DNA of 64,000 nt. Source: Metabacillus sp. B2-18 (lineage in GTDB: Bacteria > Bacillota > Bacilli > Bacillales > Bacillaceae). Below are positions 1 through 64,000 of this stretch, piece after piece. Numbering within the stretch: the stretch's first letter is position 1; each line of letters opens with the position of its first letter. Where the stretch lies: NCBI RefSeq assembly GCF_021117275.1, contig NZ_CP088245.1, positions 4,962,001-5,026,000 on the forward strand, written 5' to 3'. A program made the position numbers and the translations under genes. A model generated the notes under the pieces. That model was not told where the DNA came from, ran no database searches, and saw only the letters and a list, made by a program, of their open reading frames with translations.

Positions 1-410
1 ACAACCCTGCCTCGCTCATTTGCCGGGACACTTTCTGATACTAAAGTTGAAGCAACAGGAAGTTCTCCTCCTAAACCAGCTCCAATAAAAAATCTTAAAA
101 TAAGGAATAATGTTAGTGACGTCACAAATGCAGATATTCCACTTCCGATTGAAAATAAAAGAAGTGTAATAATAAACACTTGCTTACGCCCAACTTTGTC
201 TGCCATTAAACCAAAAACTAATGCCCCTACAGCCATACCGATTGAATTCACACTACCAATCCAACCCATTTGCTCTGATGTTAAATCCCAATCCTTTTGT
301 AATGCTGCAATAATGAATGAAAGAATTCCAACATCCATTGCATCAAACATCCAGCCTAAGCCTGCAATACCAAGTAATTTTCTCCTTGAGATATTCTGTG
401 TTGTATCCAT
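1..410 (-). CDS. niaP: NiaP-type niacin/MFS transporter, 3' part missing
   Basis: This is the N-terminal 136 or so residues of a major facilitator transporter; the rest lies beyond the left edge. The start ATG at 408-410 follows an AGGTGG ribosome site. The protein opens with MDTTQNISRRKLLGIAGLGW, then FDAMDVGILSF, WIGSVNSIGMA and the MFS loop motif DKVGRKQ, ending in GLGGELPVASTLVSE. These closely resemble, from memory, the Bacillus YceI/NiaP proton symporter that imports nicotinate for NAD synthesis. Membership of the metabolite:H+ symporter branch of MFS is secure. The niacin substrate is inferred from that resemblance, and other organic acids are possible. Confidence 0.8.
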   Translation of the reverse strand, partial: MDTTQNISRRKLLGIAGLGWMFDAMDVGILSFIIAALQKDWDLTSEQMGWIGSVNSIGMAVGALVFGLMADKVGRKQVFIITLLLFSIGSGISAFVTSLTLFLILRFFIGAGLGGELPVASTLVSESVPANERGRV

Positions 411-714
411 GTAAACCACCTTTCATTTTTAACCATAAGTGGTATCAGTATAAATGTACCAACTTTTTCCTCAGCTCTCCACTAACACTTATACTCTAAA
501 TAAAAACAGCTCGTCAATCTATATTGCTTAACATACCAAAATTAATTTATTCTCATACATTTTTATCTTTGTCAAACAATTAAAGATATGTTATATTAAA
601 TGTAACAAAAAATTCACAAATTGGTTTTAGTTTTGACACAAAATAGCCTAGTTTTAGACAAAATTAAAAAGGTACCGACATATGAAAGCGATACCACTAA
701 AGGAGCGTATGAAC
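411..714. other. Intergenic region between divergent genes, with an imperfect inverted repeat
   Basis: This AT-rich spacer serves niaP (minus) and the small membrane gene (plus). An imperfect inverted repeat, AAGTGGTA at 437-444 against TACCAACTT at 457-465, lies just before niaP and could be an operator; a niacin-responsive repressor would be logical but is not shown. A TTGACA at 633-638 is followed 16 bp later by a poor -10 (TAGACA), a weak promoter candidate for the plus-strand gene. Confidence 0.35.
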
Positions 715-996
715 ATGGATGTATTTTTCGCTTATTTATTAATTGGAACAGCTACACCAATCTTTTTATGGCTTGAAAATAGAAAAATTGCTCTTTTACA
801 AATCCCACTGATTGTTTTAATGTGGACTACGTTAATTCTATATATGTATGCTGATTTTGGAGCAGGACATCTAATATTTGGATCGATTTTTGTGATTAAT
901 ATTATCGCTGCTCACTTAACAGTTCTTTATGTTCTTTATACTTCTAAACTGCCTGAGTTTTTACAAAGCAGAACAGACGAAGGCTATACACATTAA
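715..996 (+). CDS. Small three-helix membrane protein, unknown function
   Basis: I do not recognise this family. The reading frame is open from an ATG at 682, but the only good ribosome site (AGGAG at 701-705) is placed 9 bp before the ATG at 715, so a 93-residue product starting MDVFFAYLL is preferred; ATG 709 is also possible. Three hydrophobic stretches are visible at about residues 3-18, 26-45 and 55-78, with a short hydrophilic tail. It converges on the qox operon and shares a bidirectional terminator with it. Nothing in the sequence ties it functionally to the oxidase. Confidence 0.7.
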   Translation: MDVFFAYLLIGTATPIFLWLENRKIALLQIPLIVLMWTTLILYMYADFGAGHLIFGSIFVINIIAAHLTVLYVLYTSKLPEFLQSRTDEGYTH

Positions 997-1001
997 TACG
1001 C

Positions 1002-1038
1002 AAAAAAGGTATGACTCAAATATGAGTCATACCTTTTT
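1002..1038. terminator. Bidirectional intrinsic terminator
   Basis: A 16-bp stem, AAAAAGGTATGACTCA paired with its complement across an AATA-like loop, has A tracts on the left and T tracts on the right. It can end both the small membrane gene and the convergent qox operon. Confidence 0.9.
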
Positions 1039-1042
1039 CGTT

Positions 1043-1327
1043 TTAATGCATATCCCAAACCATTGCTAACAAAGTACCAAAGATTGTTACTAATGCAATA
1101 ATTACTCCATAGTATACATTTGTATAGATCGCTGCTTTGTCCTCAGTTTCACCTGCGTGCATAAATACCACTAACTGAAGGCCAGCCTGTATAAATGCTG
1201 TTACTAACAGGACTGTCATCCCTACTGTAAATGACATATCGAAGAAGTAAACACCCAGTGCTACTAAAGTAAGGACTAGTGAAAAGACAAAACCCATCAC
1301 TTGTTTCATCGGGAATAATTCACTCAT
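1043..1327 (-). CDS. qoxD: Cytochrome aa3 quinol oxidase subunit IV
   Basis: Last gene of the qox operon, 94 residues with three hydrophobic segments (about residues 8-28, 33-55 and 68-90). It belongs to the cytochrome o/aa3 subunit IV family, containing the family-like stretch FIQAGLQLVVFMH. The subunit has no cofactor and is thought to help assemble or stabilise the oxidase in the cytoplasmic membrane. It starts 3 bp after the qoxC stop. The N-terminus is shorter than I recall for B. subtilis QoxD (about 124 residues), but no better upstream start is available because qoxC abuts it. Confidence 0.92.
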   Translation of the reverse strand: MSELFPMKQVMGFVFSLVLTLVALGVYFFDMSFTVGMTVLLVTAFIQAGLQLVVFMHAGETEDKAAIYTNVYYGVIIALVTIFGTLLAMVWDMH

Positions 1328-1330
1328 TGT

Positions 1331-1930
1331 TTACATCATTCCTTTCAAATAGATGAAGCTGAAGATAAAGATCCAAACAACATCTAGGAAGTGCCAGTAT
1401 AAACTGAAAATAAATGACTTGTTAGCTGTTTCTGGAGTTAATCCACGCTTTTTCACTTGCATGATGATAAATAGTCCCCAGAATAAACCTACCGTTACGT
1501 GGGCTCCGTGAGTACCTAAAGTCGTTAATAAGATCGACGTAAAGGCACTTGCCCCAATGCCTGCTCCTTCATGTGCATAGTGGATAAATTCATAGATCTC
1601 GATACCTAAGAATCCTAATCCAAGAAGAAGTGTAATAGCAAAGAAATTTATCATTGCTTTTTGTCTACCAAGACGCATCGCATGAATACCTAAACCAATT
1701 GTGAAACTACTTGTTAAAAGTAAGAATGTTTCAAGGATAACAGGTGTAATAACGAAGATTTCGGCTCCATCAGGACCTGTTCCTGTGCGATTATATAATG
1801 TGAAATAGGTAGCGAAAAGTGTTGCGAAAAGCATGATTTCCGCACCTAGGAAAATCCAAAATCCAAAGATCTTTAAACGATTTTCTTCTGTAGCATATTC
1901 AAGTGGTAGCGAGTTATCAATTTTCATCAT
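1331..1930 (-). CDS. qoxC: Cytochrome aa3 quinol oxidase subunit III
   Basis: A 199-residue heme-copper oxidase subunit III protein with five predicted membrane spans. Diagnostic stretches are FGFWIFLGAEIMLFATLFATY near the N-terminus, GTHGAHVTVGLFWG in the middle and YWHFLDVVWIFIFSFIYL at the C-terminus. It carries no redox centre and supports the catalytic subunit QoxB. Its ATG overlaps the qoxB stop codon by one base (TAATG), indicating translational coupling. An adjacent second ATG one codon downstream could also be used. Confidence 0.96.
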   Translation of the reverse strand: MMKIDNSLPLEYATEENRLKIFGFWIFLGAEIMLFATLFATYFTLYNRTGTGPDGAEIFVITPVILETFLLLTSSFTIGLGIHAMRLGRQKAMINFFAITLLLGLGFLGIEIYEFIHYAHEGAGIGASAFTSILLTTLGTHGAHVTVGLFWGLFIIMQVKKRGLTPETANKSFIFSLYWHFLDVVWIFIFSFIYLKGMM

Positions 1931-3873
1931 TAAGCACCTCGCAATTCTGATTCAGTTTCTTCAATTTCTTTAACAGGAATATAACGACCATGATCTTTTT
2001 CGAAAGAACGTAGTGTCATAAAGATAAAGATTCCGATTGTAGTAATAATTGCTGGAATCCATAGGCTAAAGATTAGTGAGAAGCCCCATACAAAGAACAC
2101 ACAGCTCATTAGGAATGGCATTCCACTGTTATTCGGCATATGAATTTTTTCAATTTCACCTTTAAATAGCTTGTGATCATGTTTTTTCGCATCCCAGAAT
2201 GGTTCGCTAGATGTAACTTCTGGAACAATTGCGAAGTTGTATTCTGGAACTGGAGTGTGTGTAGCCCACTCTAGTGTGCGTGCATCCCATGGATCTGCAC
2301 TAATATCTCTAGATGCATAACGAATGCTGTAGTAAATGTTATAAACGATTAACACAAAACCAATTGCCATAATCCCGGCACCCACAAATGAAACCATGTT
2401 AAGTGGTCCAAATCCAGTAGATTCTGAATACGTGAAGCTACGACGTACTTGACCATCTAAACCTGTAATATACATTGGGATAAATGCTAGAACAAATCCG
2501 ATTGAAAGCAACCATGCTGTCCATTTCCCCAGTCTTTCGTTCAACATAAAACCAAACATTTTTGGCCAATAGTAAGTTAATCCTGCAAGCATAGCAAAAA
2601 CTACACCTGGAATAATAACATTGTGGAAGTGAGCAACTAAGAACATTGTATTATGATACTGATAGTCAGCTGCAGACATCGCAAGCATAACCCCAGTTAC
2701 TCCACCTAATGTGAATAGTGGAATGAAAAGCATTGAATAAAGCATTGGTGTTGTCATACGAATTTTACCTTTTCTGAGCGTAAGCAGCCAGTTAAAGATT
2801 TTAACACCAGTTGGCACAGCAATGATCATCGTTGTAATAGAGAAAATGCTGTTTGTAAAGGCACCTTGACCCATTGTAAAGAAGTGATGCGCCCATACTA
2901 AGAAAGATAATAGTGAAATTAATACCATAGACCAAACCATTGATTTATAGCCATATAGGTTACGTCCTGAGAATGTAGAGATAATCTCACTGTAAAGACC
3001 AAATGCCGGTAAAATCAAGATATACACTTCAGGATGTCCCCAAACCCAGAACAAGTTGGCCCAAAGCATATCCATACCACCGTTATCAAGTGTAAAGAAA
3101 TGTGTTCCAAATAAACGATCCATTGTACCCATTGCAAGTGCTACAGTTAACACGGGGAATGCGAAAACAATGATTAAGTTTGCAATAAGAGCTGACCATG
3201 TGAACATTGGCATTTTCATTAATGTCATACCAGGTGCTCTCATTTTCATAATCGTCGTGATAAAGTTAATACCCGTCATCAGGGTTCCTATCCCTGCAAT
3301 CTGTATCGCGATCATATAATAGTTCGTACCTACAGATTTACTAAACTCTTCACTTGCTAGTGGGAAATATGAAGTCCACCCTGCGTCAGGTGATCCACCA
3401 ACAACGAATGAAATATTAAATAACATAGCTCCCATAAAGAATAACCAGAAGCTTAAAGCATTAAGACGTGGGAATGCAACATCACGTGCTCCAATTTGCA
3501 GTGGAACAACCAAGTTCATGAAGAACATGATAAATGGCATCGCCATGAATAGAATCATAACAACCCCGTGTGTTGTGAAGATCTCATTATAATGCTGTGA
3601 ATCGAGTAACGTATTATCAGGAACCGCTAGCTGTGCACGAAGCATAATTCCGTCCACACCACCACGGAATAACATAACTAACGCGGAAATTAAATACATA
3701 ATACCGATACGTTTATGGTCAACTGTTGTTATCCATTCACGCCATAAATAACCCCATTTTTTAAAGTACGTTAATCCAGCAATGATAGCAATCGTAGTTA
3801 AACCAATGGCTACCATCGAAGCATAGATTGCAAAGCTTGGATGAGGTACGGCAAAACGATCAAAGAAATCCAT
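1930..3873 (-). CDS. qoxB: Cytochrome aa3 quinol oxidase subunit I (catalytic)
   Basis: A 647-residue heme-copper oxidase subunit I. It oxidises menaquinol, reduces O2 to water and pumps protons. The sequence shows TTVDHKRIGIMYLISAL near the N-terminus, the helix VI motif WGHPEVYILILPAFG (about residue 280, CuB histidine and cross-linked tyrosine), the CuB pair in WAHHFFTMG (about 328) and the heme-ligand helix AHFHNVI (about 415). Length and motif order fit QoxB and exclude subunit I of small ba3 oxidases. It lies 58 bp downstream of qoxA and is coupled to qoxC. Confidence 0.98.
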   Translation of the reverse strand: MDFFDRFAVPHPSFAIYASMVAIGLTTIAIIAGLTYFKKWGYLWREWITTVDHKRIGIMYLISALVMLFRGGVDGIMLRAQLAVPDNTLLDSQHYNEIFTTHGVVMILFMAMPFIMFFMNLVVPLQIGARDVAFPRLNALSFWLFFMGAMLFNISFVVGGSPDAGWTSYFPLASEEFSKSVGTNYYMIAIQIAGIGTLMTGINFITTIMKMRAPGMTLMKMPMFTWSALIANLIIVFAFPVLTVALAMGTMDRLFGTHFFTLDNGGMDMLWANLFWVWGHPEVYILILPAFGLYSEIISTFSGRNLYGYKSMVWSMVLISLLSFLVWAHHFFTMGQGAFTNSIFSITTMIIAVPTGVKIFNWLLTLRKGKIRMTTPMLYSMLFIPLFTLGGVTGVMLAMSAADYQYHNTMFLVAHFHNVIIPGVVFAMLAGLTYYWPKMFGFMLNERLGKWTAWLLSIGFVLAFIPMYITGLDGQVRRSFTYSESTGFGPLNMVSFVGAGIMAIGFVLIVYNIYYSIRYASRDISADPWDARTLEWATHTPVPEYNFAIVPEVTSSEPFWDAKKHDHKLFKGEIEKIHMPNNSGMPFLMSCVFFVWGFSLIFSLWIPAIITTIGIFIFMTLRSFEKDHGRYIPVKEIEETESELRGA

Positions 3874-3931
3874 ACGTTTGTGACTCCTTTCGGAAGTGAA
3901 TTTATTTTAAAGATCCGATATCTTTTAAAGA

Positions 3932-4858
3932 TTAATGATTACTGTGTTCTGAATGGTCCTCTTCGTGTGAGTCAGTTTTAGTTGTTTCTGCTTCATGTCC
4001 TTCATGTTCAGACTCTGAACCTTCTTCACTGTGATGACCGTGATTTGGTGGAGCAAACTCTAAATGAGTTCCCGTATATGTTAATTGACCAAGATGACCT
4101 GGCTCTAATAACTCTTCAAATTCTGTTTCAGTAAGTGGTTCAGCTGTTTCTTTTACTTCGTCCACCCACTCATCAAATTCAGTTTGAGACATAGCTGTTA
4201 CGTTAAACGTGTTATCAGCAAATCCTTCACCACTAAAGTTTGAGTTTCTTCCTAAAAATTCACCAGCATGATCTGCTGCAAGATGAAGTGTTGTAATGTG
4301 ATCATTCATTGCATACTTTTGTCCACCAAGCTGTGGAATCCAGAAACTTGTAATTGGTCCATGTGAATATAATTTAAATTCAAGCGGACGATCTGTTGGT
4401 ACATATAAATAGTTCACCGTTTCAATATTTTCTTCTGGATAACTAAAATGCCATTTCCAGTTAGAAGATGACGCATAAACAACTAAAGGCTCTTTATCTT
4501 CATATCCTTCAGGCTGTGCTTCAACAATATAGTTACTTTGCACTGACACAAAAGAAAGATAAGCAACAATAATAATTGGTACCCCTACACAAATTGCTTC
4601 AACCCATACATTTCCATGAATGTGTGGCGGCTCATAATCATCAGGCATGTTAGAAGCACGATATTTCACTAACATATAAGCTAATAGTCCAAGAACAACA
4701 AGAACGATAAACAACATAATTCCCATAGATAATAAGATGTCACTTGCTAGTCTTTCTGCCTGTGGCCCTTTAGGATCTAAAACCAGTAACGGCTCACATC
4801 CTGATAACAATGCGGCAATGGAAACCATAACTGTGAACAAAGTCCATTTTAATTTCAT
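3932..4858 (-). CDS. qoxA: Cytochrome aa3 quinol oxidase subunit II, lipoprotein
   Basis: First gene of the operon, 308 residues. The N-terminus is a lipoprotein signal with lipobox LLSGC (Cys about 21), followed by two membrane helices (about 45-68 and 90-108) and an external cupredoxin-like domain containing SSNWKWHFSYPEENI and FWIPQLGGQKYAM. The CuA-binding cysteines of cytochrome c oxidases are absent, as expected for a quinol oxidase. The last 40 or so residues are unusually rich in His, Glu and Ser (HGHHSEEGSESEHEGHE), a tail that could bind metal. The ATG is preceded by AAAGGAG. Confidence 0.97.
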   Translation of the reverse strand: MKLKWTLFTVMVSIAALLSGCEPLLVLDPKGPQAERLASDILLSMGIMLFIVLVVLGLLAYMLVKYRASNMPDDYEPPHIHGNVWVEAICVGVPIIIVAYLSFVSVQSNYIVEAQPEGYEDKEPLVVYASSSNWKWHFSYPEENIETVNYLYVPTDRPLEFKLYSHGPITSFWIPQLGGQKYAMNDHITTLHLAADHAGEFLGRNSNFSGEGFADNTFNVTAMSQTEFDEWVDEVKETAEPLTETEFEELLEPGHLGQLTYTGTHLEFAPPNHGHHSEEGSESEHEGHEAETTKTDSHEEDHSEHSNH

Positions 4859-4938
4859 ATAAGTACTCCTTTCTTTCCTTCACATAAGCTTCTTCTTTCT
4901 ATACCTACATCATCAGGGTTAGATACCCCGACAACACT

Positions 4939-4977
4939 TTGTGAAAACATGCACAAGATCAGTGTGAAAGATCACAC
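4939..4977. promoter_or_regulatory. Tandem palindromes upstream of qoxA, candidate redox operators
   Basis: Two inverted repeats lie about 80-120 bp before qoxA. The first, TTGTGAAAACATGCACAA (4939-4956), resembles a Rex operator (TTGTGAAA...TTTCACAA) and also a TGTGA-N6-TCACA site with one mismatch. The second, GTGTGAAAGATCACAC (4962-4977), is a perfect 6-bp inverted repeat around AAGA. The direct repeat CACAAGATC occurs on both sides. Control of the oxidase by Rex or an Fnr/Crp-type protein is inferred, not shown. Confidence 0.45.
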
Positions 4978-5264
4978 AAGATCGTTAATCACATCATATC
5001 AGACGTTCACTGATAAGTTTATTGGTAAATTCATGTGTCATATATCGTTCAACTATTAGTCACTTTTTCGTAATATATTGATCATAAATTGTTCACTTTT
5101 ATGGAAAAATTTCTACTTACATGGGATGGTGTGCTTGTAATGGTGGGGGATGGGAAATGAATTGTTTTTAATATCCTGGTTATAGATTCTGTCTCTGGTT
5201 GATCCAGTAGATGACACATCAAATTTTTGCCCCGCCCAACAGGACTCTTCCTAACATAGAAAAA

Positions 5265-5290
5265 GGCCGCAAACAGCGGCCCTTCTTTTT
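5265..5290. terminator. Intrinsic terminator
   Basis: The stem GGCCGC/GCGGCC around AAACA is flanked by AAAAA on the left and a T-rich tract on the right, so it can work on either strand. Its likely role is ending the minus-strand topB-VOC-SRPBCC transcript. Confidence 0.8.
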
Positions 5291-5307
5291 GGGATTCCTA
5301 TTACAAA

Positions 5308-5338
5308 TTCCGACAAACTTCGGGAAGTGACAGGCACC
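5308..5338 (-). repeat. Dispersed GGTGCCTGTCAC repeat, copy 1
   Basis: Read on the minus strand this copy is GGTGCCTGTCACTTCCCGAA followed by GTTTGTCGGAA. It begins immediately after the stop codon of the SRPBCC gene. Related copies lie at 41241-41286, 41591-41618 and 43672-43703, and the same core is inside the palindrome at 8480-8528. Confidence 0.8.
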
Positions 5339-5797
5339 TCATCCAACTCTCTCTTCAGCAACTTTTTTTATATACCGATTCCTCGTTATCAAAAACTCCC
5401 TCATGTACTGCTCCAAAAACAGTCGGTCCGCGATTTTTCCTATGAATCCAAATGGAGAGGTGTAGTCGAATGTGTCGAGCATGAGTGTGCCGTTTGGTTT
5501 TTCGATGAATTCGTGGACGTGGTAGAAGCGTTTGAAGGCTCCTTTTTCCATTTCGTCGACGAATCGGTTTGGGAAATCAAATTCCGTAATCCGAACAGTT
5601 AGGTTTTGTTTGATTCCAAAGTGGACGGCTTCCCATGTGACCGTTTCGTTTAACTCGATTAAGCCACTTGTTACACCACCAATCGCACGTTCATTTGTTT
5701 GACTTGTGGATTGGGTATGAATATCAATATCTCGCGCAACATCAAAGCAAATGTCACGAGGGGCATAAATAAACATATCTGTCTTTATGATTGGCAC
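5339..5797 (-). CDS. SRPBCC-family (START-like) protein
   Basis: A 152-residue protein of the SRPBCC/polyketide cyclase-like fold. It opens MPIIKTDMFIYAPRDICFDVARDI, the usual first strand and helix of this fold, and has the conserved pattern VRITEFDFPNRFVDEMEKG then FKRFYHVHEF. Such proteins form a deep hydrophobic pocket that binds small ligands; no specific ligand or enzyme activity can be assigned. The start is GTG, supported by AAGGAAG 7 bp upstream. It is the last gene after topB and the VOC gene. Its stop codon directly touches a dispersed repeat. Confidence 0.8.
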   Translation of the reverse strand: MPIIKTDMFIYAPRDICFDVARDIDIHTQSTSQTNERAIGGVTSGLIELNETVTWEAVHFGIKQNLTVRITEFDFPNRFVDEMEKGAFKRFYHVHEFIEKPNGTLMLDTFDYTSPFGFIGKIADRLFLEQYMREFLITRNRYIKKVAEERVG

Positions 5798-5822
5798 GTT
5801 ATATCTTCCTTATCTTAAAATC

Positions 5823-6218
5823 TTAGTAACTTTTCACCTGCAGCAGGTCAAAACGGTTTCCATAGAGATCTTCAAACACAACCTCTGTTCCCCATGGCAT
5901 TTCTTGGGGTTCACCTAAAAAGCGCACCCCTTTTTCTTTCATTATATGATATTCACGCAAACAGTCATCTGTTTCAATCACCAAAAATACATGATCCGCA
6001 GCTTGTGAACCTACACGTGCCTTTTTCTCATCATTATCGGCTTCTACAAATACAATTGCCGTTCCGCATTCTCGAGAAGGAGCAACTGTTACCCAGCGCA
6101 TGCCTTCTCCAAATGAGTTGTCAGTAAGCAAAACAAACCCGAGCTTATTAATATAATAATCAATGGCTTCATCATAATCTGAAACAAGGATTGTGAGATG
6201 TCCAATTTTGCGACTCAT
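5823..6218 (-). CDS. VOC-family (glyoxalase/dioxygenase fold) protein
   Basis: A 131-residue vicinal oxygen chelate protein. It starts KIGHLTILVSDYDEAIDYYINKLGF, the typical first beta-alpha-beta module, and ends with FEDLYGNRFDLLQ, the conserved metal-ligand glutamate region near the C-terminus. His7 and the DHVFLVIETDD segment could contribute to a metal site. The family covers glyoxalases, dioxygenases and resistance proteins, so the substrate is unknown. It starts 4 bp after the topB stop, with its ribosome site (AAAGGAG) inside the end of topB, so the two are cotranscribed. Confidence 0.85.
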   Translation of the reverse strand: MSRKIGHLTILVSDYDEAIDYYINKLGFVLLTDNSFGEGMRWVTVAPSRECGTAIVFVEADNDEKKARVGSQAADHVFLVIETDDCLREYHIMKEKGVRFLGEPQEMPWGTEVVFEDLYGNRFDLLQVKSY

Positions 6219-6222
6219 TTTG

Positions 6223-8400
6223 CTACTCCTTTAAATTAAGCTTTGCTAAAGCATCTGCCAAAGCATTATTTGAAAAGTTATCATCTTGCTTTTTCATATA
6301 ATTAGCAACTTCGCGTTTTGAAACTTTGCTGTTTTGGTTCTTTTTCCGTCTTTCTTGGAATGTAGACATTTTTTCACGGTGTCCGCATTTACAAGCAAAC
6401 ATTTGACCTTCACCCTGTCCGCGCAGTTCAAGCTTTTTGTGACAGTTTGGACAGCGTGCGTTCGTTACCTTTGATATGCCTTTTTTGTGGCCACATTCGC
6501 GGTCCTGACAAACAAGCATTTTACCTTTTTTACCGTTCACTTCTAGCATGAGCTTGCCACAGTCCGGACATTTGCTTCCTGTTAAGTTATCATGCTTAAA
6601 GGTTTGTTTGCTGTTTTTAATTTCAGTTACAACCTCTTTTGCGTATTTCTTCATCTCATCTAAGAAAGCCTGTTTTGGTAAGCTTCCTTTTGAAATTTTA
6701 GTCAGCTTTTGTTCCCATTCAGCTGTTAACACAGGTGATTTTAGATCTTCAGGAACAAGGTTCAGCAATTGCTTTCCTTTTGACGTTATGAAAAGATCTT
6801 TGCCTTTTTTCTCTATTAAAAAGCTGCTATATAGTTTTTCAATAATATCCGCTCTCGTTGCAACTGTACCGAGTCCACCTGTTTCACCGATTGTTTGAAT
6901 AAGATCCTTGCTTTCTCCTGCCATATATTTCGTAGGGTTTTCCATAGCTGAAAGAAGTGTCGCCTCATTAAATCGAGCAGGTGGCTTTGTTTCGCCAGTA
7001 GTTTTTGATACTGACTGAATCTTTAGTGTGGCCCCTTCAGATAGTGCCGGTAATGTTTGGTCATCTTCACTGTCTTCATCAACAAAATCTGTATAAACTT
7101 CCTTCCAGCCTGCAGATACTACACGTTTACCTTTTGCAGTAAAAAGCTCTTCACCTATTTTGGCAGTTACAACTGTTTGTTCATATTGATAAGCAGGAAG
7201 TAAAACGGCTAAAAATCGTTGAATAACTAAATCATAGATTTTGCGTTCTTTATCGGATAAAGCACTTAGTGGTACTGATTCTTCTGTTGGGATAATCGCA
7301 TGGTGATCTGATACCTTTTGGTCATCAACAAAAGATTTATTCGCTTTGATTGGTTTACTTAAAATTTTGCCGATGATAGAAGCATATGGCTTCATTCTGC
7401 AAGCTTCTAGTCGATCCTTTAAAGTTGGAACGATATCACTAGTTATATAGCGAGAATCTGTTCGTGGATATGTTAGCACTTTATGCTGCTCATAAAGCTT
7501 TTGCATAATCGAAAGAGTTTCTTTTGCTGAGTAGCCAAAGCGTTTATTTGCATCACGTTGAAGTTCAGTTAAGTCGTAAAGAGCTGGTGAGTATGATTTT
7601 TTCGGTGTTGTTTTGACGTTTACTACCTTCGCGTCTTTTCCTTTTAACCCAGCGAGCTTTCCATCAATTGCTGCTTCGTTAAACGTTTTTGTATCTTTTG
7701 TTTTTTCGTCCTGCCAAGCAAATCTTAAGCTATTTTCTGCTACAGCTTTGATTCCGTAGTATTTTTTAGGCTTGAAGCTGCGAATTTCTTCCTCGCGCCC
7801 GGCAATCATCGCTAATGTTGGTGTTTGCACACGCCCTGAAGATAGCTGAGCATTGTATTTTGTTGTTAAAGCACGTGTTGCGTTTAAGCCAACAATCCAG
7901 TCTGCCTCTGCTCTAGCAACGGCAGAAGCATATAAGTTTTCATATTCTTTCCCATTCTTTAGCTTACGAAAGCCTTCTTTTATTGCTTTATCAGTCACAG
8001 ATGAAATCCAAAGTCTTTTAATCGGCTTATTAACGCGGGCTTTTTCTAAAATCCAGCGGGCAACAAGCTCACCCTCACGTCCAGCATCAGTTGCAATGAT
8101 GATGTCACGAACATCTTTACGTAATAATTGGGTTTTTACAGACTGAAATTGCTTGCCTGTTTTTTTAATCACAACTAGCTTTAATGGAGCCGGAAGCATT
8201 GGTAAATCTTCCAAGCGCCATGATTTATATTGATCACCATAGCTTTCTGGATCAGCTAATGTAACAAGATGACCCAATGCCCAAGTAACGATATATTGAT
8301 CTCCCTCAAGAAAACCATTACCTTTTTTATGACAATTTAACACTCTAGCTAAATCTCTTCCAACAGAAGGCTTTTCAGCTAGAACGACTGTTTTACTCAT
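6223..8400 (-). CDS. topB: DNA topoisomerase III
   Basis: A 725-residue type IA topoisomerase that relaxes and decatenates DNA by single-strand passage. The N-terminal Toprim domain begins KTVVLAEKPSVGRDLARVL and includes ATDAGREGELVARWIL. The catalytic tyrosine is in LTYPRTDSRY (Tyr about 310). The C-terminal region carries two Cys4 zinc-finger-like modules (CPDCGKLM...CQDRECGHKK and CPNCHKKL...CKCGH, about residues 615-680). Length fits Bacillus TopB rather than TopA, whose core motifs differ. It heads a three-gene transcript with the VOC and SRPBCC genes. Confidence 0.97.
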   Translation of the reverse strand: MSKTVVLAEKPSVGRDLARVLNCHKKGNGFLEGDQYIVTWALGHLVTLADPESYGDQYKSWRLEDLPMLPAPLKLVVIKKTGKQFQSVKTQLLRKDVRDIIIATDAGREGELVARWILEKARVNKPIKRLWISSVTDKAIKEGFRKLKNGKEYENLYASAVARAEADWIVGLNATRALTTKYNAQLSSGRVQTPTLAMIAGREEEIRSFKPKKYYGIKAVAENSLRFAWQDEKTKDTKTFNEAAIDGKLAGLKGKDAKVVNVKTTPKKSYSPALYDLTELQRDANKRFGYSAKETLSIMQKLYEQHKVLTYPRTDSRYITSDIVPTLKDRLEACRMKPYASIIGKILSKPIKANKSFVDDQKVSDHHAIIPTEESVPLSALSDKERKIYDLVIQRFLAVLLPAYQYEQTVVTAKIGEELFTAKGKRVVSAGWKEVYTDFVDEDSEDDQTLPALSEGATLKIQSVSKTTGETKPPARFNEATLLSAMENPTKYMAGESKDLIQTIGETGGLGTVATRADIIEKLYSSFLIEKKGKDLFITSKGKQLLNLVPEDLKSPVLTAEWEQKLTKISKGSLPKQAFLDEMKKYAKEVVTEIKNSKQTFKHDNLTGSKCPDCGKLMLEVNGKKGKMLVCQDRECGHKKGISKVTNARCPNCHKKLELRGQGEGQMFACKCGHREKMSTFQERRKKNQNSKVSKREVANYMKKQDDNFSNNALADALAKLNLKE

Positions 8401-8479
8401 AGAAACATCCTTTCACAACTTACATTCTGCTTCTATTATAGATGTTATTGTTTCGTAAATCTAATTTGTTTGCTGAGGC

Positions 8480-8528
8480 GGAGGGACAGGCACCTTGTCC
8501 CAGACTGGGACGAGGTGCCTGTCCCTCC
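8480..8528. repeat. 23-bp near-perfect palindrome carrying the GACAGGCACC core
   Basis: Two arms of 23 bases pair with a single G-T mismatch around a three-base loop (8503-8505). The outer arm is GGAGGGACAGGCACCT. The core GACAGGCACC/GGTGCCTGTC is shared with the dispersed repeat family found elsewhere in the window, but here both orientations are fused head to head. It lies between topB and the sigma-B promoter of the GlsB-like gene and lacks a terminal T tract, so a terminator role is doubtful. Confidence 0.8.
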
Positions 8529-8544
8529 TGGAAGAAATTAATGC

Positions 8545-8570
8545 GTTTATAATAATGGACAAGGGGGAAT
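8545..8570 (+). promoter_or_regulatory. Sigma-B type promoter for the GlsB-like gene
   Basis: GTTTAT (8545-8550), a 14-bp spacer and GGGAAT (8565-8570) match the Bacillus general stress promoter consensus GTTTWW-N12-15-GGGWAW at all positions. It is about 46 bp before the next start codon, whose product belongs to a family known to be stress-induced. Confidence 0.75.
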
Positions 8571-8615
8571 ATAAATTCCAAGACGGGGGATACAAAACTA
8601 AAGGAGGAGAGAAGA

Positions 8616-8882
8616 ATGGGTTTTATTTGGGCTTTAATTATAGGCGGAGTTATCGGCTGGTTAGCTGGATTAATTGCAGGACGTGATCTTCCAGGAGGAA
8701 TCTTTGGTAACATTATCGCAGGATTTATTGGAGCTTGGTTAGGCTCTCTTCTATTTGGTCAGTGGGGGCCAGAAATGGGTGGATTCTATATTGTCCCAGC
8801 TTTAATTGGTTCGATTATTCTTGTGTTCGTTGTAAGCTTTGTAATGAGAAAAATGCGAGGCGGACACCGAACAGCTTCATAA
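8616..8882 (+). CDS. GlsB/YeaQ/YmgE-family stress response membrane protein
   Basis: An 88-residue, very glycine-rich membrane protein with three hydrophobic segments. It begins GFIWALIIGGVIGWLAGLI, contains GGIFGNIIAGFIGAWLGSLLFG and ends in a short basic tail (MRKMRGGHR). This is the family once called transglycosylase-associated protein; the molecular role is unknown. AAAGGAGGAGAG lies before the ATG. A perfect sigma-B type promoter precedes it, so induction by heat, salt, ethanol or starvation is expected. A shared bidirectional terminator follows. Confidence 0.9.
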   Translation: MGFIWALIIGGVIGWLAGLIAGRDLPGGIFGNIIAGFIGAWLGSLLFGQWGPEMGGFYIVPALIGSIILVFVVSFVMRKMRGGHRTAS

Positions 8883-8895
8883 CAACATATAGTAA

Positions 8896-8935
8896 GTTTA
8901 AAAGCCCTATCTCAAAACAGATAGGGCTTTTAAAC
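8896..8935. terminator. Bidirectional intrinsic terminator
   Basis: A 17-bp perfect stem (GTTTAAAAGCCCTATCT and its complement) around CAAAAC lies between the convergent GlsB-like and RsbR-like genes. Confidence 0.9.
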
Positions 8936-8942
8936 ACTTATC

Positions 8943-9773
8943 TTAAATTTGTCCTAATGCATTTGCTAATGAGGCGGTTGTGTTAATTTCTTCAAAATCA
9001 AGGCCAAGTTGTATGGCTGTTTGAGCAATTTCAGGGCGAATACCTGATAATGTTGATCTAACACCTAAAAGCTTTAATGCCTTGATTAAGTGGAAAATTT
9101 CATGAGCAACCATTGTATCAATGATGGCAACACCAGACAGGTCAATACATAAATGTTCTACTTCAAGATTTGCACATTGTGTTAATGTGTTTTCTAAAAT
9201 TAATTTTGCTCTGGCTGTATCAATATCACCAATAAGTGGAAGAAGGGCTGTTTTATTTTGCAGAAGAATGACTGGTGAACTTAATTCATTAATCATTTCC
9301 TTTTGTGCCGCAATTTGTTTCATTGTGTTCTTATGGGCTGCATCAATGTAAATATAAACGGATAGATTGATGACTTTTTTAACTACATCTAACCATGAAA
9401 ATAATTGATCAACAGAAACTGTATCAATATTCTCTTTATAAAAGCTTTTGATATATTTAAGATAAACATCCTGTGTTCTTAAAAATTCCCTTACAACATA
9501 ATGAACAGGTGTGTCTAAATGCTTTTGATCCTGGGCTAGTTCCTCTGACCATGCTCTAAATTCACTTACAAACTTTCCTTCTTCTTCTATGAAAAGTCTA
9601 TGTAGGTGGATAAGGTAATCCTGATTTTGTTCTTTTAATGTTTGAATGATTGCTTGATCTTCCGTTGAATAGACTGAGTTTGGGTCATTGTCGTCAACCA
9701 TATTATACCAGTCTTCTGACATTTGCCATGAGTTCTTAACTAGGTAGTGATATAATTCTTCATTTCTATGCAT
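8943..9773 (-). CDS. RsbR-type stressosome protein (STAS domain)
   Basis: A 276-residue paralogue of RsbR. The N-terminal 150 or so residues are helical and resemble the non-heme globin-like sensor of RsbRB/RC/RD proteins. The C-terminal STAS domain starts at SSPVILLQNKTALLPLIGDIDTARA and contains IDLSGVAIIDTMVAHEIFH and LSGIRPEIAQTAIQLG. The threonine in IDTMVAH is the equivalent of an RsbT phosphorylation site in RsbRA. It should sit in the stressosome, controlling RsbT release and hence sigma-B. It is a stand-alone gene, typical of these paralogues, and neighbours a sigma-B promoter. Confidence 0.9.
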   Translation of the reverse strand: MHRNEELYHYLVKNSWQMSEDWYNMVDDNDPNSVYSTEDQAIIQTLKEQNQDYLIHLHRLFIEEEGKFVSEFRAWSEELAQDQKHLDTPVHYVVREFLRTQDVYLKYIKSFYKENIDTVSVDQLFSWLDVVKKVINLSVYIYIDAAHKNTMKQIAAQKEMINELSSPVILLQNKTALLPLIGDIDTARAKLILENTLTQCANLEVEHLCIDLSGVAIIDTMVAHEIFHLIKALKLLGVRSTLSGIRPEIAQTAIQLGLDFEEINTTASLANALGQI

Positions 9774-9806
9774 CTTCTTATGTCTCTCCCTAATCTGTTG
9801 TCTGAT

Positions 9807-10439
9807 TTATTTTACAAGTGAATGCTTAAAGGCATAAATAACAGCCTGTGTTCGATCTTGAACATCCAGCTTACTTAAGATGTTGCTAACATGGGTTTTG
9901 GCTGTTTTTAAGGCAATAAACAATTCATCTGCAATTTCTTGATTGGTTTTTCCTTGTGCCATCAGCAATAAAATTTCCATTTCCCTTGAAGTGAGTTGAT
10001 CATGGAGGTGTGTTGTTTCTCGTTGTCTCATCTTCATCATCATTTTACCTGTGACCTCAGGCTCTAAAATCGATTGACCGTGAAACGTGGCGCGGACAGC
10101 ATTGGCGATCTCACTTGCTTTTGACGTTTTTAGCAAATAGCTTGTTGCCCCCGCTTCCAGTGCCGGATATACCTTCTCATCATCTAGGAAGCTTGTCACA
10201 ATGATAATTTTAGCCTCAGGCCAGGCATCGACGATTCTCTTTGTTGCCTCAATTCCGTCCATTTCCTTCATAACCAAATCCATTAAAATGACATCCGGGC
10301 GAAGGTCAAGACATAGCTCTACACCTTTTTTTCCGTTATCTGCTTCACCAATTACCTCAATGTCAGGCTGGGCAGATAAATAGGATGAAACACCGATTCG
10401 TACCATTTCATGATCATCAACAAATACTACTTTAATCAT
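9807..10439 (-). CDS. liaR: LiaR response regulator
   Basis: A 210-residue NarL/FixJ-type regulator. The receiver domain has the acidic pair in [10 protein letters not shown] and the phospho-acceptor Asp54 in [10 protein letters not shown]. The C-terminal LuxR-type helix-turn-helix is [40 protein letters not shown]. The ATG at 10439 ([14 protein letters not shown]) matches the canonical start; an in-frame GTG three codons upstream overlaps liaS. It is the output of the LiaFSR cell-envelope stress system and should activate the liaI promoter upstream. Confidence 0.93.
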
Positions 10440-11475
10440 TGTTTTCACTCTCTCCTGCTAGGACAGGAACCTTAACCTCTAACCGTGTCCCTTTATTTTT
10501 CAGGCTGACAATTTTCATTGAACCACCTATTTCAACAGCACGCTCATGCATGTTTTGTAAACCGTATGAACCTGTTTTACCTTCTTCAAGCTCAAACCCA
10601 ATGCCATCATCTGTCACACGCATGATCACAAAGGAATCGCGTTCTATCAACAACACGTCCAAACTTGTTGCCTTTGCATGACGAAGTGTATTGGAAACAG
10701 ACTCTTGAAGAATACGAAATAAATGGTCCTCTACACCTTTGTCTAATGGGATCGGTTCTACTTTCCATTTTATATTCATTGTCACCTTTTGCATTAGTTC
10801 TACCAAAAGCTCTTGAATTCCTTCTTGAAGGGATTTACCTTTTAATGCCGCTGGTCGTAAATGTAATAGCAACGCTCTCATTTCAAGCTGTGATTGGTGA
10901 ATCGTTGCCTCAATTAGCCTTAACTGTTTCGACTCACCATCATCCCATTCTTCTCTACTCTCGGTAATAGCTGACATCATCATTGATGCTGCAAAAAGCT
11001 GTTGACTGACAGAATCATGAAGCTCACGAGCCAATCGATTTCTTTCCTGTGAAACTAATTCTTGTATTCTCTTTTCTTGGTCTTCTGCTTTTTCTGTTGC
11101 TAGCTTTTGCGAGAGCTTTGTTTGTTCCTGAATTTGCTTCTGAATCTTTTCAACCTTCTTTTGAATATCTTGTACTTCTGGCAAACAAGGTTGTTCAGTA
11201 GAGATCGTCCGTCCCTTATCAAGCTCCTGAATTGTTTGTTCAATTGTACTGAGCTGTTTTTTCCAATAAAGACCGGAAAACAAACCAAAGAGTACACCTG
11301 CTACTATACTTATGCTTGGCACAATATAAATAAAAGGTAAATCCATGATTTTTTGATTCCATAGTTCACTCCATTTATGAAGGGGAAATGCCATAAAAAA
11401 CATGAGGGAAAGAAGAATGAATAGAATAAGTGAAAAAAATGCACCTAACAAAACTTGCCGCTGTATCATATTCAT
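10432..11475 (-). CDS. liaS: LiaS sensor histidine kinase
   Basis: A 347-residue kinase with two N-terminal membrane helices (about 8-30 and 46-68), a linker coiled coil (about 72-145) and a HisKA_3 dimerisation domain with His153 in [19 protein letters not shown]. The ATPase domain follows, with N-box [18 protein letters not shown] and G-box [23 protein letters not shown]. The very small extracellular loop marks it as an intramembrane-sensing kinase. It overlaps liaF by 4 bp and liaR by 8 bp, so FSR are translationally coupled. GAGGTG before the ATG lies in the end of liaF. Confidence 0.94.
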
Positions 11476-12221
11476 ATTCTTTTCACCTCAAGCTTTCCTG
11501 AAATAGCTGAAGTGATCAATTTCACCCTTTGTTCACCTTGTCTGTACTGCGGTGTTTCATAAACAAGAGTTTCATTCACAACCTTTTGCTTAAAATCTTG
11601 AAAAACACTCACATCACCAATCATAACAGAATGGTTAATATGAACCTCCACTTCATATGGAACAAGAATTTGAACATTTCCTACTAAACTGCGTATCGAA
11701 ATAATCGCTTCCTCATTTGGTAAGACCGTATCACTTAAATCAATGACTGTGTTCCCAACACCCACCTGAATATTGATATCATTCCATTCATATGCAATAT
11801 CCGGTGATTTTTGATTCGTAAAGAACTTATTTTCAAAGATTTTTTTCTGATGGGTCACTGGTTCGTTTGCCGGTTCATTTTTTTCTGATTCGCCCGAAGG
11901 CTCCTTCACACTTGGTTTTATTCGTTTAGGCTCCTTCTGTGTTTGGAAAAATTGAACAACAGCATAAATGAGCAGCACACAAATAAAATAACGAAATGTC
12001 ATCATATTCAGCACGGTAATAACAAGCCAAATCCAACCAATCCAATAGAGGCTCTTGCCTATAAACCGCGGTCGCCATCGACGCCCTAAAAAAATGCATC
12101 CAATTGATAACAAAAATGTAACGATTAAACCACCATTAAAAAATAATATTTCTAAAAGAAGGAGGAGAATTCCTATTAGAATAATCCAATTTACATAATC
12201 AGAATTCATATTTCTTAACAC
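11472..12221 (-). CDS. liaF: LiaF inhibitor of the LiaSR system
   Basis: A 249-residue membrane protein with about four hydrophobic N-terminal segments and a soluble C-terminal domain from about residue 140. The latter has the cell-wall-active antibiotics response signature IQVGVGNTVIDLSDTVLPNEEAIISIRSLVGNVQILVPYEVEV. In B. subtilis LiaF keeps LiaS inactive until lipid II antibiotics act. The GTG start is supported by GGAGG 7 bp upstream. No liaG gene is present between liaH and liaF, unlike in B. subtilis. Confidence 0.93.
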   Translation of the reverse strand: MLRNMNSDYVNWIILIGILLLLLEILFFNGGLIVTFLLSIGCIFLGRRWRPRFIGKSLYWIGWIWLVITVLNMMTFRYFICVLLIYAVVQFFQTQKEPKRIKPSVKEPSGESEKNEPANEPVTHQKKIFENKFFTNQKSPDIAYEWNDINIQVGVGNTVIDLSDTVLPNEEAIISIRSLVGNVQILVPYEVEVHINHSVMIGDVSVFQDFKQKVVNETLVYETPQYRQGEQRVKLITSAISGKLEVKRI

Positions 12222-12285
12222 GCGGTTTCCTCCTCCCTATTAATATAGTAACAAACTTTTATGTCAGCCGCGTTTCATATGAAAG

Positions 12286-12310
12286 AAGGCGCAAGTTTGA
12301 CCTACGCCTT
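12286..12310 (-). terminator. Hairpin between liaH and liaF, possible leaky terminator
   Basis: AAGGCG pairs with CGCCTT across a 13-base loop, followed on the minus strand by a weak T-rich run (CTTCTTTC). In B. subtilis a leaky terminator after liaH makes liaIH far more abundant than the downstream genes; this hairpin could do the same. Confidence 0.45.
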
Positions 12311-12329
12311 TTAAGAATACCATGAAGAT

Positions 12330-12977
12330 TTACGAGATTGTATTTGTTTGTTCAGTTTTTAATTGTTTTTCTAATTGTGCAATACGAGCATCAATTGTAT
12401 TGCGGTGATAAGCTTTTGTTACCTGCTGCTCGAGGCGATCTAGATAGCTTTCCATTTCTTCAAATCTTGCAAATGCTTTTGTTGAAAAACTGCCAGAATC
12501 AGATACTTTGCTAATACGGTGGTGAGCACGGGCAACATTTTCTCTTCCCATTAACTCCATACGTTTAATCTGCATATCTTTTAATTTATGTTTCATTTCC
12601 TCATACTTTTGCTCAAGCTCTTCAAGCTGCTGTGCTGTTTGCTTACGAGATGCATCTAAACGCTCTCTTCTTTCTTCATAATGAGCATACTCTTTTAAAG
12701 CAAATTCATAAAGTTCAGCCTCTCCAGCCTTTGAGGCAATTTCAGCTTGATGCTTACGTTTTTCTGCTAGATGTGTTGCTTCATTGTACTCGCGGTTAAA
12801 CTCTTCTTTTAACAAATACTGACGTTCAACTAACTTACGAACCTTTTCTGTTTCCTGCTCACATTGTCTTAAGTAGTGGTTTAAAATTGAGATTGGATTT
12901 TTTTGTTCCTTTTGATCTAATGCCTCATGTAAATCTGCTGAAATTGTATCCGCTAATCTTGTGAAAATATTTGCCAT
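12330..12977 (-). CDS. liaH: LiaH, PspA/IM30-family phage-shock protein
   Basis: A 215-residue, almost wholly helical PspA-like protein (MANIFTRLADTISADLHEALDQ at the start, then long coiled coil with heptads from about 30 to 210). PspA proteins form large oligomers that bind and protect a damaged cytoplasmic membrane. The family motif DPISMLNQYIR appears as NPISILNHYLRQCEQE. It is the main effector of the lia response, placed directly after liaI. Confidence 0.93.
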   Translation of the reverse strand: MANIFTRLADTISADLHEALDQKEQKNPISILNHYLRQCEQETEKVRKLVERQYLLKEEFNREYNEATHLAEKRKHQAEIASKAGEAELYEFALKEYAHYEERRERLDASRKQTAQQLEELEQKYEEMKHKLKDMQIKRMELMGRENVARAHHRISKVSDSGSFSTKAFARFEEMESYLDRLEQQVTKAYHRNTIDARIAQLEKQLKTEQTNTIS

Positions 12978-13070
12978 TATAAATCTCTCCTTTAATGTTT
13001 TACATTTTTTTATTAAACTTGTGAGGAGTTTTTACTCTAGCCTCCTCAGTCAAGGTGGGAAAAACGTTTA

Positions 13071-13421
13071 TTAATAGTTACCTTTTAAATCGTTCCATTC
13101 TTTTTCAAAATTTGTAAATGGATCTGAATCTTCTTTAATGGATTTTTCAGATGATTTGTTCCAGTTTTTATAAACAACGTAAATCACATATGCAGCAACA
13201 AATCCTAAAATCGCTGGCAGGTTTGATGCTGAAGCGAATAACGCAATCACACCAACAATCGCTAACACCACTTTGTTAAATTTAGATTCCGTCTTGATAA
13301 AGCCTTTGTACGAGTAGTACAGAATTAGCAGACTTAACCCTAAAGCAATCATAGGTGCTAAATTTGATAGCAGTATTGCCACAGCCACCCCACCTAAAAG
13401 TAAAAGCCCAAACTTTTTCAT
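13071..13421 (-). CDS. liaI: LiaI-like membrane anchor protein
   Basis: A 116-residue membrane protein with hydrophobic segments at about 5-38 and 50-83, then a charged cytoplasmic tail ending SDPFTNFEKEWNDLKGNY. Position directly before the PspA-like gene, size and topology fit LiaI, which recruits LiaH to the membrane in B. subtilis. An AGGAGG-type site precedes the ATG. It is the first gene of the liaIHFSR transcript, so its upstream region should hold the LiaR-dependent promoter. Confidence 0.85.
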   Translation of the reverse strand: MKKFGLLLLGGVAVAILLSNLAPMIALGLSLLILYYSYKGFIKTESKFNKVVLAIVGVIALFASASNLPAILGFVAAYVIYVVYKNWNKSSEKSIKEDSDPFTNFEKEWNDLKGNY

Positions 13422-13477
13422 CTTTTGTTTCCTCCTTTTTTAGTAGAAAAGCTCGTTGACTTTTCTCTTTACCAACC

Positions 13478-13521
13478 AACACAAGTTGTTTGGCTTCGTT
13501 ATGTTGTGTTTAACTTGTGTT
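13478..13521. promoter_or_regulatory. Inverted repeat upstream of liaI, candidate operator
   Basis: AACACAAGTT (13478-13487) and its perfect complement AACTTGTGTT (13512-13521) are separated by 24 bp, giving centres 34 bp apart. The element starts 57 bp before liaI. It does not match a LiaR box that I can recall, so the binding protein is open. Confidence 0.4.
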
Positions 13522-13705
13522 CGTTTCTATGTCTTTATCTTACCTACATTCCAGAGTTCTCAAAACGAGCCTCAGCTTTATTTTCATCTACGGCTAGAGG
13601 CTTAGTAAGGGTACGTCTCATAGATTTTTCATAAGTGAATACATGTTTTAACCTTAATTGGAAAAAATTAATAAGAATGATGTTTAGCCTATAGGAGGTA
13701 TTTGA

Positions 13706-15244
13706 ATGACAGAAGAATTCCCACAAGGAAAGATGCCTTATGAACCTGAGCCATTTTGGAGAGAATCAGCTCAACTAAAATCGTTTCCTCCTTTAAAAAT
13801 TGATACAGAAGTTGATGTAGCAATCGTTGGAGGCGGGATTACCGGGATTACAACTGCTTACTTATTATCAAAGCAAGGATTGAAAGTAGCTATTTTAGAA
13901 GCTAGTGAAATTCTAAATGGAACAACCGGTCATACTACGGCAAAAGTAACAGCTCAGCACGGCCTCATATATGATGAACTGATTCAGCATATGGGTGAAG
14001 AAAATGCTAAGCTGTATTACCAAGCCAATATAGATGCCCTTGAATTTGTTCGACAAACAACAAATGAACTTGGGATTGATTGTGATTTAACTGAAGAAGA
14101 TGCCTATATCTATGCGATAAGTGACCATTATGAAAAGAAAATAAACAAAGAACTTGAAGCCTATCAAAGACTTGGTATACATAGTGAGTATGTTAAAAAC
14201 ATTCCTTTTCCAATCGATATCAAAGGCTCTATTGTGATGAAATCTCAGGGACAATATCATCCTTTGAAATTTTTAACAGTACTTGTTGATGAAATCGTGA
14301 AATCAGGTGGAGAAATCTACGAACAAACAACTGCAATCGATATTGACGAAACAACATCTAAACCAACCATTATTACAAGGGAAAATCGCCGTGTTGCCTG
14401 CAAATATGCCATTGCCTGCTCACACTTTCCATTTTTTGATGGAAAAGGATTTTACTTTTCACGTCTACATGCAGAGCGTTCTTACATTCTTGGAGTTCGT
14501 GCGAAAATGGATTTCCCTGGTGGAATGTACTACAGCGCCGATTCTCCAACAAGATCATTGCGCTATACACCGATGAATGGTGAAAAACTTATATTAGTTA
14601 GTGGTGATGGTCATAAAACTGGGCAAGGCATGTCAACCTACAAGCACTATAAAGCTCTTGAGGAATTCAGTGAAGAAGTGCTTGGGATTGAAGAAATTAA
14701 ATATCGCTGGTCTGCCCAAGATTTATATACTCTAGATAAAGTTCCATACGTCGGATCGATTACATCCAGCAAACCAAATATCTTAGTGGCAACTGGTTAC
14801 CGAAAATGGGGAATGACAAACGGAATTGCAGCAGCAAAGATTCTTACTGATCTTGTTTTAGAAAGAGAAAATCCGTATCAAGATTTATATAGCCCATCCC
14901 GTTTTTACGCTGATCCTAGTATTAAGAAATTTCTCAAGCAAAACCTTGATGTTGCAGGTCATTTAATTGAAGGAAAAATCGATATTGCCGACAAAAGCAT
15001 TCAAGATATCGGAAACGATGAAGGCTCTGTTGTTGTTGTGAACGGCAAACGAGCTGGCTGCTATAAAGATAACGAAGGAAATGTGAATCTTGTTGATACA
15101 ACCTGTACGCATATGGGCTGTGAAGTAGAATGGAACAGCGGTGACCGTACTTGGGACTGCCCTTGTCATGGTTCGAGATTTTCGGTTACTGGTGATGTTG
15201 TTGAGGGACCAGCGAAGAAGCCGTTGAAGAAGGTTGATATGTAG
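13706..15244 (+). CDS. FAD-dependent oxidoreductase with C-terminal Rieske domain
   Basis: A 512-residue fusion like B. subtilis YhfW. Residues 30-400 are a DAO-type flavoprotein starting with the dinucleotide motif VDVAIVGGGITGITTAYLL; GYRKWGMTNGIAAAKIL is the conserved end of the FAD domain. Residues 430-512 form a Rieske [2Fe-2S] domain with ligands in CTHMGC (about 466-471) and CPCHGS (about 485-490). Electrons probably pass between flavin and cluster, but substrate and partner are unknown. AGGAGG precedes the ATG. It is monocistronic with its own terminator. Confidence 0.88.
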   Translation: MTEEFPQGKMPYEPEPFWRESAQLKSFPPLKIDTEVDVAIVGGGITGITTAYLLSKQGLKVAILEASEILNGTTGHTTAKVTAQHGLIYDELIQHMGEENAKLYYQANIDALEFVRQTTNELGIDCDLTEEDAYIYAISDHYEKKINKELEAYQRLGIHSEYVKNIPFPIDIKGSIVMKSQGQYHPLKFLTVLVDEIVKSGGEIYEQTTAIDIDETTSKPTIITRENRRVACKYAIACSHFPFFDGKGFYFSRLHAERSYILGVRAKMDFPGGMYYSADSPTRSLRYTPMNGEKLILVSGDGHKTGQGMSTYKHYKALEEFSEEVLGIEEIKYRWSAQDLYTLDKVPYVGSITSSKPNILVATGYRKWGMTNGIAAAKILTDLVLERENPYQDLYSPSRFYADPSIKKFLKQNLDVAGHLIEGKIDIADKSIQDIGNDEGSVVVVNGKRAGCYKDNEGNVNLVDTTCTHMGCEVEWNSGDRTWDCPCHGSRFSVTGDVVEGPAKKPLKKVDM

Positions 15245-15266
15245 AGGGTTTTTAAAAATAACGTTG

Positions 15267-15293
15267 AAAAGGGCTGCTGTGGGCAGCCCTTTT
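15267..15293 (+). terminator. Intrinsic terminator after the Rieske oxidoreductase
   Basis: AAAAGGGCTGC pairs with GCAGCCCTTTT around a five-base loop, and a T-rich run follows. Confidence 0.85.
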
Positions 15294-15352
15294 GTTATGT
15301 GTTTGTCATTTTGGTTAATCAGCCAGAGGTTTCCCTGCAACAATTGACCAAC

Positions 15353-15442
15353 TTGCAAAAAATCTGGTGATGGTTGCAAGTTTGTTGGCTTGAGTTGCAA
15401 GAATAACCGCAGAACTTGCAGAATCATTTGAATGAGTTGCAA
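15353..15442 (-). repeat. 21-bp-period TTGCAA array, locus A
   Basis: The motif TTGCAA (once TTGCAG) starts at 15353, 15374, 15395, 15416 and 15437, an exact 21-bp period over five units. On the minus strand two units read TTGCAACTCA, as does one at locus B (36254-36322). The 15 bases between motifs are only loosely conserved. Confidence 0.8.
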
Positions 15443-15516
15443 AGATATTTAAGATCTTATAAAATTGGCAACTTTAAGTGATGTTGAATTTGACTGCTTT
15501 GGATATAGACATAGCG

Positions 15517-15672
15517 ATGAAGGACAGTTCTCCGGGTGAACCGGTCTGTTTTGTCGTTTATCCACCTTATGAAAGACATTCCTCTCGGCGAACCGCCCGC
15601 TTTTGTCGTTCATACGCCTTATGAAAGACATTCCTCCATTTAACACGATCACTTTTGTCCTGCATTACAGCC
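15517..15672. repeat. 52-bp tandem repeat array, locus A (three units)
   Basis: Units begin at ATGAA in positions 15517, 15569 and 15621, an exact 52-bp period. Each has an imperfect internal inverted repeat, ATGAAAGAC near the start and TTTTGTC(G)TTCAT about 30 bases later, so single units could fold into hairpins. The same period and pattern occur at 41296-41555. Confidence 0.85.
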
Positions 15673-15680
15673 AGAATCAG

Positions 15681-16808
15681 TCAAACCCTCTTATCCCCCT
15701 TCATCACTCTACCCAATTCCACTTTCTTTTTCTTCATAATCCTCACAACTGGATCCTTTGCACTTAGCTTTCGATAGGTGATGTTTGAGATGTCTAGTCC
15801 ATGTCCCAGTGTTGCATAAACATGACCTTGTTTTGGGTCGATTAGTTGATTGCCTTCAAAGTAAACTCGTGGCGTTTTCCACAGAGCTACTAAAGCTTTT
15901 CCAAAAGGCATTTCATGATAGCGGTCAGGCCACATAGTTTTGATATGTTCCTTTACTAATGGATAATATTTAGAGCTCATGCCTGGAAAAAGATGATGCT
16001 CTGTATGGTAAGAAAAATTAAAATGTAGCACATCGACCCATTTAGGGACAGTTACTGTTAAGCTATTTGCTAATGGATCGTTTACCTCTGTTATTGGATT
16101 TAAACGGTGATTTGTTGAGATATAGCCCATAACAATGGCATTTGCAATTAGTAACGGCAACAAAAACGCAAAAAACCACTTAACTGGTCCCATAATAAAA
16201 AGTAATGAAAACCAGAAAACCCATGGCAATATAAGCTGCATCCATACGGAGCGCTTTTGCTTTGGTTTAAATTCCTTTATGTAGGCAACAAACATTTTTG
16301 CAGAATGAAGGGAAAACATAACCGTTAAAGATGCAAAACTGGCAAAAGCCCGTACACCATGTGGCAGGCGGTATATCCAACGTAAAAATTTTGTTTTTGA
16401 TAAACGCTCTAGTGTTGGCCAAGAATCAGGGTCATGTTCTTCATGTTGGGTATGAACATGGTGTGTTAGGTTATGCCACTTTCTCCACAGTTTTGGTCCA
16501 GTGCTTAGCGGCCAAAAGGCAATTGCCCCCAGTAAGTCACGAAGCCAAGGCTTTCTTACTACAGTTCCATGGAGAATTTCATGTCCAAGAAACCCCATTG
16601 CGGCAAAGCTTGCTCCAAGCACAAGGGCAATCCCCAAATAGAGAAACGGGTGTAATTGAAATAAGCCAATTGTGAGAAAGCCCGCTATAACAATTAATAA
16701 ATATGCTAGACCTCCCCAAAGGCGTCCAGGCACAGGCTTAAAGGCCTTTTTCGGTAATTTTGGTGCAATACGTGCTGCATACCATGCAAAAGAATGTAGC
16801 TTATCCAT
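15681..16808 (-). CDS. Membrane fatty acid desaturase
   Basis: A 375-residue integral membrane desaturase. The three histidine boxes that bind the di-iron centre are HEILH (76-80), HNLTHH (112-117) and HTEHH (about 285). Four to six hydrophobic segments surround them. The ATG at 16808 (MDKLHSFAWY) has GGAGGG 9 bp upstream and is preferred over an in-frame start 16 codons earlier. Products of this family introduce double bonds into acyl lipids, often at low temperature; the position of the double bond cannot be deduced. It is followed at its 3' side by the repeat region. Confidence 0.9.
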   Translation of the reverse strand: MDKLHSFAWYAARIAPKLPKKAFKPVPGRLWGGLAYLLIVIAGFLTIGLFQLHPFLYLGIALVLGASFAAMGFLGHEILHGTVVRKPWLRDLLGAIAFWPLSTGPKLWRKWHNLTHHVHTQHEEHDPDSWPTLERLSKTKFLRWIYRLPHGVRAFASFASLTVMFSLHSAKMFVAYIKEFKPKQKRSVWMQLILPWVFWFSLLFIMGPVKWFFAFLLPLLIANAIVMGYISTNHRLNPITEVNDPLANSLTVTVPKWVDVLHFNFSYHTEHHLFPGMSSKYYPLVKEHIKTMWPDRYHEMPFGKALVALWKTPRVYFEGNQLIDPKQGHVYATLGHGLDISNITYRKLSAKDPVVRIMKKKKVELGRVMKGDKRV

Positions 16809-17002
16809 TTTCCTACTCCCTCCAGAATCAGTAATATCTACTAATAGTTTGTACAATTTTTGATGATTTAGGAGTGAAATTTGGAAATTTTCTCTATATG
16901 AATGTGTATATTTTTAACAATTAAAAAATACCCTTCATTCAACATGTTAATTTTCATAATGGTTAAGATAAAAATAACAATATGATGAAGGAGATGATTA
17001 GC

Positions 17003-17152
17003 ATGGATCAAAGAAATAATGAAAGAAACAATGAAAATTCATACAAGGGAAAAGTATACAAAAGAAAATCAGAAGCTTTTTCAGAGTATAATATTAACCT
17101 CCCTGAACAACCCCTTCCTCAACCTAAGGATTATGAAGAAATTGAATATTAA
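17003..17152 (+). CDS. Small hydrophilic protein, 49 residues
   Basis: A short frame with a good ribosome site (AAGGAG 10 or so bp before ATG) and its own downstream hairpin. The product starts MDQRNNERNNENSYKGKVYK and ends with a proline- and glutamate-rich tail (LPEQPLPQPKDYEEIEY). There is no cysteine or membrane segment. It lies alone between the divergent desaturase and the convergent nasF. I do not recognise it; composition resembles small spore-associated or disordered proteins, but that is a guess. Confidence 0.6.
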   Translation: MDQRNNERNNENSYKGKVYKRKSEAFSEYNINLPEQPLPQPKDYEEIEY

Positions 17153-17157
17153 AAACT

Positions 17158-17203
17158 AACAAGGCTGAATGCATAACGTTCTCCTTTATGCATTCAGCCT
17201 TGT
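17158..17203. terminator. Bidirectional intrinsic terminator
   Basis: A long stem, AACAAGGCTGAATGCATAA with its complement, closes around an eight-base loop between the 49-residue gene and nasF, with TTTT on the plus side. Confidence 0.85.
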
Positions 17204-17204
17204 T

Positions 17205-18629
17205 TTAGATTAGAGATAACTCCATATTTAATTTTGCTGGAAGTTCATGAGACAAGACTGCGTCTAATGCTTCATCATTTTCACAAATAATTTCTAAGGA
17301 TTGTTCATCTTCTTGAGAGAACATGTTTTCATGAAATTCTCCATTTATCCATGTTTCAACCGCATCTCCTGAAGTAAACACAATCGATGTAAGGTCAGCA
17401 TCTTCAACAGATCGTTTTATAATTGAATCGTATCTTCGATCAATATAGGATTGATAAATACTTAGATAGTCATATTTTTTATAGGTTAAATCTAAATTCA
17501 GCTTTCTCTTAGCAGTTATTTCAGGGCCAACAATCAGAAGATTTTCTTGATCAGCCATCTCCAAGCTAGGGTATAATCCCATTAATTCTAACTCTTTTAA
17601 AGCTGTTTCATTTTGACAACAAAGTTCTGCTGAAATCTGGCGGATATCAACTCTATGCCTTTTCAACTGATTGAAAAAGGCAGTAACCGCTTGGGAAGAT
17701 AAAAATAATATCGCCTTATATGAGGATAGTTTCTCCAATAATTCAATCTCTACTTCGTTTTCCTTTACCGTCCATTTAGGACATTCAATTACATCTGCAC
17801 CCTGATTTCTTAAGTGCTGAGCATTACTTTCTTCTCCGGCACTTCCTCGAACATATAAAATTTGTTGACCAAATAAAGGCTGATTTTCAAACCATTTAAC
17901 TTTATCTCTTGTTTCTACAATATCGCCAACTAATGTAATGGCTGGGTTTTGAATGTTTTCTTCTCTAACTTTTTCAACAATAGTAGAAAGAGTGCCTACT
18001 ACACTTTGCTGTCTGCTCCATGTTCCCCACCTAATAATGATAACTGGTGTATCAGGTGATTTACCGTGAAGCACAAGGTTTTCGCAAATATGCTCCAGGT
18101 TTGAAATACCCATATAAAAGGCAATTGTTTGAACACCTCTTGCTAAGCCTTCCCAGTCAATATTTGGTTTACCTTCTTTTGATTTATCATGGGCAGTAAC
18201 AACAGCGAATGATCCTGCATAATCTCGATGTGTTACCGGAATACCAGCATATAGAGGAGCAGCAATACCAGAAGTAATGCCGGGAACGATTTCATATGGC
18301 ACATTTTGCTCTGCCAAAGCTTGAGCCTCCTCACCTACTCTGCCAAAAACACTCGGGTCTCCACCTTTTAATCGAACAACAGTAAAGCCAGCTAATGCTT
18401 TTTCCACTAAAGTTGCATTGATTTCGTGTTGTCTCATAAAATGACGAGTAGGCAGTTTCCCACAATAGATTAGTTCACAGGTAGGTGGTGCATATTCAAG
18501 CAGCCTTGGATTTACAAGTCGATCATAAAGAATAACATCTGCCTTCTTGATCGCTTCCATTCCTTTTACAGTGATTAATTCCTGATCTCCAGGACCCGCT
18601 CCGACTAGATACACCTTTCCAATGCTCAT
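17205..18629 (-). CDS. nasF: Uroporphyrinogen-III C-methyltransferase fused to a HemD-like domain
   Basis: A 474-residue protein. Residues 1-245 are a SUMT domain: VYLVGAGPGDQELITVKG, VVRLKGGDPSVFGRVGEEA and PGITSGIAAPLYAGIPVTHR. It methylates uroporphyrinogen III to precorrin-2 for siroheme, the cofactor of NasD. The C-terminal 220 residues weakly resemble uroporphyrinogen-III synthase, as in B. subtilis NasF (about 483 residues). ATG 18629 is preferred; a GTG two codons upstream has the closer ribosome site. It is separated from nasE by 144 bp containing the inverted repeat AAGTAAGG (18667-18674)/CCTTACTT (18691-18698), whose role is unclear. Confidence 0.92.
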   Translation of the reverse strand: MSIGKVYLVGAGPGDQELITVKGMEAIKKADVILYDRLVNPRLLEYAPPTCELIYCGKLPTRHFMRQHEINATLVEKALAGFTVVRLKGGDPSVFGRVGEEAQALAEQNVPYEIVPGITSGIAAPLYAGIPVTHRDYAGSFAVVTAHDKSKEGKPNIDWEGLARGVQTIAFYMGISNLEHICENLVLHGKSPDTPVIIIRWGTWSRQQSVVGTLSTIVEKVREENIQNPAITLVGDIVETRDKVKWFENQPLFGQQILYVRGSAGEESNAQHLRNQGADVIECPKWTVKENEVEIELLEKLSSYKAILFLSSQAVTAFFNQLKRHRVDIRQISAELCCQNETALKELELMGLYPSLEMADQENLLIVGPEITAKRKLNLDLTYKKYDYLSIYQSYIDRRYDSIIKRSVEDADLTSIVFTSGDAVETWINGEFHENMFSQEDEQSLEIICENDEALDAVLSHELPAKLNMELSLI

Positions 18630-18773
18630 CCCCACCGTTACTCCCCCTACCTTTTCTATAATTTTAAAGTAAGGGTTCTATCACATTTAACCTTACTTGT
18701 TTCACGAAAAATCCATTGTTAATTTATCCAACTACTATACTTTAGATTTTCACAATAAGCTAGAGCGTCTTTA

Positions 18774-19097
18774 TTAAACTAACAGAAAAACTTCTCCATC
18801 ATCAATGATTGTTTCATAAGTTTTCACACAACCAAAATCTGGTTCTTGCACAACACCATCTTCAAGACAAATTTTCCAGTCATGCATTGGACAAAATACG
18901 TGCTCTCCGCTGACAATTCCTTCACTTAACACGCCGCCTTTGTGTGGGCATTTATTTTCTATTGCCTTTATTTTTCCATTCGATAGCTTAAAAACAGCAA
19001 CCTCTTTATCTTCCTCCAATTTGACCGTTTTACCAACTCGCTCTGGTAGTTCCAGAAATGCTCCTACATACACCTTCGTTTTGGTTAGTTCTTTCAT
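18774..19097 (-). CDS. nasE: Assimilatory nitrite reductase small subunit (Rieske type)
   Basis: A 107-residue NirD-type protein. The Rieske motif is KCPHKGG and CPMHDW, with Cys50, His52, Cys69 and His72 as likely ligands. It partners NasD in the NAD(P)H-dependent reduction of nitrite to ammonium. The ATG at 19097 (MKELTK) has GGAGG exactly 8 bp upstream and is chosen over two earlier in-frame ATGs. It follows nasD by 39 bp. Confidence 0.94.
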
Positions 19098-19136
19098 GTC
19101 CATGCCCTCCATGACAAAATATTCTGTATTTTCACC

Positions 19137-21545
19137 TTATAAAGAGACTGTTTCAAATAACTCTTTCTTTGTTTTCTGATCTTCAATAATTTCTTTCCAA
19201 GGATCTTTATAAACAGATAAAGTTTCATCCATGCGAGCATTTAACTCAGCACGCTTCTTTTTATCATCTAAAACAGATTGGACATGATCTAAGCCAACGC
19301 GTTCGATCCAAGCAGAAGTACGTTCTAAATAGTTTGCTGTTTCACGGTAATATTGTAGATAAGCACCTGTAATCTCCATTGCTTCATCATCTGTTTTTAC
19401 TTTATAAAGCAAATCTCCACCTCGTACGTGAGTACCACCGTTACCACCAACATAAATTTCCCAGCCCCCATCAATTCCGATAAAGCCGATATCTTTAAAG
19501 CCTGATTCTGCACAGCTCCTTGGGCAAGCAGACACAGCCATTTTCACTTTATGAGGTGTTTGCAAACCTTCAAACTTCTTTTCTAAACGAATGCCTAATC
19601 CCATCGAGTCTTGTGTTCCAAAGCGGCAGAATGTTTCTCCAACACATGTTTTTACGGTACGTAGTGATTTTCCGTAAGCATAACCAGAGTTCATATCAAG
19701 GTCTTGCCATACTTTCGGAAGATCATCCTTTTTAACTCCAAATAAGTCAATACGTTGACCACCTGTTACTTTTACTAATGGAATCTCATATTTTTCAACA
19801 ACATCGGCTATACGACGTAACTCACCTGCATTTGTGACACCACCGTACATTCTTGGAACAACAGAGTATGTGCCGTCTTTTTGAATATTTGCATGCATCC
19901 GTTCATTAACAAAGCGTGATTCTCTTTCATCCTCATAGCCGGTTGGGTTAACCATTGCTAAATAGTAGTTAAGAGCTGGGCGGCATTTTGAACAGCCTTC
20001 AGATTCCCATTCAAGAACATTCATTACTTCTTTAATATGTGTTAAGCCTTTTGCCTTAATTTCCTCTACCACTTCATCTCTTGATAATGTTGTACAGCCA
20101 CAGATTGCTTCTTTTTGGGCAGCTGCATCAAAATCAGAGCCAAGTGTATATTGTAAAACATCCGCTACCAATGGTTTACAGCCTCCACATGAACGAGATG
20201 CACTCGTACAGCCTTTAATCGCATCAACGGATGTACAACCCTTTTCCTGGATTGCTTGAACAATCGCACCCTTTGAAACTCCATTACAACCACAAATGAT
20301 TTCATCATCCGGCATAGAAGCAACTAAGCTTTCTCCAGCTTCTTCACCAATTGGTTGTAAAATACTGATTTTTTCTGTGTCGGAAATGTCTGCTCCTTTT
20401 TTAATCATCGAGAACAGGCGACTGCCTTCTTTACTATCTCCAAATAGTACAGCACCAACGATTTTATTGCCTCTTAACACGATTTTTTTGTAGATCCCAT
20501 CTTGTTCATCAAAAACTTTTAATGACTTTTTGTCATCACCTTCCATAAAGTCACCAGCCGAGAACACTTCGACTCCAGAAACCTTTAATTGTGTTGATAG
20601 AACAGATCCTTTATATCCATCTGTTTGTTCACCACAAATATGTTTTGCCAGTACTTTTCCTTGCTCATATAAAGGAGCGACAAGACCGTATGGAATGCCA
20701 TTATGTTCAGCACATTCACCAACGGCGTATACGTTAGGAAGATTCGTTTGTAAAAAGTCATTTACAACGATTCCTCGATTGACTTCAAGTCCACTTTCAC
20801 CAGCGAGGGCAATATTTGGTTTGATTCCAACAGCCATAACAACTAAATCTGCTTCTAATTCACTTCCATCTTTAAACCTTAAGCCTTCTACTCGTTCATC
20901 TCCATAGATTTCAGCTGTTGATGCTTCTAGTAAAAATTTCATCCCTTGTTTTTCTAATTCTTGCTGAAGCATCTTACCGGCAGTTTGATCTAGTTGGCGC
21001 TCCATTAATGTTGGAGAAATATGAATGACAGTTACATCCATTCCAAGATTTAATAAACCACGAGCTGCTTCTAAACCTAATAATCCTCCACCGATAACGG
21101 CTGCTTTTTTATATTTTTCAGATGCTTCAAGCATAATGTCTGTATCTTTAATATCACGGAAGGCGGTCACACCTTCTTTGTCAGCTCCAGGTAGAGGTAG
21201 AATAAACGGAACAGATCCTGTTGCAATAATAAGTTCGTCGTATGGGACAACTCGTTCTTTATCTGAGTAGACGACTTTCATTTCTGAGTCAATTTTTGTA
21301 ACAGATTCACCTGTATAGAGAGTGATATTGTTTTCTTCATACCATTCCCAGTCATTTAGCGTGATATCTTTTACTTCTGTATCTCCTTGTAAAACCTTTG
21401 ATAATAGAATTCTATTATAGTTTGGGTGTGGTTCTGTTCCAAAAATTGTGATGTCAAATGAATCTTGGGATAATTTTAGAATTTCCTCGATTGCTCTTAC
21501 TCCGGCCATTCCATTTCCTATTAGTACAAGCTTCTTTTTGTTCAC
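19137..21545 (-). CDS. nasD: Assimilatory nitrite reductase large subunit
   Basis: An 802-residue NirB-type enzyme. Order: FAD/NAD(P)H domain starting KKLVLIGNGMAGVRAIEEIL; two BFD-like [2Fe-2S] modules (IICGCNGVSKGAI and AICGCTTLSRDEV, about 420-545); nitrite/sulfite reductase domains with the siroheme and [4Fe-4S] cysteines in TCVGETFC and ACPRSC (about 640-690). All four cluster cysteines are present. The start is GTG (VNKKKLV) with GGGAGG 8 bp upstream; a longer upstream frame would run through the TnrA box and promoter. It heads nasDEF. Confidence 0.96.
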   Translation of the reverse strand: MNKKKLVLIGNGMAGVRAIEEILKLSQDSFDITIFGTEPHPNYNRILLSKVLQGDTEVKDITLNDWEWYEENNITLYTGESVTKIDSEMKVVYSDKERVVPYDELIIATGSVPFILPLPGADKEGVTAFRDIKDTDIMLEASEKYKKAAVIGGGLLGLEAARGLLNLGMDVTVIHISPTLMERQLDQTAGKMLQQELEKQGMKFLLEASTAEIYGDERVEGLRFKDGSELEADLVVMAVGIKPNIALAGESGLEVNRGIVVNDFLQTNLPNVYAVGECAEHNGIPYGLVAPLYEQGKVLAKHICGEQTDGYKGSVLSTQLKVSGVEVFSAGDFMEGDDKKSLKVFDEQDGIYKKIVLRGNKIVGAVLFGDSKEGSRLFSMIKKGADISDTEKISILQPIGEEAGESLVASMPDDEIICGCNGVSKGAIVQAIQEKGCTSVDAIKGCTSASRSCGGCKPLVADVLQYTLGSDFDAAAQKEAICGCTTLSRDEVVEEIKAKGLTHIKEVMNVLEWESEGCSKCRPALNYYLAMVNPTGYEDERESRFVNERMHANIQKDGTYSVVPRMYGGVTNAGELRRIADVVEKYEIPLVKVTGGQRIDLFGVKKDDLPKVWQDLDMNSGYAYGKSLRTVKTCVGETFCRFGTQDSMGLGIRLEKKFEGLQTPHKVKMAVSACPRSCAESGFKDIGFIGIDGGWEIYVGGNGGTHVRGGDLLYKVKTDDEAMEITGAYLQYYRETANYLERTSAWIERVGLDHVQSVLDDKKKRAELNARMDETLSVYKDPWKEIIEDQKTKKELFETVSL

Positions 21546-21576
21546 TCGATTTTCCTCCCCTTGGAAAGTTTCCTCA

Positions 21577-21628
21577 ACTATATCACGGCTAAATGATACA
21601 TTTAACATACATGTTAGGTTTTCTAACG
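21577..21628 (-). promoter_or_regulatory. nasD promoter with TnrA-type box
   Basis: TGTTAGGTTTTCTAACG (21612-21628) agrees with the TnrA consensus TGTNANATTTTNTNACA at 15 of 17 positions. On the minus strand a -10 (TATAGT) lies at 21577-21582. The box centre is about 50 bp before the implied start site, the spacing known for TnrA-activated promoters. Nitrogen limitation should induce nasDEF. Confidence 0.75.
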
Positions 21629-21742
21629 TTGTTTTGTTAAGAATAGGCACAAAGCCATTATTAAGAAAAGAAAATCAATCGTTTCAAATTAGGACTTCAT
21701 AATTTCACAAAATCATAGAACAAGGAAACATACCTCCAGAAT

Positions 21743-21813
21743 AAAAAAACACACCTTTTCCAATTGATTAAGACCATTAAGCACTATGGCTTCCCAATCA
21801 AAGAAAACGTGTG
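21743..21813 (-). terminator. Terminator after the PAS-STAS gene
   Basis: On the minus strand a long imperfect stem (CACACGTTTTC...AATC paired with GATT...GAAAAGGTGTG) is followed by TTTTTTTATT. It separates the PAS-STAS gene from nasD, so nasD needs its own promoter. Confidence 0.75.
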
Positions 21814-21889
21814 AACTTCAACAACATTAGTGAAAATGTTTTAGCCGATATTTATTGTTCGAACATTTTAGTAACAAGACCTAGAGGAT

Positions 21890-22636
21890 TTAATTTAGTG
21901 AACATATAGCTTCCTGAACAGTCGAAAATGAGCTTATTCCTGCTATATTGATATCTAATTCAATCGCAATGACCGCCAAGTCAGGACGCATACCTGAAAT
22001 GATACATTTCACCCCTAACATGGACATCACATTGGTAATTTTAAAGAGTATATCAGCAACAAGATGATCTAACTTATAGATTCCTGAGAAATCAATAATG
22101 ATACACTCTACATTGCTCTCCTTTACTTTAATTGGGACATGATCAATTAAATAGGTTGCTCTACTTTCATCAAATGACCCAACCAAAGGGAGAACTACAA
22201 CACCTTTGAATAGAGGAACAAGGGTAGTTGCTAATGCGTTTATTTCTCTTATTGTCTCTATATTTCTCTTCTCAACTTCTCTTTTTTCAGTAATATCTTT
22301 TATTACGCTTTGAATCGCTTTTGTTTCTCCGATTTTTAAAGGATGACAATACAATTCTACTTCTACTATTGTGCCATCCATTCTATAGACAAGCTCTTCA
22401 ATTACTTCTGCGGGCCTGTCATAAGCAGAGCTGATTCTTTTTTTAATTGCTTGTTTAGAAGATTCCTGAAAAATATCTAATGGATCGGCCCCTATCACAT
22501 CTTCCTGACTACATTTAAAAAAAGTGGCAGCGGCCTGATTAATATAAATTATTTTATGATTGCAGTGAATGATGATTGGATCATGTAAATATTCTAAAAC
22601 TTCTTGATAATTTATTTTTGAAATATCTTCACTCAT
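21890..22636 (-). CDS. PAS-STAS signalling protein, RsbR-like
   Basis: A 248-residue protein with an N-terminal PAS domain (YLHDPIIIHCNHKIIYINQAAATFF, then VIGADPLDIFQESS and the PAC segment VIKDITEKREVEKRN, about 12-125) and a C-terminal STAS domain (VVVLPLVGSFDESRATYLID, CIIIDFSGIYKLDHLVADIL and CIISGMRPDLAVIAIEL). The layout resembles stressosome RsbR variants and YtvA-like proteins, but the LOV flavin-binding cysteine motif (NCRFLQ) is absent and the phosphorylatable Thr of RsbR is replaced in YKLDHLVA. It sits between nasC and nasD with its own terminator. A sensor role linked to redox or metabolic state is only an inference. Confidence 0.85.
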   Translation of the reverse strand: MSEDISKINYQEVLEYLHDPIIIHCNHKIIYINQAAATFFKCSQEDVIGADPLDIFQESSKQAIKKRISSAYDRPAEVIEELVYRMDGTIVEVELYCHPLKIGETKAIQSVIKDITEKREVEKRNIETIREINALATTLVPLFKGVVVLPLVGSFDESRATYLIDHVPIKVKESNVECIIIDFSGIYKLDHLVADILFKITNVMSMLGVKCIISGMRPDLAVIAIELDINIAGISSFSTVQEAICSLN

Positions 22637-22983
22637 CTCTATGTTACACCCCCTACGATATCACTGTGCAGAGGATTATGTATAAACCTCATTGTACTAC
22701 TGTATCATGAATAAAGTTACTATTAAGCCTAAATCAAAAATTATCTTTATTTATTTTCATAGGGTGAGTTAATTTCATAATAATAACTCTTAAATCAAAA
22801 AACGAACATTTTTCTTCATCCTGAACTTGTTAATAAACAATACACGGATAAAAATACTAATAAAGGTAAAACTCATACGTTTTTTGGTAACAAATGATAC
22901 ATTATGAAATTGATTCAGGGTATATACATTTTGAACTTTTTTAATTTAAAACAGTAAATATAATTTTGTATTAATCATAAAAA
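22637..22983. other. Gene-free AT-rich spacer
   Basis: About 350 bp between the PAS-STAS gene and the nasC terminator. A GGGGGTG ribosome site lies before the PAS-STAS ATG. No convincing promoter, small gene or repeat was found in the rest. Confidence 0.6.
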
Positions 22984-23002
22984 AAACCGACTGTTGTCGG
23001 TT
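22984..23002 (-). terminator. Terminator after nasBC
   Basis: A short stem, ACCGAC/GTCGGT around TGTT, is followed on the minus strand by a run of T. It ends the nasBC transcript. Confidence 0.8.
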
Positions 23003-23011
23003 TCTTGGCAA

Positions 23012-25147
23012 TTAGTTAATCGGCTTAATATTCACTGCACTAACCTTGAACCCAGGCATTTTACAGGTTGGGTCAAGGTCTTCCCCGACTAGCATGTTGA
23101 CGTTTTGGTCTTCTGCCCAGTGAAACGGGACAAATACGGTGTCTGGTCGGATGGTATCAGAGATTTTACTTCTGACTTTAATAGTCCCCCTTCTAGATGA
23201 GACGGAAACAAGGGTGTTTTGTTCAATGTTGTATTTCTTCGCTGTTTCAGGATGGATCTCCAAGTATGATTCAAAGTTTCTTGCTGCAAGTGCAGCACTT
23301 TTCCTCGTTTGGACTCCTGTTAAATAGTGTGACATGATACGGCCAGTTGTTAAGTAGAGAGGAAATTCCTCACAAGGCTTTTCTTTTGGTAATGCTGAAA
23401 TATTAGACACAGGAACCATCCTTGCTTTACCATCAGCATGTGCAAATGTTTCTTCAAATAGCCTGTCAGTTCCGCTGTGCTCTAAATCCGGACATGGCCA
23501 GAGGATGCCTTGTTCTTTCCGAATTCTATCATAGGTAATTCCGTAATAGTCGGCTGCTCCTCCTCGGCTTGCTTCTCTTAATTCATTAAAGATATCCTCT
23601 GCTTTTTGAAACGGAAAATATTTCTCTTTTCCTAGCACCTTTGCAATCTCGCAGATAATTTGCCAATCATTCTTTGCCTCACCTGGACATGGACGGCTTG
23701 CTTCTCTTAACGTTACACGTCCTTCAAGATTTGTCATTGTGCCCTCATCTTCTAGATAAGATGAGGCAGGGAGAATTAAATCCGCAAGTTGGGCAGTTTC
23801 TGATATAAACATATCAACAGCTACTAAGAACTTTAACTTCTTTAATGCTGCTTTTACAAAGTTTGCATTTGGATTAGAAACAACAGGGTTAGAACAGACG
23901 AGTAGCATACCTGTGATATCACCATGATCTATTTTTTGAAACATTTCATATGCTGATACTCCCTTGCCAGGCAGTTCATCCTTATTGATTCCCCATACTT
24001 TGGCTACATGTTCCCTATGCTCATCATTTTCAATTAAACGATAACCAGGAAGCTGATCTGCTTTTTGTCCATGCTCACGCGCACCCTGTCCATTTCCCTG
24101 ACCCGTAATCGCTCCATATCCAGAGAATGGCTTTCCGATTTTTCCTGTTGCAAGTAAAAAATTCAATATATTGCGGACGGCCGCTGTTCCATCGATTTGC
24201 TGTTCAACTCCTCTAGCTGTAAAAAGCATCCCAGACTCTTCTTCAGCAAACTTTATCGCAGCTGTTTTTATTTGATCTACCGGAACTCCTGTTATCTCAG
24301 CAATTTCGTCTAGAGATAATGAATCCACATAGCTTCGCACTTCCTCAAACCCTGTTGCTCGTTCTTTGACAAATGCTTCATCGATCAGACCTTCATCAAT
24401 GATAACCTTTAATAATCCATTAGCTAGTGCCGCATCCATTCCCGGTTTGACCTTAAGATGCAAATCAGCAAGTTGTGTTGTTGGTGTTTCTCTTGGGTCT
24501 ATCGCAATAATATAAGCCCCATTTTCTTTTGCTTTTTCAAAATAAGGCATAATTGTTGGCTGACATTCTGCAATATTTGTACCCGCTAATATAATCACTC
24601 GAGTAAACGGCACTTCTTTTAATGAGTTGGTAAGACCGCGATCTAAGCCAAATGTTTGATTGGCTGCAGTAGCTGCTGCTGACATACAAAGACGTCCATT
24701 GTAATCAATATATGGAGTTTTTAGTGCTACCCTTGCAAATTTCCCGAGTAGATAGGCTTCTTCATTTGTGATCGATGCACTGCCATAGATTGATAAAGCC
24801 TCATGTCCATCTACAGCCTGTATTTCCTCAAACTGTTTTTTTATATGTTGAAGGGCTTCATCCCATGTGATTCTAACAAATTCTCCATCTACTTTTAGTA
24901 ATGGATGCAAAATTCGATCTTGATGGAACGGGTGCTGGTGGGCATTCATTCCTTTAATACATAATCTTCCTTGTGAGGTTGGGTTATCTTTCCCTATTGT
25001 TTTATACGTTTTTCTTGAGACGATCGACTGCTCAATCAACTGCATTTTACATTGCATACTGCAAAATGGACATTGAGTATCATACACTTTTTCCGTTTGG
25101 ACCTCTTGTTGCTTTGTCCTGAAATACTTTAATAATAAATCGGTCAA
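23012..25147 (-). CDS. nasC: Assimilatory nitrate reductase catalytic subunit
   Basis: A 711-residue molybdopterin oxidoreductase. The N-terminal [4Fe-4S] motif is CPFCSMQC...RLCIKG (about 26-65), followed by the Mo-bisMGD domains (SIYGSASITNEEAYLLGKF, GRLCMSAAATAANQTFGLDRG, CNPVVSNPNANFVKAAL) and the C-terminal dinucleotide-binding domain (TTGRIMSHYLTGVQTRKSAAL). It reduces nitrate to nitrite in the cytoplasm with electrons from NasB. The start is TTG: a TGA lies eight codons upstream in frame and no ATG or GTG intervenes. It is 35 bp after nasB. Confidence 0.96.
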   Translation of the reverse strand: MTDLLLKYFRTKQQEVQTEKVYDTQCPFCSMQCKMQLIEQSIVSRKTYKTIGKDNPTSQGRLCIKGMNAHQHPFHQDRILHPLLKVDGEFVRITWDEALQHIKKQFEEIQAVDGHEALSIYGSASITNEEAYLLGKFARVALKTPYIDYNGRLCMSAAATAANQTFGLDRGLTNSLKEVPFTRVIILAGTNIAECQPTIMPYFEKAKENGAYIIAIDPRETPTTQLADLHLKVKPGMDAALANGLLKVIIDEGLIDEAFVKERATGFEEVRSYVDSLSLDEIAEITGVPVDQIKTAAIKFAEEESGMLFTARGVEQQIDGTAAVRNILNFLLATGKIGKPFSGYGAITGQGNGQGAREHGQKADQLPGYRLIENDEHREHVAKVWGINKDELPGKGVSAYEMFQKIDHGDITGMLLVCSNPVVSNPNANFVKAALKKLKFLVAVDMFISETAQLADLILPASSYLEDEGTMTNLEGRVTLREASRPCPGEAKNDWQIICEIAKVLGKEKYFPFQKAEDIFNELREASRGGAADYYGITYDRIRKEQGILWPCPDLEHSGTDRLFEETFAHADGKARMVPVSNISALPKEKPCEEFPLYLTTGRIMSHYLTGVQTRKSAALAARNFESYLEIHPETAKKYNIEQNTLVSVSSRRGTIKVRSKISDTIRPDTVFVPFHWAEDQNVNMLVGEDLDPTCKMPGFKVSAVNIKPIN

Positions 25148-25182
25148 GGCACATCCATCCTTTTTTCAATTAATCTTTAAAA

Positions 25183-27528
25183 CTAGTTAATTCTTTCTAC
25201 ATTTATCATCATTTCAGCTTGAAGCCTCTCTACTAGCTGATTACAAAGAGTTTCTTCAAATAACACTTCTCTTATATGAATGATTCCAACACGATTGATC
25301 CACTCGCTTATGTTTTCTAAATAATTGGCTGTTTCCCGATAATATTGGACAAACCCACAGATTAATCTTTTAGCTTCATCATGATCACTTGCGATGCTAA
25401 ATAACTCACCTTGCTGTAGTTGTGGAGAACAGCTTCCTCCAACATACATTTCCCAGCCTCTTTCAACTCCAACTAAGTGAATATCATTTGTTCTCATTTC
25501 CAAATCATGATGCTTGCATGGAGACACACTTAACTTAATCTCATGTGGTGTTAAGATAAATTCCATTTCCTTTTCTAGTTGAATGGAGAGTTGTAAAGAT
25601 GCTTCTGTATGGCACTTACAATTTCCCCCACTGTAGTAGGTGTTCACATGATGGATTGTATGAATGTTCACTGGACGTAAACGTATTCCCAAGTCTGTAC
25701 ATACAGCTCCGATATCTTCTTGCATAATTCCTTTTAGTTGGAATCGTTGTTCAGTTGTTAGACCAACGTCTGTTATTTGATATTTCTCCATAACAGCTGC
25801 AATGTTTCGTAATTGCTTCGCTGATACTTTTCCTCCATACGTTTGTGGGATAATGGAATAAGTTCCATCACTCATATGCTGAGCTTTTACGTTATCATTT
25901 AAATAGAAGAATTGATTTTTTTCTGCACGATCTGGGTAAATCATCGCTAAATAATATTGTATAGCCGGCACACAGCCCGCACACCCTTCTAAAGACAGCC
26001 AATTTAGCTGGGTAAAAACATCTTGTAATGAAGAGAGATTTTTTTGTTGAATTTGTAAAACCAGTTCATCTTCTGTAAGTTTTGTACAAGTACATAACGA
26101 TTTTCTTTCAAACAGTTCATCACATTCGTCACTTTGAATGTAATCTAGCAAATCAGACAAGAGTAGTTTACAGCCACCACATGAACTGGATGCTTTTGTA
26201 CATTGTTTTACTTCCTGAATGGTTGTTAATTGATTTTGCTGAACAGCTTCAATAATTGTTCCTTTTGTTACTCCATTGCAGTTACAGATCATTTCACTTT
26301 GTTTCATGAATTTGATGCTAGAAGAATCTTTATCTGCTGCTTGCAGGAGCTGTTTCTTCTCTTCATCACTTACATGCTTTCTTTTTACAATCAGATCGAG
26401 AAGCTTTGACTGGTTTTTTGTTTCTCCATATAATACAGCTCCAACGATAATATCACCGCGAAGAATGATTTTTTTATAAACAGAATCTATTTCATTTAAC
26501 ATAGTTAACGATCTAGTTGAGGAATCTTCCGTAAAATCCCCCACAGAAAAAAGCTCCACCCCGGGCACCTTTAAGCTTGTTGATAAAACAGATCCCTCAT
26601 ATCCTTGAGGGTTTAACTGACAAAGGTGTTTTGCTAAAACTTGCCCCTGTTCATAAAGCGGTTTTACTAAACCATAGACAATCCCCTTATGCTCCACACA
26701 TTCACCAACTGCGTAAATATCACTAACACTTGTTTCCATCAAATCATTCACAACAATTCCCCGGTTTGTTGAGATCCCACTTTTCTCAGCTAAAACAGTA
26801 TTAGGGATCACACCTACAGACATCACAACTAAATCAGCATCTACAGAAGTACCATCGGTAAATGTTAATTGGTTCACTCGTTTATCTCCTATTATTTGTT
26901 CGGTTACTTTTCCTAAAAGAAACTCAATTCCTTGTCGCTCTAGCTGATGCTGAAGCATTTTTGAAGAAACCGAATCAAGCTGACGCTGCATGAGGTACTC
27001 TGTATTGTGAACAACCTTTACATTAAGCCCTAGATTTACCAAGCCTCTTGCCGCCTCTAGACCTAATACTCCTCCACCAATTACGACTGCATTTTTATAG
27101 TGTTTTGCGGTCTCTAAAATATTTTTACAGTCCTCTATCGTACGAAATGTCACGACTCCCTCTTTTTCAACCCCTGGTATCGGAAGTACAAAAGGTGACG
27201 ATCCGGTGGCTACTATTAATTTGTCATAAGATAAGGCATGATTTTTATCCGTAACAACTACCTTTTTTTCCGTATTAATTTCTGTTGCTGTTTCTCCGGA
27301 AAACAAGGTAATATCATTTTCTTCATACCATTTAGCATCATTAATCGTGATATCTTGAAATCCTGCTTCTCCCTGTAGAACAGAAGATAATAAAATTCGA
27401 TTATAGTTAGGGTGGGGTTCACTGCCAATAATGGAGATGTTATATAGCTCTGGATTATGCTTTAAAATTTCTTCAACACAGCGAACTCCCGCCATTCCGT
27501 TACCGATTACCACCAAATTCCGCTTCAT
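25183..27528 (-). CDS. nasB: Nitrate reductase electron-transfer subunit (NirB-like)
   Basis: A 781-residue paralogue of NasD that passes electrons from NADH to NasC. It has the same domain order: FAD/NAD domain (NLVVIGNGMAGVRCVEEIL), two BFD-like [2Fe-2S] modules (MICNCNGVTKGTI, SLCTCTKLTEDEL) and a nitrite reductase-like C-terminus. In that C-terminus the siroheme site is degraded: the first cysteine is Tyr (TYYSGGNC) and the last is Asp (PCKHHD), so only two of four ligands remain. This fits an electron carrier that does not reduce nitrite. ATG 27528 has GGAGG 6 bp upstream. Confidence 0.93.
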   Translation of the reverse strand: MKRNLVVIGNGMAGVRCVEEILKHNPELYNISIIGSEPHPNYNRILLSSVLQGEAGFQDITINDAKWYEENDITLFSGETATEINTEKKVVVTDKNHALSYDKLIVATGSSPFVLPIPGVEKEGVVTFRTIEDCKNILETAKHYKNAVVIGGGVLGLEAARGLVNLGLNVKVVHNTEYLMQRQLDSVSSKMLQHQLERQGIEFLLGKVTEQIIGDKRVNQLTFTDGTSVDADLVVMSVGVIPNTVLAEKSGISTNRGIVVNDLMETSVSDIYAVGECVEHKGIVYGLVKPLYEQGQVLAKHLCQLNPQGYEGSVLSTSLKVPGVELFSVGDFTEDSSTRSLTMLNEIDSVYKKIILRGDIIVGAVLYGETKNQSKLLDLIVKRKHVSDEEKKQLLQAADKDSSSIKFMKQSEMICNCNGVTKGTIIEAVQQNQLTTIQEVKQCTKASSSCGGCKLLLSDLLDYIQSDECDELFERKSLCTCTKLTEDELVLQIQQKNLSSLQDVFTQLNWLSLEGCAGCVPAIQYYLAMIYPDRAEKNQFFYLNDNVKAQHMSDGTYSIIPQTYGGKVSAKQLRNIAAVMEKYQITDVGLTTEQRFQLKGIMQEDIGAVCTDLGIRLRPVNIHTIHHVNTYYSGGNCKCHTEASLQLSIQLEKEMEFILTPHEIKLSVSPCKHHDLEMRTNDIHLVGVERGWEMYVGGSCSPQLQQGELFSIASDHDEAKRLICGFVQYYRETANYLENISEWINRVGIIHIREVLFEETLCNQLVERLQAEMMINVERIN

Positions 27529-27593
27529 GTTCACCCTCCAGCATTTATTCTCTGACTTTTAACATAAAATCATTATTTCATATATTAGTTAAA

Positions 27594-27614
27594 ATCTAAC
27601 TATTTACGTTAGAT
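27594..27614. promoter_or_regulatory. Inverted repeat upstream of nasB, candidate operator
   Basis: ATCTAAC (27594-27600) and GTTAGAT (27608-27614) are perfect complements separated by 7 bp. An overlapping minus-strand sequence, AGTTAGATTTTAACTAA (27585-27601), keeps the left half and core of the TnrA consensus but not the right half. Either could control nasBC. Confidence 0.4.
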
Positions 27615-27690
27615 ATCCTCACACAAATTCTGCGTTTCTACTATATGGACTTTTGGTGCTAGAAAGTAATATGTTAAATAAATATTTTTA

Positions 27691-27742
27691 TGTCATATTT
27701 GTTTACAAGTATCTTTCCTACTTCTTTTTTGCCAAATATAAT
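27691..27742 (+). promoter_or_regulatory. nasA promoter with TnrA box
   Basis: TGTCATATTTGTTTACA (27691-27707) matches the TnrA consensus at all defined positions but one. A perfect -10, TATAAT, is at 27737-27742, which places the box centre about 50 bp before the start site, as in B. subtilis TnrA-activated promoters. A recognisable -35 is lacking, as expected for an activated promoter. Confidence 0.85.
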
Positions 27743-27812
27743 AGCACCATGCAATAAGTCAGAAAATTTTAATAAGTACAAAAAACCAAGGGAATTTGAA
27801 AGGAGATTTCAC

Positions 27813-29018
27813 ATGAAATTATCGGATTTAAAAACTAGTGGTCACCCGAAAACACTTTTTTCCTCGTTTCTGTATTTTGATGTTAGCTTTATGATTTGGG
27901 TTATGCTTGGTGCACTTGGGGTATTTATTACACAAGATTTCGGTCTTTCTCCATCTCAAAAAGGATTGATTGTGGCAATTCCAATTCTTGCAGGTTCATT
28001 TTTCCGGATTGTTTTAGGAATTTTAACAGATCGGTTTGGTCCAAAGAAGACCGCTACTTTAGGAATGTCAATCACAGCTATTCCATTGCTTTGGGGGTTA
28101 CTTGCCGGAAATACATTGCCAGAACTATTTATGATTGGGATATTGTTGGGGGTAGCAGGAGCCAGCTTTGCCGTTGCCTTACCAATGGCTAGTAGATGGT
28201 ATCCTCCACATCTCCAAGGCTTGGCAATGGGAATTGCAGGTGCCGGTAACAGTGGTACATTGTTCGCTACTTTATTTGGTCCTCGTTTAGCAGAACAATT
28301 CGGTTGGCATGTGACAATGGGGTTTGCACTCATTCCGCTTTTTATTACTTTCATCATTTTTATGATTTTAGCGAAGGATGCTCCTTCACAACCAGCTCCT
28401 CAGCCTTTAGCTAATTACTTTAAAGTATTTGCTCATAAAGACACATGGTTTTTCTGCATTTTGTACAGCGTTACATTCGGTGGGTTTGTAGGATTATCTA
28501 GCTTTCTCAGTATGTTTTTCGTTGATGAATACAAATTAACGTCCGTTCAAGCTGGTGATTTCGTTACTTTATGTGTTGCTGCAGGTAGCTTTTTCCGTCC
28601 TGTTGGTGGATTTATTTCAGATAAAATCGGCGGAGTAAAGGTGTTATCCCTCCTTTTCATCGGTGTTGCTGTTTGTATGCTGGGCGTTAGTCAATTACCT
28701 CCTTTATTTGCCATCACAGCCTTACTTTTTGTAGGAATGATGTGCTTAGGTATGGGAAATGGGGCCGTATTCCAACTAGTTCCACAACGTTTTCAAAAAG
28801 AAATTGGCATGATCACAGGAATCGTTGGAGCTGCCGGAGGAATTGGAGGCTTTTTCCTACCTAATATTTTAGGAACATTGAAGGAAGTAACAGGTTCTTA
28901 TGCTTCTGGGTTTATCACTTTCTCGATTATTGCCTTAGTTGCATTTTCCGTTTTATTATTTGCGAGTTACTCTTGGAAGAAAACGTGGAATGTGAAAGGT
29001 AGTGCAGTAAAAATTTAA
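27813..29018 (+). CDS. nasA: Nitrate/nitrite MFS transporter
   Basis: A 401-residue protein of the nitrate/nitrite porter branch of MFS, with about 12 membrane segments. Family features are [18 protein letters not shown] in helix 1, the loop DRFGPKK, and the two glycine-rich nitrate signatures [17 protein letters not shown] and [15 protein letters not shown] 27813 has AAAGGAG 8 bp upstream; an earlier in-frame start lies inside the TnrA region and is rejected. It is divergent from nasBC and ends in its own terminator. Confidence 0.95.
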
Positions 29019-29032
29019 TATAACAACAACGT

Positions 29033-29062
29033 AAACCCTGGTTATTCGACCAGGGTTTTTTA
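29033..29062 (+). terminator. Terminator after nasA
   Basis: AAACCCTGG pairs with CCAGGGTTT around an eight-base loop, then TTTT. Confidence 0.9.
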
Positions 29063-29141
29063 TTCTCTCCTTTTTTTGGATAAAAAGAGATTCTTTGATC
29101 AAACTATCCTATATAACCATTCTATTAAAAGAGGGTTTTAT

Positions 29142-30608
29142 ATGGATCTTATTAATAAAAGTGTTCACGCTTCTTTACAAGATAATATTTCTACAATTAA
29201 AGAGCTATTTGGCAATAGTTCTGATTTAATGATCAGAGAATTTTATAAGAGGGTTGCCATTATATATATTGATGGAATTGTTGATGACGAGAGAGTTGAC
29301 GAACAGATTGTGACTCCTATTTCGACATTTTTACCTTCTTACGATCATACCTCTTCCCAGCTTATTGAGTTATTTTTGAATAGGATTATCAAAACAAACC
29401 AAGTCAATAAAACCAAGGATTTTCAAACCTTAGCTTCAAACCTTGTTGGCGGAAACACTATTATCTTATTTGACGATCTTGGAGAAGTCCTTTATGCCAA
29501 TACAACAAAAATGCCCGGGAGAAGTCTAACACCCCCTAGTAATCAAAGAACACAATCAGGACCAAACATAAGCTTTAATGAGTCGCTTACATCCAACATC
29601 TCTTTGATTCGGTACTATTTAAGAAATCCTGAGTTAAGAGTGGATAATAATCCACTTGAAGGACAAACCAAAACTAGAGTATCACTACTATACATCGAAG
29701 GAAAAGTTGATAAAGACCTTTTAAGTTATATATACGAAAGATTAAATGAGGTGAAGCTTGATCTTATTTTGGACACGAATTACATTGTTGAAATCATTAC
29801 ATCAGAATCAAAGTCTCAATTTCCTTTAACATTTGCAACTGATCGACCTGATGTGATTGCAGCAGAACTTATGGGGGGAAAAATCGTCATCTTAGTGGAT
29901 GGAACAGCTTTTGCTGTCGCTCTTCCAACTGTTTTTGTGCAACTATTTCAATCACCTGATGATTATTTTGTTATGCATAAAGGATTGCAAACGAGAAGAA
30001 TAGCAAGAATTTTCTTTTTCTTTCTTTCAACTTTACTACCAGCATTTTATATTGCCTTTACAATTTATCATCCAGGACTTGTACCAACACAGTTATTAGT
30101 TGGGATATTGGCTCAAAGGGAATTTGTCCCTTTTTCTACAGTTATTGAGGTATTAATTTTTTATTGGCTCATTTTAATTATCACCGAGAGCTCGTTAAGA
30201 CTTCCTCAGAGTGTGGTGTTAACAGTCACGATCTTTGCATCCATTGCACTTGGGCAACAAGCTGTAGAAGCACAGTTAGTACAACCTACAACATTGGTTG
30301 TTTTAGGTGCAACTTATGTTATGTCAAGTGTTGTACCAATTTACACTCTAAATGCTGTTTCTAGAATGCTTACTTTCCGATTTATTTTTCTGTCTGCATT
30401 TCTGGGATTGTTCGGAATTATGGTTGGCCTTATTGCATTGTTAATTCATTTATGTTCATTGCGGTCATTCGGAGTTCCCTATTTATCACCAATGGCACCT
30501 TTTAACATCCAAGATCAAAAGGATGCCATTGTCCGAAAACCGATTCAAGATATAACATCGAATAAAAAATTATTTACAAAAGAAGAGCCAATGAAAAAAC
30601 GAGATTAG
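29142..30608 (+). CDS. GerA-family spore germinant receptor subunit A
   Basis: A 488-residue GerAA-type protein. It begins with a soluble N-terminal domain (DNISTIKELFGNSSDLMIREF, RVAIIYIDGIVDD), has the family block LMGGKIVILVDGTAFAVALPTVFVQLFQSPDDYF (about 245-280) and four or five membrane helices to about 455. AAGAGGG lies 6 bp before ATG 29142; an upstream frame extension has no ribosome site. It is cotranscribed with the C and B subunits. Receptors of this type sit in the inner spore membrane and sense amino acids or sugars; the germinant is not predictable. Confidence 0.93.
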   Translation: MDLINKSVHASLQDNISTIKELFGNSSDLMIREFYKRVAIIYIDGIVDDERVDEQIVTPISTFLPSYDHTSSQLIELFLNRIIKTNQVNKTKDFQTLASNLVGGNTIILFDDLGEVLYANTTKMPGRSLTPPSNQRTQSGPNISFNESLTSNISLIRYYLRNPELRVDNNPLEGQTKTRVSLLYIEGKVDKDLLSYIYERLNEVKLDLILDTNYIVEIITSESKSQFPLTFATDRPDVIAAELMGGKIVILVDGTAFAVALPTVFVQLFQSPDDYFVMHKGLQTRRIARIFFFFLSTLLPAFYIAFTIYHPGLVPTQLLVGILAQREFVPFSTVIEVLIFYWLILIITESSLRLPQSVVLTVTIFASIALGQQAVEAQLVQPTTLVVLGATYVMSSVVPIYTLNAVSRMLTFRFIFLSAFLGLFGIMVGLIALLIHLCSLRSFGVPYLSPMAPFNIQDQKDAIVRKPIQDITSNKKLFTKEEPMKKRD

Positions 30609-30618
30609 GTAGGTATGT

Positions 30619-31824
30619 ATGAAGAAATTAAACTGGCACATCCTGCTTTTTTACACATTTCTTATTATTATTAGTTTTTTTATAGGAAGAAATGTACAAA
30701 ATACATCTCTAAATAATTTTTCCATGGTTTCTGCTGTAGGAATTGATATAGACGAGGAGAATGTCTATCACCTTACTATTCAGCTTTTAAACCCTCCTGC
30801 TCTCCAACGAAATGCATCAGGAGATCAGCTAGGTGCTGTTGTGTATGAAGAACATGGACGAACTATTTCAGATGCCATCCGAAAACTATCTAAACGAATT
30901 TCAAGAACTATTTTTTTAGACAATACTGAGATTATTGTTGTAAGTGAAGAGCTTGCAAAAAAAGGGATTACAGATGTATTGAATTTTCTCATTCTTGAAC
31001 CAAATATTTCAGCAAACCTTAAGTTTTTTGTAACAAAAGAAGTAAAACCATCCACTGTTTTACAGTTATTTTCTCCTGTTCATAAATTTTCAGCTTCTCG
31101 AATTAGAGAAACAATTGAAAATGTAGAAGCAAATTATGGTTCAGCCAAGATTCTCTATCCTAATAAGATAAAAAACTATTTAATGAATAAAACCGTTGTT
31201 AATACAAGTATTCCCTATTTAGTCGTTAAGGGTGACCCTTCAAAAGGAATAACAAAAGAGAACATAAGCACATATTTGTCACCAACATACTTAATGATCG
31301 GTGGAATGGCATTCTTTAAAGGTGATCAATTAGTTGATTTTTTAGGTGATGAAGAAGGAAAAACACTGTTAATGTTAGATGGAAGCCTTTTACAAAGATC
31401 CATCTGGGAAGCTAGTTGTCCTAAAGATAAAAAAAACAAATTCGCAGCGATGAATATATTAGATACAAAAACTAAATTTCACTTTAAACAAGAAAATAAC
31501 ATTCCTGCATTTACAATTGATGTTAAAGTAGATGGCGAAATATACGAATCAAACTGTGATATGAACTTTGAGCATCCTAATAAAGAGAAATATGAAAAGC
31601 AATTTGAACAAGATATTAAGCAAAGCATCGATGACCTAGTAGCAAAAAGTCAAAAATATAATACTGATTTTATTGGTTTTGCTAAGAATATTTACCTTTC
31701 CAAGCCTTCACAATGGCATGAGCTCGAAAATGATTGGGATTCTATCTATCCTACTATGAAGGTGGATGTAAACGTAAAAGTGACGGTTACCGACACTGGA
31801 GAATCAACACAAATTCCTGATTAA
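30619..31824 (+). CDS. Ger(x)C-family germination protein lacking a lipobox
   Basis: A 401-residue GerAC-type subunit. Family stretches include MVSAVGIDIDEENVYHLTIQLLNP, EHGRTISDAIRKLSKRISRTIFLDNTEIIVVSEE and the C-terminal TDFIGFAKNIYLSKPSQW. Members are normally lipoproteins, but here the N-terminal hydrophobic segment (LLFYTFLIIISFFIGRNVQ) has no cysteine, so anchoring would have to be by an uncleaved helix. It begins 10 bp after subunit A. Confidence 0.9.
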   Translation: MKKLNWHILLFYTFLIIISFFIGRNVQNTSLNNFSMVSAVGIDIDEENVYHLTIQLLNPPALQRNASGDQLGAVVYEEHGRTISDAIRKLSKRISRTIFLDNTEIIVVSEELAKKGITDVLNFLILEPNISANLKFFVTKEVKPSTVLQLFSPVHKFSASRIRETIENVEANYGSAKILYPNKIKNYLMNKTVVNTSIPYLVVKGDPSKGITKENISTYLSPTYLMIGGMAFFKGDQLVDFLGDEEGKTLLMLDGSLLQRSIWEASCPKDKKNKFAAMNILDTKTKFHFKQENNIPAFTIDVKVDGEIYESNCDMNFEHPNKEKYEKQFEQDIKQSIDDLVAKSQKYNTDFIGFAKNIYLSKPSQWHELENDWDSIYPTMKVDVNVKVTVTDTGESTQIPD

Positions 31825-31846
31825 ATATGTTTGATAGGATGATTTT

Positions 31847-32941
31847 ATGAATACGGTGAAAATAAGCACATTCCAAGTTTTCTCCATGATTACATTGTTC
31901 CTTTTAGGAAGTACTATTGTGGTTGGACTAGGTCTTGAAGTAGAGGAAAATGCCTGGATTCTCAACATTTTCTCCACTTCAGTTGGGATCGGTATTATTT
32001 TTCTTTACCTCAATATCTTAAAGAAAAACAATTGGACTGATTTTCACGTTCTACTTGAAAAGGGCTTTGGAAAGTATCTAGGTAAGTTCGTGTTACTTCT
32101 CTACTCACTTTACTTTATTTATATTGCCAGCAGAGTCATTACAGACTTTTCTTATTTCATCAGTCAAACATTGTTTTATCAAATAAAAAACTGGGTTATA
32201 TCCATTGTGTTTGTTATGTTAGTTTGCTACGCATGTCATCAAGGATTGGAAGCTATTGCGAGAGCTTCAGAAATTCTCTTTTTTATCACGATGGTTCTTG
32301 TTGTCGTGTTATTGATTATTTCAGATATTTCTAAAGTGATTTCTTGGGAAAATATTCGTCCATTTTTTGATAAGGATGACTTTAAATTATCAACAATTCC
32401 TCCACGGATTACATTTCCTTATGGTGAAATGATCGTCTTTATTTTTATCTTTTATCATATTAAAGATAAAAAGACACTAATGAAAAGAGGTTGGTTAGCT
32501 GTTCTTTTAGCAGGGTTTATTTTATTAGTCGTCTCAGAAACGATCATTGCCATCTTAGGTGCAAAAGTAGCGGCTATCTTTACTTTCCCTCTATTGAAAG
32601 CAATTGAAATGATTGAATTTATTGATGTTATACAGCATATTGAGATCATTTCAGTTATTAGCTTTTTTATTGTAGGCTTTGTAAAGGTTGCTGTTTTTTC
32701 CATAGCAGGAACAAAGGGGTTCCACTTGCTCCTTCCTAAGAAAATAAAAGCAAATTTGATTGTCTATATCGTAGGGATTGTTACCTTTCTTCTAACCGTT
32801 ATCATGGATCGTAATCTTCCTGAGCATTTATTTATCGGCCTAAAGGTTGTGCCTTTATATTTACATCTTCCATTTCAATTTATTATTCCGATTGTATTGT
32901 TTCTTACATTGTTAGTGAAGAAGAAAATGAAAAAGATTTAA
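31847..32941 (+). CDS. GerAB-family germination permease-like subunit B
   Basis: A 364-residue, ten-helix protein of the APC-superfamily spore germination branch. It opens KISTFQVFSMITLFLLGSTIVVGLG, and carries ISRVITDFSYFISQ-like and FPYGEMIVFIFIFYHIKDK segments typical of GerAB. It would form the ligand-binding and channel part of the receptor. The operon order A-C-B differs from the classical gerA order A-B-C. No strong T-tract terminator follows on the plus strand. Confidence 0.92.
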   Translation: MNTVKISTFQVFSMITLFLLGSTIVVGLGLEVEENAWILNIFSTSVGIGIIFLYLNILKKNNWTDFHVLLEKGFGKYLGKFVLLLYSLYFIYIASRVITDFSYFISQTLFYQIKNWVISIVFVMLVCYACHQGLEAIARASEILFFITMVLVVVLLIISDISKVISWENIRPFFDKDDFKLSTIPPRITFPYGEMIVFIFIFYHIKDKKTLMKRGWLAVLLAGFILLVVSETIIAILGAKVAAIFTFPLLKAIEMIEFIDVIQHIEIISVISFFIVGFVKVAVFSIAGTKGFHLLLPKKIKANLIVYIVGIVTFLLTVIMDRNLPEHLFIGLKVVPLYLHLPFQFIIPIVLFLTLLVKKKMKKI

Positions 32942-32944
32942 TTT

Positions 32945-32979
32945 CAAAAAAGACTGTTTGGAGAGCCTCCTTAACAGTC
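32945..32979 (-). terminator. Terminator after the malic enzyme gene
   Basis: GACTGTT/AACAGTC with an inner GGAG/CTCC stem is followed on the minus strand by TTTTTT. The plus side lacks a T tract. Confidence 0.85.
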
Positions 32980-32988
32980 CATTCGTTA

Positions 32989-34233
32989 TTAATATGTTAA
33001 TTGTGGTTCAGCTACTTTTGATAATAAATGCTTCTTCATTTCTGCTACATCAATTGCTTTTCGGGCAACACCTGAATCCATTGCTGCCTTTGCAACAGCT
33101 GATGCCACGTGAGCAACAACTCTTTGATCAAATGGATCTGGTATTACGTAATCACTCGTTAAATCTTGTTCTGAAATTAACTCAGCAATTGCATGAACAG
33201 CTGCAAGCTTCATTTCTTCATTAATTTCTTTTGCTTGAACATCTAGTGCACCACGGAAAATTCCAGGGAAGGCAAGAACATTATTTACTTGGTTAGGAAA
33301 ATCAGATCTTCCTGTTCCTACAACAAGTGCTCCTGCTTCTTTCGCTTCATTCGGCATAATCTCAGGTACAGGGTTCGCCATTGCAAAAATGATTGAATCT
33401 TGATTCATTGATGCAACCATTTCCTTTGTAACAGCTCCTGCTACAGATACACCAACAAACACATCTGCTCCTTCAAGAGCATCGGCTAAGTTCCCTTGCT
33501 TTTGGTCTTTATTTGTCATAGCTGCCAATTCTTCTTTAAATGAATTCATTCCTGCAGAACGACCTTCATAAATAATTCCTTTTGTATCACATAAAACAAC
33601 ATCTTTCACACCCATATGAAGCAGCAGCTTTACAATCGCAACACCTGCAGCACCTGCACCATTTACAACCACTGAGATGTTTTCTATTTTTTTATCTGCT
33701 AGCTTTAGAGCATTAATAAGTCCAGCAGCAGTCACAATCGCCGTACCATGTTGATCATCATGGAAGATTGGAATATCGCATGCTTTCTTTAATCTTTCTT
33801 CAATCTCAAAGCAATGTGGAGCGGCAATATCCTCTAGGTTTACTCCACCAAAGGTTGGTTCTAATAGCTTAACTGTTTCAACGATCTTATCTGAATCTGT
33901 TGTGTTTAAACAAATTGGAAAGGCATCCACATCCGCAAATGATTTAAATAATAGTGCTTTTCCTTCCATAACAGGCATTGCTGCTTTTGGTCCAATATTA
34001 CCAAGGCCAAGTACAGCTGTACCATTAGAAACAACCGCAACTAAATTACCCTTCATTGTATACTCATATGCCTTGCTTTCGTCTTCATGAATGTCCAAGC
34101 ATGGCTCTGCAACACCTGGAGAATAAGCTAAGCTTAAATCTTTAGCATTTCGAACAGGAACCTTAGAGTGCACACCTAGCTTACCTTTATTATCCTTATG
34201 CATCTTTATTGCTTCTTCACGTAAAGTTGACAT
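32989..34233 (-). CDS. NAD(P)-dependent malic enzyme
   Basis: A 414-residue oxidative decarboxylase converting malate to pyruvate and CO2. The malic domain has LSLAYSPGVAEPCLDI, NGTAVLGLGNIGP and FGGVNLEDIAAPHCFEIE; the metal site is IPIFHDDQHGTAIV; the nucleotide domain has VVVNGAGAAGVAIVKLLL and FAMANPVPEIMP. Size and motifs match YtsJ/MaeB-type bacterial enzymes without the phosphotransacetylase tail. Two partial cre matches lie upstream, suggesting carbon control. Confidence 0.95.
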   Translation of the reverse strand: MSTLREEAIKMHKDNKGKLGVHSKVPVRNAKDLSLAYSPGVAEPCLDIHEDESKAYEYTMKGNLVAVVSNGTAVLGLGNIGPKAAMPVMEGKALLFKSFADVDAFPICLNTTDSDKIVETVKLLEPTFGGVNLEDIAAPHCFEIEERLKKACDIPIFHDDQHGTAIVTAAGLINALKLADKKIENISVVVNGAGAAGVAIVKLLLHMGVKDVVLCDTKGIIYEGRSAGMNSFKEELAAMTNKDQKQGNLADALEGADVFVGVSVAGAVTKEMVASMNQDSIIFAMANPVPEIMPNEAKEAGALVVGTGRSDFPNQVNNVLAFPGIFRGALDVQAKEINEEMKLAAVHAIAELISEQDLTSDYVIPDPFDQRVVAHVASAVAKAAMDSGVARKAIDVAEMKKHLLSKVAEPQLTY

Positions 34234-34274
34234 TATATGCTCTCCTTTTTAACCTTGTAAGTTTTTTCTTAAAT

Positions 34275-34292
34275 ATAGGAAGCGTTTGCATT
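34275..34292 (-). promoter_or_regulatory. cre-like site before the malic enzyme gene
   Basis: On the minus strand AATGCAAACGCTTCCTAT agrees with the CcpA cre consensus at 16 of 18 positions, 42 bp before the start codon. A second 16-of-18 match on the plus strand is at 34409-34426. Confidence 0.4.
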
Positions 34293-34476
34293 TTAAACAG
34301 AAAATCCTTAAGTCTAAATTCTTGTATGCCCATATTTTAGTTAGCTTGAGAGGAGATTGATAGATTATGAAACTATTGGTGTAATTATGTAATTAAAAAA
34401 AGCAGATAGTTGTAAACGCATACCTGAAACCCTGTCACTTTACAAAATTTGTTTTTCTGTTATCTTAGTATAAGTG

Positions 34477-34498
34477 GATATTTACCTAGGTAAATATC
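34477..34498. promoter_or_regulatory. Perfect 22-bp palindrome, MarR operator 1
   Basis: GATATTTACCT is followed directly by its exact reverse complement, AGGTAAATATC. It is about 50 bp before the marR-type gene and shares its core with operator 2. Confidence 0.75.
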
Positions 34499-34513
34499 TT
34501 TCAGATTCAACAA

Positions 34514-34527
34514 TACTTACCTAAGTA
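34514..34527. promoter_or_regulatory. Imperfect palindrome, MarR operator 2
   Basis: TACTTA-CC-TAAGTA. The surrounding 16 bases ACTTACCTAAGTAAAT differ from operator 1 at two positions. It lies directly before the ribosome site, so binding here would block transcription or elongation. Confidence 0.65.
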
Positions 34528-34547
34528 AATAATTTGAGGTGAAAGAA

Positions 34548-34961
34548 GTGGATAACACAAATAAACTTTTTCATTTGTTGTATCAAAAAACAAGACATAT
34601 GACAAAAGAGATTAATGAATACTTACAAAAGCATGACCTTTACAGCTCACAATGGTCTATTCTTTATTGCCTAAAAACAAACGGTCCTATGACCCAAAGT
34701 GATATATGGCGTTATTTAAACGTTGAAGCACCTACTGTAACAAGAACACTTGTTAAGCTTGAAGAAGGCGGCTGGATAAATCGTACTTCTGGAAATGACA
34801 AACGTGAACGACTTGTTTCTCTTACAGAAAAAGCGCTTGAATCATTTCCTGCTGTTGAAGAAGATGTAAAAAGGTTTGAAGGAGAAATGACCTTAAGTCT
34901 TACAGACCATGAACAAGATCAGTTATTTATCTTATTAAAGAAACTCGGAAAAACAGAATAA
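34548..34961 (+). CDS. MarR-family transcriptional regulator
   Basis: A 137-residue winged-helix repressor. The DNA-binding core is YSSQWSILYCLKTNGPMTQSDIWRYLNVEAPTVTRTLVKLEEGGWI, followed by the wing NDKRERLVSLTEK. The GTG at 34548 has GAGGTG about 7 bp upstream and is preferred to the in-frame GTG at 34539. It is 19 bp before an MFS gene, and two palindromes precede the pair, so it very probably represses itself and the transporter until a ligand binds. Confidence 0.92.
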   Translation: MDNTNKLFHLLYQKTRHMTKEINEYLQKHDLYSSQWSILYCLKTNGPMTQSDIWRYLNVEAPTVTRTLVKLEEGGWINRTSGNDKRERLVSLTEKALESFPAVEEDVKRFEGEMTLSLTDHEQDQLFILLKKLGKTE

Positions 34962-34980
34962 AGTAAGGAGGAATAAGCCT

Positions 34981-36189
34981 ATGAATCATCAAGAAAAACA
35001 GCCGATTTGGACACAAGGCTTTATTAGTATCTTTTTAAGTAATTTTTTCATATTTGTTGCATTTTATGGTCTGCTTACATCTTTGCCAATCTATGTGGTT
35101 GATGAACTCGGACGCTCAAGCGTTGACGCCGGTTTAATTATTACAATATTTATGTTATCTGCGATTATTGTACGGCCTTTTTCAGGGAAGCTGATTCAAG
35201 ATTTCGGGAAGAAAAAAACATTGATGATCAGCATGATTCTATTTACAGTTTTTTCTTTCATGTATCTATGGGTTGAAAATTATGCCCTTTTATTAGTATT
35301 ACGATTCGTTCATGGCATCTGGTTCAGCATTGCTTCTACAGCAACTGGTGCAATTGCTGCAGATATTGTACCCCTAAAAAGACGTGGTGAAGGACTTGGA
35401 TATTTTGCCATGTCAATGAACCTTGCCGTTGTTTGTGGTCCGTTCATTTCACTTACTCTATTACAATATGTATCTTTTTCAATTCTTTTTCTTGTACTAG
35501 CTTCATTAATTACCATCGGTGTGTTATTTACGGCATTTAGTAAAATGACAGAAGTGAAGAAATCATCACCAGTTGAAAAGAAACGCCTACAATTCAGCGA
35601 TTTAATTGATCAAAAGGCCCTTCCAATTGCACTTGTAGGAAGCTTAGTTGCATTTACGTATTCAAGTGTTCTTTCGTTTATATCGATGTATGCTAAAGAT
35701 TTGGATTTGATAGAAGCCGCAAGTTACTTTTTCCTTGTATTTGCCGTAGCGATGATTATCGCAAGACCATTCAGCGGTCGTTTGTATGATACGAAGGGGC
35801 CAAATGTTGTTATATACCCTGCTTTAGTTTTATTTATGATCGGTTTATTATTATTAAGCATTGCACATAATGCCTTTATGTTGCTTTTTGCAGGGGCATT
35901 TGTTGGCTTAGGTTACGGCACTGTTGTTCCTTGCTTTCAAACGCTGGCTGTTCAAGCAACGGATCACCACCGCAGCAGTCACGCAACAGCAACATTTTTC
36001 ACTCTTTTCGATACCGGAATTGCAACAGGTTCTTTCGTTTTAGGAATCGTGGTTGCTCAATTAGGCTATGAAACATTGTATCTTTTAACTGGCTTGTTTT
36101 TAATACTCGTTATTTTCATGTATAAGTTGGTTCAAAGTAGAAAGAAAGCCATTTCCACTGCTCTAGAGTGGAAGGAATCGAGCTTATAA
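34981..36189 (+). CDS. MFS transporter, putative drug efflux
   Basis: A 402-residue protein with 12 hydrophobic segments. MFS features are the loop GKLIQDFGKKKTL between helices 2 and 3 and the arabinose/drug-type FVHGIWFSIASTATGAIAADIVP in helix 4-5. It resembles the YfiS/YwoG-type permeases of Bacillus. The MarR neighbour and shared operators point to efflux of a toxic compound; the substrate is unknown. Ribosome site AAGGAGG, own terminator downstream. Confidence 0.88.
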   Translation: MNHQEKQPIWTQGFISIFLSNFFIFVAFYGLLTSLPIYVVDELGRSSVDAGLIITIFMLSAIIVRPFSGKLIQDFGKKKTLMISMILFTVFSFMYLWVENYALLLVLRFVHGIWFSIASTATGAIAADIVPLKRRGEGLGYFAMSMNLAVVCGPFISLTLLQYVSFSILFLVLASLITIGVLFTAFSKMTEVKKSSPVEKKRLQFSDLIDQKALPIALVGSLVAFTYSSVLSFISMYAKDLDLIEAASYFFLVFAVAMIIARPFSGRLYDTKGPNVVIYPALVLFMIGLLLLSIAHNAFMLLFAGAFVGLGYGTVVPCFQTLAVQATDHHRSSHATATFFTLFDTGIATGSFVLGIVVAQLGYETLYLLTGLFLILVIFMYKLVQSRKKAISTALEWKESSL

Positions 36190-36199
36190 TTGTGGTTTC

Positions 36200-36233
36200 A
36201 GCTGTTCACTTTTTGAGGTGAACAGCTTTTTTC
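36200..36233 (+). terminator. Terminator after the MFS gene
   Basis: AGCTGTTCAC pairs with GTGAACAGCT; TTTTTTC follows. Confidence 0.9.
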
Positions 36234-36253
36234 TATTTAAAATTGTGAGGTTC

Positions 36254-36322
36254 TTGCAGATTTCCCTTATATTTTTGCAACTCATCGTTGTTATTTTGCA
36301 ACTTCTGCTAATAAAGTTGTAG
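36254..36322 (+). repeat. 21-bp-period TTGCAA array, locus B
   Basis: TTGCAG at 36254, TTGCAA at 36275 and 36296, and a decayed TTGTAG at 36317 keep an exact 21-bp period. The unit at 36275 reads TTGCAACTCA, as do two units of locus A read on the other strand. It fills the gap between the MFS terminator and the stop codon of the aldo/keto reductase gene. Confidence 0.75.
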
Positions 36323-36339
36323 CATCGTAAAGTTATCTA

Positions 36340-37323
36340 TTAATAAACCCCACGAACATTCGGATGAATGCTATTTTGATAAAACTCAGAAAGCTTCTTC
36401 AGCTCAGCCTCACTAAATGAAGGCACTTCTGTTGCTTGTAAATTATCTTCAACTTGCTTCACTGTTTTAAAACCAGGGATAACGGTTGTGATTTCTTCAT
36501 GATCAAGAATCCAGCGAAGTGCTGCTCTTGCCATATTGCCACGGCCTTCTGAAATCCATTCCAGCTGTTGACTTAGCTCAACACCTTTAGAGAATTCTAC
36601 ACCGGCAAACGTTTCACCAACATTGAAGTGTTCGCCGTCTTTATTGAAATTGCGGTGATCATCTTCTTCAAATTTAGCTCCATTTGTGAATTTACCCGTT
36701 AATAAGCCACTTGCTAAAGGTACACGAGCTAATAAGCCTACACCTTTTTCCTTTGCTTGTGGAAGCAGTTCAGGGATGGCTTTTTGACGGAAAATATTAA
36801 AAATAACTTGTAGTGCCTTCACATTTGCTTGATCTAAACAAAATAATCCTTCTTCTACAGTCTCAACACTCACACCGTAGTGACGGATTTTCCCTTGTTG
36901 TTGAAGCTTATCTAATACTTCAAAAACCAGTCCACTTTTTAAGATTTCAAAAGGAGCACAATGAATTTGGTAAAGATCAATCGTGTCACGTTGAAGACGC
37001 TTTAAGCTCGCCTCACAGTATTCAGTAACAGCTTTTTCTGAATATGTTTCAGGATCAAAAATATCACCCGCACGGCAGAACTTTGTCGCAATATGTATTT
37101 TATCTTCTTTTCCTTTTGTTGCTTTTGCAAGTAATTCCTCACTATGTCCATCACCATATACATCAGCTGTGTCAAAGAAGTTAACACCGGCATCCATCGC
37201 ACGCTCTAGACCTCTTAATGCTTCCTGATCATCTGATTTACCCCACGATCCACCAATAGCCCAAGTTCCAAAGCTTAGTTCACTAATTTTAAGATCTGTA
37301 TCTCCGAGTTGACGATATTTCAT
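36340..37323 (-). CDS. Aldo/keto reductase
   Basis: A 327-residue NADPH-dependent reductase of the AKR superfamily (IolS/YccK-like). The catalytic tetrad is visible as Asp51 and Tyr56 in FFDTADVYGDGHSE, Lys81 in HIATKF and His121 in LYQIHCAP. The cofactor region near the C-terminus is VIPGFKTVKQVEDNLQA. ATG 37323 (MKYRQLGDTDLKISELSFGT) matches the family start. The physiological carbonyl substrate cannot be told from sequence. Confidence 0.93.
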   Translation of the reverse strand: MKYRQLGDTDLKISELSFGTWAIGGSWGKSDDQEALRGLERAMDAGVNFFDTADVYGDGHSEELLAKATKGKEDKIHIATKFCRAGDIFDPETYSEKAVTEYCEASLKRLQRDTIDLYQIHCAPFEILKSGLVFEVLDKLQQQGKIRHYGVSVETVEEGLFCLDQANVKALQVIFNIFRQKAIPELLPQAKEKGVGLLARVPLASGLLTGKFTNGAKFEEDDHRNFNKDGEHFNVGETFAGVEFSKGVELSQQLEWISEGRGNMARAALRWILDHEEITTVIPGFKTVKQVEDNLQATEVPSFSEAELKKLSEFYQNSIHPNVRGVY

Positions 37324-37503
37324 TCCTTCCACCATCCTATGCGAGTTATCGTTTAGTTAAAATTTTTCACAATTTTTATTATAGTATAGATAAAGCGCTA
37401 ACAAAAGGAATATGGCTTGCAATCTAATTACTCCTCATTTCACCTAGGATCCTTTATAATAAACAACGGATTGACGATTTTAACATAAAAAGGAGCGAGT
37501 CAA

Positions 37504-37962
37504 ATGACACAAAAAAGTGCATTAATCACCGGCTGGATGAGTCACCGAAAAGTCCTGCTTGAAATCGTGGAAAAACTAGAAGATCAACATGTATCTTATA
37601 AACCATGGGAAGGGGCTATGTCACTTTCTGAACTTGTTTTACATATTACAAGTGCAATGGGCATGTTTGCACAAACGGTAAAGAACGGTACTTTTACACC
37701 ACCAGTTGCACAACCAGAGGTTAACACGATTAGCGAATTAAAAGAGACCCTTCTAAAGGAAACTGAGGAAACAAAGTCTCAGTTAGAGTCTCTTACAGAT
37801 GATCAACTTGCTCAGATCGTTGAATTTGCTGGGATGCAAATGCCTGGAATCGCTTTGCTTGAAAGTGGAAAAGACCATGAAATTCATCACAAAGGTCAAT
37901 TGTTCACATATGCTCGATTAGTAGGAGTAGAGGAGCTACCATTCTTTATTAATCGCTCATAA
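37504..37962 (+). CDS. DinB-family putative metalloenzyme
   Basis: A 152-residue four-helix-bundle protein of the DinB/YfiT class. The metal-binding histidines are likely in LVLHITSAMG (about 49) and the pair of positions in DHEIHHKGQL (about 125-131). Members include bacillithiol and mycothiol transferases and many uncharacterised damage-inducible proteins. AAAGGAG lies before the ATG. No LexA box was recognised upstream. Function beyond family is unknown. Confidence 0.85.
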   Translation: MTQKSALITGWMSHRKVLLEIVEKLEDQHVSYKPWEGAMSLSELVLHITSAMGMFAQTVKNGTFTPPVAQPEVNTISELKETLLKETEETKSQLESLTDDQLAQIVEFAGMQMPGIALLESGKDHEIHHKGQLFTYARLVGVEELPFFINRS

Positions 37963-37974
37963 TCCAGGGCGGAA

Positions 37975-38002
37975 AAAGAGCGAATCAACCGATTCGCTCT
38001 TT
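37975..38002. terminator. Bidirectional intrinsic terminator
   Basis: AAAGAGCGAATC pairs perfectly with GATTCGCTCTTT around AACC, between convergent genes. Confidence 0.9.
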
Positions 38003-38003
38003 C

Positions 38004-38822
38004 TTACTTATTCTCTTCCTCTTGCTTATAATAGTTTACAAGAGCAATGATTGCACTTCCCATTCTTTCTTCCTCAGGAACAACCATTCTTGTAATGCCA
38101 ACCTCACGTAATGCTTGAGCTGTTACTTTTCCAACAGATACTGCCATAACAGTCGTAGAAAATGCTTGTAAAACTTCCTTTTCTACACCTTTTTCCTTTG
38201 CATGAGCCATTAAAAACCTAGCTTGAGGAGTACTTGTAAAGTTAACAGCATCTATTTTTCCATCAAGTATTTCACTTACAAGCTGCTCCATCACTTCAGG
38301 CTTTGGCGGGATATGCTGATAAGGTAAAATTTCACGATATTCTGCACCTTGTTCCTTTAGAAAGTCAATTAATATCGGTGCCGGATCACCATGTAGCTGA
38401 AGAGCAACACTTAAACCTGAAAATGAATGTGCTCTTAACTCTCTCACTAATCCAGCTGTACTTCCATCATCATCCCTTACATCTGGTTGTATTCCAAGCT
38501 TTTTAAGAACATTCACTGTTTTATAGCCTCTTGCCGCAATTTTCGCACTATTAAGTGCCTCAATAAATCGATCACCTAACCCCATGTTTACAGCAGTTTG
38601 GTAGAGTTTATCCGTTCCAATTCCCGTTGTAAAAATCAACCAGTTGAAATTCCCGTCTATTAAGGCCTTTATTTCTTTTTCAACATTTGTATCATCTAAA
38701 AAAACTGTTCCCTGTGCTGGTCTACTTAGTGCAACGCCACCAAGGTTCTCTACTAGCTTACTAAGCTCCTCTGATTTACGCTGACCTGCAAGAGCAATTG
38801 TTTTGCCAGTTAATCGTTTCAT
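38004..38822 (-). CDS. Uroporphyrinogen-III synthase-like protein
   Basis: A 272-residue HemD-fold protein with two linked alpha/beta domains: KTIALAGQRKSEELSKLVENLGG and FNWLIFTTGIGTDKLYQ in the first, DAVNFTSTPQARFLM and MAVSVGKVTAQALREVGI in the second. It stands alone rather than in a hem operon, so it may be an auxiliary HemD or a divergent paralogue; nasF in this window has another HemD-like domain. It is the last gene of its strand before the shared terminator. Confidence 0.82.
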   Translation of the reverse strand: MKRLTGKTIALAGQRKSEELSKLVENLGGVALSRPAQGTVFLDDTNVEKEIKALIDGNFNWLIFTTGIGTDKLYQTAVNMGLGDRFIEALNSAKIAARGYKTVNVLKKLGIQPDVRDDDGSTAGLVRELRAHSFSGLSVALQLHGDPAPILIDFLKEQGAEYREILPYQHIPPKPEVMEQLVSEILDGKIDAVNFTSTPQARFLMAHAKEKGVEKEVLQAFSTTVMAVSVGKVTAQALREVGITRMVVPEEERMGSAIIALVNYYKQEEENK

Positions 38823-38886
38823 CGTATCCCTCCGCTAAAAAGATAAGTTGCTATTATTGTATCATCAGCAGTTGAATGCACAATAA

Positions 38887-38926
38887 AAAAGTGACTCAGG
38901 GAAGATATTTTCCTTGAGCCACTTTT
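38887..38926 (-). terminator. Terminator after purU
   Basis: An imperfect stem (AAAAGTG-CTCAAGG with CCTGAG-CACTTTT) is followed on the minus strand by TTTTTT. Confidence 0.85.
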
Positions 38927-38934
38927 AGAATTTA

Positions 38935-39834
38935 TTAAAAGACAATTGTTTTGTTTTCATGCACAAGAATACGATCTTCAAGATGCCATTTTACTGCTCT
39001 TGCTAACACACTTCGTTCAACGTTACGACCGATTTTTTTCAAGCTGTCCACATTATCACGATGATCAACACGGCTAATATCTTGTTCAATAATTGGGCCT
39101 TCATCAAGGTCATTTGTTACATAATGAGACGTTGCTCCGATTAACTTCACACCACGTCCGTATGCTCTTTCATATGGTCTTGCACCAACGAAAGCTGGTA
39201 AGAAGGAATGGTGGATGTTAATAATTTTGTTCGGATTTGCTGATACAAACTTCGGCGTTAAAATTTGCATATAGCGCGCCAAAATAATTAAGTCAATATC
39301 ATGTTCTTTTAAAAGCTGAAGCTGTTGATCTTCTACTTGCTCACGAATATCTTTGTTTGCAGGGATGTAGTAGAACGGGATATTTAGTGATTCAACGACT
39401 TCTCTTGCTTCTTCATGGTTACTAACGACAAGCGAGATATCTGCCATTAAGTCGCCGCTTTGCCATTCCCAAAGAAGTTCAAGTAAGCAGTGCAATTCTT
39501 TTGAGACGAAAATCGCCACTTTTTTCAAATTGTATACATGTGTGAAGTTCCAGTCCATTGAAAATTGTTCTGCAATTTGATTGAACTCTACTTCCATCCT
39601 TTGTGCTTTATCTTTTAAGTTTGGACATTCAAATTCAATGCGAATGAAAAAAGTTCCGCCCTCTGGATTTGTAGAATACTGACTTGACTCAATAATATTA
39701 GCATTGTGTTCAAATAAAAATTTTGAAATAGCTGAAACAATACCAGGTTGGTCCGGACAGCTAACTAATAAACGACCACGATTTTGGTTTTTGTCCTGAA
39801 AATGTTCAATTTGATTTTTTATAAATGCATTCAT
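38935..39834 (-). CDS. purU: Formyltetrahydrofolate deformylase
   Basis: A 299-residue enzyme that hydrolyses 10-formyl-THF to formate and THF, balancing one-carbon pools. The N-terminal ACT domain starts GRLLVSCPDQPGIVSAISKFLFEHNANIIESSQYS. The formyltransferase-like domain has the catalytic region INIHHSFLPAFVGARPY and IGATSHYVTNDLDEGPIIEQD. ATG 39834 has AGAGAGG 8 bp upstream and gives the usual length of about 300; an in-frame start 13 codons earlier is not supported. It is monocistronic. Confidence 0.96.
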   Translation of the reverse strand: MNAFIKNQIEHFQDKNQNRGRLLVSCPDQPGIVSAISKFLFEHNANIIESSQYSTNPEGGTFFIRIEFECPNLKDKAQRMEVEFNQIAEQFSMDWNFTHVYNLKKVAIFVSKELHCLLELLWEWQSGDLMADISLVVSNHEEAREVVESLNIPFYYIPANKDIREQVEDQQLQLLKEHDIDLIILARYMQILTPKFVSANPNKIINIHHSFLPAFVGARPYERAYGRGVKLIGATSHYVTNDLDEGPIIEQDISRVDHRDNVDSLKKIGRNVERSVLARAVKWHLEDRILVHENKTIVF

Positions 39835-39914
39835 TGTATATACCTCTCTATTAGTGATTAAAACATTATACATTAGTCCGTCAAAATTATTAAGGTTTAA
39901 ATCACTTTTTTACT

Positions 39915-40367
39915 CTATGATTTCATAAATTCATGATTTCGTTTCTGCTTTGCCTTTCGAATGATCTGATTCATCACCTCTGATAAAACCAATCCTATTG
40001 CAATTGCACCAGAAATCATAAAGGCCTTTGCTGCAAGTGGTATCGCAGCATTATAGTCATTTTCCACGACCTGCCTCATCGCATCATACGCTAGTCCACC
40101 AGGCACTAACGGTATAATTCCAGACACGTTAAAAATAATAACAGGCGTTTTATGCTTCTTCGCATAGTATTGACTAATAATTGCAATAACAAAAGAGGCA
40201 ATTAAAGAAGCAAAAACACTGTCATTAGAATACTCGAATAACCCGATATAAATCATCCAGCCAACCATTCCGGCGAAACCACATCGAAATAATGTTTTTA
40301 CTGGTGCATTAAAGATGATTCCGAATGCTGCTGATGCGATAAAGCTTGTAATAATCTGTTCGATCAT
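39915..40367 (-). CDS. Threonine/serine exporter, YjjB-type subunit
   Basis: A 150-residue membrane protein with four to five helices, corresponding to the C-terminal half of ThrE (DUF3815/YjjB). It contains FGIIFNAPVKTLFRCGFAGMVGW and ISGIIPLVPGGLAYDAMR, the duplicated PLVPG motif shared with its partner. It is 48 bp downstream of the YjjP-type gene; the two halves should form the exporter together. Confidence 0.88.
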   Translation of the reverse strand: MIEQIITSFIASAAFGIIFNAPVKTLFRCGFAGMVGWMIYIGLFEYSNDSVFASLIASFVIAIISQYYAKKHKTPVIIFNVSGIIPLVPGGLAYDAMRQVVENDYNAAIPLAAKAFMISGAIAIGLVLSEVMNQIIRKAKQKRNHEFMKS

Positions 40368-40415
40368 AATTAAAGCCCTCCTTATTAAGAAAGCTACCTA
40401 ACTATCCAGAAAAAG

Positions 40416-41171
40416 TTAATAAAACGAGAAAACAACCGCAACACCTGCTCCAATGGCAAATGCGGTTAAAAAGGCTTCTGCTCCCTTAGATATTCCTGAT
40501 ACTAAATGACCTGCCATGAGGTCTCTCACTGCGTTCGTAATGAGCAAACCAGGTACTAACGGCATAACAGAACCAATGATAACCTTATCCAGCTCAGCAC
40601 CGATATTAAGTGTGACAAATAAAACAGATAGTAGACCTATGATAAGTGATGCTAAAAATTCAGCAAAGAACTTTATTTCGACTAATCGATGAAGATAGAT
40701 TAAGCTTGAAAATCCAATTCCGCCCGCAATGACTGCTGGAAGAAAGTCAGTCCAGCCACCTTGAAACATAATTAAAAAGCATCCACTTGCAATGGAAGCT
40801 GCCCCAATTTGCACCCAAATCGGGTAGGCATGAGCATCCAGCTCAATTTCTTTTAAGTGAGAATATGCCTCTTCAACAGACAATTCCCCGTTGCTTATTT
40901 GTCTCGAAACACCATTTACTTTTGCAACCTTTTGCAAATCGGTAGAACGATCAACAATTCTCACAAGCTGTGTGGGGGTTTTACTGCTTACAGAAAAAAT
41001 GATTCCTGTTGGCGTGACATAGCTATGAGTTTCCTTTATCCCATAAGCTGCTGCTATTCTCATCATTGTATCTTCCACCCGGTACGTTTCAGCCCCGCTA
41101 CGAAGCATGATTTTCCCGGCTAACAAGCAAACATCGATAATATCAAAGGTTTGGTTTTGGTCAACGCTCAC
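40416..41171 (-). CDS. Threonine/serine exporter, YjjP-type subunit
   Basis: A 251-residue protein matching the N-terminal half of ThrE (DUF1212/YjjP). The cytoplasmic N-terminus is LAGKIMLRSGAETYRVEDTMMRIAAAYG; the membrane part ends with SVMPLVPGLLITNAVRDLMAGHLVSGISKGAEAFLTAF. The start is GTG with AAGGAAAG close upstream. Split ThrE pairs are common in Bacilli. The exported substrate is presumed to be threonine, serine or a related small molecule. Confidence 0.88.
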   Translation of the reverse strand: MSVDQNQTFDIIDVCLLAGKIMLRSGAETYRVEDTMMRIAAAYGIKETHSYVTPTGIIFSVSSKTPTQLVRIVDRSTDLQKVAKVNGVSRQISNGELSVEEAYSHLKEIELDAHAYPIWVQIGAASIASGCFLIMFQGGWTDFLPAVIAGGIGFSSLIYLHRLVEIKFFAEFLASLIIGLLSVLFVTLNIGAELDKVIIGSVMPLVPGLLITNAVRDLMAGHLVSGISKGAEAFLTAFAIGAGVAVVFSFY

Positions 41172-41240
41172 CTTTCCTTCACCCCATCCTTAAGATATCT
41201 AGTTTGAGTTTAAAGAAGTTGGCGGAAATAGGCAAGGGGG

Positions 41241-41286
41241 TGGTGCCTGTCACTTCACGGAATTTTTCGAGGAATTTTGGGGTGGT
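41241..41286 (+). repeat. Dispersed GGTGCCTGTCAC repeat, copy 3 (diverged)
   Basis: GGTGCCTGTCACTTCACGGA is followed by ATTTTTCGAGGAA, a diverged form of the core-plus-GAAGTTTGTCGAA layout of copy 1. It forms the left boundary of the 52-bp array. Confidence 0.7.
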
Positions 41287-41295
41287 GCAGCAGCT

Positions 41296-41555
41296 ATGAA
41301 GACCATTTTACTCGCTTATTCTCATCATCTTGGTCTTCATCGATCCTATGAAGACCATTTCACTTGCTTATATTCACCACTTCCGTCTTCATCACCCTTA
41401 TGAAGACCGTTTTACTTTCTTTTACTCACCACTTTGGTCTTCATCACCCCTATGAACACCATTTCACTTGCCTCCACTCACCACTTTGGTCTTCATCACC
41501 CCTATGAAGACTGTTTCACTTGCCCCAACTCACCACTTTGGTCTCCATCACCTTC
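41296..41555. repeat. 52-bp tandem repeat array, locus B (five units)
   Basis: Units start with ATGAA at 41296, 41348, 41400, 41452 and 41504, an exact 52-bp period. Each contains ATGAAGACC near its start and GGTCTTCAT (or a one-base variant) about 30 bases later, an inverted repeat that can form one hairpin per unit. As 52 is not a multiple of three, any reading frame across it shifts with each unit, so it is not coding. Locus A (15517-15672) has the same period and ends. Confidence 0.92.
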
Positions 41556-41590
41556 TTCCCGGTGTTTTTAGAAAAACTCGAGGCCGGAGC

Positions 41591-41618
41591 ACTGTCACTC
41601 CCCCGAAGTTTGTCGAAC
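41591..41618 (+). repeat. Dispersed repeat, copy 4 (partial)
   Basis: CACTGTCACTCCCCCGAAGT followed by TTGTCGAA keeps the second half of the family core. It lies just before the PhoD-like gene. Confidence 0.65.
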
Positions 41619-41688
41619 GCAACCTGCCTCACAAATGTACTCTTTCTTGAATAAAGTAATAAAAATACCTAGTTAGAGGTGACTGGCA

Positions 41689-43671
41689 ATGATGAAGCTT
41701 CCTGTTATTCTGTCCGGTCCTATCCTTCGTAGAGTGGAAAGTTCACAGGTGTTTATTTGGCTTGCTACAAGCAAGGATTATTCAATAAATGCTGGATTAT
41801 ATGAGATGCAAACACAAGGTTCAAAAAATCAACCTATTTCCATAAAAACTAAAACAAATACCGTTCGTTTAGGAAAACATCTATATATTCATCTCATTAA
41901 GTTAATGCCAACACGAGGTGAGTTTCCTATTAATCAATTTTTAGGATATAACTTATTCTTTAAAAAAGGATTAGAGCAATATGATTTAAGCAGTCTGCAG
42001 CTCTTGTCTTCAGATCATCCAGAATCACTTGTGTATGATGGGTTTGACTATCCTACGTTTTTTATTAACACTAATAAACATTCAACCATTCTGTATGGGT
42101 CCTGCAGAAAGCCCCATGGTAAAGGGGAAGACACTTTAGCCAAAGCAGATGATTTAATAAAAAAACATGATCAAGATCTTACATTAAGACCAAGTTCACT
42201 TTTCATGCTTGGTGATCAAATCTATGCGGATGATATAGCGGGTCCACTCGTACCGTATATTCAGAAAATTAAGCAGGAATTGATTGGTGATGACGAAAAC
42301 CTAATTGAGGTTGAACCAAAATTAAATAAGGCACCCTATCAACACCTTTTAAATAAAATTAACGGCCGGCAATCGATCGCAGAAGATCTCTGTAAGTTCA
42401 CGTCATCTCATGCTGAAAACCATTTGCTTACCTTTGGGGAGTATGCAGCAATGTACTTATTAAACTGGAGCTCTGCGCTTTGGAATGCCTTGATAGAGTC
42501 AAATGGCCCAAATGCATTTGAAGACTTATATAAAATAGACTCTTTTTACCCTAAAGAAAAAGATGAGCTTCAACATCAATTTCTTGAACAAATTGAAGAT
42601 GTCCATTATTTTCAGTCTGGTCTTTCAAAGGTGAGAAGAGTGTTAGCGAATGTTCCAACATATATGATATTTGACGATCATGATGTAACAGACGATTGGA
42701 ATATTACAGCTGATTGGAAAGAACAAGTCTATGGAGCTCCACTTGGAAAGCATACGATTGCTAGTGGTTTAACGGCATACTGGGCCTTTCAAGGTTGGGG
42801 AAACAATCCGAATAGCTTTGATTCCTCGTTTATCCATGATATCGAGCAATACTTAAAATTAACTTCGATCAATACACCTTCTTATCATCGTTGGGTAAAC
42901 ACGATTCTTGACTTTGAAGGGTGGCATTTTATCGCTCCGACAAACCCGATGACACTTTGTCTCGATACTCGAACTCTACGAGAATACGAGACTTTTCAAA
43001 GCAATGATAGAACTCTTTCTAAACCTTCTATATTAATTGGCTCAAGGGGATGGGAGCTCCTAGATACGGTAATCAAGGAAAGCTCATGGCAACAAGGGGA
43101 CTCGCTACAAATTACTTCAGCTACTCCTCTTTATGGGGTTGATAGTATAGAGTCATTTTTAAAGAAAAACATTTATCCGTTTCGATCATTGGGAATACCG
43201 GTTCAATACAAACTAGATTTTGAAGCCTGGAAATATAACCTTAACGGCTTTTATTCTTTTCTGGAGCAATTGATAAAATGGAAGCCAAGTGAGTGTGTAA
43301 TTTTATCAGGAGATGTTCATTATGCTTTTCGAGCAAAAGCTGATCTTGTAATGAAGGGTGAAAATCTTTCTATTTATCAATTTACGAGCAGCCCGATGAA
43401 GAATGAAAGTTTTGAAATGCTTGGTGGAAACTTATTGAAGCTTATCATTTGGTTGAATGATATCCGAAAGAAAGAACCTGCCTTGAAGCGGTACCGTATG
43501 AAAAACGGAACTGTGAAGAAGTTGAAGGATACATCTGATACACCAGAATCATTATTATGGAAAGAAAAAATTACTTACTACTCCTTAGATAATGGTTCAA
43601 TGATTGAAACAAAAAATAATCTCGGGGTGTTCTTGCGTGACAACAAGGGAGTGCGAAGTTACTTGTTGTAG
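41689..43671 (+). CDS. PhoD-like metallophosphatase
   Basis: A 660-residue protein of the alkaline phosphatase D family, longer than typical PhoD and without a signal peptide or Tat motif, so cytoplasmic. Metal-site motifs are TILYGSCRKPHG, SLFMLGDQIYADDIAG, YMIFDDHDVTDDWN and CVILSGDVHYAFRA. These ligate a two-metal centre in phosphodiesterases and phosphatases of this class. Substrate is unknown. GAGGTGA precedes the ATGs. It is flanked by dispersed repeats on both sides, and copy 5 begins at its stop codon. Confidence 0.85.
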   Translation: MMKLPVILSGPILRRVESSQVFIWLATSKDYSINAGLYEMQTQGSKNQPISIKTKTNTVRLGKHLYIHLIKLMPTRGEFPINQFLGYNLFFKKGLEQYDLSSLQLLSSDHPESLVYDGFDYPTFFINTNKHSTILYGSCRKPHGKGEDTLAKADDLIKKHDQDLTLRPSSLFMLGDQIYADDIAGPLVPYIQKIKQELIGDDENLIEVEPKLNKAPYQHLLNKINGRQSIAEDLCKFTSSHAENHLLTFGEYAAMYLLNWSSALWNALIESNGPNAFEDLYKIDSFYPKEKDELQHQFLEQIEDVHYFQSGLSKVRRVLANVPTYMIFDDHDVTDDWNITADWKEQVYGAPLGKHTIASGLTAYWAFQGWGNNPNSFDSSFIHDIEQYLKLTSINTPSYHRWVNTILDFEGWHFIAPTNPMTLCLDTRTLREYETFQSNDRTLSKPSILIGSRGWELLDTVIKESSWQQGDSLQITSATPLYGVDSIESFLKKNIYPFRSLGIPVQYKLDFEAWKYNLNGFYSFLEQLIKWKPSECVILSGDVHYAFRAKADLVMKGENLSIYQFTSSPMKNESFEMLGGNLLKLIIWLNDIRKKEPALKRYRMKNGTVKKLKDTSDTPESLLWKEKITYYSLDNGSMIETKNNLGVFLRDNKGVRSYLL

Positions 43672-43703
43672 TGACAGGCACCACCCGAAGTTTGTCGAAT
43701 ACC
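43672..43703 (-). repeat. Dispersed GTGACAGGCACC repeat, copy 5
   Basis: TGACAGGCACCACCCGAAGT then TTGTCGAATACC. It touches the stop codon of the PhoD-like gene, just as copy 1 touches that of the SRPBCC gene. Confidence 0.8.
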
Positions 43704-43868
43704 ATCCTCCTTTAATGAGGGTGTTTTTTTTGCCCTTTTTGTAAAAATCTTAATATGTTGGACGAATTTAGTATTTACTTCTTTCTTTTTTAAATATAAT
43801 GTTTATGTTGCTGCTTAGAGCAATAGATTTGTAGAGATTGTCTACATATAAAGAAAGAAGGGTACTGC

Positions 43869-44804
43869 TTGGTTAATAAGCATCAATATCAAATTTATAT
43901 ATCGCTATTTGTTGTGATGATTTTTTGGGGATTCAATGTTATTGCAACAAAGCTTCTTGTTACAAGCTTTATGCCTGTTACAATGACAGCTTTTCGCATT
44001 TTTACAGCAGCTGTTGGTGTGTTTGTCATTTTATTTTCTTTAAAGCTTGTAAGAAAACCTACCAAAAAAGAATGGCAGTACATTATCATCTGTTCCTTAT
44101 TTAATGTTGTTGGACATCATTATTTTCTGTCGATTGGTTTAAAGGAAACCTCAGCTTCTAATGGGGGACTAATATTAGGAACTGGGCCAATCTTAACGAC
44201 GATTCTAGCATTTTTATTTTTACGAAACAAAATTACGATCCTTCGCTTTTGTGGAATTATTCTTGGATTTATCGGAATTTCATTCATTGTGTTTCAAAAT
44301 GGAGATAGTTTGGAAGGTATTTCTCTTGGCGATGTTCATGTATTTCTGTCTATTTTTGTTCAGGCCGTTAGTTTTATTATGATTAAGAAGGTATCGTCAA
44401 CATTAGATCCACGCCTGATGACAGGTTATATGCTTTTCATTGGCTCAATTTTACTCTTTATCATCAGCCTTATTATTGAGCCTGCTGGTCTCGAGAGCAT
44501 GACTGAAAGATCACTTTCTATATGGATTGTCTTCTTCGCTTCAGCATTTTTAGCAACATCTGTTGGACATATGATCTACAATTATGCCGTTGGAAAAGTA
44601 GGGCCAGCTGAGTCAGCTGTTTTCATTAATCTTAATCCATTTTTTGCATTAGTTGGTGCATCCATATTTTTAGGAGAAGTTATTACACTTCCGCAAATGA
44701 TTGGATTTATTTTCATCATTTTCGGTGTTGTGCTTGGTTCTGGTGGGTTTGAACCTATTCTTCGAAATCAAAAGCGAAAGAGAAATAGAGTGGTTGATTA
44801 CTAA
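43869..44804 (+). CDS. EamA/DMT-family transporter
   Basis: A 311-residue drug/metabolite transporter with ten predicted helices in two EamA repeats (about 10-145 and 155-295). Typical segments are FWGFNVIATKLLVTSFMPVTMTAFRI and, in the second repeat, FINLNPFFALVGASIFLGE. The start appears to be TTG, preceded by AGAAGGG; no ATG gives a better match to the first helix. Substrate unknown; relatives export amino acids or metabolites. Confidence 0.88.
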   Translation: MVNKHQYQIYISLFVVMIFWGFNVIATKLLVTSFMPVTMTAFRIFTAAVGVFVILFSLKLVRKPTKKEWQYIIICSLFNVVGHHYFLSIGLKETSASNGGLILGTGPILTTILAFLFLRNKITILRFCGIILGFIGISFIVFQNGDSLEGISLGDVHVFLSIFVQAVSFIMIKKVSSTLDPRLMTGYMLFIGSILLFIISLIIEPAGLESMTERSLSIWIVFFASAFLATSVGHMIYNYAVGKVGPAESAVFINLNPFFALVGASIFLGEVITLPQMIGFIFIIFGVVLGSGGFEPILRNQKRKRNRVVDY

Positions 44805-44815
44805 TGTTAAAATTG

Positions 44816-44844
44816 TTGACATTAAATGTTAGATGTTTTAAAAT
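44816..44844 (+). promoter_or_regulatory. Sigma-A type promoter upstream of ade
   Basis: TTGACA, a 17-bp spacer and TAAAAT. It lies after the EamA stop and before the terminator hairpin at 44898, so its transcript would contain that hairpin in a leader of about 125 bases. Confidence 0.65.
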
Positions 44845-44897
44845 TTGTTTTAACTTATCATTCACTAATAATAAGAGATACTAGTATCGGATTACTG

Positions 44898-44937
44898 CCG
44901 CAAAGAAAAGTTTATCCTTTTTTCTTGCGGTTTTTTT
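44898..44937 (+). terminator. Intrinsic terminator before ade, possible attenuator
   Basis: CCGCAA-GAAAAG pairs with CTTTTTT-CTTGCGG and seven T follow. It may end the EamA transcript, or act as an attenuator for ade because a good promoter lies upstream of it. No known purine riboswitch core was recognised in the leader. Confidence 0.75.
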
Positions 44938-44975
44938 CTAAATTTTTTTAATAAACGAAAGGAGAGATCACATCT

Positions 44976-46715
44976 ATGGAATACTTCACTCAAAGATTAG
45001 CTGCTTCTGCAAAGAAAGTAAAAGCAGATGTTGTCATTAAAAACGGGAAAATAATAGATGTATTTAATGGTGAAATCATCGAAGAAGACATCGCCATTAC
45101 AGATGGTGTTATCGTTGGAGTTGGTCATTATGAAGGAAACACAACCATCGATGCCACGGGAAAATATATTTCACCAGGTTTTATTGATGGTCATGTTCAC
45201 ATTGAATCCGCAATGGTAACTCCTCAACAATTTTCTCAAGTTGTCATTCCACACGGTGTCACAACAGTCATTGCCGATCCCCATGAAATAGCCAATGTTA
45301 GTGGTTCAAAAGGCATTCAATTTATGATTGATTCAGCAAAAGATATCCCTTTAAACACCTATTTTATGCTTCCTTCCTGTGTACCAGCTACACCGTTTGA
45401 ACATGCAGGTGCCTCACTTACTGCCGAAGATTTAGAGCCTTTTTACAAAGAAGAACGTGTTTTAGGGCTTGCAGAGGTTATGGATTTCCCTTCTGTTTTT
45501 CATCAAGAGAAGGGTATGATGAAAAAGCTCACAACAGCCAATAAACTCGGTAAAAAAATAGACGGTCATGCTGCTGGTCTATCTGGAGATGTCATAAATG
45601 TTTATGCATCTGCGGGAATTAAAACGGACCATGAATGTGTCACACCAGAGGAAGCACGTGACCGTTTGAAAAGAGGCATGTACGTTATGCTTAGAGAAGG
45701 ATCTGCTGCAAGAGATGTTTCAGCTTTATTGCCTGTTATTACCGACAGAAATGCACGACGCTGTCTCTTTGTAACCGATGATAAGCATTTAGATGATTTA
45801 ATTGCTGAAGGAAGCATTGATTACAATATTTCTCTTTCCATTAAAGGAGGACTAGATCCAATTCTTGCCTACCAAATGGCCACCATCAACGCAGCAGAAT
45901 GCTTTGGCTTACCATCAAAAGGCGCTATTGCTCCAGGCTATGATGCTGATCTTGTGTTTTTAGATAGTTTAGAAGATGTGAAGATTGAAAAAGTCTTTTT
46001 AAAAGGCAAGCTTATGGCTGAAAATGGACGTTTTGTTTGTTCAGAGTATAGTGAAACAACTCCATCCATCTCAGATTCTTTAACAAACACCGTTCATATT
46101 CAAGAGATTAAAATGGATGATCTGCAAATTTCATGTTCACAAGGAACTTCCGCTAACATAATTGAGATCGTTCCAAATAAAATCATTACAAACCATATTG
46201 TTGAAGAAATCAACTCAAAAAATGGCTATTTTCAACCATCTGTTAAACTAGATCATCTAAAGATGGCAGTTGTTGAAAGACATGCAGCAACTGGAAACAT
46301 CGGATTAGGAATTGTCAAAGGATTTGGCCTTAAAAGTGGGGCAATTGCTTCGACTGTTGCACATGATTCTCATAATATTATTGCTCTAGGAACAAATGAT
46401 CAAGATCTACTTAAAGCCATTTATGAATTAAAAGCAATGGGCGGTGGCCTGGTTGTCATTAACGAAAATGATGTGATCGCTTCCTTACCGTTAGAGATTT
46501 CAGGCTTAATGACAGCCTCATCTTTTAAAGATGTAAATAAGATGCTAAAAGAAATTGATGCAGCTTTAATGAATATTGGCTTTACAGGCAACTTCAACCC
46601 ATTTTTAACTCTATCGTTTTTAGCACTGCCTGTAATTCCGGAATTAAAATTAACAGACATGGGCTTGTTTCAAGTGAAGGATTTTAAGCATGTGGATGTA
46701 GTAAACCTCAGGTAA
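44976..46715 (+). CDS. ade: Adenine deaminase
   Basis: A 579-residue amidohydrolase converting adenine to hypoxanthine and ammonia, the purine salvage enzyme AdeC of Bacilli. The metal motif is ISPGFIDGHVHIESAMVTP (HVH about 74), followed by ADPHEIANVSG, KIDGHAAGLSGDVINVYASAGIKTDHECVTPEEA and FVTDDKH. The C-terminal domain with FLALPVIPELKLTD is typical of AdeC rather than of AMP or adenosine deaminases. AAAGGAGAG precedes the ATG. It may be controlled by the promoter and terminator just upstream. Confidence 0.96.
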   Translation: MEYFTQRLAASAKKVKADVVIKNGKIIDVFNGEIIEEDIAITDGVIVGVGHYEGNTTIDATGKYISPGFIDGHVHIESAMVTPQQFSQVVIPHGVTTVIADPHEIANVSGSKGIQFMIDSAKDIPLNTYFMLPSCVPATPFEHAGASLTAEDLEPFYKEERVLGLAEVMDFPSVFHQEKGMMKKLTTANKLGKKIDGHAAGLSGDVINVYASAGIKTDHECVTPEEARDRLKRGMYVMLREGSAARDVSALLPVITDRNARRCLFVTDDKHLDDLIAEGSIDYNISLSIKGGLDPILAYQMATINAAECFGLPSKGAIAPGYDADLVFLDSLEDVKIEKVFLKGKLMAENGRFVCSEYSETTPSISDSLTNTVHIQEIKMDDLQISCSQGTSANIIEIVPNKIITNHIVEEINSKNGYFQPSVKLDHLKMAVVERHAATGNIGLGIVKGFGLKSGAIASTVAHDSHNIIALGTNDQDLLKAIYELKAMGGGLVVINENDVIASLPLEISGLMTASSFKDVNKMLKEIDAALMNIGFTGNFNPFLTLSFLALPVIPELKLTDMGLFQVKDFKHVDVVNLR

Positions 46716-46741
46716 GAATGCCGTAAAGGGAGCTACAATAT

Positions 46742-46771
46742 AAGGGATCGGTGCTATTCCGATCCCTTTTT
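46742..46771. terminator. Bidirectional intrinsic terminator
   Basis: AAGGGATCGG pairs with CCGATCCCTT, followed by TTTT, between convergent ade and the HEAT-like gene. Confidence 0.9.
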
Positions 46772-46775
46772 CCGC

Positions 46776-47807
46776 TTACCTTCCCTCAATCGCACTTTTC
46801 CATTCCTCAAGCCGAGGATGCTGAATTCCTATAATTTTAAAATAACTATACGCAAGCTGATCCTCATCGATCAGTATTGTTGTACCTGCTTTGCTAACAT
46901 ATTCTTCAATTTCACCTTGCGCTTTAACTGAAAGCTGATGAACAAGTGCCTCGAAGATCACTCCCTGTACATCATTTCCTTCTAATTGATGATAAACATC
47001 ACGTAATGCTTCTACTGCAGCATCTGTTTTTATGTTTTCAATAACAGATGCTGCAAAAATCAGGGAATCTTCATGTAATAAATAAGGCTTTGTGGCTTCT
47101 ACAACCTTATCTGTTTGAAACGAGATAAGCGCTTCTGCTGTTTCCTCTATTAATATATCGTCGTCTCTGGTTAATAGAGATGCAAGAAGATCGGCATGCT
47201 GATCCATTTTCATTAATCCCATTAAATAAACAGCTATATAGCCATTATAGTCAAACCAATCCTCCTGAAGATTTTGGGCGAAAACACTTAAAACCTGTTC
47301 TTCTGTTATGTATTTCTTTTCAAAAAGGGAATAAGCAATTTTCTTTAATCTTTGATACAAGAAATAATTCAAGTCTTGTTCAGCATTCAATGTAGTTAGA
47401 GCGTTAAAATATTCCTCCCATACTTTCTCTTCTGTTCCATTCTCCAGCACTTCATAAACGCGCCAATCTTCTTTTTGAAAGAGATCTGTTAATTTTTCTC
47501 GATGCTTTAAGACTATACGAGGATGAAACTCTGTTAATAATCGTTCATAGGTATAACGAATTTTATCAGTAGTATCATTTCTTGCCTCAATTAAAAGATT
47601 TACCAGGTCTTCATCATTAGGATCGACCTTAAGAAACGATAAGATAGACATTGCCTTTATGGGCTTATTTATAGCTTCAAGAAGTAATCTCTTTGTCCAT
47701 TTACGGGATTTGTTTGTAGGATAATCATGAAGAGTATGAGCAACAAAATCCTGAAGAATAAGGTCATCTGTTGTAATAAATGGTTCAATTGTTTGTTCAA
47801 AATTCAT
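46776..47807 (-). CDS. HEAT-like repeat protein, unknown function
   Basis: A 343-residue soluble, helix-rich and acidic protein. Repeated helix pairs such as LLTRDDDILIEETAEALISFQTDKVVEATKPYLLHEDSLIFAASVIENI look like degenerate HEAT repeats. No catalytic motif is seen. ATG 47807 (MNFEQTIEPF) has AAGGAAGGA 9 bp upstream and is chosen over an in-frame start seven codons earlier. Related Bacillus proteins are uncharacterised as far as I recall. Confidence 0.75.
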   Translation of the reverse strand: MNFEQTIEPFITTDDLILQDFVAHTLHDYPTNKSRKWTKRLLLEAINKPIKAMSILSFLKVDPNDEDLVNLLIEARNDTTDKIRYTYERLLTEFHPRIVLKHREKLTDLFQKEDWRVYEVLENGTEEKVWEEYFNALTTLNAEQDLNYFLYQRLKKIAYSLFEKKYITEEQVLSVFAQNLQEDWFDYNGYIAVYLMGLMKMDQHADLLASLLTRDDDILIEETAEALISFQTDKVVEATKPYLLHEDSLIFAASVIENIKTDAAVEALRDVYHQLEGNDVQGVIFEALVHQLSVKAQGEIEEYVSKAGTTILIDEDQLAYSYFKIIGIQHPRLEEWKSAIEGR

Positions 47808-48144
47808 ATAAAGTTGTCCTTCCTTCAATTTATCTTATTTATGTTGTACCATGTGGAATGAAAAAAACCAATGCGCACTTGTTATTGTATTATAGACAGC
47901 TAGAAATAAATAAACACATTTCGAAAATCCATAACAAAAGAACCAGGAACAAGTGATCACATTTTCACAAAGATAGTTGAAAGGGCATACATCACCTATT
48001 AAACATGACTTTATCTCTATAGATAATTCCCTCATCAGACCTTAATTACCATTTTTTAATAAATTATGTAAATAAAAGGGTTTTTCACAAGAATTCTATT
48101 ATAATAGATAACTGTGGGAAAAAATTGATAAAGGTTGTGAAAAT
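47808..48144. other. Intergenic region before the lipoprotein gene
   Basis: A perfect -10 hexamer TATAAT is at 48100-48105 without a good -35; it may serve the lipoprotein gene 40 bp downstream. A 66-codon frame on the minus strand has no ribosome site and is not called. Nothing else was seen. Confidence 0.45.
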
Positions 48145-49410
48145 GTGAAAAAATCCAAATTTTTATTTTCTACATTGTTTTTTAGCACACTTCTTCTAAC
48201 TGCATGTGGAAATGACGAAGAAGCTTCTGGAACAAAGCAAGAAGAAGCTCCTGCTCAAGCTGAGGAAACACAAACAGCTAATGAAGAAGTAACAACTGAA
48301 ACTGAAGAAAAAGATGCCGAAGAACAACCACAAGGTGATAACGAAACATTAAATCCATTTATTGCTGAAGATTCTGAAGGGAATGTGGAAATTCTCTATA
48401 CAAATAAAGATCCTCAATATACTCATGATATGGAAGGCTTTAAAGTTTCTGTTGATGAATATCAACTTGTAAAAGTTACTGACGTCAATGAATATTCAAC
48501 CATCTATTTTGATGATCAAGTTGATGGATATGTTGTGACAGCTAAAGTGACTATAGAAAATGGAACAGATAAACCTATGTATTATAACAATTCTCATCGA
48601 ATTCAGTTAAGCAATGATTTAGATTACATACCTTCTGACTGGAAAGCATTTGTACCAGAAGATCAACAGATTTTTAAGATTAAAAAGAACCAAGATGACA
48701 TCTCCTTATTCGAAGCAGGAGAAAAAGTAACAGGTCTATTAACTTTTAAAATGACTAATGAAGATTTTGAAAAGTTAAAATCAGTTAAGCCTAAATACGT
48801 AATAGAAGGCGGAGTAGCAGAGAACTCTGATTTTAGCGGAAGCATTTCAGGAAATTCACCGTCATATGATTTCATCTACAATGATGAACAAGCAGAGACA
48901 ACAGCTTCTCAACCACAGTTCTATCAAGATCGTTTAACATCAGATAACTGGGCTGATAAGAAAATGATTTTTGAAAAATTGAATATAAATGATACCAAAA
49001 AAATCGGTGATGTGAATGTTACGGTTGAAGGGGTACAGTACACAGAAGTTATTCCAACCGAAGCAAATAAAGAAATGTTTAGTGATTTTGGAGACAGTGG
49101 TGTTGCTGCCCTAACTGTTAAAGTGAAAATTGATAACGGATCAACCACACCAGTTAGTATCAACAATTTAGGGACTATTTTAAATGTTGACGATAACCGA
49201 GTTAGAGTCCTTAGTCAGGGAATGGCTGAACCACGTGACCCAGCCACAATTGCTGCTGGTGAAACTGGGGAAAAACTCCATGTTTTCTTATTTAGAAAAG
49301 ATGAATTTGGTTTATATAAAAAGTTTGTTATGGAATTTGGTCCTTTTTATGCTGAAAACGGTGAAAAAGCATTTAAAGGCAGAACAGCAGAATTTACGTT
49401 ACCTAGGTAA
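48145..49410 (+). CDS. Secreted lipoprotein with two Ig-like (DUF4352/DUF5068-type) domains
   Basis: A 421-residue lipoprotein. The signal peptide ends at lipobox LLTAC (Cys 21), followed by a Glu- and Gln-rich linker (about 22-65). Two beta-rich domains follow: about 85-225 with TIYFDDQVDGYVVTAKVTIENGTDKPMYYNN, and about 280-420 with VAALTVKVKIDNGSTTPVSINN and FLFRKDEFG. The pattern of a ligand- or complex-supporting Ig-like fold suggests DUF4352/DUF5068 relatives; function unknown. The start is GTG, with AAAGG 10 bp upstream. Confidence 0.8.
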   Translation: MKKSKFLFSTLFFSTLLLTACGNDEEASGTKQEEAPAQAEETQTANEEVTTETEEKDAEEQPQGDNETLNPFIAEDSEGNVEILYTNKDPQYTHDMEGFKVSVDEYQLVKVTDVNEYSTIYFDDQVDGYVVTAKVTIENGTDKPMYYNNSHRIQLSNDLDYIPSDWKAFVPEDQQIFKIKKNQDDISLFEAGEKVTGLLTFKMTNEDFEKLKSVKPKYVIEGGVAENSDFSGSISGNSPSYDFIYNDEQAETTASQPQFYQDRLTSDNWADKKMIFEKLNINDTKKIGDVNVTVEGVQYTEVIPTEANKEMFSDFGDSGVAALTVKVKIDNGSTTPVSINNLGTILNVDDNRVRVLSQGMAEPRDPATIAAGETGEKLHVFLFRKDEFGLYKKFVMEFGPFYAENGEKAFKGRTAEFTLPR

Positions 49411-49432
49411 ATGTGCATAAGTATACTCAATA

Positions 49433-49500
49433 AAGAGGGTTTTGTGAAATGTGCCTTGTATTTAAAACAGAGGCATCTCTTTTACAAACCTCTTTTTTAT
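49433..49500 (+). terminator. Terminator after the lipoprotein gene
   Basis: AGAGGGTTTTGT pairs with ACAAA-CCTCT, with an inner GCCT/AGGC stem, and TTTTTTA follows. Confidence 0.8.
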
Positions 49501-49570
49501 ATTCTCTAAATTTTCCTCATCATTCCTTAACATGATAAGATAAACCTATCTCATAGTAAGGAGAGTAATG

Positions 49571-50806
49571 ATGATGAAAAATGAAATCATTGAAAGATTT
49601 ACAAGCTATGTAAAAGTTGATACACAATCAAACGAAAACAATGATACATGTCCATCCACACCTGGTCAGCTTAAACTTGGCAAGCAGCTAGTAGAAGAAC
49701 TGAAGGAAATTGGTATGCAGGATGTCACAATGGATGATAACGGCTATGTGATGGCAACGCTTCCTGCAAATACAGATAAGGAATTGCCTACAATTGGGTT
49801 TCTCGCACATATCGATACAGCAACAGATTTCACTGGTAAAAATGTAAATCCTCAGCTCATCTCAAGTTACGATGGAAAAGATATTGTTCTTAATGAAGAG
49901 CTAAATGTGGTTTTATCTGCATCACAATTTCCGAACCTTAAAAATTACGAAGGTCATACACTTATCACAACTGATGGAACAACTTTATTAGGTGCAGATA
50001 ACAAAGCAGGTATTGCAGAAATTATGACGAGTATGGCCTATCTGATTAACCATCCTGAAATCAAGCATGGCAAAATACGCGTAGCCTTTACACCTGATGA
50101 AGAAATCGGGAGGGGACCTCATAAATTTGATGTTGAGGCCTTTCATGCTGACTTTGCCTACACAATCGATGGCGGTCCATTAGGTGAGCTTCAGTACGAA
50201 AGCTTTAATGCAGCAGCAGCAAAAATTACATTTAAAGGGAACAATGTTCACCCTGGAACGGCAAAGGGTAAAATGGTGAACTCTGCAAAAATAGCAATGG
50301 CTTTTCAAAGCAAGCTCCCTGCAATGGAAGCTCCTGAGTTTACAGAAGGATATGAAGGATTTTATCATCTTATTGGCTTACAAGGTGATGTTGAGAATAC
50401 ATATGTTCATTACATTATCCGTGATCATGATAAACAGAAGTTTGAAGAAAGAAAGCAAACAATTACTAAGCTTGTAGAGGAATTTCAATCTGTATATGGG
50501 CAGGATGCCATTGTTTTAGAGCTTAATGATCAATATTATAATATGAAAGATAAAATTGAGCCTGTGAAGTATATTGTTGATGTGGCCCATGAGGCAATGG
50601 AGAACCTTGGTATCACACCTATCGTTGAACCGATCCGTGGCGGAACTGACGGATCACAGCTATCCTATATGGGATTACCAACCCCGAATGTGTTCACTGG
50701 CGGTGAAAATTTCCACGGGAAGTTTGAATTTATTTCGGTTGATAATATGGTGAAAGCAACTGAAACCATAATTGAAATATGTAAGCTATTTGAGAAAAGA
50801 GGGTAA
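49571..50806 (+). CDS. pepT: Peptidase T (tripeptidase)
   Basis: A 411-residue M20B aminotripeptidase releasing the N-terminal residue of tripeptides. Zinc-site motifs are [11 protein letters not shown] (His80, Asp82), [26 protein letters not shown] with the catalytic glutamate, [10 protein letters not shown] and [11 protein letters not shown]. Three ATG codons occur in a row; the second (49571) is 7 bp from AAGGAG and is preferred. It converges on the sigma-54 activator gene, sharing a terminator. Confidence 0.96.
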
Positions 50807-50811
50807 CTGTT

Positions 50812-50850
50812 AAAGGGGCAATTTCCTTCACTTAGGAATGCCCCTTTTTA
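50812..50850. terminator. Bidirectional intrinsic terminator
   Basis: AAAGGGGCA pairs with TGCCCCTTT, with an inner TCC/GGA stem, between convergent pepT and the activator gene. Confidence 0.85.
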
Positions 50851-52863
50851 TCATTGATTTCTAAAGTAGGATACGGTTTTTTGTGTAATATCTGTTCCTG
50901 CACGTCCACGCCCTATGCTAATAAATCCAAGTTCAGCAAGCTTACTCATTTTTGTTCGTAGTTGTTGTTCCGTTAAAGGATGGGAATGAAGCCTGGACCA
51001 CTCGACTAATTTCAACCTACTTATCCCACTGTTATTTTGATAAAGCTCATATATTCCTTTAAGAACAAATTCTAGCTCAGGATTAAGAATTCTTACTTCA
51101 TCTTTCTCTTTTTCCTCAATGGAGAAGTCTGTCGGCAAATGCTCCTCTCTCAAAGGTTCACCATTTGCAACAGCCACCATATATTGCAAAACATTCTTTA
51201 GCTCTCTTACATTTCCTTTCCAGGGTTGCTTTTTAAAAAAATACAACAAATGTTCATCCAATATTCTCTGTTGATCGTTCACACTAAACTGCTCTAAAAA
51301 TGCTTGAATGAAAAAGGGAATATCATCAATGCGATCTCTAAGTGGAGGAATCTTCAAATATAATACTTTAAGACGATGATAAAGATCTTCCCTGAATTGT
51401 CCGTTCTCTATCATGTCTGGTAAGTTTTTATTCGTAGCCGCAATGACACGCACATTGATTGGTATGTTTTTTTCTCCTCCAATTTTCCTCACTTCCATCT
51501 CTTGTAAAACTCGAAGTAATCTTGCTTGAAGCTTCACGCTGATATCACCAATTTCATCTAGAAAGATTGTGCCACCATCCGCTTGTTCAAATAATCCTTT
51601 CTTCCCTCCCTTTTTTGCACCAGTAAAGGCGCCATCTTCGTATCCAAACAGCTCACTTTCTAACAAATCCTCTGGAAGGGCACTGAAATTGATTGCAACG
51701 AATGGATTGTTAACTCTTGATGAGGCTTGATGAATGGCATGTGCAAACAGTTCCTTGCCTGTCCCATTTTCCCCAACTATTAAAATGGGTGCCTCTGTTT
51801 TAGCTAATCGAAAGGCAATTTCCTTTGTTTCCTCTATTAATCTGCTTTTTCCTAAAATAGAAGCAAATGTGTATTTCGAAACGTATCCTTTCTTTTGCAA
51901 AGCAACACGTCTAGCTTTTTCCATATCAATCGTTTCATCAACATTTTTAAAGGTAGCAACAATCGTGTTTTCAGCTTTCATAAAAAAGCGATGGACCATA
52001 TACGGTGTTTGCTTTATAGTAAAATACTCGTTTGATTCCTCATCTTTTCGTGACAAAAAGCGCATTAAGGCAAGATCATTTAACACTCTATTTAACGGCT
52101 TCCCAATCGCAAATCTTGATGAAATGCCTAAAAGTCTTTCTAGTTCTTCATTAAAAACGGTAATTTTCCCATCTTTCCCAAAAGCCAGGATCCCATCATT
52201 TACCCCGTCAACAACACGCTTCAAATAACGATTTAAGGTAGAAGCTTTTTGACTTTCATTTGATAGCTTTTTGGTTAAATCAATAATTTTCTTTGTGTAT
52301 CGATCTGCAAACTCCATACTAATAGAGTTTGGGAGTTGAAAATGCTCTACAATTTTAAAAATCGTATAAATATCAATCAATCTCACACCTATATTAATCT
52401 TTCTATGTATATGTGTAGGGATTAACTCCATCTCGCCTGGTGTGATGGCTGCATAAATGTTTGATGGGACATGCCCATTTTCTGGATGATAAGGAAAATA
52501 GTTCACATGATTCATTCCTAATGCCTTTAATGTCCGAATTGAGTCTTGTGCGGTTTCAAGAAAATCATTAACATAAAGCACATTTGCACCTTCAGGTATT
52601 GATAATAATTGATCAATATATTCATAATTTATTGTTCGATTTGCCACAATAACTTTACAGTTTGTTCTAACAATCTCTTTCACTTCCTCCTCAATTAGGT
52701 AAGAGGAATAAACAATTAGTTGATCAGTTAACGTTTTCGGTAAATGCTCCTCAACTGCATAGCTGTGAATGGTAACAACATCACCAAAAATAGATTTCAA
52801 CTGACTTCTTAGTGTTTTCTTTGTTTCAGTTGTTCCTGCTAACAATACAAGCTCTTTCCTCAT
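50851..52863 (-). CDS. Sigma-54 dependent transcriptional activator
   Basis: A 670-residue enhancer-binding protein. The N-terminal 190 residues form an alpha/beta sensing region that may resemble the PrpR N-terminal type; a PAS domain follows (DGVNDGILAFGKDGKITVFNEELERLLGIS, about 215-320). The AAA+ domain has Walker A GENGTGKE (about 364), GAFTGA for sigma-54 contact (about 412) and GGTIFLDEIGD. The C-terminus (LTEQQLRTKMSKLAELGFISIGRGR) looks like a winged helix instead of the usual Fis-type helix-turn-helix. It is divergent from a transporter-dipeptidase operon that has a sigma-54 promoter, its probable target. Confidence 0.92.
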   Translation of the reverse strand: MRKELVLLAGTTETKKTLRSQLKSIFGDVVTIHSYAVEEHLPKTLTDQLIVYSSYLIEEEVKEIVRTNCKVIVANRTINYEYIDQLLSIPEGANVLYVNDFLETAQDSIRTLKALGMNHVNYFPYHPENGHVPSNIYAAITPGEMELIPTHIHRKINIGVRLIDIYTIFKIVEHFQLPNSISMEFADRYTKKIIDLTKKLSNESQKASTLNRYLKRVVDGVNDGILAFGKDGKITVFNEELERLLGISSRFAIGKPLNRVLNDLALMRFLSRKDEESNEYFTIKQTPYMVHRFFMKAENTIVATFKNVDETIDMEKARRVALQKKGYVSKYTFASILGKSRLIEETKEIAFRLAKTEAPILIVGENGTGKELFAHAIHQASSRVNNPFVAINFSALPEDLLESELFGYEDGAFTGAKKGGKKGLFEQADGGTIFLDEIGDISVKLQARLLRVLQEMEVRKIGGEKNIPINVRVIAATNKNLPDMIENGQFREDLYHRLKVLYLKIPPLRDRIDDIPFFIQAFLEQFSVNDQQRILDEHLLYFFKKQPWKGNVRELKNVLQYMVAVANGEPLREEHLPTDFSIEEKEKDEVRILNPELEFVLKGIYELYQNNSGISRLKLVEWSRLHSHPLTEQQLRTKMSKLAELGFISIGRGRAGTDITQKTVSYFRNQ

Positions 52864-52891
52864 CTACATCATCCTTCTTTCTTTGGGTTGA

Positions 52892-52938
52892 AATAGGTTG
52901 ATAATCTATTTAATTAGGTGTTATTTAATAAACCTATT
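52892..52938. promoter_or_regulatory. Paired inverted elements, candidate activator sites
   Basis: AATAGGTTGATAATCTATT (52892-52910) is an imperfect palindrome. A related sequence, AATAGGTTTATTAAATAAC, occurs on the minus strand at 52920-52938. Centres are 28 bp apart and lie about 60-95 bp before the -24 element, where enhancer-binding proteins usually bind. Confidence 0.55.
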
Positions 52939-52983
52939 ATAGCAAAATATGTTGAATTGCCCTCTATTCAGCGAAAAATATTC

Positions 52984-53000
52984 TTGGCACGGAATTTGCA
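52984..53000 (+). promoter_or_regulatory. Sigma-54 (-24/-12) promoter
   Basis: TTGGCACGGAATTTGCA matches the sigma-54 consensus YTGGCACGNNNNTTGCW at every position. It is 41 bp before the carrier gene and faces it. Confidence 0.92.
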
Positions 53001-53041
53001 AATAAATGAATGAACAAACTAAAAAGTGAGTGGGGGATATT

Positions 53042-54544
53042 ATGAAAAAAGAGAACAAAGTTTGGAAAATGCCACATACTTTTATCATCGTTTTCTTTGT
53101 TGTTATTTTAGCAGCTGTTACAACATTTCTTGTGCCAATTGGACAATTTCAAACTGAAGAAATTACGTACACTTCCGATGGTCAAGAGAATACAAAAACT
53201 GTCCTTATATCTGATAGCTTTGAGTACGTAAAAGATGAGGAAGGAAATTTAGTCCGTCCTGGTACGAGTTTGTTTGAACCCTATGGTGAAGCAGGCTTTT
53301 TAAACTATGTGTTTGAAGGTTTAGTTTCCGGTGATAAATGGGGATCAGCAGTAGGTGTTATTGCTTTTATTCTTATCATTGGTGGGGCATTTGGTATTAT
53401 CATGCGCACGAAAGCAATTGATGAGGGGCTTCTGAAAGTGATTGACCGTACAAAAGGTCGAGAAGCTTTGATCATTCCAATTATGTTCGTTCTCTTCTCC
53501 TTGGGAGGAGCAGTGTTTGGAATGGGAGAAGAAGCAATTGCTTTTGCCATGATTCTAGTACCTCTTATGGTTGTTCTCGGCTATGATGCCATCACTGCTG
53601 TCATGATTACTTATGTTGCCACGCAAATCGGGTTTGCCACTTCATGGATGAATCCATTCGGCGTTGCCATTGCCCAGGGAATATCAGGGGTACCTGTTTT
53701 ATCAGGAACACCTTTCCGAATGATTATGTGGGCTGTTTTCACAACGGTTGGGATCATTTATACATGGAGATATGCATCATCCATTAGAAAAGAGCCAACT
53801 CGCTCTGCTTCCTATGATACGGACGATTATTTTCGAAAAGAAGCTCAAAAGCAAAACATTTCTTCAAATTTCACGTTAGGTCATGGGCTTGTTATCTTAA
53901 CCATTGTGGCTGGAATCTCTTGGATTATATGGGGCGTTGTTAAGCATGCTTACTATATTCCTGAAATTGCCTCACAGTTTTTCACAATCGGTTTGGTAGC
54001 TGGGATCATCGGAGTTATCTTTAAACTAAATGGTATGACTTTAAACGATATTGCAGAGGGCTTTACTAACGGGGCCAAAGATTTACTTCCTGCAGCCTTA
54101 GTTGTTGGAATGGCAAAAGGAATCGTGATTATCCTCGGTGGTGATAGTCCTGATTCACCATCTGTCTTAAACACGATGTTATATGGAGCTGGGCAAGTTA
54201 TTGGAGATTTTCCAGAAGCATTATCTGCTTGGTTTATGTATGTTTTCCAGTCTATTTTTAATTTCTTCGTTGTGTCTGGATCAGGTCAGGCAGCTTTAAC
54301 AATGCCGCTAATGGCACCTTTAGCAGACACTGCTGGTGTAACGCGACAAGTCGCTGTTTTAGCCTTTCAGCTAGGTGATGGATTAACCAATATTATTGTT
54401 CCAACATCTGCTGCTTTAATGGGTGCTCTTGGTGCAGCTAGAATTGACTGGGGCACATGGGCAAAATTCATCATTAAATTTATGTTATTATTGTTTGTAC
54501 TATCTAGTATTTTCATCTTTATAGCTGTATTTATCGGCTATTAA
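53042..54544 (+). CDS. YfcC-family transporter
   Basis: A 500-residue carrier with about 12 helices, of the YfcC family (related to arginine/ornithine antiporter-like and C4-dicarboxylate carriers). Landmarks are WKMPHTFIIVFFVVILAAVTTFLVPIGQF at the N-terminus, GGAVFGMGEEAIAFAMILVPLMV, FATSWMNPFGVAIAQGISGVPVLSG and the C-terminal SGSGQAALTMPLMAPLADTAGVTRQ. ATG 53042 follows GGGG 6 bp upstream. Cotranscription with a dipeptidase suggests it imports peptides or amino acids, an inference. Confidence 0.9.
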   Translation: MKKENKVWKMPHTFIIVFFVVILAAVTTFLVPIGQFQTEEITYTSDGQENTKTVLISDSFEYVKDEEGNLVRPGTSLFEPYGEAGFLNYVFEGLVSGDKWGSAVGVIAFILIIGGAFGIIMRTKAIDEGLLKVIDRTKGREALIIPIMFVLFSLGGAVFGMGEEAIAFAMILVPLMVVLGYDAITAVMITYVATQIGFATSWMNPFGVAIAQGISGVPVLSGTPFRMIMWAVFTTVGIIYTWRYASSIRKEPTRSASYDTDDYFRKEAQKQNISSNFTLGHGLVILTIVAGISWIIWGVVKHAYYIPEIASQFFTIGLVAGIIGVIFKLNGMTLNDIAEGFTNGAKDLLPAALVVGMAKGIVIILGGDSPDSPSVLNTMLYGAGQVIGDFPEALSAWFMYVFQSIFNFFVVSGSGQAALTMPLMAPLADTAGVTRQVAVLAFQLGDGLTNIIVPTSAALMGALGAARIDWGTWAKFIIKFMLLLFVLSSIFIFIAVFIGY

Positions 54545-54571
54545 TTTAGAGCTAAGAAAGGAGCATGTCAG

Positions 54572-55741
54572 GTGTTAACGCTTATAAGGAACGGAGAGGT
54601 ATATGCTCCTGATTATTTAGGTAAAAAAGACATTCTTCTCGTTCATGATAAAATTGGATTTATCGAAGACCATATTCCTGTTCCAGCAAATTTTGTAGAT
54701 ATAACAGTAATCGATGCTACAGGAATGAAAGTTGTACCCGGATTTATTGATTCACATGTTCACATTACCGGCGGTGGTGGCGAAGGAAGTTATAAAACCC
54801 GCACTCCTGAACTGCAATTAACAGATGCTACTTTTTCAGGCATTACCACCATTATTGGTGTGATTGGCACCGATGGCACAACAAGAACAATGCCCAATTT
54901 AATTGCAAAGGCACGTGCTCTTGAGGAAGAAGGTATTACCTGTTATGTGCATACTGGATCCTATCAGGTTCCTGTTAAAACGCTAACCGGGAAAATTGAA
55001 GATGATCTTATCTTAATTGATAAAATCATCGGTGTCGGGGAAATTGCGATTAGTGATCACAGATCTTCACAGCCGACTGTAGAAGAAATGGCGAAGCTCG
55101 CATCTGCGGCCCGAATTGGTGGGATGCTTTCTGGAAAAGCAGGAATTGTTAATATTCATGTTGGTGACAGTAAAGATCACCTGGATCTTATTCTAAAGGT
55201 CCTTGAAACAACAGACCTTCCAATTCGTCAATTTTATCCAACCCATATCAACCGAAATCCGCATCTTTTTGAAGCAGGCATTTCTTATGCGAAAAGAGGT
55301 GGCTGGGTTGATTTTACAACAAGTACCATTCCTAAGTTTCTTGCTGAAGGGGAGGTCTCCTGCAGTCAGGGCTTAAAAAGAATGTTAGATGAGGATGTAC
55401 CGATTGAACAAATTACCTTCACCTCAGACGGGCAGGCGAGCCTTCCTGATTTTAATGAAGACGGTGAGATGGTCGGTTTAAAAATTGGCAAGGTAAATAC
55501 ACTTTTTCAAGCTGTAAAAGATGCTGTTCAAATAGAACATATTCCGTTAGAAACCGCCTTAAAAGTCATTACCAGTAATCCTGCTACTATCTTAAAACTG
55601 AAGCAAAAAGGCGAACTAAAGACTGGTAGTGATGCTGATATTGTGCTTTTAGATCAGGATCTTTCCATTCAATCTGTCTGGGCTAAAGGGCAACATATGG
55701 TATCGGAAGGAAAAGCACTTGTGAAGGGTACCTTCCAATAG
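54572..55741 (+). CDS. iadA: Isoaspartyl dipeptidase
   Basis: A 389-residue amidohydrolase close in length and motifs to E. coli IadA, which cleaves beta-aspartyl dipeptides. Visible are VVPGFIDSHVHITGGGGEG (His62, His64), GTDGTTRTMPNLIAKARALEEEGI, AISDHRSSQP, YPTHINRN and FTSDGQASLPDF (catalytic Asp). At the bridging-ligand site E. coli has carboxylated Lys162 in GVKCAISDHR; here the segment is GVGEIAISDHR with Glu157, which could bridge the metals directly. The GTG start is 8 bp after AAGGAG. It is 27 bp after the carrier gene. Confidence 0.9.
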   Translation: MLTLIRNGEVYAPDYLGKKDILLVHDKIGFIEDHIPVPANFVDITVIDATGMKVVPGFIDSHVHITGGGGEGSYKTRTPELQLTDATFSGITTIIGVIGTDGTTRTMPNLIAKARALEEEGITCYVHTGSYQVPVKTLTGKIEDDLILIDKIIGVGEIAISDHRSSQPTVEEMAKLASAARIGGMLSGKAGIVNIHVGDSKDHLDLILKVLETTDLPIRQFYPTHINRNPHLFEAGISYAKRGGWVDFTTSTIPKFLAEGEVSCSQGLKRMLDEDVPIEQITFTSDGQASLPDFNEDGEMVGLKIGKVNTLFQAVKDAVQIEHIPLETALKVITSNPATILKLKQKGELKTGSDADIVLLDQDLSIQSVWAKGQHMVSEGKALVKGTFQ

Positions 55742-55752
55742 TGATTATAGTT

Positions 55753-55778
55753 AAAGCCTCGATTTTAGAGGCTTTTTA
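55753..55778 (+). terminator. Terminator after iadA
   Basis: AAAGCCTC pairs with GAGGCTTT, then TTT. Confidence 0.9.
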
Positions 55779-55846
55779 TTTTTCTTCTCACAACATCCGT
55801 AAATCCCTCATATACTGTTGCAGACTATAACCTATGAGGTGTTTTT

Positions 55847-56287
55847 ATGAAGATTAGAAAAGCCACACAAAATGAAACAAATTCCCTTCTTCATATGACA
55901 ATTAATACAATGAATGAAAGCTCAATGGGGACTGTTAAAAATGATTTTCATACGGGAATGAATATGTTCGTGCCTTTATTAAATAGTGGTGCTTATTATC
56001 TTATTGCACTTGATAAACAGGTGATAGCAGGCTGGGTTCTACTAGGTCCTGATTTTAATCCAATGAATACTCGAAAAACAGGCAGCATTATTGCTCTTTA
56101 TGTATTTCCACAATATCGAAAAGGCGGACTAGGGAAGCAGCTTATGAATAAAGCAATTAATGAGCTAAAGTCTGAAGGATATCACAAAGCTCAACTAAAT
56201 GTTTTTACTGGTAATCCCGCAAAATCATTGTATAAAAAGCTAGGCTTCAAAGAGATTTCTTCCATTATGGAGATGGATATCAATTAA
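55847..56287 (+). CDS. GNAT-family N-acetyltransferase
   Basis: A 146-residue acetyltransferase fold. The acetyl-CoA binding region is IIALYVFPQYRKGGLGKQLMNKAINELKSEGY (pyrophosphate-binding R/Q-x-x-G-x-G/A as RKGGLG), followed by LNVFTGNPAKSLYKKLGFKEIS. Substrate cannot be inferred. It stands between two terminators, so is probably monocistronic. Confidence 0.88.
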   Translation: MKIRKATQNETNSLLHMTINTMNESSMGTVKNDFHTGMNMFVPLLNSGAYYLIALDKQVIAGWVLLGPDFNPMNTRKTGSIIALYVFPQYRKGGLGKQLMNKAINELKSEGYHKAQLNVFTGNPAKSLYKKLGFKEISSIMEMDIN

Positions 56288-56339
56288 AAAGATTTTCCAT
56301 CTTCATATGGTTTTTTATTTCTAGTATTCGCATACATAT

Positions 56340-56357
56340 AATGTAAACGCTAACATT
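56340..56357. promoter_or_regulatory. Catabolite-responsive element (cre)
   Basis: AATGTAAACGCTAACATT matches the CcpA consensus WWTGNAARCGNWWWCAWW at all 18 positions. It lies 143 bp before the UMF1 transporter gene and is the only perfect cre I found in the window. Confidence 0.75.
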
Positions 56358-56499
56358 AACCTTCTTCTCCCTGCATCTGAATATCATGCATTGATATTGT
56401 TAATGCTTTATTAATTCAATGTAAAATTTTAGTAACAACCCTCCTTCTTTTTAAAATTCTTGTAGAATAGAAGGGAAAGTCTACTAGGGAGGCAAACTG

Positions 56500-57747
56500 A
56501 TGAAGCGCATTACTAAAGAAGAAAATAGTTGGATTTTTTATGATTGGGCAAGCTCTGCTTATTCTATTATTATCTCTACAGCTGTTTTTCCAATCTATTA
56601 TAAGGCGGCTGCAATGAACGCAGGAGTAAGTGCCGCAAACTCTACTGCTTATTTAGGTTATACAATCTCAATCGCAACCTTTATATTGGCTATGCTTGGA
56701 CCTATATTAGGAACAATTGCTGACTATCAGGGCTACAAAAAGCGATTTTTTTCCTTCTTCTTTACATTAGGAATGGGATTTACCGCACTACTCGCCTTTA
56801 TCCCCTCTGAGCAATGGCTTCTTTTGCTAGTTTGCTATACATTGGCTGCAATTGGCTTCTCTGGGTCAAACATTTTCTATGATGCCTTTTTGGTAGATGT
56901 CACAACAGAGGAACGAATGAATCGTATTTCTGCCCGTGGATTTGGACTTGGTTATATCGGAAGTACCATACCTTTTATTATCAGCATTGCCATTATTGTT
57001 TTAGCACAAAGTGAACTTATTCCACTTTCAACAACAGTTGCAAGTAAGATCGCATTTATCATAACCGCAGTTTGGTGGGGACTTTTTGCTATTCCACTAA
57101 TTAAAAATGTTCACCAGCGTTATTATATTGAGCGTGAACCAAATCCGGTCTTTAATAGCTTTAAACGACTTGCTCAAACTCTAAAAGAAGTTCGAAAACA
57201 TCGTGCTTTATTTCTATTTTTATTAGCCTATTTTTTCTATATTGATGGAGTTGGAACAATTATTACAATGTCAACTGCCTACGGAACTGACCTAGGTATT
57301 AGCTCTACAAGCCTGCTCATTATTCTCTTTGTAACACAAGTTGTGGCTGCTCCATTTGCTATTCTTTACGGCAAATTATCTGAACGCTTTACCGGTAAAA
57401 AAATGCTCTATGTCGGAATCATCATCTATATGGGCGTCTGTATTTATGCTTATTTTCTTGATTCAACAATGGATTTTTGGATTCTAGCTATGCTCGTTGC
57501 TACTTCTCAAGGTGGTATTCAAGCATTGAGTCGCTCTTATTACGCTAAGCTTATTCCGAAAGAGAAGGCAAATGAATTTTTTGGTTTTTATAACATCTTC
57601 GGAAAATTTGCTAGCATTATGGGACCTTTGCTTGTAGGGGTAACGGCTCAAGTAACAGGAAATTCAAGCAGTGGTGTATTTAGTTTAGTCATTCTGTTTA
57701 TCATCGGTATTCTTATTTTAATAAAAGTGCCTGAACCAAAGGCATAA
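56500..57747 (+). CDS. UMF1/Atg22-type MFS transporter
   Basis: A 415-residue, 12-helix permease resembling B. subtilis YxiO. It opens with [26 protein letters not shown], the marker of this branch, and has [37 protein letters not shown] and [30 protein letters not shown]. Eukaryotic relatives (Atg22) release amino acids from vacuoles; the bacterial substrate is unknown. A perfect cre upstream suggests control by CcpA. A good ribosome site (GGGAGG) precedes the ATG. Confidence 0.9.
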
Positions 57748-57756
57748 GTACTTCTT

Positions 57757-57785
57757 CGAGACGATTTCTTCGTCTCTTTTTCTTT
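57757..57785 (+). terminator. Terminator after the UMF1 gene
   Basis: GAGACGA pairs with TCGTCTC, then TTTTTC. Confidence 0.85.
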
Positions 57786-57862
57786 TCAGCGTATTTTATC
57801 CAATGCTTTTGGCTACCCTTTGGCTATTAATATGAAAAGGGGTGAAAAGGTTGGAGGACTTA

Positions 57863-58576
57863 ATGAAGGACTTACTTATTGTCCTTGGACGTATTGTCAC
57901 GATTCTACCTTTATTGCTTTTTGTCACCATTTTCATGGGTAAGCGTGCTATTGGGGAACTCCCAATTTTCGATTTTCTCATCATCCTCACTTTAGGTGCT
58001 GTTGTTGGTGCAGATATTGCAGATCCTAACATCAAACACATTCCTACTGCTTTTACAATTGTTGTCATTGGACTATTTCAGAGGCTTGTTGCTAGGTGGA
58101 AGATTAAAAATCGAAAGTTTGGAAAGCTCATTACCTTTGAACCTACACTCGTTGTTCAAAATGGGAAATTACTAAGAGAAAATATTAGCCGAATTCATTA
58201 CTCAATAGATAATGTGCTTCAAATGTTAAGAGAAAAAAATACTTTTGACCTAAATGAGGTAGAATTAGCAATTATTGAAGCAAATGGAGCACTAAGTGTT
58301 TTAAAAAAAGCTGAAAAACAAACTGTAACAAAAGAAGATATGAAGCTTACTAGCTCTAGCCCCTCCATTTCCTTTCCAGTTATGATGGAGGGGAAAATTT
58401 ATGAGAACACACTGCGTTATTTTCAAGTAGACGAAACGTGGTTAAAACAGCAATTAGCACACAAGGGTATTATTAATTACGAGAATATCTTTTATGTTTC
58501 GCTTAACCGAAACCTTGATTTATCTATTTCATTCAATAATGAGAAAAGTGAAAAGCTTCCTCCCCTATATCATTAG
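57863..58576 (+). CDS. DUF421/YetF-family membrane protein
   Basis: A 237-residue protein with three N-terminal helices (LLIVLGRIVTILPLLLFVTIFMG, FDFLIILTLGAVVGADIAD and IPTAFTIVVIGLFQRLV) and a cytoplasmic domain containing the two conserved blocks FEPTLVVQNGKLLRENISR and EVELAIIEANGALSVL. ATG 57863 has GGAGG 5 bp upstream; a longer GTG-initiated form from 57842 is possible. The YetF family has recently been linked to spore and membrane biology, but the biochemical role is unclear. Confidence 0.88.
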   Translation: MKDLLIVLGRIVTILPLLLFVTIFMGKRAIGELPIFDFLIILTLGAVVGADIADPNIKHIPTAFTIVVIGLFQRLVARWKIKNRKFGKLITFEPTLVVQNGKLLRENISRIHYSIDNVLQMLREKNTFDLNEVELAIIEANGALSVLKKAEKQTVTKEDMKLTSSSPSISFPVMMEGKIYENTLRYFQVDETWLKQQLAHKGIINYENIFYVSLNRNLDLSISFNNEKSEKLPPLYH

Positions 58577-58583
58577 ATAAGAA

Positions 58584-58628
58584 AAAAAGATGAAAGGGTG
58601 GATATTTAATCCAACCCTTCATCTTTTT
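58584..58628. terminator. Bidirectional intrinsic terminator
   Basis: A long stem (AAAGATGAA-GGGT-GG with CC-ACCCTTCATCTTT) flanked by A and T tracts lies between the DUF421 gene and the 31-residue peptide gene. Confidence 0.9.
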
Positions 58629-58632
58629 CTTT

Positions 58633-58728
58633 TTACACTCTGTTAGTTTTTCTGTTACGAACGATTTTCTTTACAATTGGATAGATGATAGGAGCCCACT
58701 TTACTAGATTCTTTACGAATTTTTTCAT
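58633..58728 (-). CDS. Cationic 31-residue peptide
   Basis: A short gene with an excellent ribosome site (AGGAGG 6 bp before ATG) and a terminator 5 bp beyond its stop. The product begins MKKFVKNLVKWAPIIYPIVK and ends in a strongly basic tail (KKIVRNRKTNRV); about one third of residues are Lys or Arg and there is no acidic residue. The centre could form an amphipathic membrane-active helix. I do not recognise the family. It precedes the ABC transporter genes on the same strand but is downstream of them, so it may be read by the same transcript. Confidence 0.7.
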   Translation of the reverse strand: MKKFVKNLVKWAPIIYPIVKKIVRNRKTNRV

Positions 58729-58800
58729 TGTTAACCTCCTATTACTTACTATATTCCCCTGAAAAATAGAAGGTTAAACACGCTTCCCACTCTCTCTTTA

Positions 58801-60831
58801 TCATACGTTTGATACTTCTTTTCCTAGCTGTAATTGATGCATTTTATAATACTTTCCTTTTTGCTCTAGGAGTTCTTCATGACTTCCTCTTTCGACAATC
58901 TCTCCATGATCTAACACTAAAATTTGATCTGCATTTCGAATCGTTGATAAGCGGTGCGCAATAATAAATGTTGTTCGTCCTTCCTTTACCACATTTAATG
59001 CTTGTTGAATCATTGCTTCAGTTTCTGTATCAATATTAGCTGTTGCTTCATCTAGTATTAAAATTGCCGGGTCATATGCTAATGCTCGGGCAAACGAAAT
59101 AAGCTGTCGTTCTCCCGCTGATAACGTGCTACCCTTTTCTAAAACTGGCTCTTCAAATTGATTAGGTAGCTGTTTAATAAATCTCTCTGCACCTACATCT
59201 CTCAAAGCTTTTCTTACCCGATCTATAGGAATTTCATCATTTCCGAGGCTAACATTTGATTCAATTGTACCCGTAAATAGAAACGGATCCTGTAACACAA
59301 TGCCCATGTGCTTCCGCAGCTGTTGACGTGGAATTTGGCTTGTATCCATAGAATCTATCGTTATTTTTCCGCGGTTGATATCGTAATATCGAAACAACAG
59401 GTTGATAATGGAACTTTTCCCAGATCCTGTGTGACCAACTAACGCAACTGTCTCTCCTTTTCTTGCTTCAAAGGAGATATTTTTTAACACATCATTTTCA
59501 CCATCATACGAGAATGATACATTTTCAAATGCAACGTTTCCTTGAAATCTAGGAAGGATCTCTGTGTCCACTACTTCCCCTTTTTCATCGAGTAGTTCAA
59601 ATACACGCTCTGATGCAACACGTGCCTGTTCCAACTGTGCAAGCTGATTTACAATATCCGTAACAGGCTGGAACAATCGATTTAAATAATCTACAAATGC
59701 ATACAAAACACCAATTGAGATAATACCTGTTGCTGTTAGTGATTGTCCTCCGAAATACCAGATTAACGCTACAAAGGTGGCATTTCTTAGCACATTCACT
59801 AAGTTATGGGACGTTAAAGCATTTAAACTTAGTAATTTATTTTGATACGTGAAGTGCTCCTTATTCAGCACCTCAAATTCATCAATTGTTTGCTTTTTTC
59901 GACGAAATGCCCGAATAATCGTCATACCTTGTATCGACTCATTTACCACTCCATTTATATCACTAACACGAGTACGGATTAAATGATTATAGTTAGAAGC
60001 TACTTTACGGTAAAGCACCGTCCAGATAAACAAAATCGGTACAACAAGCAATGTAATCAGTGCCAGCTTGACGTCTAAGAAAAACAAAGCAATTAAAATT
60101 CCTGTCATATAAATACCACTTGTGAAAAAGCTCGCTAACACTTTCACATATAATTCCCTTATCGCCTCTGTGTCGTTTGTTACACGTGAAACAATTTTCC
60201 CGGCGGGACGATTGTCGAAATATGAAAGTGGCACTCTTTGAATATGCTCAAATACATCTGTTCTCATTTTCTGGATAATACGGTTGGCTGCCTTTTGTAA
60301 CAGCAAGGACTTTCCATATTGAAAGAAAGCTGCAATCAAGAGCAATCCTACATAAATGCTTAGAAGGAAAATAATCGGTTTAATTTCAGGCTGATAAAAT
60401 GCTAACAGTTCTTCTCTCGTTAATTTATTTACAGGATAGTTAGCAGTTTCATTCCCATTACCAATTGTTAATATTTGGTTATCAACAGACCTCTTACCAT
60501 CAAATGTTACATGCTCATCTGTTACATAGAAGGAGCGCCCCACTTGCACAACCTGTATTTGATCTTCACCAAGTGACTGATCTGAAGTTATATCTGTACT
60601 CTTTTTATAATACTTACCTTTATAGGTGACGGATTGTTCATCTTCCTCTAAAACCTCTACCCACGGCTTTTCAACCCCCATCATATGGTGATCGATCATT
60701 CTTTTTGCTATAAACGGACCAGTTAACTCTGCTGCTACAGCAAAGGTTAGCATAGCAAGCGCAATAAAGATTGTTCGTTTATAGTGAAGTGCATATTGAA
60801 CTAGGCGTCTTCCTGTTGAGGGATTCTTCAT
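58801..60831 (-). CDS. bmrD: Multidrug ABC transporter, BmrD-type half
   Basis: A 676-residue ABC half-transporter. A soluble insert of about 100 residues lies between the first two membrane helices (about 45-150), the feature that distinguishes BmrD (YheH). The nucleotide-binding domain has Walker A GHTGSGKSS, signature LSAGERQLISFARAL (non-canonical) and Walker B LILDEATANIDTETE with the catalytic glutamate. It forms an asymmetric heterodimer with the upstream gene, exporting drugs. Its ATG directly follows the partner's stop, with GGGGAGGTG upstream. Confidence 0.93.
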   Translation of the reverse strand: MKNPSTGRRLVQYALHYKRTIFIALAMLTFAVAAELTGPFIAKRMIDHHMMGVEKPWVEVLEEDEQSVTYKGKYYKKSTDITSDQSLGEDQIQVVQVGRSFYVTDEHVTFDGKRSVDNQILTIGNGNETANYPVNKLTREELLAFYQPEIKPIIFLLSIYVGLLLIAAFFQYGKSLLLQKAANRIIQKMRTDVFEHIQRVPLSYFDNRPAGKIVSRVTNDTEAIRELYVKVLASFFTSGIYMTGILIALFFLDVKLALITLLVVPILFIWTVLYRKVASNYNHLIRTRVSDINGVVNESIQGMTIIRAFRRKKQTIDEFEVLNKEHFTYQNKLLSLNALTSHNLVNVLRNATFVALIWYFGGQSLTATGIISIGVLYAFVDYLNRLFQPVTDIVNQLAQLEQARVASERVFELLDEKGEVVDTEILPRFQGNVAFENVSFSYDGENDVLKNISFEARKGETVALVGHTGSGKSSIINLLFRYYDINRGKITIDSMDTSQIPRQQLRKHMGIVLQDPFLFTGTIESNVSLGNDEIPIDRVRKALRDVGAERFIKQLPNQFEEPVLEKGSTLSAGERQLISFARALAYDPAILILDEATANIDTETEAMIQQALNVVKEGRTTFIIAHRLSTIRNADQILVLDHGEIVERGSHEELLEQKGKYYKMHQLQLGKEVSNV

Positions 60832-62574
60832 TTAGCTCACCTCCCCATATGAATCTGCTTGTTGACGATCAAATTGTTCTTTGTACCATTTTCCAAGCTT
60901 AATAAGCTGTTCATGTGTTCCTTGTTCAATTATTTTTCCTTCATCCATCACGATAATCCAATCTGCATGCTGGACGGCCGATAAACGATGTGCAGTAATG
61001 AATGTGGTTTTTCCAGCTCGTTCATGACGAATGTTTTCAATAATCTTTGCTTCTGTTTTTCCATCAACCGCCGACATGGAATCATCTAATAAAAGAATTT
61101 CAGGATCCTTAATTAATGCCCGTGCAATTGAGATGCGCTGTTTTTGCCCACCTGAAAGGGCTACACCTTTCTCTCCTACTAGAGTGTCTAGGCCTTTCGG
61201 AAGAATAGACAAGTCAAAGGCTGCTGAATTCAATGACGACTTAATTTCATCTTCATTAACATTTTCTTTTCCAAACTTAAGATTTTCTCGAATTGTTCTA
61301 GAAAATAAAATTTGTTCCTGTGGCACATAGCCAACCCATGAGTGAATGTCATCAATTAGAATCTCTTCAATTGGTTGACCTGAAACGAGAAGTTTCCCTT
61401 CACATAATGGATACTCTCTTAGCAGCTGCCTGAGTAATGTTGTTTTGCCAGAACCCGTTTTTCCAACAACACCGATTGTCGCTCCTCTTTTCACCTGCAA
61501 AGAGATGTTTTTTAAATTATCTGTTGTTGAGGTTGGATAACGGAAAGTTACATTAGAAAACTCAATATTTTCTGGTATGCTAATGTGTTTAGGATTTTTC
61601 ACATCCTTAACGTCTTCTTCATAGGCTAGAGTCTCATTTACCCGGTCTAATGAAGCGTTTCCGCGTTGGAGAATATTGATTAGTTCTCCAACAGCAAACA
61701 TCGGCCAAATTAACATTCCAAGGTAAATGTTAAAGCTAACTAATTCTCCTAGAGTAATCAACTGGTTGAACACAAGATATGCACCATAGCCCAAGCCAAT
61801 CACATAGCTTAAGCCAACTAGGATTTTAATGGTTGGTTCAAACAGTGCATCGACCTTGGCGACAGCGATATTTTTCTCATAAACATCTTCTGTCATTTCT
61901 TTGAACCGCTCTTCATCCGCTTTTTCTTGTACATATGCGCGAATAACCCGCACTCCTGCTATTGATTCAAGTACATTGTCATTCAAGTTCCCAAAAGCAT
62001 CCTGGGCAACAGTAAAACGTTCGTGAATGAGCTTCCCAAAGTAGTTAATAGCAATAGCCATTAACGGAAGTGGGATCAGTGCAGCTAGAGTAAGCTTCCA
62101 GCTAATTGTGAATCCCATGACAAAAACAATGATAATCATAAACACAGTTGAATCGACCAAGGTTAAAATACCAAACCCGGCAGTTAACGAAATAGCTTTT
62201 AAGTCATTTGTTGCTCGTGCCATTAAATCACCGGTACGGTTTTTTTCAAAAAATCTAGGTGTCATCGCAAGCAAGTGTTTCATAAAACGATATCTTAAAA
62301 TCCGCTCAATTAAGTGCGCTCCTCCAAACAATTGATACATCCATACATAAGTTATCGCATAGCTGACAATGATGAGCGCAATAAAGAAAAACAGAAGCTC
62401 ACGTAACCGTTCAGCAGTCATCTGACCAAACTGAATATCATCAATGGCTATTCCAATTATCTTTGGTGGAATAACATCTAAAATACTAACGAAGATCAGT
62501 AGTGAAATGGCTACTGTGTACCGTTTCCAATATTTATAAAAAAACCATCTTAATTTTCCTAGTACTGAGAACAT
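60832..62574 (-). CDS. bmrC: Multidrug ABC transporter, BmrC-type half
   Basis: A 580-residue ABC half-transporter with six helices and a nucleotide-binding domain: Walker A GKTGSGKTT, canonical signature LSGGQKQRISIARAL and Walker B LLLDDSMSAVDGKTE, where Asp replaces the catalytic Glu. That degenerate site is the mark of BmrC (YheI) and pairs with the functional glutamate of BmrD. It starts after GGAGGG and is preceded by a leader region with a terminator, so expression is probably induced by ribosome-targeting antibiotics as in B. subtilis. Confidence 0.93.
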   Translation of the reverse strand: MFSVLGKLRWFFYKYWKRYTVAISLLIFVSILDVIPPKIIGIAIDDIQFGQMTAERLRELLFFFIALIIVSYAITYVWMYQLFGGAHLIERILRYRFMKHLLAMTPRFFEKNRTGDLMARATNDLKAISLTAGFGILTLVDSTVFMIIIVFVMGFTISWKLTLAALIPLPLMAIAINYFGKLIHERFTVAQDAFGNLNDNVLESIAGVRVIRAYVQEKADEERFKEMTEDVYEKNIAVAKVDALFEPTIKILVGLSYVIGLGYGAYLVFNQLITLGELVSFNIYLGMLIWPMFAVGELINILQRGNASLDRVNETLAYEEDVKDVKNPKHISIPENIEFSNVTFRYPTSTTDNLKNISLQVKRGATIGVVGKTGSGKTTLLRQLLREYPLCEGKLLVSGQPIEEILIDDIHSWVGYVPQEQILFSRTIRENLKFGKENVNEDEIKSSLNSAAFDLSILPKGLDTLVGEKGVALSGGQKQRISIARALIKDPEILLLDDSMSAVDGKTEAKIIENIRHERAGKTTFITAHRLSAVQHADWIIVMDEGKIIEQGTHEQLIKLGKWYKEQFDRQQADSYGEVS

Positions 62575-62612
62575 TCATATCCCTCCTTTGATATCAAATA
62601 AAATGTCTTCAG

Positions 62613-62666
62613 TTAGCCACCTTCCATCCAATCTAAATAAATACGAACTACCTTTTGTTTTAACAT
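62613..62666 (-). CDS. Second leader reading frame, 17 codons, before bmrC
   Basis: ATG 62666 has AAAGGAG about 8 bp upstream and encodes MLKQKVVRIYLDWMEGG, then TAA, 38 bp before bmrC. It lies after the leader terminator, so it is made only from read-through transcripts. It is in the same frame as the upstream leader. It may couple translation to bmrC or may be the end of a once longer BmrB-like leader. Confidence 0.5.
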   Translation of the reverse strand: MLKQKVVRIYLDWMEGG

Positions 62667-62734
62667 GCTCAAAACTCCTTTCATTTGTAAAAAAGTATCT
62701 ATATAAACGGGCAGATATGATACCCGGAATAAAC

Positions 62735-62772
62735 AGAAAAAGGCATTATGCATGTGTAAAGTGCATAATGCC
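62735..62772 (-). terminator. Attenuator hairpin in the bmrCD leader
   Basis: GGCATTATGCA and its perfect 11-bp complement close around nine bases; on the minus strand TTTTTC follows. It sits about 160 bp before bmrC but downstream of the promoter and first leader frame, so it must be passed for transporter expression. Confidence 0.85.
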
Positions 62773-62849
62773 CGAAAAAAGACAATATAAAAACGCACGT
62801 CACAATAGTGATGACCTGCGCAGAAAAGTAAGTTAAGTGTTAGATCATT

Positions 62850-62921
62850 TTAAAGAAAGTTATGGCGGGTCACCTTACAATATGAAATTTTGCTATAAAA
62901 TCGCACTCTTACAATTTCCAT
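62850..62921 (-). CDS. Leader peptide (23 residues) of the bmrCD operon, BmrB-like
   Basis: ATG 62921 has GGAGG exactly 8 bp upstream and lies about 32 bp after the predicted start site. The peptide begins MEIVRVRFYSK and is basic with several aromatic residues, ending at TAA. In B. subtilis bmrCD follows a translated leader (bmrB) whose ribosome stalling by antibiotics prevents termination. Position and architecture fit that role; sequence kinship to BmrB could not be checked. The frame stays open past this TAA down to 62613. Confidence 0.65.
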   Translation of the reverse strand: MEIVRVRFYSKISYCKVTRHNFL

Positions 62922-62959
62922 TTTGTAACCCTCCAATTTTTGTAAATTAATTCATTTTT

Positions 62960-62989
62960 ATTGTATGTTTTTTCAAATCGTACTGTCAA
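62960..62989 (-). promoter_or_regulatory. Strong sigma-A promoter of the bmrCD leader
   Basis: On the minus strand TTGACA (62984-62989), an 18-bp spacer and TACAAT (62960-62965). The -35 is perfect and the -10 has one mismatch. Start is expected near 62953. Confidence 0.8.
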
Positions 62990-63095
62990 CGTTTTTCTGA
63001 AATTATTTTCCTGTTCAGTTATATGCTTCTTCATTATACAATTATGACTAATTTTTAACTTTAATCCATGAAAAGCACTGTGCGCACCTTGTAAG

Positions 63096-63121
63096 AAGGT
63101 TGCCCAGGGTTGGGCAACCTT
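63096..63121 (-). terminator. Hairpin after the partition-like gene, probable terminator
   Basis: AAGGTTGCCCA pairs perfectly with TGGGCAACCTT around GGGT. The T tract on the minus strand is weak (CTTCTTAC), so it could also be an mRNA 3'-end stabiliser. Confidence 0.55.
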
Positions 63122-63148
63122 AAAATAGACGCTATCAGAAAAGCTTGA

Positions 63149-63763
63149 TTATTTATTCATACTAGCCAGAAAGTCACCTAAAAGATCACTTAAGTCATCT
63201 ACTGGTTCATCTTCCTTCGCTTCACCCTCTATCGTAGCAGCAACTTCATTTTCTGTAGGGAAGATATCAAAATCAGCAATATCATCTTCAAGTGCATTTA
63301 CTACTACACTCTCTTCTTCTTCATTATTCTCTACCTGATTAACAGGGAAACCTTCCACTTCTACATCCATCGGGACATTTTCAACTTCCTGTAAATACAG
63401 AGCTTCATCTATATCCAGAGAATTACTAGTTAATGAAGCTAATATCGATGTTGCTCTGACTGGATCAGATAATAGTTGATAAACAATACTTCCCATTAGT
63501 GCCTCTGAATGAGAATGTTTTAGCCAATTTCGTTGATCTTTTGATAGTTGTTTTGGCAAAGGAAGTGTAATCATTTCTTTCTCTTTTTTTAATGAGCTGC
63601 CCACTCCTTCTAATACAAAATCAGCGATTGTACTAGAAAAATTTCTTTTCTCTGTTTGTTTTAGTTTCTCCAGTTGTCTTACTAAATGATCAGGGGTATC
63701 AGAGGGAAGGCGAAAGGTAATAGCCTGTCCCCTTTTTATGGTTGGTGCGCCCTTTTTATTCAT
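63149..63763 (-). CDS. Ribbon-helix-helix-like partition adaptor
   Basis: A 204-residue protein. The N-terminal segment IKRGQAITFRLPSDTPDHLVRQLEKLKQTEKRNFSSTIADFVLEG has the strand-helix-helix pattern of ParR/RHH DNA-binding proteins. The second half (about 110-204) is highly acidic and probably disordered (NNEEEESVVVNALEDD), ending in the hydrophobic patch LSDLLGDFLASM, which could bind the actin filament. ATG 63763 follows GGTGG. It starts 18 bp after the stop of a ParM-like gene, the classic order of type II partition operons. Confidence 0.7.
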   Translation of the reverse strand: MNKKGAPTIKRGQAITFRLPSDTPDHLVRQLEKLKQTEKRNFSSTIADFVLEGVGSSLKKEKEMITLPLPKQLSKDQRNWLKHSHSEALMGSIVYQLLSDPVRATSILASLTSNSLDIDEALYLQEVENVPMDVEVEGFPVNQVENNEEEESVVVNALEDDIADFDIFPTENEVAATIEGEAKEDEPVDDLSDLLGDFLASMNK

Positions 63764-63781
63764 ATAACCACCCAATTTTAA

Positions 63782-64000
63782 TTAGACTGTTTGCTTCTCA
63801 TTCTTTTTCGGAGGCTCGCTGGTTTTTCTGACAAAATCGGAAACTAGTTTATAATAAGCATTTGCCATCATCCAAATACTTTCGTTTTCATCTTCAAAAA
63901 ACTCAATATTGTAGCCATCTAAACTATTATTTAACATCTTAATATAATCTTTTAGAACAATGGCTCCTCCACCAACAAAATAGCAGATTTCTGTTTGTGA
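63782..64000 (-). CDS. ParM/StbA-like actin protein, 5' part missing
   Basis: The last 72 residues of an actin-like ATPase; the start is beyond the right edge. The motif ICYFVGGGAIVLKDYI is the conserved adenosine-binding segment of ParM/Alp-type actins, followed by FFEDENESIWMMANAYYKLV, typical of their last helix, and a short basic tail. With the next gene it forms a probable partition or cytoskeletal pair. No replication gene is seen here, so its setting (integrated element or chromosome) is open. Confidence 0.75.
   Translation of the reverse strand, partial: SQTEICYFVGGGAIVLKDYIKMLNNSLDGYNIEFFEDENESIWMMANAYYKLVSDFVRKTSEPPKKNEKQTV

Follow-up and report, generated by a model that had tools for sequence, protein, structure and literature searches.

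Here we describe the leader of a multidrug pump operon in Metabacillus sp. B2-18 that probably works in two stages, with an attenuator formed by a first short reading frame (ORF1) and a terminator (T1) followed by an independently conserved module that contains a second short frame (ORF2). The elements, their conservation, their alternative pairings, the frame-free spacing of ORF1 and the peptide-level conservation of ORF2 can be read from the sequence. The window, that is the whole 64-kb stretch of DNA analysed, carries on its minus strand, in this order, a promoter, ORF1, T1, a second terminator (T2), a hairpin (H3), ORF2, bmrC and bmrD. ORF2 ends 38 nt before bmrC, and the end of bmrC at 60832 abuts the start of bmrD at 60831. 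The features are as follows.

62960..62989, minus strand: sigma-A type promoter TTGACA-18-TACAAT, 11 of 12 consensus matches
62929..62934, minus strand: RBS1, the ribosome binding site GGAGGG of ORF1, which with the next bases makes arm A
62925-62931, minus strand: arm A, GGGTTAC, partner of arm B
62850..62921, minus strand: ORF1, 23 codons, MEIVRVRFYSKISYCKVTRHNFL, with counterparts in 20 of 20 Metabacillus loci
62881..62889, minus strand: AATTTCATA, with a CAT at 62882-62884 able to base-pair with the start codon of ORF1
62867..62873, minus strand: arm B, GTGACCC, 48 nt past the ORF1 start, able to pair with A or C
62820-62794, then TTTTT at 62793-62789, minus strand: terminator T1, overlooked in the preliminary description, 21 nt ahead of T2
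62812..62820, minus strand: arm C, CGCAGGTCA, the 5′ arm of T1 and alternative partner of B
62794..62802, minus strand: arm D, TGACGTGCG, the 3′ arm of T1
62742..62772, then TTTTT at 62741-62737, minus strand: terminator T2, perfect 11-bp stem with a 9-nt loop
62708..62726, minus strand: hairpin H3, CGGG..CCCG, followed by the AU-rich stretch TTTATATAGATA
62675..62680, minus strand: RBS2, AAGGAG, of ORF2
62613..62666, minus strand: ORF2, 17 codons, MLKQKVVRIYLDWMEGG, C terminus conserved
62581..62589, minus strand: RBS of bmrC, AAAGGAGGG
60832..62574, minus strand: bmrC, 580 codons, one half of a heterodimeric multidrug ABC exporter
58801..60831, minus strand: bmrD, 676 codons, second half of the exporter

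The best PDB matches of the two gene products are B. subtilis YheI (BmrC; E 1.4e-248) and YheH (BmrD; E 4.7e-268). With both subunits related to YheI/YheH and the genes adjacent, the operon is predicted to encode a BmrCD-type heterodimeric ABC exporter; the transporter had been assigned to this type in the preliminary description, and YheI and YheH are indeed its closest solved relatives. The promoter, the 23-codon ORF1, the 11-bp terminator, the 17-codon ORF2 and bmrC named there are likewise all present in the sequence, and both frames and the terminator are kept in 20 of 20 Metabacillus loci. The promoter had also been called strong: it has 11 of 12 consensus matches, but a promoter scan returns three promoter-like sites against 4.0 expected from shuffles, and the promoter alone is not above chance. 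Similar hexamers are also visible 5′ of ORF1 in other Metabacillus loci. It is thus conservation, and not the promoter score, that marks the leader elements as more than chance. Of 21 genomes of the genus, counting the one that holds the window, 20 have a BmrC orthologue (G004 has a 34% match only), and ORF1, ORF2, T1 and a T2-type hairpin occur together at all 20 of these loci. The leader folds more stably than most of its dinucleotide shuffles (z = -2.34; 2 of 100 shuffles as good). No Rfam family reaches its gathering score anywhere in the window. Just 5′ of the leader lies a 208-codon frame (63149-63775, minus strand) for which neither NCBIfam nor Pfam gives a family match at E 0.001.

ORF2 was sought with a rule blind to its peptide, which takes the frame of 12-35 codons with the best RBS that ends 5-150 nt before bmrC. 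In a first Bacillales set of 142 distinct loci, from which five exact duplicate upstream regions had been removed, this rule returned 123 candidates; 117 of them end in Gly and 112 in the motif [DEK][GSDN]G. From 710 shuffled regions came 246 candidates, 13 with a Gly end and none (0/246) with the motif. In a further set of one locus per genus code, a [GSDNT]G end was found in 27 of 32 among the matches listed, and at least three of these 32 loci (L199, L202, L211) repeat an ORF2 peptide of the first set, so that this further set is not wholly new material. Combined, and with two more duplicates removed before the total was taken, an ORF2-type [G/S/D/T]-Gly-stop end is present in 142 of 172 Bacillales loci, among the loci listed. 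For L012 the search window was widened, its ORF2 lying 312 nt from bmrC; L152 satisfies the rule on the C terminus, although its frame seems to be fortuitous; in L130 and L131 a frame ending in ESG comes second in the RBS ranking, and both are counted as misses. Set aside were L172 (a locus at a contig end, whose upstream region was missed), L078-L088 (genomes already used for Metabacillus) and L021-L048 (paralogues or duplicates of the pattern hits). The preliminary description had set the two-frame design apart from a single leader frame. The two frames are real, but the design is not peculiar to this genome: both frames recur across Metabacillus when upstream regions of bmrC are aligned, and the ORF2 type recurs across most Bacillales loci, that of B. 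subtilis included.

Other short frames preceded by an RBS in the same DNA, 747 in number, end in Gly in 25 cases and in the motif in 6. All six lie 5′ of bmrC; Aquibacillus copies at positions -278 to -289 make up four entries (three frames), and the remaining two are second-ranked ORF2s. Three Aquibacillus loci (L116, L130, L134) carry this extra ORF2-like frame, with an EGG, ESG or DGG end, about 280-290 nt 5′ of bmrC. It stands about 250 nt 5′ of the usual ORF2 and is followed by a short frame resembling the start of bmrC, an arrangement that suggests an ancient duplication, within the locus, of ORF2 together with the start of bmrC.

Strong conservation is confined to the last three residues of ORF2, and the remainder drifts widely. 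Across the 142 loci the final Gly follows G (72 loci), S (62), D (7) or T (1), and third from the end stands E (81), D (34), K (20) or another residue (7). The last three codons and the stop are nevertheless spelled in 58 different ways in the DNA, which argues for selection on the ORF2 peptide. Its length ranges from 16 to 27 codons, 18 being commonest. In a Bacillus subgroup (L168-L171, L175) ORF2 has a GTG start and 27 codons and ends in ...NLESG or ...NIESG; these longer forms show that the N-terminal portion can vary when the end stays constant. The stop is TAG in 92 of 142 ORF2s, 4 of 117 bmrC genes and 19 of 116 ORF1s, a contrast that is only suggestive, as the abutting of bmrC and bmrD may favour TGA and the automatic ORF1 picker that feeds this control took a wrong frame in some loci (e.g. 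L004). Directly 3′ of the ORF2 stop stands C (82 of the 142 loci), T (46), A (13) or G (1), which is not a uniformly weak context; related species not being independent samples, the stop and next-base counts are descriptive.

By the blind rule, 30 of 172 loci have no matching ORF2. It is absent from an 11-row clade of Oceanobacillus/Virgibacillus/Ornithinibacillus type and from some other loci. On a quick BmrC tree of 128 of the 172 loci, with every third Metabacillus retained and L130, L131 and L152 labelled ORF2-positive, ORF2 is clustered: its presence requires 10 changes, at least 6 of them forced by well-supported branches, against a mean of 21.4 for shuffled labels. In other orders of the class, spanning nine families and searched with nearly the same rule, 16 of 20 loci have no ORF2-type frame. 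One family from another order (f49) has a DSG or ESG end in three of four loci and EGD in the fourth. The absence of ORF2 from whole clades and from other orders indicates that the pump does not need it.

Taken together, we consider it very likely that ORF2 is translated and functional. The published account of bmrB, attenuation by a single leader, would make ORF2 an incidental frame or a plain spacer for reinitiation, and we regard this as unlikely. It gains from B. subtilis plasmid constructs based on bmrB 1-162, which respond to lincomycin without ORF2 according to the available text of that report (PMC4191407), and from some clades that lack ORF2 and yet keep ORF1-like frames and terminators. 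An incidental frame, however, would not keep a Gly-stop end throughout the order in so many DNA spellings when shuffled regions never yield the motif, and reinitiation alone leaves the conserved peptide end unexplained. Nor does a spacer sit well with the 146 and 312 nt that separate ORF2 from bmrC in two species.

The conserved residues lie at the C terminus, directly beside the stop, as would be expected of a termination-arrest peptide, for which ORF2 is a candidate. Conservation that is mainly nearest the stop suggests that the end of the peptide acts inside the ribosome, and Gly-ending peptides are reported to be released slowly (PMC7246954, citing Pierson 2016, in the part of the article available). 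That ORF2 acts by slow termination is the proposal we favour for it, though we hold it at somewhat less than even confidence. Its main rival is that ORF2 is a free microprotein, co-expressed and acting in trans, for example on BmrCD or on the ribosome, with no cis-regulatory role. The conservation of ORF2 at the peptide level would suit such a role, as would the Aquibacillus ORF2-like frame, which also precedes a bmrC-like short frame in what is apparently a local duplication; and at least one leader peptide, peTrpL, is described as acting in trans in the accessible portion of PMC7298713. Against this, strong conservation of just the last three residues points to a peptide sensed close to the peptidyl-transferase centre more than to one that folds and binds a partner, and no membrane segment is seen by eye in the listed ORF2 peptides. 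We thus give the free microprotein a low probability, about the same as that of the single leader.

ORF1 presents a different kind of conservation. Arm B is an anti-Shine-Dalgarno segment, complementary to RBS1, and may pair either with RBS1 or with the 5′ arm of T1. In an alignment of 20 sequences, standard pairing is found in 99.3% of cells for A:B, 98.3% for the start codon with CAT, 100% for C:D and 100% for B:C; controls with slid strands give 20-54% (A:B, start codon and C:D together) and 0-40% (B:C). Variation in the paired arms is modest and mostly from G-C to G-U. In four sequences, a change at one position of C is matched by changes at the bases of D and of B that pair with it (C-G to U-A, G-C to A-U), and the one pair changed on both sides compares with column-shuffle means of 0.9 and 0.8, i.e. 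no excess. Support for the proposed pairings is thus retained pairing more than compensation, the structure having been drawn from one aligned sequence.

The spacing of these arms holds beyond Metabacillus. With ORF1 chosen by RBS strength alone, 127 of 166 loci have a strong A:B helix (six of the 172 have no ORF1 candidate), and in these B starts a median of 48 nt after the start codon (quartiles 45 and 52) and the ORF1 stop follows 17 nt (14, 23) past B. B falls in reading phases 0, 1 and 2 in 54, 41 and 32 of the 127. An A:B score of at least 16 is reached by 66% of loci against 13% with shuffled ORF1 bodies, although the helix is better than that of shuffled bodies at the 10% level in only 107 of 166 loci. 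Counterparts of ORF1 in L015 and L016 are 22-codon frames.

Most Metabacillus ORF1 peptides contain (K/Q)ISY, and a sequence-specific arrest peptide on this motif, in the manner of ErmCL- or RYR-type leaders, would be another way to hold a ribosome; tlrB does need a macrolide arrest motif, as stated in the available part of PMC6851288. Letters like AATTTCATA are kept, however, in different frames by genus, reading I-S-Y, N-F-I or Q-F-H among the loci listed, and we reject KISY arrest as the main constraint on ORF1. That B occurs in all three phases and that CAT pairs with the start codon point the same way. So does a five-codon recoding of bmrB in B. subtilis, which kept about 2-fold induction by lincomycin while overall expression was lowered (PMC4191407, from the text available). 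An arrest-peptide ORF1 is accordingly quite improbable. Frames that differ across genera, B in every phase and CAT opposite the start codon make the constraint look like one on RNA, in which ORF1 serves as a position ruler and its peptide is not conserved.

The leading edge of a ribosome reaches some 15-16 nt beyond the P-site codon, counted from its first base. With the ribosome stalled anywhere in codons 1-11, B would thus stay accessible, and a ribosome standing on the stop of ORF1 would cover the end of B. We infer antitermination in this species and the positions of the ribosome in a first stage made of ORF1, arms A-D and T1, where the position of the ribosome, not the identity of the peptide, would carry the message. 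In the absence of a ribosome, RBS1 would pair with B and C with D, and T1 would halt transcription. A freely moving ribosome would cover B up to and at the ORF1 stop, and T1 would form again. A ribosome stalled within roughly the first 11 codons, where 50S inhibitors often hold it, would cover A and leave B free; B could then take C, and RNA polymerase would pass T1.

A leader frame with its own RBS thus stands 5′ of a putative intrinsic terminator, the arrangement of a bmrB-type attenuator. The preliminary description had placed this attenuation at the 11-bp terminator. The ribosome-mediated anatomy known from B. subtilis bmrCD is upheld, but the terminator paired with ORF1 in Metabacillus is T1 and not T2. 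The alternative pairings A:B, B:C and C:D are all kept in the 20 sequences, and the terminator wins at equilibrium: in RNA folding, T1 and T2 form in all six ribosome settings tried, so that B:C must act kinetically. A simple terminator scan reports neither T1 nor T2 in this region, only H3 and one site inside bmrC; T2 was missed because its 9-nt loop exceeds the limit of 8 in the scan.

T2 itself is less easily placed. A hairpin with a T-rich tail occupies its site in 20 of 20 Metabacillus loci, only the upper stem being reported in L018 and L019. Stage 1 as drawn leaves the passage of T2 unexplained. A cascade in which arm D captures an arm of T2 was tried and rejected, the predicted energies being uneven (-7.0 to -13.4 kcal/mol, with shuffle means of about -5 to -7). 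GCA[T/C] occurs near the stem base of terminator-like hairpins in 117 of 171 Bacillales loci and in 6 of 171 once-shuffled regions, and the stem starts with [A/G]GCAT in 88 of these 117 hairpins. Conservation of sequence is not expected of a plain terminator, so that T2 may serve a second purpose beyond termination.

Downstream of T2, a perfect stem of at least 5 bp is present at the H3 site in 104 of 139 loci, with 57.0 expected from shuffles. The AU-rich stretch 3′ of H3 has no -35-like partner by eye that would make it a second promoter. Repeat-like insertions are seen by eye between ORF2 and bmrC in L009 and L012 and between T2 and H3 in L013. Insertions that flank the H3-ORF2 module, with none inside it, suggest that H3 and ORF2 form one unit.

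H3 and ORF2 would make up the second stage, past the terminators, with a peptide of 16-27 residues whose usual end is acidic/Lys-[Ser/Gly]-Gly-stop. Lying 3′ of both terminators, ORF2 cannot prevent termination there by stalling, and we infer all of its action. Most likely it would hold the ribosome at its stop by slow termination, either constitutive or drug-enhanced, and a ribosome parked just 5′ of bmrC could set mRNA stability or the translation of bmrC. That ORF2 instead works by translation attenuation, in the way mgtQ acts on mgtB, and opens a structure that otherwise masks the bmrC RBS, is very improbable and unsupported: its position would fit, and intergenic small ORFs of this kind exist (PMC8092293, in the part available), but the predicted accessibility of the bmrC RBS equals that of shuffled controls (0.60 versus 0.59, 139 loci).

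The comparison extends to the locus where this type of regulation was established. According to the available text of PMC4191407, B. subtilis bmrCD has been shown experimentally to be under ribosome-mediated attenuation, is induced by chloramphenicol, erythromycin and lincomycin and not by kanamycin or gentamicin, and loses induction when bmrB is untranslated; recoding five codons of bmrB kept the induction ratio and lowered expression. This inducer pattern, the need for leader translation and the recoding result fit the position ruler proposed for stage 1. In our data the BmrC of locus L176 is identical to the solved YheI over 574 residues, and its upstream DNA agrees with the bmrB of that report in opening with GTG, running for 53 codons, stopping 119 nt ahead of bmrC and carrying C at positions 136 and 140; a close relative, L174, matches too. 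ORF1 of L176, MPRNLRVYQTVSYWRGKPFVLFS, has a strong RBS and starts 16 nt before the bmrB GTG in a different frame. ORF2, VKTNTEARAVRAKLDEKSCKEKIEGG, has a GTG start and ends 17 nt before bmrC, within the 119-nt gap after bmrB. In the group of five loci to which L176 belongs, ORF1 is intact in all five; the annotated bmrB start is kept in three (the others have GTA and TGT), and the annotated frame runs for 53, 53, 52, 42 and 34 codons.

These comparisons suggest that the annotated bmrB reading frame is probably wrong. The recurrence of an ORF2-type frame across most Bacillales loci, B. subtilis among them, means that the published single-leader picture is probably incomplete as well. In the text available (PMC4191407), the knockout of the start codon took away, in addition, alternative starts and RBSs of the 5′ UTR, the plasmid constructs were based on bmrB 1-162 or 1-109, with ORF2 outside, and the chromosomal 5′bmrC-gfp fusion to -18 of bmrC carried ORF2 unaltered. 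Given the scope of the knockout and of the bmrB 1-162 and 1-109 constructs, the published data cannot tell the ORF1 and bmrB frames apart. Running counter to the ORF1 reading, an in-frame BmrB-GFP fusion fluoresced from a plasmid, and not from the chromosome, in the same report (PMC4191407).

If the comparison holds, the bmrCD leader has been read in the wrong frame, and its second half, ORF2, was left unaltered in the published experiments, as far as the available text of PMC4191407 describes them. If true, a sequence-blind ruler for early stalls would account at once for induction by dissimilar 50S drugs and for the lack of induction by kanamycin and gentamicin. ORF2 would also provide a very short peptide end, conserved widely, for studying how a C-terminal glycine and acidic residues slow bacterial termination. 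We put forward tentatively, and short of an even chance, the full reading: that acidic/Lys-[Ser/Gly]-Gly-stop is a new termination-slowing class, located in an unrecognised second leader in most Bacillaceae including B. subtilis, which would act as a second checkpoint after the terminators, with a first leader that senses early stalls by distance alone and an annotated bmrB frame that is wrong.

Reportedly, bmrCD was the first multidrug ABC pump found under a ribosome-mediated attenuator. Stage 1 has the anatomy of this known kind, and the second leader peptide is apparently undescribed: a literature search, weak in that few subscription papers were covered, brought up nothing on a second leader frame preceding bmrC or on the two-frame layout, and PMC11109978 and PMC8632094 mention neither bmr nor yheI. 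The closest known system, bmrB-bmrCD itself, has the orthologous pump, and there the leader must be translated and the drug must bind the ribosome, as given in the accessible part of PMC4191407. It differs in that the paper draws one 53-codon leader frame with one terminator inside, whereas ORF1 here is a 23-codon ATG frame, its counterpart in L176 lies in another register, and Metabacillus has T1 ahead of T2.

The tlrB (yxjB) gene of B. subtilis likewise combines a leader peptide with transcription attenuation before a drug-resistance gene, but on the available text of PMC6851288 it requires an RYR arrest motif and NusG pausing and hides the RBS of the gene, whereas the ORF1 peptide shows no conservation and a masked bmrC RBS finds no support. 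The toiL uORF of E. coli topAI-yjhQ resembles stage 1 in that one small frame answers several classes of ribosome-directed drug through the position of the stall; it is a single frame and acts on translation and Rho-dependent termination (PMC12121999, as far as its available text goes). Like ORF2, mgtQ of Salmonella mgtCB is a tiny intergenic frame directly 5′ of a transporter gene in which acidic residues matter, but it has eight residues and frees a hidden RBS, and the accessible portion of PMC8092293 reports no Gly-stop end. At msrD, the leader msrDL holds the ribosome at the stop of a short frame, with release factors excluded, and so controls an intrinsic terminator (PMC10314930, in the part available). 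That frame encodes MYLIFM, ends in UAA and lies 5′ of its terminator, whereas ORF2 ends in Gly, mostly at UAG, and lies 3′ of both terminators.
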